Assembly: GCA_003644175.1 (NCBI GenBank)
Contig: QNBS01000048.1
Coordinates: 1-10,649, forward strand
Length of the DNA: 10,649 nucleotides
Direction: 5' to 3'
Origin: Planctomycetota bacterium
GTDB taxonomy: Bacteria; Planctomycetota; Phycisphaerae; Sedimentisphaerales; Anaerohalosphaeraceae
A model generated the notes under the pieces. It saw only the letters and a list, made by a program, of their open reading frames with translations. It was not told the origin of the DNA and searched no databases. The translations under genes were made by a program, and so were the position numbers. Positions 1 to 10,649 of this stretch are shown here, in pieces (the first letter of the stretch is position 1; every line of letters begins with the position of its first letter).

Positions 1-1188
1 ATGCCGCCTCTTATCTTCCTCTCTGGCCCTGCCAGGGCCTGAATGAATCTGGTTCTCGAAGATGACCGGGCCGCCCCATTTGCCTGTGACTACAATATCC
101 AGGTCGCCGTCCGCATCGAGGTCCACCACCGGGATGCTTAATCCGGAACCGATCCCTTTTCCATGAGTCAGGATATGTTTCTCCCATTTGGGCTGCTTTT
201 GCAGAGTGAGCTCGTACCAGTAGACCCCGAGCGGCTCGTTTGCACCGGGGTCCTTGCCGTTGTGGGCGTAAAACCGTTTCCCGGCAACGATGTCCAGGTC
301 GCCGTCAGCATCGAGATCGGCCAGGGTTATGCTGTGTACCTGCGACCACGATTTGTCTATGACATGCTGCTTCCAGGAAATCTCGGCGCCGTCGGCCTTC
401 TGTTCGTACCAGAACAGGCCATAGCCGTGCGCTTCGCTGGTGATGATATCGTTTCTGCCGTCGGCATTGACATCATACACCCAGATCTGGGGCGTGTGCT
501 TTGGCGTTTCCTTTCCAAGCGTGCCAAGTGCAATCGGATGCGCCTTCCATTTGCCCTTCCGGGGGTCTTTCGGCGCCTCGAACCATGTATCCGGACGGAT
601 GATGTCCGGCCGGCCGTCGCCATTGATATCGCCGCAGCCGGCACCCCAAATCGATTGTTCCGATGATACCTCGTGCCTGATCAGGCCCGCCTTGCCGCCC
701 GGTTCATACCAGTGCGTGTCTTTGGTTACCGGAAGTATCTCAAGAGCCTTGCCGTCGCCGTCGATATCCCAGAGATCGCCGCATTCATGGTTCCCGGCCT
801 TGTCGATGACTGTCATGGGCCACGGGGTCTCATCGCCCGTATTGCGGTACCAGTCGATTTGCTTTGCGAACCAGCAACAGGTCACCACGTCAAGTTTTCC
901 GTCACCGTCAACATCCATCGCGACATTCATGAAGTCGTCCCAGTACCCCACGCCCTTGTCGTCGACGTTTCCGCGCATGTCCCGGTACTTGTGGGCCTTC
1001 CAATCCGGGGCCTGGTACCAGTAGGGCCCGGCCACAATATCCAGCCTTCCGTCATTGTTGAAATCGCCGACTCCACAGGCCTCACTTCGAAACGTCCCGA
1101 CCCGCTTCATTTTGAATTCAAGCGAACCGGCGCCTGCCGTATTGCCAAGGACTGCAAGGGTCAGAATCACAGCAAACAATTGTCTCAT
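1..1188 (-). CDS. Secreted VCBS/FG-GAP repeat beta-propeller protein (3' end beyond window)
   Basis: An uninterrupted 396-codon reading frame starts at ATG 1188 and is still open at the left edge, so the C-terminus is missing. The start is supported by AGGAGA six nt upstream. Residues 1-20 form a signal peptide (hydrophobic core, then NTAGAG), so the product is exported. At least seven FG-GAP/VCBS-type calcium loops are visible, at about residues 41, 91, 140, 186, 238, 291 and 356. Examples are GDFNNDGRLDIV, MDVDGDGKLDVV and DLDADGDLDIV. Short strands with W/Y (YWYQ, WYRN, WYEP, FWYEQ, YWYEL) lie between them, which is the usual layout of a seven-bladed beta-propeller. The catalytic role is unknown. 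Such proteins are common in planctomycete secretomes and may bind carbohydrate. A rhamnogalacturonan-lyase-like propeller cannot be excluded. It is the last visible gene of the putative operon, 66 nt after the GH28 gene. Confidence 0.9.
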   Translation of the reverse strand, partial: MRQLFAVILTLAVLGNTAGAGSLEFKMKRVGTFRSEACGVGDFNNDGRLDIVAGPYWYQAPDWKAHKYRDMRGNVDDKGVGYWDDFMNVAMDVDGDGKLDVVTCCWFAKQIDWYRNTGDETPWPMTVIDKAGNHECGDLWDIDGDGKALEILPVTKDTHWYEPGGKAGLIRHEVSSEQSIWGAGCGDINGDGRPDIIRPDTWFEAPKDPRKGKWKAHPIALGTLGKETPKHTPQIWVYDVNADGRNDIITSEAHGYGLFWYEQKADGAEISWKQHVIDKSWSQVHSITLADLDADGDLDIVAGKRFYAHNGKDPGANEPLGVYWYELTLQKQPKWEKHILTHGKGIGSGLSIPVVDLDADGDLDIVVTGKWGGPVIFENQIHSGPGRAREEDKRRH

Positions 1189-1254
1189 CGCGTTTCTCCT
1201 CGGAGACATCAAGTTATATCCAAGGCTTGGGCGTATCATATAATTCGTAATTTC

Positions 1255-2493
1255 CTAATCCTGCAATTTGACATCGGTCATTGTCACGGCTTTGTCACTG
1301 TTCTTATTCCGAATGTTCTCAATGACCAGCCCACTGACGTTTTTGATTTTGAGTTCGCTATTTCCATGACACATAAAGTTCTTGAACGTCAAGCCCTGGA
1401 TAGGGCTTTCCTTCACTCCGCGTATGCTTCCCATGCCGCCGTCGTGAATTTCGATATTCCTGCAAGTGATGTTCCGCACCGTCGAAATCCCGGCGGGTCC
1501 CTTTATTAAATCGCCTTTGTTGCCGGGGTAGTCCATACGCATCAGGACGGCGTTCTTAATCCCAAAGGTCTTGATGTTCTCAACCGTAATATTCTCAACA
1601 AAGCCGCCGCGACCTTCGCGGGTCTTGACGTCAAAACCCCTGTGCATATTCTTGAAAACGCAATCCTTGACCACGATATTGCGGATGCCGCCGCTTATCT
1701 CGCTGCCAATGGCGACGCAGGCGTGTCCGCCAAGCATTGTACATTTGGTGATGGTGACGTTTTCGCAGGGAATCCCGATATCGACAGCCTGCTGATTTTT
1801 GCCGGACTTGATCGCGATGCAGTCATCTCCGGTTTCAAAAGTGCACTCGGTGATCAGGACGTTACTGCAACTGTCGGGATCGATTCCGTCGGCATTGGGG
1901 CCGGTTGTTCGTATGTCCAGCCCCTTTATTACAACGTTCGTGCAATAAAGCGGATGTATGGTCCAGCGTCCTGTGTTGGTGACTTTGATATTCTCGAGCA
2001 GCACATTTTTGCAGCGGATAAATTCGATTACGCGGGGACCTGTAGGCGGCCTGGACCCGCCAACCCCACTGCCGGCGACAACGCCTTTGCCGGTAATGGT
2101 TATGTCATGTACGTCTATGGCATTGATAAGGGATGCGTGGGACTTCTGCTCCGTACCCGCGAAACGCGAATCGATAACCGGGTAATCCCGGACTTCTTCA
2201 CTACTGCCCGTAAGCACAGCACCTTCTTCGATGACAAGCGTGGTATTGCTCTTAATAAATATGGCGCCGCTAAGATAGTTTCCCTTCGGAATCCGAACGA
2301 CACCGCCGCCGATTTCCCCGCATTTATCCAGAGCCTTCTGGATAGCCGCTGAATCTAACGTTTTACCGTCACCCTTGGCGCCGAAGTCGCGGACTGAAAA
2401 GACCACTGTCTTCCGGGCCCCTTGAGCGGATGTGGCAAATACCCCCGAAAGAATTGCCGTCGCCAAGATTGCTGTTATCCTGTTTTTGTTCAC
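1255..2493 (-). CDS. Secreted glycoside hydrolase family 28 (polygalacturonase-like)
   Basis: This 412-aa protein probably hydrolyses alpha-1,4-galacturonic or rhamnogalacturonic linkages of pectin outside the cytoplasm. Residues 1-26 are a signal peptide. The mature protein begins with the typical pectin-lyase-fold opening FSVRDFGAKGDGKT (32-45) and continues as a right-handed beta-helix. GH28 landmarks are NADGID (200-205), GDDCIAIKSG (222-231) and GGHACVAIGSE (255-265). D202, D223, D224 and H257 correspond to the catalytic and active-site residues. The C-terminal substrate-binding motif, normally RIK, reads DVK (288-290) and is followed by TREGRGG, so the usual arginine seems to be an aspartate. 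The start is GTG at 2493, chosen because AAGGAG sits six nt upstream and the signal peptide follows at once. Family membership is firm. Exo or endo action and exact substrate are not determined. It lies 77 nt downstream of the GH2-like gene and is probably co-transcribed with it. Confidence 0.93.
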   Translation of the reverse strand: MNKNRITAILATAILSGVFATSAQGARKTVVFSVRDFGAKGDGKTLDSAAIQKALDKCGEIGGGVVRIPKGNYLSGAIFIKSNTTLVIEEGAVLTGSSEEVRDYPVIDSRFAGTEQKSHASLINAIDVHDITITGKGVVAGSGVGGSRPPTGPRVIEFIRCKNVLLENIKVTNTGRWTIHPLYCTNVVIKGLDIRTTGPNADGIDPDSCSNVLITECTFETGDDCIAIKSGKNQQAVDIGIPCENVTITKCTMLGGHACVAIGSEISGGIRNIVVKDCVFKNMHRGFDVKTREGRGGFVENITVENIKTFGIKNAVLMRMDYPGNKGDLIKGPAGISTVRNITCRNIEIHDGGMGSIRGVKESPIQGLTFKNFMCHGNSELKIKNVSGLVIENIRNKNSDKAVTMTDVKLQD

Positions 2494-2499
2494 GTCTGT

Positions 2500-2505
2500 C
2501 TCCTT
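2500..2505 (-). promoter_or_regulatory. Ribosome binding site fixing the GTG start of the GH28 gene
   Basis: The minus strand reads AAGGAG, then a six-nt spacer, then GTG AAC AAA. No ATG in this frame lies between this site and the signal peptide, so the GTG at 2493-2491 is the likely start. Confidence 0.75.
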
Positions 2506-2570
2506 ATTATTACCGGGTCTATTTCTTTTTATGGACTATCCACCTTATTCTACGGTTTCCAGGCATCACA

Positions 2571-5500
2571 TTATTTTCTCGAGATGATACGCCCTTCCTC
2601 GGTTATCAGCAGTTCCATATCCTTGCCGTCGACGGAGCATTCGATCTTGAATACCACCGGTCCCCATTCGTATGAGTGAACCTTGTACCAGGGCTTGCAC
2701 TTGACCAGGTCCCAGTTGTCCTGTCCGGCAACCTCGGCGAACTCCACGGCGTACATTCCGTACTTGCTGCTTTTTTCGTACTTACCGATTCCACCCAGAG
2801 GTTTATCCCGCAAAGCTTTCCATTTCCTGGCATAGCCCAGGGTGCCGATCTGTACGCCTTTGACCACCATGGGCTCGTCGCGGTAATACCCCTTCAGCGG
2901 CATGATAAAGCGGCTCGGATCGGTTTTGTATATGGCAGGATAAAAGGCCTCGAACAGACTGTCCCTGTCTTTCTTATCGACACTTTCGTTGAATATCTCC
3001 CACATCACGATACTGGGACTGTTGCGGACCTGCCTGATATCTACAGTGTACTCCTCCACCGATTTATCCAGGGGCATCTTTGAACCATCCGGATTCTTGT
3101 TTTCGTTGGTCCAGTGCTTTCTCGTCCAGCCGGTGGGAACCCATATATACATAATACCGAGCTGGTCTCCGATTTCGGCGAAACGCGGGTCGCTGTATGC
3201 ACCGGAGGGCTCGTGTTTTCTTAGCGTATTTCCCTCCATCGCCCGGATCATCAGGATCCCCTTTACAATCCACGGCTTTGGGCTGCAGCGGTGCCACGTT
3301 GTGGACTTGTCAAACGGCGCCAGGAACTGCATCCACGTGGCGCCGTTTAGGACTTCCTCTTTTCCGTTGATGCGGAATGTGCCGCCTTCTTCGCTGATGG
3401 TGCGGATGCCGGTGGTCACGACATAATCATCCTGTGCTTTGCCGGACTCATCGAGGAGCGTTACAGCAACCTTGTACAGGTTCGGATGCTCGTAATCCCA
3501 GAGCAGCGGGTTGGGAACCGAAACGCTTTTCGAAATCGTCGCGGTCTTTGCGGCATCGAGTTTGACCGCAACGCGATCTACGACCGAAGCCGTTGCCGAT
3601 TCGGCGGGGCACCACGGGAACAAGCGGATGACAGCCTCTCCGTCGAATGCCGCCGCACTTTTATTGCTAACCTCCACCGTGACCTTTACTGTGGCGGGAT
3701 CGCCGAGTTTTTCCGTGTAAACAAATACATCGTCTACATAAACCGCACTTGTCAGATCCAGCGACATCCGTCCGGCGAACCAGCCGTAGTACAGGTCCTT
3801 CGATGTGTGGCCGTCGGCGGTGTAGAAGCCGTCGGCAACGTGATCTACTTTTACAGCGATCAGGTTGGCTCCCTTGTTAAGGAAACCGGTCACATCGAGC
3901 CGGACAGGCCGGCGATTCAGTTTGGCGACTTTTTTGCCATTGATAAATATCTCACCGCCCGGATCCAGCGCATCGACGTTCAGAAATGCCTGCTTAAATT
4001 GTCCGACATCAACCGTCCTGCGGAGATAAATATCCCGTCCCTTGTTTCTTTCACTGCCGACGACGATCGGAAGTTCGCCGTCGGTCGCCCATTTGCCGTC
4101 GTCATACGATACCGATTGCCATGAGTCCACGGCGGGCGTTACAGCGAAGTCTTCGTCGATAAAGGTCGATATATCGAAGATGCCGGTGCGAATATCTTCG
4201 GCCGGGTCGTACCCGGTTCCCCGGATATCGTCCACCACCAGGCCGGTTCCTCCGCTTATACTGAAGCTTGAGACCTCATGTACGGCGCCGACGGCGCCGG
4301 CGTAGATAGTTCTTTTGCCGTTGACATAGAGGCTGAACTGGTTGTATTGCAGGTCAACCTCAACTTTGAGTTCGCCGGCCGTTCCGGGTTTTATTCTCCC
4401 GGCATCGGCGCCTGCCGCCGTGACGTTGCCGGCGGCGTCGATGTTTATGGTGAGTATTGAAGTCCTGGAGCCTGCTAATGTGAACTTCGCCGTCTTGCCC
4501 GCAACGGGAATCACCTTCCACTGCAGGAAGAATCTCCAGTCCTGCGCATCGAACGTCCTGAGTATGTTGGCATTGTCCCGCGTAATGACCAACTGCTCAT
4601 CCTCGATGGATGCACCACCAGCTGACCAGCTCGCCAGGCGTTTGGTGTCCGCCGATGTTTCGCCGTTGCGATACGCCAGATGCTTCCATCCGCTGTTTAG
4701 GACCTGTCGCCTGCGTACTTCGGGAAGCGGCTGAGGTTTGATTTTTTTCAGTGCCTCCGCGACTTCGGCGTCGGTGACCACCTTCTTATCGAGATTCGGA
4801 TCCTTGAAGAAGCGGCGCGCCTGTTTTGCGTACTGGCTGAGAAATTCGACCCGCTGGTCCGTATTGAAGACAGATGTGCCGCCTATGAAATCGGTGTCGC
4901 CGTCGGCCGAGGCGTTGTTGCTGAAGTACTTCAACTCAAATGTACGTCCCAGGACCTTGCCTTTTTCAGTGACGACAAACGTTACGCCGTAATGGCCTTG
5001 GCTTTTTATGTCCGGCCGGAATGCTTCGAGCTCCACGATTGGCCGTCCGGAGGGGATCTTTACGCCGGTGAATTTTTTGGTCGAGGCGACCTTGCCCTGT
5101 TCGTTGATGCACTGAATCGTCAGGTCAACGACCCTCCTCTCGCCAAGGGCGATGATCACGGGCGTGATCTTGTCGCCGGGTCCGTAGACCACATCGACGC
5201 CCTTGCCGGCCGCATAGTATTTCTGCAGCGTGCTTTTGTAAGCGTAGAAGGCCAGCTTCATGTGATCGTTGAAATCGATCAACGGTTTCATATACGTACC
5301 GCTGTTGCCGCCGCCTCGCAGCGTGCACCAGACCATCGAGTCTATGTCGTGGTGTCTGGCCTGTTTCGCCGTGTTGTAGCCCGCCAGCGCCTGCCATGCC
5401 TGACTTTCGCGCCACTCATCGGCGGTAAGCTTGCGCCCGATGCTCCCTTCATCATAACTGTACTTGCTGCCGTACTCGGGTGAAATCTGGCCTCTGACGC

Positions 5501-5672
5501 TCGTGATTTTTGGACTGGTCCCCAGTTGGCGCACCAGTGCCCGCTTAACGACCCCAGTCATTTCGGTGTACACCGGATTTGCCTTCCTTGCCGTCGCGGT
5601 ACCACTGATCGCCAAGAACAGTATTCCTATTGTGCAAATAACAATAAAGACATAAGTTGTGCGATTCTGCAT
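2571..5672 (-). CDS. Secreted GH2-type glycosidase with apparently circularly permuted domains
   Basis: The 1033-aa protein starts at ATG 5672, with AAGGA five nt upstream. The frame is open for 52 more codons upstream, but these overlap the promoter and lack a signal peptide. Residues 1-28 form a signal peptide. The domain order is as follows. Residues 75-150 look like the end of a GH2 TIM barrel (MVWCTLRGGG, then MKPLIDF...KLAFYAYKS). Residues 158-250 look like a post-barrel beta domain, and 255-330 are a linker. Residues 345-490 are a beta-rich, laminin-G-like region. Residues 503-650 are a GH2 sugar-binding jelly roll (VSYDDGKW, YLRRTVDV). Residues 655-758 are the GH2 Ig-like domain (LLWDYEHPNLY, GIRTI). 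Residues 765-1004 are the barrel front, with GNTLRKHEP (814-822), WEIFNES (E896, acid/base) and YAVEFAE (E977, likely nucleophile, 81 residues later). A normal GH2 runs jelly roll, Ig, whole barrel, so the barrel end is at the wrong terminus here. Residues 1005-1033 resemble the end of a PepSY-like domain. The substrate is unknown; pectin-side-chain galactan is a guess from context. Confidence 0.82.
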   Translation of the reverse strand: MQNRTTYVFIVICTIGILFLAISGTATARKANPVYTEMTGVVKRALVRQLGTSPKITSVRGQISPEYGSKYSYDEGSIGRKLTADEWRESQAWQALAGYNTAKQARHHDIDSMVWCTLRGGGNSGTYMKPLIDFNDHMKLAFYAYKSTLQKYYAAGKGVDVVYGPGDKITPVIIALGERRVVDLTIQCINEQGKVASTKKFTGVKIPSGRPIVELEAFRPDIKSQGHYGVTFVVTEKGKVLGRTFELKYFSNNASADGDTDFIGGTSVFNTDQRVEFLSQYAKQARRFFKDPNLDKKVVTDAEVAEALKKIKPQPLPEVRRRQVLNSGWKHLAYRNGETSADTKRLASWSAGGASIEDEQLVITRDNANILRTFDAQDWRFFLQWKVIPVAGKTAKFTLAGSRTSILTINIDAAGNVTAAGADAGRIKPGTAGELKVEVDLQYNQFSLYVNGKRTIYAGAVGAVHEVSSFSISGGTGLVVDDIRGTGYDPAEDIRTGIFDISTFIDEDFAVTPAVDSWQSVSYDDGKWATDGELPIVVGSERNKGRDIYLRRTVDVGQFKQAFLNVDALDPGGEIFINGKKVAKLNRRPVRLDVTGFLNKGANLIAVKVDHVADGFYTADGHTSKDLYYGWFAGRMSLDLTSAVYVDDVFVYTEKLGDPATVKVTVEVSNKSAAAFDGEAVIRLFPWCPAESATASVVDRVAVKLDAAKTATISKSVSVPNPLLWDYEHPNLYKVAVTLLDESGKAQDDYVVTTGIRTISEEGGTFRINGKEEVLNGATWMQFLAPFDKSTTWHRCSPKPWIVKGILMIRAMEGNTLRKHEPSGAYSDPRFAEIGDQLGIMYIWVPTGWTRKHWTNENKNPDGSKMPLDKSVEEYTVDIRQVRNSPSIVMWEIFNESVDKKDRDSLFEAFYPAIYKTDPSRFIMPLKGYYRDEPMVVKGVQIGTLGYARKWKALRDKPLGGIGKYEKSSKYGMYAVEFAEVAGQDNWDLVKCKPWYKVHSYEWGPVVFKIECSVDGKDMELLITEEGRIISRK

Positions 5673-5708
5673 CTCGATCCTTTCTAATATGATTACATTC
5701 GATTTCGT

Positions 5709-5737
5709 ATTGTATCGGAAATTACACGCTTTTGCAA
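5709..5737 (-). promoter_or_regulatory. Sigma-70-like promoter of the GH2-GH28-VCBS operon
   Basis: On the minus strand, TTGCAA (5737-5732) and TACAAT (5714-5709) are separated by exactly 17 nt. The predicted transcript would begin near 5702, about 30 nt before the ATG at 5672. This leaves room for the AAGGA ribosome binding site and little else. The -10 box matches five of six consensus positions and the -35 box four of six. Confidence 0.6.
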
Positions 5738-5741
5738 CATA

Positions 5742-5755
5742 TACCCTTAAGGGTA
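5742..5755. promoter_or_regulatory. Perfect 14-bp palindrome TACCCTTAAGGGTA, probable operator
   Basis: TACCCTT is followed directly by its reverse complement AAGGGTA. The palindrome ends four bp upstream of the -35 box of the operon promoter, and its centre is about 46 bp upstream of the predicted transcript start. That is a typical place for an activator dimer. The regulator is not in the window. Perfect symmetry plus position is the only evidence. Confidence 0.45.
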
Positions 5756-5760
5756 GTAAA

Positions 5761-5778
5761 TTCCCGCGAGTAAAATGG
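5761..5778. repeat. Direct repeat copy 1 upstream of the GH2 operon promoter
   Basis: The plus strand reads TTCCCGCGAGTAAAATGG. It matches copy 2 at 15 of 18 positions with a period of exactly 40 bp, close to four helical turns. Placement upstream of the palindrome and promoter suggests paired regulator sites on one face of the DNA. Confidence 0.5.
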
Positions 5779-5800
5779 TAAGTATTGATTTGAAAAGAAG

Positions 5801-5818
5801 TTGCCGCGAATAAAACGG
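5801..5818. repeat. Direct repeat copy 2 upstream of the GH2 operon promoter
   Basis: The plus strand reads TTGCCGCGAATAAAACGG, which differs from copy 1 at three positions. It lies between the clpC stop codon and the operon promoter, in the 212-bp spacer that holds all the candidate regulatory sites. Confidence 0.5.
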
Positions 5819-5884
5819 GAACTTTCAATTGTGATCAGTATGCATAACTCCAGCCGGGGCGCGTTTTCATTATGCGGATTGGTA

Positions 5885-8398
5885 TTATTTGGCGTCGCTT
5901 TCGGCGTGGACTACTACGCTTTCGTCGTCTATCTTTTTGGCGGCTTTTACACCCTCGAATTTCAGGTGCTCTTCGTCGAGGACGGTGATCTTGATAACGC
6001 TTTTGCCCTTGAACTCGCCCTTTAGCATGCTCTCTGAAAGCGGGTCCTCGATGTAATGCTCGATCGCTCTTCGCAGCGGCCGGGCCCCGAACTCGGGATT
6101 GTAGCCCTTGTCAATGAGGAACTCCTTGGTTGCATCATTGACGTCGAGATGCAGGCCGTGCTCGACGAGCCGCTTGAATACCTTGTTGAGTTCGTATTCG
6201 ACAATGGTCGTCAAATTATCTCGTGTCAGCGCCTTGAAGACGATCTGTGCGTCAAGGCGGTTCAGGAACTCCGGCCGGAAATGCCGCTCGATTTCCTTGT
6301 TGAGCATCTCCTTCATTTTTTCGTAGTTGGCCTCTTCGGTTCGCTTGCCGAAACCGAAGCCGGCCTGGTTCTTGATGAGTTCTGCGCCGATGTTGCTGGT
6401 CATAATCAAAATCACGTTCCTGAAGTCGATATGGCGACCGAAGGAATCGGTGAGCCTGCCCTCTTCCATGATCTGCAACAGCATGTTGTGTACGTCGGAG
6501 TGGGCCTTTTCGATTTCATCGAGCAGCAATACCGAATAGGGTCTGCGACGAATACGCTCGGTGAGCTGGCCGCCCTCTTCATATCCCACATATCCGGGAG
6601 GCGCGCCGACCAGGCGGCTGACGTTGTGCTTTTCCATATACTCGCTCATGTCGATCTGAATCAGGGCATCGACGTTTCCGAACATGAACTCGGCGAGCGC
6701 CCGCGCCAGAAGGGTCTTGCCCACACCGCTGGGACCGATGAAGATGAAGCTGCCCATGGGGCGATTCGGGTCTTTGAGTCCGCTTCGACCGCGGCGCACC
6801 GCCTTGGCGACGGCATGAATCGCCTCATCCTGCGAGACGACCGTCTTGTGAAGCTCGGCCTCGAGCTCCAGAAGTCGCTGGGCTTCCTGCGTCTCCAGAC
6901 GTGTCAGGGGAACGCCGGTCATCTTGCTGACAACCTCGGCGATGACCTCCACATCGACCCTGCCGGCGACTTGGCCGGTTTTTTCCTGCCATTCCTGCTG
7001 CACACGCGACTTGTCGTCCAGAAGAGTCTGGGCCTCATCGCGCAATGCCGCAGCCTTCTCGTAGTCGGCGCTCTTGACGGCGTTGTCTTTTTCCTTCTGC
7101 AGGTCTGCAATCTTCGCCTCGATTTCGACTAAATCCGGCGGCGGCGTCATGTTTTTTAATCGAATACGGGCGCCTGCCTCGTCAATCACGTCAATCGCCT
7201 TGTCCGGAAGGCACCGCCCCGAAATATAGCGTGAAGAAAGTTCAACCGCCTGATACAGCGCTTCATCGGTAAACTTAACCTTGTGGTGCTGCTCGTAACG
7301 GTCGCGCAGGCCCTTGAGAATATCGACAGTCTCATCCTTCGACGGCGGCTCCACGGGAATCGTCTGGAATCGACGCTCCAGGGCCGCATCCTTCTCGATG
7401 TACTTTCGATACTCGTCATAGGTCGTCGCTCCGATACACTGAACCTCGCCGCGCGAAAGCGCAGGCTTTAGCACGTTCGAGGCGTCAATTGCGCCTTCTG
7501 CGCCGCCGGCGCCGACGAGCGTGTGGAGTTCATCGACAAACAAAACGACATTGCGTGCCCTGCGGACCTCGTTGATCACCGCTTTGATGCGCTCCTCGAA
7601 CTGGCCGCGATACTTTGTGCCGGCCACCATCATCGCCAGATCCAGAACGACAAGCCGTCGGTTCTTCAGTATCTCGGGCACTTCATGCTTGACTATCAGT
7701 TGAGCAAGCCCTTCCACAATCGCCGTTTTGCCCACACCGGCCTCGCCCAGCAGGACGGGATTGTTCTTGGTTCGCCGGCAAAGTATCTGAATCAGACGCT
7801 CGATTTCGTTTATCCTGCCGATGACCGGATCGAGTTCGTCCTTGGCGGCAAGTTCGGTGAGGTCTCTTCCGAAACTGTCCAGGGCGGGCGTCTTGCTCTT
7901 CTGTTTTTGACCCGCACCCGGTGTCATCTTCATCCCCATGCTCTGGTAGGCGTTGTCAACACCGGCGCCAAGCAGGTTGAGGACCTCCTGGCGAACATCT
8001 TCGAGCTTGAGACCGAGATTCATCAGAACCTGTGCGGCAATTCCCTCTGTCTCACGGAGGAGCCCCAGCAGGATGTGCTCGGTTCCCACATAATTGTGGT
8101 TCAACGCCCGGGCCTCTTCGATGGCATACTCGATGACCTTCTTGGCCTTGGGCGTCTGCGGCAGCTTGCCCATGGTTACCATGTCGGGCCCGCTCTTTAC
8201 GAGCTTTTCTATCTCGAGACGCAACTTCTTGATATCCACATCAAGGTTCTTGAGAACATTGGCGCCGACGCCGCTGCCCTCCTTAACCAGGCCCAGGAGA
8301 ATGTGCTCAGTCCCGATATATTCGTGATTGAATCGCTGGGCTTCCTGGTTCGCCAGCGCCATAACCTTCCTTGCCCGGTCAGTAAAACGTTCAAACAT
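5885..8398 (-). CDS. clpC: ATP-dependent Clp protease ATP-binding subunit ClpC
   Basis: This 837-aa cytoplasmic AAA+ unfoldase forms a hexamer that threads substrates into ClpP. It has the full ClpC layout and usual length. Two Clp N-domain repeats lie at 1-70 and 78-145 (EYIGTEHILLGLV and NYVGTEHILLGLL). AAA-1 has Walker A GEAGVGKT (218-225), Walker B VVLFVDE (284-290) and arginines in LERRF (340-344). A UVR-type middle region with coiled coil spans about 425-465. AAA-2 has Walker A GPSGVGKT (555-562), Walker B VLLLDEIEKAH (623-633), sensor-1 TSN (667-669) and sensor-2 GARPLRR (771-777). AGFGFGKR (679-686) fits the ClpP-docking loop, so it is a ClpC-type protease partner rather than a ClpB disaggregase. 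The ATG at 8398 begins the conserved MFERFTDRAR and is preceded by GGAAGAGG. No ctsR, mcsA or mcsB is adjacent, so it appears monocistronic. Confidence 0.97.
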   Translation of the reverse strand: MFERFTDRARKVMALANQEAQRFNHEYIGTEHILLGLVKEGSGVGANVLKNLDVDIKKLRLEIEKLVKSGPDMVTMGKLPQTPKAKKVIEYAIEEARALNHNYVGTEHILLGLLRETEGIAAQVLMNLGLKLEDVRQEVLNLLGAGVDNAYQSMGMKMTPGAGQKQKSKTPALDSFGRDLTELAAKDELDPVIGRINEIERLIQILCRRTKNNPVLLGEAGVGKTAIVEGLAQLIVKHEVPEILKNRRLVVLDLAMMVAGTKYRGQFEERIKAVINEVRRARNVVLFVDELHTLVGAGGAEGAIDASNVLKPALSRGEVQCIGATTYDEYRKYIEKDAALERRFQTIPVEPPSKDETVDILKGLRDRYEQHHKVKFTDEALYQAVELSSRYISGRCLPDKAIDVIDEAGARIRLKNMTPPPDLVEIEAKIADLQKEKDNAVKSADYEKAAALRDEAQTLLDDKSRVQQEWQEKTGQVAGRVDVEVIAEVVSKMTGVPLTRLETQEAQRLLELEAELHKTVVSQDEAIHAVAKAVRRGRSGLKDPNRPMGSFIFIGPSGVGKTLLARALAEFMFGNVDALIQIDMSEYMEKHNVSRLVGAPPGYVGYEEGGQLTERIRRRPYSVLLLDEIEKAHSDVHNMLLQIMEEGRLTDSFGRHIDFRNVILIMTSNIGAELIKNQAGFGFGKRTEEANYEKMKEMLNKEIERHFRPEFLNRLDAQIVFKALTRDNLTTIVEYELNKVFKRLVEHGLHLDVNDATKEFLIDKGYNPEFGARPLRRAIEHYIEDPLSESMLKGEFKGKSVIKITVLDEEHLKFEGVKAAKKIDDESVVVHAESDAK

Positions 8399-8476
8399 AA
8401 TTACCTCTTCCTTTTATTGCTTCCAAGAGTGTCTGCCTCAAAACGTCGGATTCTACCACACTTGCAGGAACTGTCA

Positions 8477-8558
8477 AACAATTGCGACCCGTTATCGGCC
8501 TCTCCGGGCGTCCCGGGACTGTTGGCCATAATTTATATGCCCCGGGTTGGCAATTGTT
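8477..8558. repeat. Widely spaced inverted repeat upstream of clpC
   Basis: AACAATTGC (8477-8485), followed by GACCC, is mirrored by GGGTTG and GCAATTGTT (8550-8558). That gives nine perfect pairs plus a partial four-base extension, with about 64 bp between the arms. It lies in the 273-bp spacer between clpC and the small coiled-coil gene, where the clpC promoter must be. It could be a pair of operator half-sites. I see no clear CIRCE or CtsR heptad repeat, and no convincing -35/-10 pair. Confidence 0.3.
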
Positions 8559-8637
8559 CGCTCATTGACCACAGTCTTTTTCCCTGCAGCGTCAGAGCAA
8601 TTTTCCACTTGTACTATCGACATAATCGGCCCCCGAC

Positions 8638-8656
8638 TTTGGCGTGACACGCCAAA
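8638..8656. repeat. Short perfect hairpin downstream of the coiled-coil gene
   Basis: TTTGGCGT, loop GAC, ACGCCAAA form an 8-bp stem with a three-base loop, 16 bp past the stop codon of the 85-aa gene. It may end that transcript. It is not a textbook terminator, because on the coding (minus) strand the T run comes before the stem rather than after it. Confidence 0.35.
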
Positions 8657-8671
8657 AAACACAATCAAAGG

Positions 8672-8929
8672 CTATTTTCCGTCTTCCAGCATCTTCTTGA
8701 GATAGGTGTTTTCTCGACGTGTAGCCTCCAGATCAAACATAATGTATTTGATGCTCACCCGAAGGTAATCCAGCGACTCCTGGAGGTTATGGACGCTTTT
8801 CTTGATTTGTTTCTGTGTTTCCTGTGTTTTTTTGGCTAACAGCAGCAGCTTCTTCTGCTGAGAGTTCGGCATGGCCCCGATTTCACTGACCAATTCGTAT
8901 AGTTTCTTCTCAAAGAATGCCTCGTTCAT
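8672..8929 (-). CDS. Small coiled-coil hypothetical protein
   Basis: This 85-aa, highly charged cytoplasmic protein has no signal peptide or membrane segment. The start ATG at 8929 follows AGAGGG with a normal spacing. The sequence is helical throughout. Residues 1-18 (AFFEKKLYELVSEIG) form one amphipathic helix. Residues 23-65 are rich in K, Q, E and L with heptad-like spacing (QQKKLLLLAKKTQETQKQ, then LQESLDYLRVSIKYIMFDLEA). A charged tail RRENTYLKKMLED follows. It reads like a short dimeric coiled-coil of the kind kept as a conserved hypothetical in planctomycetes, but I cannot name it. It lies 273 bp upstream of clpC on the same strand, too far for a tight operon. The clean codon structure and ribosome binding site support a real gene. 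Confidence 0.72.
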   Translation of the reverse strand: MNEAFFEKKLYELVSEIGAMPNSQQKKLLLLAKKTQETQKQIKKSVHNLQESLDYLRVSIKYIMFDLEATRRENTYLKKMLEDGK

Positions 8930-9351
8930 CGTTTACCCTCTTTCCTTTTCCCCTTGGTGCTCGTTCTTATCTCTATACTGGAACCATCCAAATACACCAG
9001 CTTTTAAGAGCAATGACTGTACCAGTTGCCCTTCCCGGCGTCAAAACACCCCCCAAACAGGCCAAAAACGGCCATTCGCCCGCGGATTGAACTCTAAACG
9101 CACCTGCACCCGATAATAAACGTTGTATTGATTAAACAACCGCGTTTCGCATTTGCAACACACACCCAACACAAAACCCCACACACAAGAACATAAACAC
9201 CATCCAAATCTATACTTACGCAGCATGTTGCCCCAAATCAACAGCCAACCCCTAAGACCGCAAAAAACTCAGACAAAACTCTTCCGTCATTGCTCTTGTC
9301 ACAATATAATGAAATTGATATGTGAACAATTCGCAAAATATAGAGATACTT
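8930..9351. other. Gene-free spacer with strong strand asymmetry
   Basis: This 422-bp divergent spacer lies between the coiled-coil gene (leftward) and the methyltransferase gene (rightward). It must hold both promoters. From about 9030 to 9290 the plus strand is rich in A and C and very poor in G, unlike the flanking genes. I see no convincing gene, tRNA, or terminator here. Short frames on either strand have low-complexity, cysteine- and tryptophan-rich translations and no ribosome binding site. Only weak small inverted repeats are visible, such as GGCC-aaaaac-GGCC near 9060. Confidence 0.6.
9296..9324 (+). promoter_or_regulatory. Candidate promoter of the methyltransferase gene
   Basis: TTGTCA (9296-9301) and TATGTG (9319-9324) are 17 nt apart. 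A perfect TATAAT at 9305-9310 lies between them but has only a poor -35 (TTCCGT, 9282-9287). Either choice puts the transcript start within about 20-35 nt of the ATG at 9352, which supports that start codon. Confidence 0.35.
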
Positions 9352-10649
9352 ATGCTGCAACGTGCAACGGCAAAGCCCAAAAGGTTCATAAAGGTCACAG
9401 CAGGGAATCTGCGTAATAACCATGTCTACATCACAGGACACCATGATTTTTTCCCAAAAGACTGCTTTGGAACCTCCAATATGAAGTCGGGTGTGGGTAA
9501 GCCTCTCATCATTGAACTTGACGGGCTAAACAAAAGCATCCGGACCGATATACCGGTAGACGCCAAAACAGGAAGGCCCCGCCGCCAATTTCGCACCAGA
9601 TCATGGGTCGCCGAATTCTTCGCGGCGCACCGGATCATACCCGGAGATGTGCTCTCTCTTGAGCGACTGGCGCCAAGAGCTTATCGCCTCGGCCTTGCTG
9701 AGCGCACAACTTCCACTTTGCAACAGACTTTTCTTGAGTTTTTTGCTGGAATCGGACTCGTCCGACTGGGTCTTGAAAAAGCGGGCTGGCGATTACTCTA
9801 TGCAAATGATATCGACCCCCAAAAACAGCAGATGTATTCTGCCCATTTCCGTGATGCCGATGACCACTTCGATTTGGCGGACATACATCGCGTCGATCCC
9901 TTCACCATCCCGCGTGCAACGCTCGCAACCGCTTCATTTCCCTGCACCGATTTGTCCTTGGCCGGCGAGAGAAAGGGCCTCAAAGGCCGACAGTCCTCAG
10001 CTTTTTTTGGCTTTATTGAAGTTCTTACGGAAATGGGGGATGTCCGCCCGCCTTTGATTCTTATTGAGAATGTTTTGGGGTTCTTAACTTCACGTAATGG
10101 CGCAGATTTTCGACAAGCCATGCTCGCGTTAAACAAACTTGGGTACAGCGTAGATTCTTTTATTCTCGACGCAAAGTGGTTTGTGCCACAGAGCCGCCCG
10201 AGGCTCTTTGTAGTCGCTTCTTTGTTTGAGAAACCCTGTTCCAAATGCTCACCGGGCCTGCTCTCTCCTTCCCGACTGCGCCCATCCTTACTTTCAAGTT
10301 ATATCGTAGCCCATCCCGACATTCAGTGGTCCCTGTTTAATCTTCCCGATCCGCCAGAAAAGGCAAATTACTCTCTCGAAGACATCTTAGAAGACTTGCA
10401 CGAGGCAGCCCCGCAGTGGTGGAGCAAAGAACGTGCTGATTATCTCTATAACCAGATGAGCCCCAGACATCGTGAGGTCGCTGATGCCTGGATAAACCAG
10501 AAGAAGTGGTCATATGGAACAGTTTTCAGAAGAGTAAGACGTCAACCCGACGGTCATAAACGATCAATGGCTGAACTGCGATCTGATGGCGTTGCCGGCT
10601 GTCTTCGGACTCCGAAAGGCGGCAGTGGTCGACAGATCCTTTTCAAGGC
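9352..10649 (+). CDS. DNA (cytosine-5) methyltransferase with N-terminal B3-like domain (3' end beyond window)
   Basis: The frame gives 432 full codons from ATG 9352 and is open at the right edge. Residues 125-432 are a C5-cytosine methyltransferase that uses S-adenosylmethionine. Motif I is FFAGIGLVRLG (130-140) and motif II is YANDID (150-155). Motif IV is FPCTDLSLAG with catalytic C198. Motif VI is ENV (239-241) and motif VIII is QSRPRLFVVA (280-289). CLRTPKGGSGRQ near the edge fits the late conserved region, so the final motifs lie outside the window. Residues about 20-115 (VYITGHHDFFP, RSWVAEFF, IIPGDVLSLERL, YRLGL) resemble bacterial B3-like DNA-binding domains linked to restriction systems. 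That assignment is inference. GTG 9322 is an alternative start but has no Shine-Dalgarno. ATG 9352 has a weak GAGA. The gene is probably part of a restriction-modification or defence locus. A maintenance or solitary methyltransferase is the alternative. Confidence 0.88.
   Translation, partial: MLQRATAKPKRFIKVTAGNLRNNHVYITGHHDFFPKDCFGTSNMKSGVGKPLIIELDGLNKSIRTDIPVDAKTGRPRRQFRTRSWVAEFFAAHRIIPGDVLSLERLAPRAYRLGLAERTTSTLQQTFLEFFAGIGLVRLGLEKAGWRLLYANDIDPQKQQMYSAHFRDADDHFDLADIHRVDPFTIPRATLATASFPCTDLSLAGERKGLKGRQSSAFFGFIEVLTEMGDVRPPLILIENVLGFLTSRNGADFRQAMLALNKLGYSVDSFILDAKWFVPQSRPRLFVVASLFEKPCSKCSPGLLSPSRLRPSLLSSYIVAHPDIQWSLFNLPDPPEKANYSLEDILEDLHEAAPQWWSKERADYLYNQMSPRHREVADAWINQKKWSYGTVFRRVRRQPDGHKRSMAELRSDGVAGCLRTPKGGSGRQILFK

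Follow-up and report, generated by a model that had tools for sequence, protein, structure and literature searches.

The open reading frame at nucleotides 2571-5672 (minus strand) of contig QNBS01000048.1, of which the 10,649 nucleotides analysed are called the window here, encodes a protein of 1033 amino acids (P0001) that carries the parts of a GH2 glycosidase in an unexpected order. The locus raises the question of whether this order reflects a faulty assembly, a fusion of two genes or a circular permutation, and by what route it arose. P0001 is very probably a secreted GH2 beta-glycosidase that has undergone one natural circular permutation, with new ends that are indicated to be halves of a PepSY-like domain.

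Domain order in P0001 and its homologues

In P0001, residues 72-240 (the end of the GH2 barrel and the beta-sandwich after it) lie ahead of the jelly roll, the Ig domain and the barrel front, which runs to residue 1003 (Table 1). The three Pfam domains of GH2 enzymes all sit in the C-terminal half and all exceed their curated cut-offs: GH2_N (PF02837) at residues 560-627 with 28.5 bits (cut-off 28), the Ig domain (PF00703) at residues 644-757 with 60.3 bits (cut-off 23) and the GH2_C barrel (PF02836) at residues 764-924 with 25.8 bits (cut-off 21), the last match stopping at position 159 of the 302 in the profile. The usual colinear order of jelly roll, Ig domain and whole barrel is not that of P0001, whose barrel end is N-terminal. 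The signal peptide of the permuted form is new, that of the unpermuted form having been lost. Over the beta-sandwich that precedes the jelly roll, the relatives P0040 and P0025 have matches to PF22585 (sialidase-like CBM), below its cut-off.

Table 1. Features of P0001 and their coordinates in the window
Feature	Residues	Nucleotides	Strand	Basis
Signal peptide	1-29	5586..5672	-	Hydrophobic N-terminus judged by eye
N-terminal half of PepSY-like domain (helix and strand)	33-71	5460..5576	-	Joined-termini profile; AF2 helix 40-50, strand 55-63; weak by itself
GH2 barrel end (alpha7, beta8, alpha8)	72-152	5217..5459	-	198 unpermuted proteins have its homologue directly behind the barrel front; sister model
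Post-barrel beta-sandwich of unpermuted relatives	153-240	4953..5216	-	Module BLAST; sister-model strands 915-980
Old mature N-terminus and helical region, fused directly to old C-terminus	241-330	4683..4952	-	Matches first residues after the signal peptide in unpermuted relatives
Beta-sandwich, probably concanavalin-like	331-490	4203..4682	-	Colinear with unpermuted relatives
GH2 sugar-binding jelly roll	497-643	3744..4184	-	PF02837
GH2 Ig-like domain	644-757	3402..3743	-	PF00703
Barrel front (beta1-beta7) with acid/base E896 and nucleophile E977	764-1003	2664..3383	-	PF02836; conservation
C-terminal half of PepSY-like domain (two strands)	1004-1033	2574..2663	-	Reverse PepSY profile, P0001 E 2.6e-6; AF2 strands 1006-1014, 1017-1024

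Three protein searches of a database clustered at 90% identity yielded a set of 224 distinct homologues (the best 120 of 308, the best 120 of 244 and 75 of 75), in which the modules were located by BLAST with residues 70-240, 250-500, 501-758 and 764-1004 of P0001. Among the 224 matches listed, 24 are permuted, 198 have the usual order and two (truncated proteins of 746 and 775 amino acids) lack the back module; the module occurs once in 222, never in two and twice in none, so that the same segments are cyclically shifted and each is present once. The cut is clean: in 196 of the 198 usual-order proteins listed, the piece homologous to residues 70-237 abuts the piece ending at about residue 1003 within three residues. 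In the permuted proteins, the old termini are joined, the aligned pieces lying 9-26 residues apart in 17 of the 18 examined and 51 residues apart in P0025, and the new termini are at one site. Of the first 194 proteins, a completeness filter retained 18 of the 24 permuted ones and 166 of the 168 in the usual order.

Two usual-order proteins, P0023 and P0027, have 46 residues between the two pieces; this insertion coincides with the site of the permutation and by eye resembles a partial duplication of the following helix. An apparent extension of L007 to residue 135 was considered as a duplicate and rejected, being an unrelated N-terminal domain.

The first-pass annotation, made from sequence, had proposed that the GH2 domains are circularly permuted, and the homologues bear this out: 24 of the 224 listed share the order, 198 have the usual one, and the trees of the two pieces are congruent. 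The barrel-end motifs that it named lie at residues 77-93 (SIGRKLTADEWRESQAW), 113-122 (MVWCTLRGGG) and 139-147 (KLAFYAYKS), its catalytic glutamates E896 and E977 fall within FNE and VEFAE, and its boundary at residues 1004 and about 75 was right to within a few residues. The separate searches that it recommended, carried out here as module BLAST, place the two pieces next to each other in usual-order relatives, and no protein with a doubled back module was found among the 224 listed.

Integrity, ancestry and barrel of the permuted gene

An assembly artefact or a dead gene might be suspected since the window comes from a fragmented MAG (405 contigs, 77% complete), of which it is a single contig, and since one relative, L026 (JADFMM010000031; genome G240), is visibly broken, its residues 1-30 being joined directly to residues 608-1033 with a change of frame. 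The likelihood of either is negligible. The same order occurs in 24 clusters (90% identity clustering, 6 incomplete), and among 59 genomes searched, a complete permuted gene is present in the genome of P0001 itself (G000), in a MAG of the same genus (G001, 87%) and in one from a different genus within the family (G022, 84%); the contigs of the latter two are the records JAGHBX010000548 and QNBT01000201. Misassembly is excluded because these other genomes carry the complete gene. When 397 genomes of the class were drawn, four had a match at E ≤ 1e-60: the genome of P0001, G240 with its broken copy, and G251 and G047, whose homologues have the usual order (with about 49 residues between the pieces in G251). 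All 18 complete permuted proteins counted retain E896 and E977. For residues 30-1033, dN/dS is 0.26, 0.16 and 0.13 in the three pairs, and none of six segments reaches 0.45; the permuted gene is under purifying selection.

It is also very unlikely that the gene combines parts of two different GH2 genes, with residues 72-240 taken from another enzyme and the barrel end serving as a decoration. Material for such a fusion was available, as at least one further member of the family is encoded in the genome; this homologue has the usual order, so both forms coexist there. Nothing is missing or doubled, one back module being present in 222 of the 224 listed and none in the two truncated ones, and trees of the front piece (quick search) and back piece (careful search), each with 62 rows comprising 18 permuted and 44 of 166 unpermuted proteins, put the permuted proteins at the same position among the same relatives, which largely refutes the fusion. 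In the front tree, the permuted rows form one clade (SH-aLRT 99) inside a group of 22 with P0023, P0024, P0027 and P0040 (100); a single permuted clade is also recovered from the back piece (99/95), nested in the same 22 proteins (96/87). The two pieces have a common history, as is predicted from one permutation of one gene and not from a fusion of two. Branching within the group of 22 differs slightly between the two trees, with weak support.

The first-pass annotation had placed the break in the loop between beta-7 and alpha-7, in agreement with the usual-order homologues, the congruent trees and the model of an unpermuted sister, which has one GH2 barrel. This AlphaFold model (pLDDT 90.8) aligns across whole GH2 chains, and the equivalents of residues 764-1003 and 70-152 are in the same barrel, of which the latter are the end. 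A profile of 60 unpermuted rows matches PDB sequences in the barrel front only, ending at positions 636-726 of 983 (best 60 of 122 matches), and because these matches stop in the front, the barrel end was placed by structure, not by sequence. The AF2 model of P0001 from a 24-row alignment is poor (mean pLDDT 59.8, pTM 0.34, with residues 64-138 and 937-1005 below 50), and Foldseek matched it weakly to GH2 enzymes (TM 0.20-0.35 among the 50 matches listed); it was used solely for the secondary structure of the ends, where pLDDT by blocks is 57-79 (residues 31-60) and 54-80 (residues 1001-1030). Residues 764-1003 and 72-152 are expected to close a normal barrel in the permuted protein. The post-barrel beta-sandwich, at whose end the ancestral chain stopped, now runs directly into the ancestral mature N-terminus, and the protein begins and ends in what was the beta-7/alpha-7 loop, cut 26 residues after the nucleophile E977.

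The terminal extensions and the route to permutation

The permuted proteins have a common extension at each end. When the two extensions were joined (approximately residues 22-71 and 1003-1033) and a profile was made from 12 of 17 joined pairs, a search of 59 genomes (with E-values per single genome) found uninterrupted domains across the join, in addition to the permuted genes: four in G047:C205 (1.9e-6, 3.0e-6, 1.3e-5 and 0.0029) and others in G050:C30 (3.6e-5), G006:C219 (0.002), G048:C132 (0.009) and G058:C185 (0.02). Matches to one half only were found at similar E-values (G003, 6.1e-5; G041, 3.2e-4). Three of the spanning proteins were scanned with Pfam: that of G047 contains PepSY (7.8e-13), that of G058 contains PepSY_like (5.9e-12), and that of G050 has neither at E 0.1. 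The single-copy protein L042 has no PepSY match at that threshold. The joined termini score below the cut-offs of PF03413 and PF11396 (at best 14.1 bits versus 28.3, in one of six joined pairs), and for this reason the domain is named PepSY-like rather than assigned to a Pfam family. PF11396 had no match in the genome of P0001, and in 149 genomes of the phylum four matched at E ≤ 0.001 with none above the cut-off; 0 of 14 controls were detected in either search, so these counts carry little weight. The joined-termini profile matched nothing convincing in the PDB, the best hit being a ribosomal protein (E 0.93).

In the reverse direction, a profile of nine uninterrupted copies from four proteins gave 13 matches at E<1 among the 224 listed proteins, 12 of them permuted and the other P0040. 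In each of these 12 permuted proteins, the C-terminal half was matched at the C-terminus or close to it; the N-terminal half was matched, weakly, at the N-terminus of 4 of them (i-E 0.63-1.9). The other 12 of the 24 permuted proteins were missed, four of which have no C-tail and eight of which do. Homology to uninterrupted PepSY domains extends across both halves, weakly for the N-terminal half by itself. The predicted secondary structure of P0001 is helix-strand at the N-terminal end and strand-strand at the C-terminal end. P0040, the sole unpermuted protein matched at E<1, aligns by its C-tail (profile positions 3-54 of 65), which is predicted to be helix-strand-strand-strand; hhalign gives this tail a modest link to the permuted termini (E 1.8e-4, probability 48%), and the joined HMM does not find it.

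That the permuted GH2 enzyme lies inside a PepSY-like domain is considered probable, and it is unlikely that the permutation is genuine with terminal extensions that are unrelated add-ons. The latter reading would fit the failure of either end to reach a Pfam cut-off, the weakness of the N-terminal half by itself and the half of the permuted proteins that the reverse profile misses; it has against it the end-to-end matches of the joined profile to uninterrupted domains in several proteins, the complementary secondary structures of the two ends, and the reverse matches at E<1, which fall on the C-terminal half in 12 permuted proteins and, among the unpermuted ones, on the tail of P0040 alone. 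A control with the halves in swapped order speaks on both sides. The joined order prevails on single-copy L042 (20.9 bits in one piece versus 6.9 and 8.4 in two), L041 (1.9e-19 versus 1.4e-14) and L048 (6.2e-10 versus 3.4e-8); the swapped order prevails on L034 (6e-4 versus 0.065) and is about equal on L047, both of which are multi-copy proteins, where tandem copies would allow the swapped control to match.

If the extensions are a helix-strand half and a strand-strand half of a single PepSY-like domain, the permuted GH2 enzyme would be situated inside its first hairpin, and the paired halves would clasp the cut edges of the barrel together. The beta-alpha loops of a TIM barrel lie at its catalytic face, and because such a loop would bear the PepSY-like domain, the domain is expected at the catalytic face. 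Such a split domain would explain the tolerance of new termini within the barrel. The order in the permuted protein is N-terminal half, barrel end, the intervening modules, barrel front and C-terminal half, with about 930 residues interrupting the domain. Had a PepSY domain first entered the barrel loop and been cut afterwards, the reverse order would be expected; therefore, it is simpler to suppose that a permuted GH2 enzyme was inserted into a PepSY-like gene. It is tentatively proposed that permutation and insertion occurred together, a circular or tandem GH2 unit having entered a secreted PepSY-like gene at its beta1-beta2 hairpin. If so, one step would have provided a new signal peptide, neighbouring termini in a loop of the catalytic face and a clasp for the barrel, which may act next to the active site as a lid or regulator.

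Deletion between tandem GH2 genes had been suggested as the origin in the first-pass annotation. In a possible version of this route, a GH2 gene would have been duplicated in tandem, the outer parts of both copies deleted, and the ends acquired later. Duplication/deletion, like fusion/fission, is among the routes proposed for circular permutation (PMC3281007), and the insertion in the sisters P0023 and P0027 at the very site of the permutation, by eye a partial duplication, would suit it. Against it, none of the 224 matches listed is an intermediate carrying the module at each end (proteins of double length lie outside the length limits of the searches), no remnant of a signal peptide is visible by eye at the old junction, and plain deletion leaves complementary halves of another domain at the new ends unexplained. 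The part of the suggestion that stands is that tandem duplication may have supplied the permuted unit for the insertion into the PepSY-like gene.

Precedents and predicted function

P0001 has the jelly roll, Ig domain and (beta/alpha)8 barrel of GH2 beta-glucuronidases, beta-galacturonidases and beta-galactosidases (6ncx, 6ncz, LacZ), with catalytic glutamates at beta4 and beta7 as in known GH2 enzymes and sequence matches to those of the PDB that are best over residues 544-921; it is unlike them in having the barrel end and post-barrel domain at the N-terminus. Its unpermuted relatives (P0023, P0024, P0027, P0040 and 194 others listed) have the same modules at 21-57% identity (medians 34-44%) in the usual order, with source names that include Bacteroidota, Paenibacillus, Latescibacteria and Sedimentisphaerales. 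The PepSY-like domain shares the helix-strand-strand-strand plan of PepSY and PepSY_like (PF03413, PF11396), with profile matches in both directions, and differs in its interruption and its scores below the Pfam cut-offs.

To our knowledge, it is rare for a natural circular permutation to interrupt a catalytic TIM barrel. No permuted GH2 enzyme was found in the literature searched, in which coverage of subscription papers was thin. Families GH70 and GH13 belong to another clan, GH-H. In P0001 as in GH70, a natural permutation lies inside the catalytic (beta/alpha)8 barrel and the catalytic residues are conserved; the accessible text on GH70, whose barrel is permuted relative to that of GH13 and starts at alpha3, describes no split domain at the new termini (PMC11046441), and the pair is the nearest precedent. 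The GH3 glycosidase GlyA1 also has a naturally permuted domain order, and its chain ends are described as pairing in a two-stranded sheet, but whole domains are reordered and the barrel itself is uncut (PMC5104943). Permuted fluorescent proteins have been placed within a host domain, the maltodextrin-binding protein, by engineering (PMC3265398), and the split PepSY-like domain suggests that P0001 may be a natural counterpart of this artificial strategy. A large folded enzyme has here been rearranged in nature and retained, and with both forms in one genome and close unpermuted relatives, the origin and cost of the permutation are directly testable.

The permuted gene adjoins a GH28 gene in the window. 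In G001 it has a GH28 gene on one side and a GH106 rhamnosidase gene on the other, and a pectate-lyase-like gene, whose score falls short of the Pfam cut-off, is nearby. GH2 enzymes are retaining beta-glycosidases, and P0001 is expected to be one because the two catalytic glutamates are found in 18 of the 18 permuted proteins counted. Accordingly, and given its neighbours, the permuted protein is predicted to be a secreted retaining exo-beta-glycosidase acting on pectin-derived side chains. Its best NCBIfam equivalog scores 89.9 bits against a cut-off of 900, so none was reached. The top Foldseek rows for the sister model are beta-mannosidases and the 50 VIA-align matches listed are glucuronidases and galacturonidases, which together give no specificity. 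The acid/base position is histidine instead of glutamate in 157 of the 166 unpermuted proteins counted, and glutamate in the four closest relatives and the permuted group.

Catalytic residues across the family

The nucleophile glutamate is present in all of the 184 proteins among the matches listed in the family alignment, whereas the acid/base position, occupied by E896 in the permuted GH2 protein P0001, differs between the groups. Among the same matches, the glutamate that GH2 enzymes use as acid/base is retained at this position in the entire permuted group (18/18) and in nine unpermuted relatives, and it is replaced by histidine, in the motif N-H-P, in 157 of the 166 unpermuted relatives. 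These 157 include the unpermuted copy in the genome that encodes P0001.

Locations of the genes neighbouring the permuted GH2 gene and of features of its relatives
Feature	Location	Strand	Remarks
FG-GAP repeat protein and GH28 protein (polygalacturonase-like)	window 1-2493	-	downstream of permuted GH2 gene, same strand
Clp-type AAA+ protein	window 5885-8398	-	upstream of permuted GH2 gene
C5 cytosine DNA methyltransferase	window 9322-10647	+	gene continues beyond window edge
Acid/base Glu/His difference	P0001 E896 column; L029:1469-4414		basis: family alignment
Insertion at permutation site	P0023, P0027; L027:3892-4038

The permutation site and variant relatives

Two close unpermuted proteins (P0023 and P0027) possess 46 additional residues exactly at the position of the break in the permuted group; these residues seem to repeat part of the alpha7 region. 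Genome G251 encodes approximately 49 residues at the same site. Another relative (L026:8001-9374) passes from residues 1-30 directly to residues 608-1033 with a change of frame, which reflects either damage to this gene copy or a join made during assembly. The unpermuted homologue P0137 (L033:8391-12605) is fused to an N-terminal domain of 440 residues that, judged by eye, looks like a beta-propeller.

PepSY-like domains in other proteins

The C-terminal tail of the unpermuted sister P0040 (residues 1001-1056) looks like a complete PepSY-like domain. Small Planctomycetota proteins (L041, L042, L047 and L048) bear one to three such domains. The N-terminal domain of L042 has no PepSY match in Pfam; the PepSY-like domain of this protein is joined to a domain resembling 3-keto-disaccharide hydrolase, and those of L041, L047 and L048 are joined to acidic Asp/Glu tracts.
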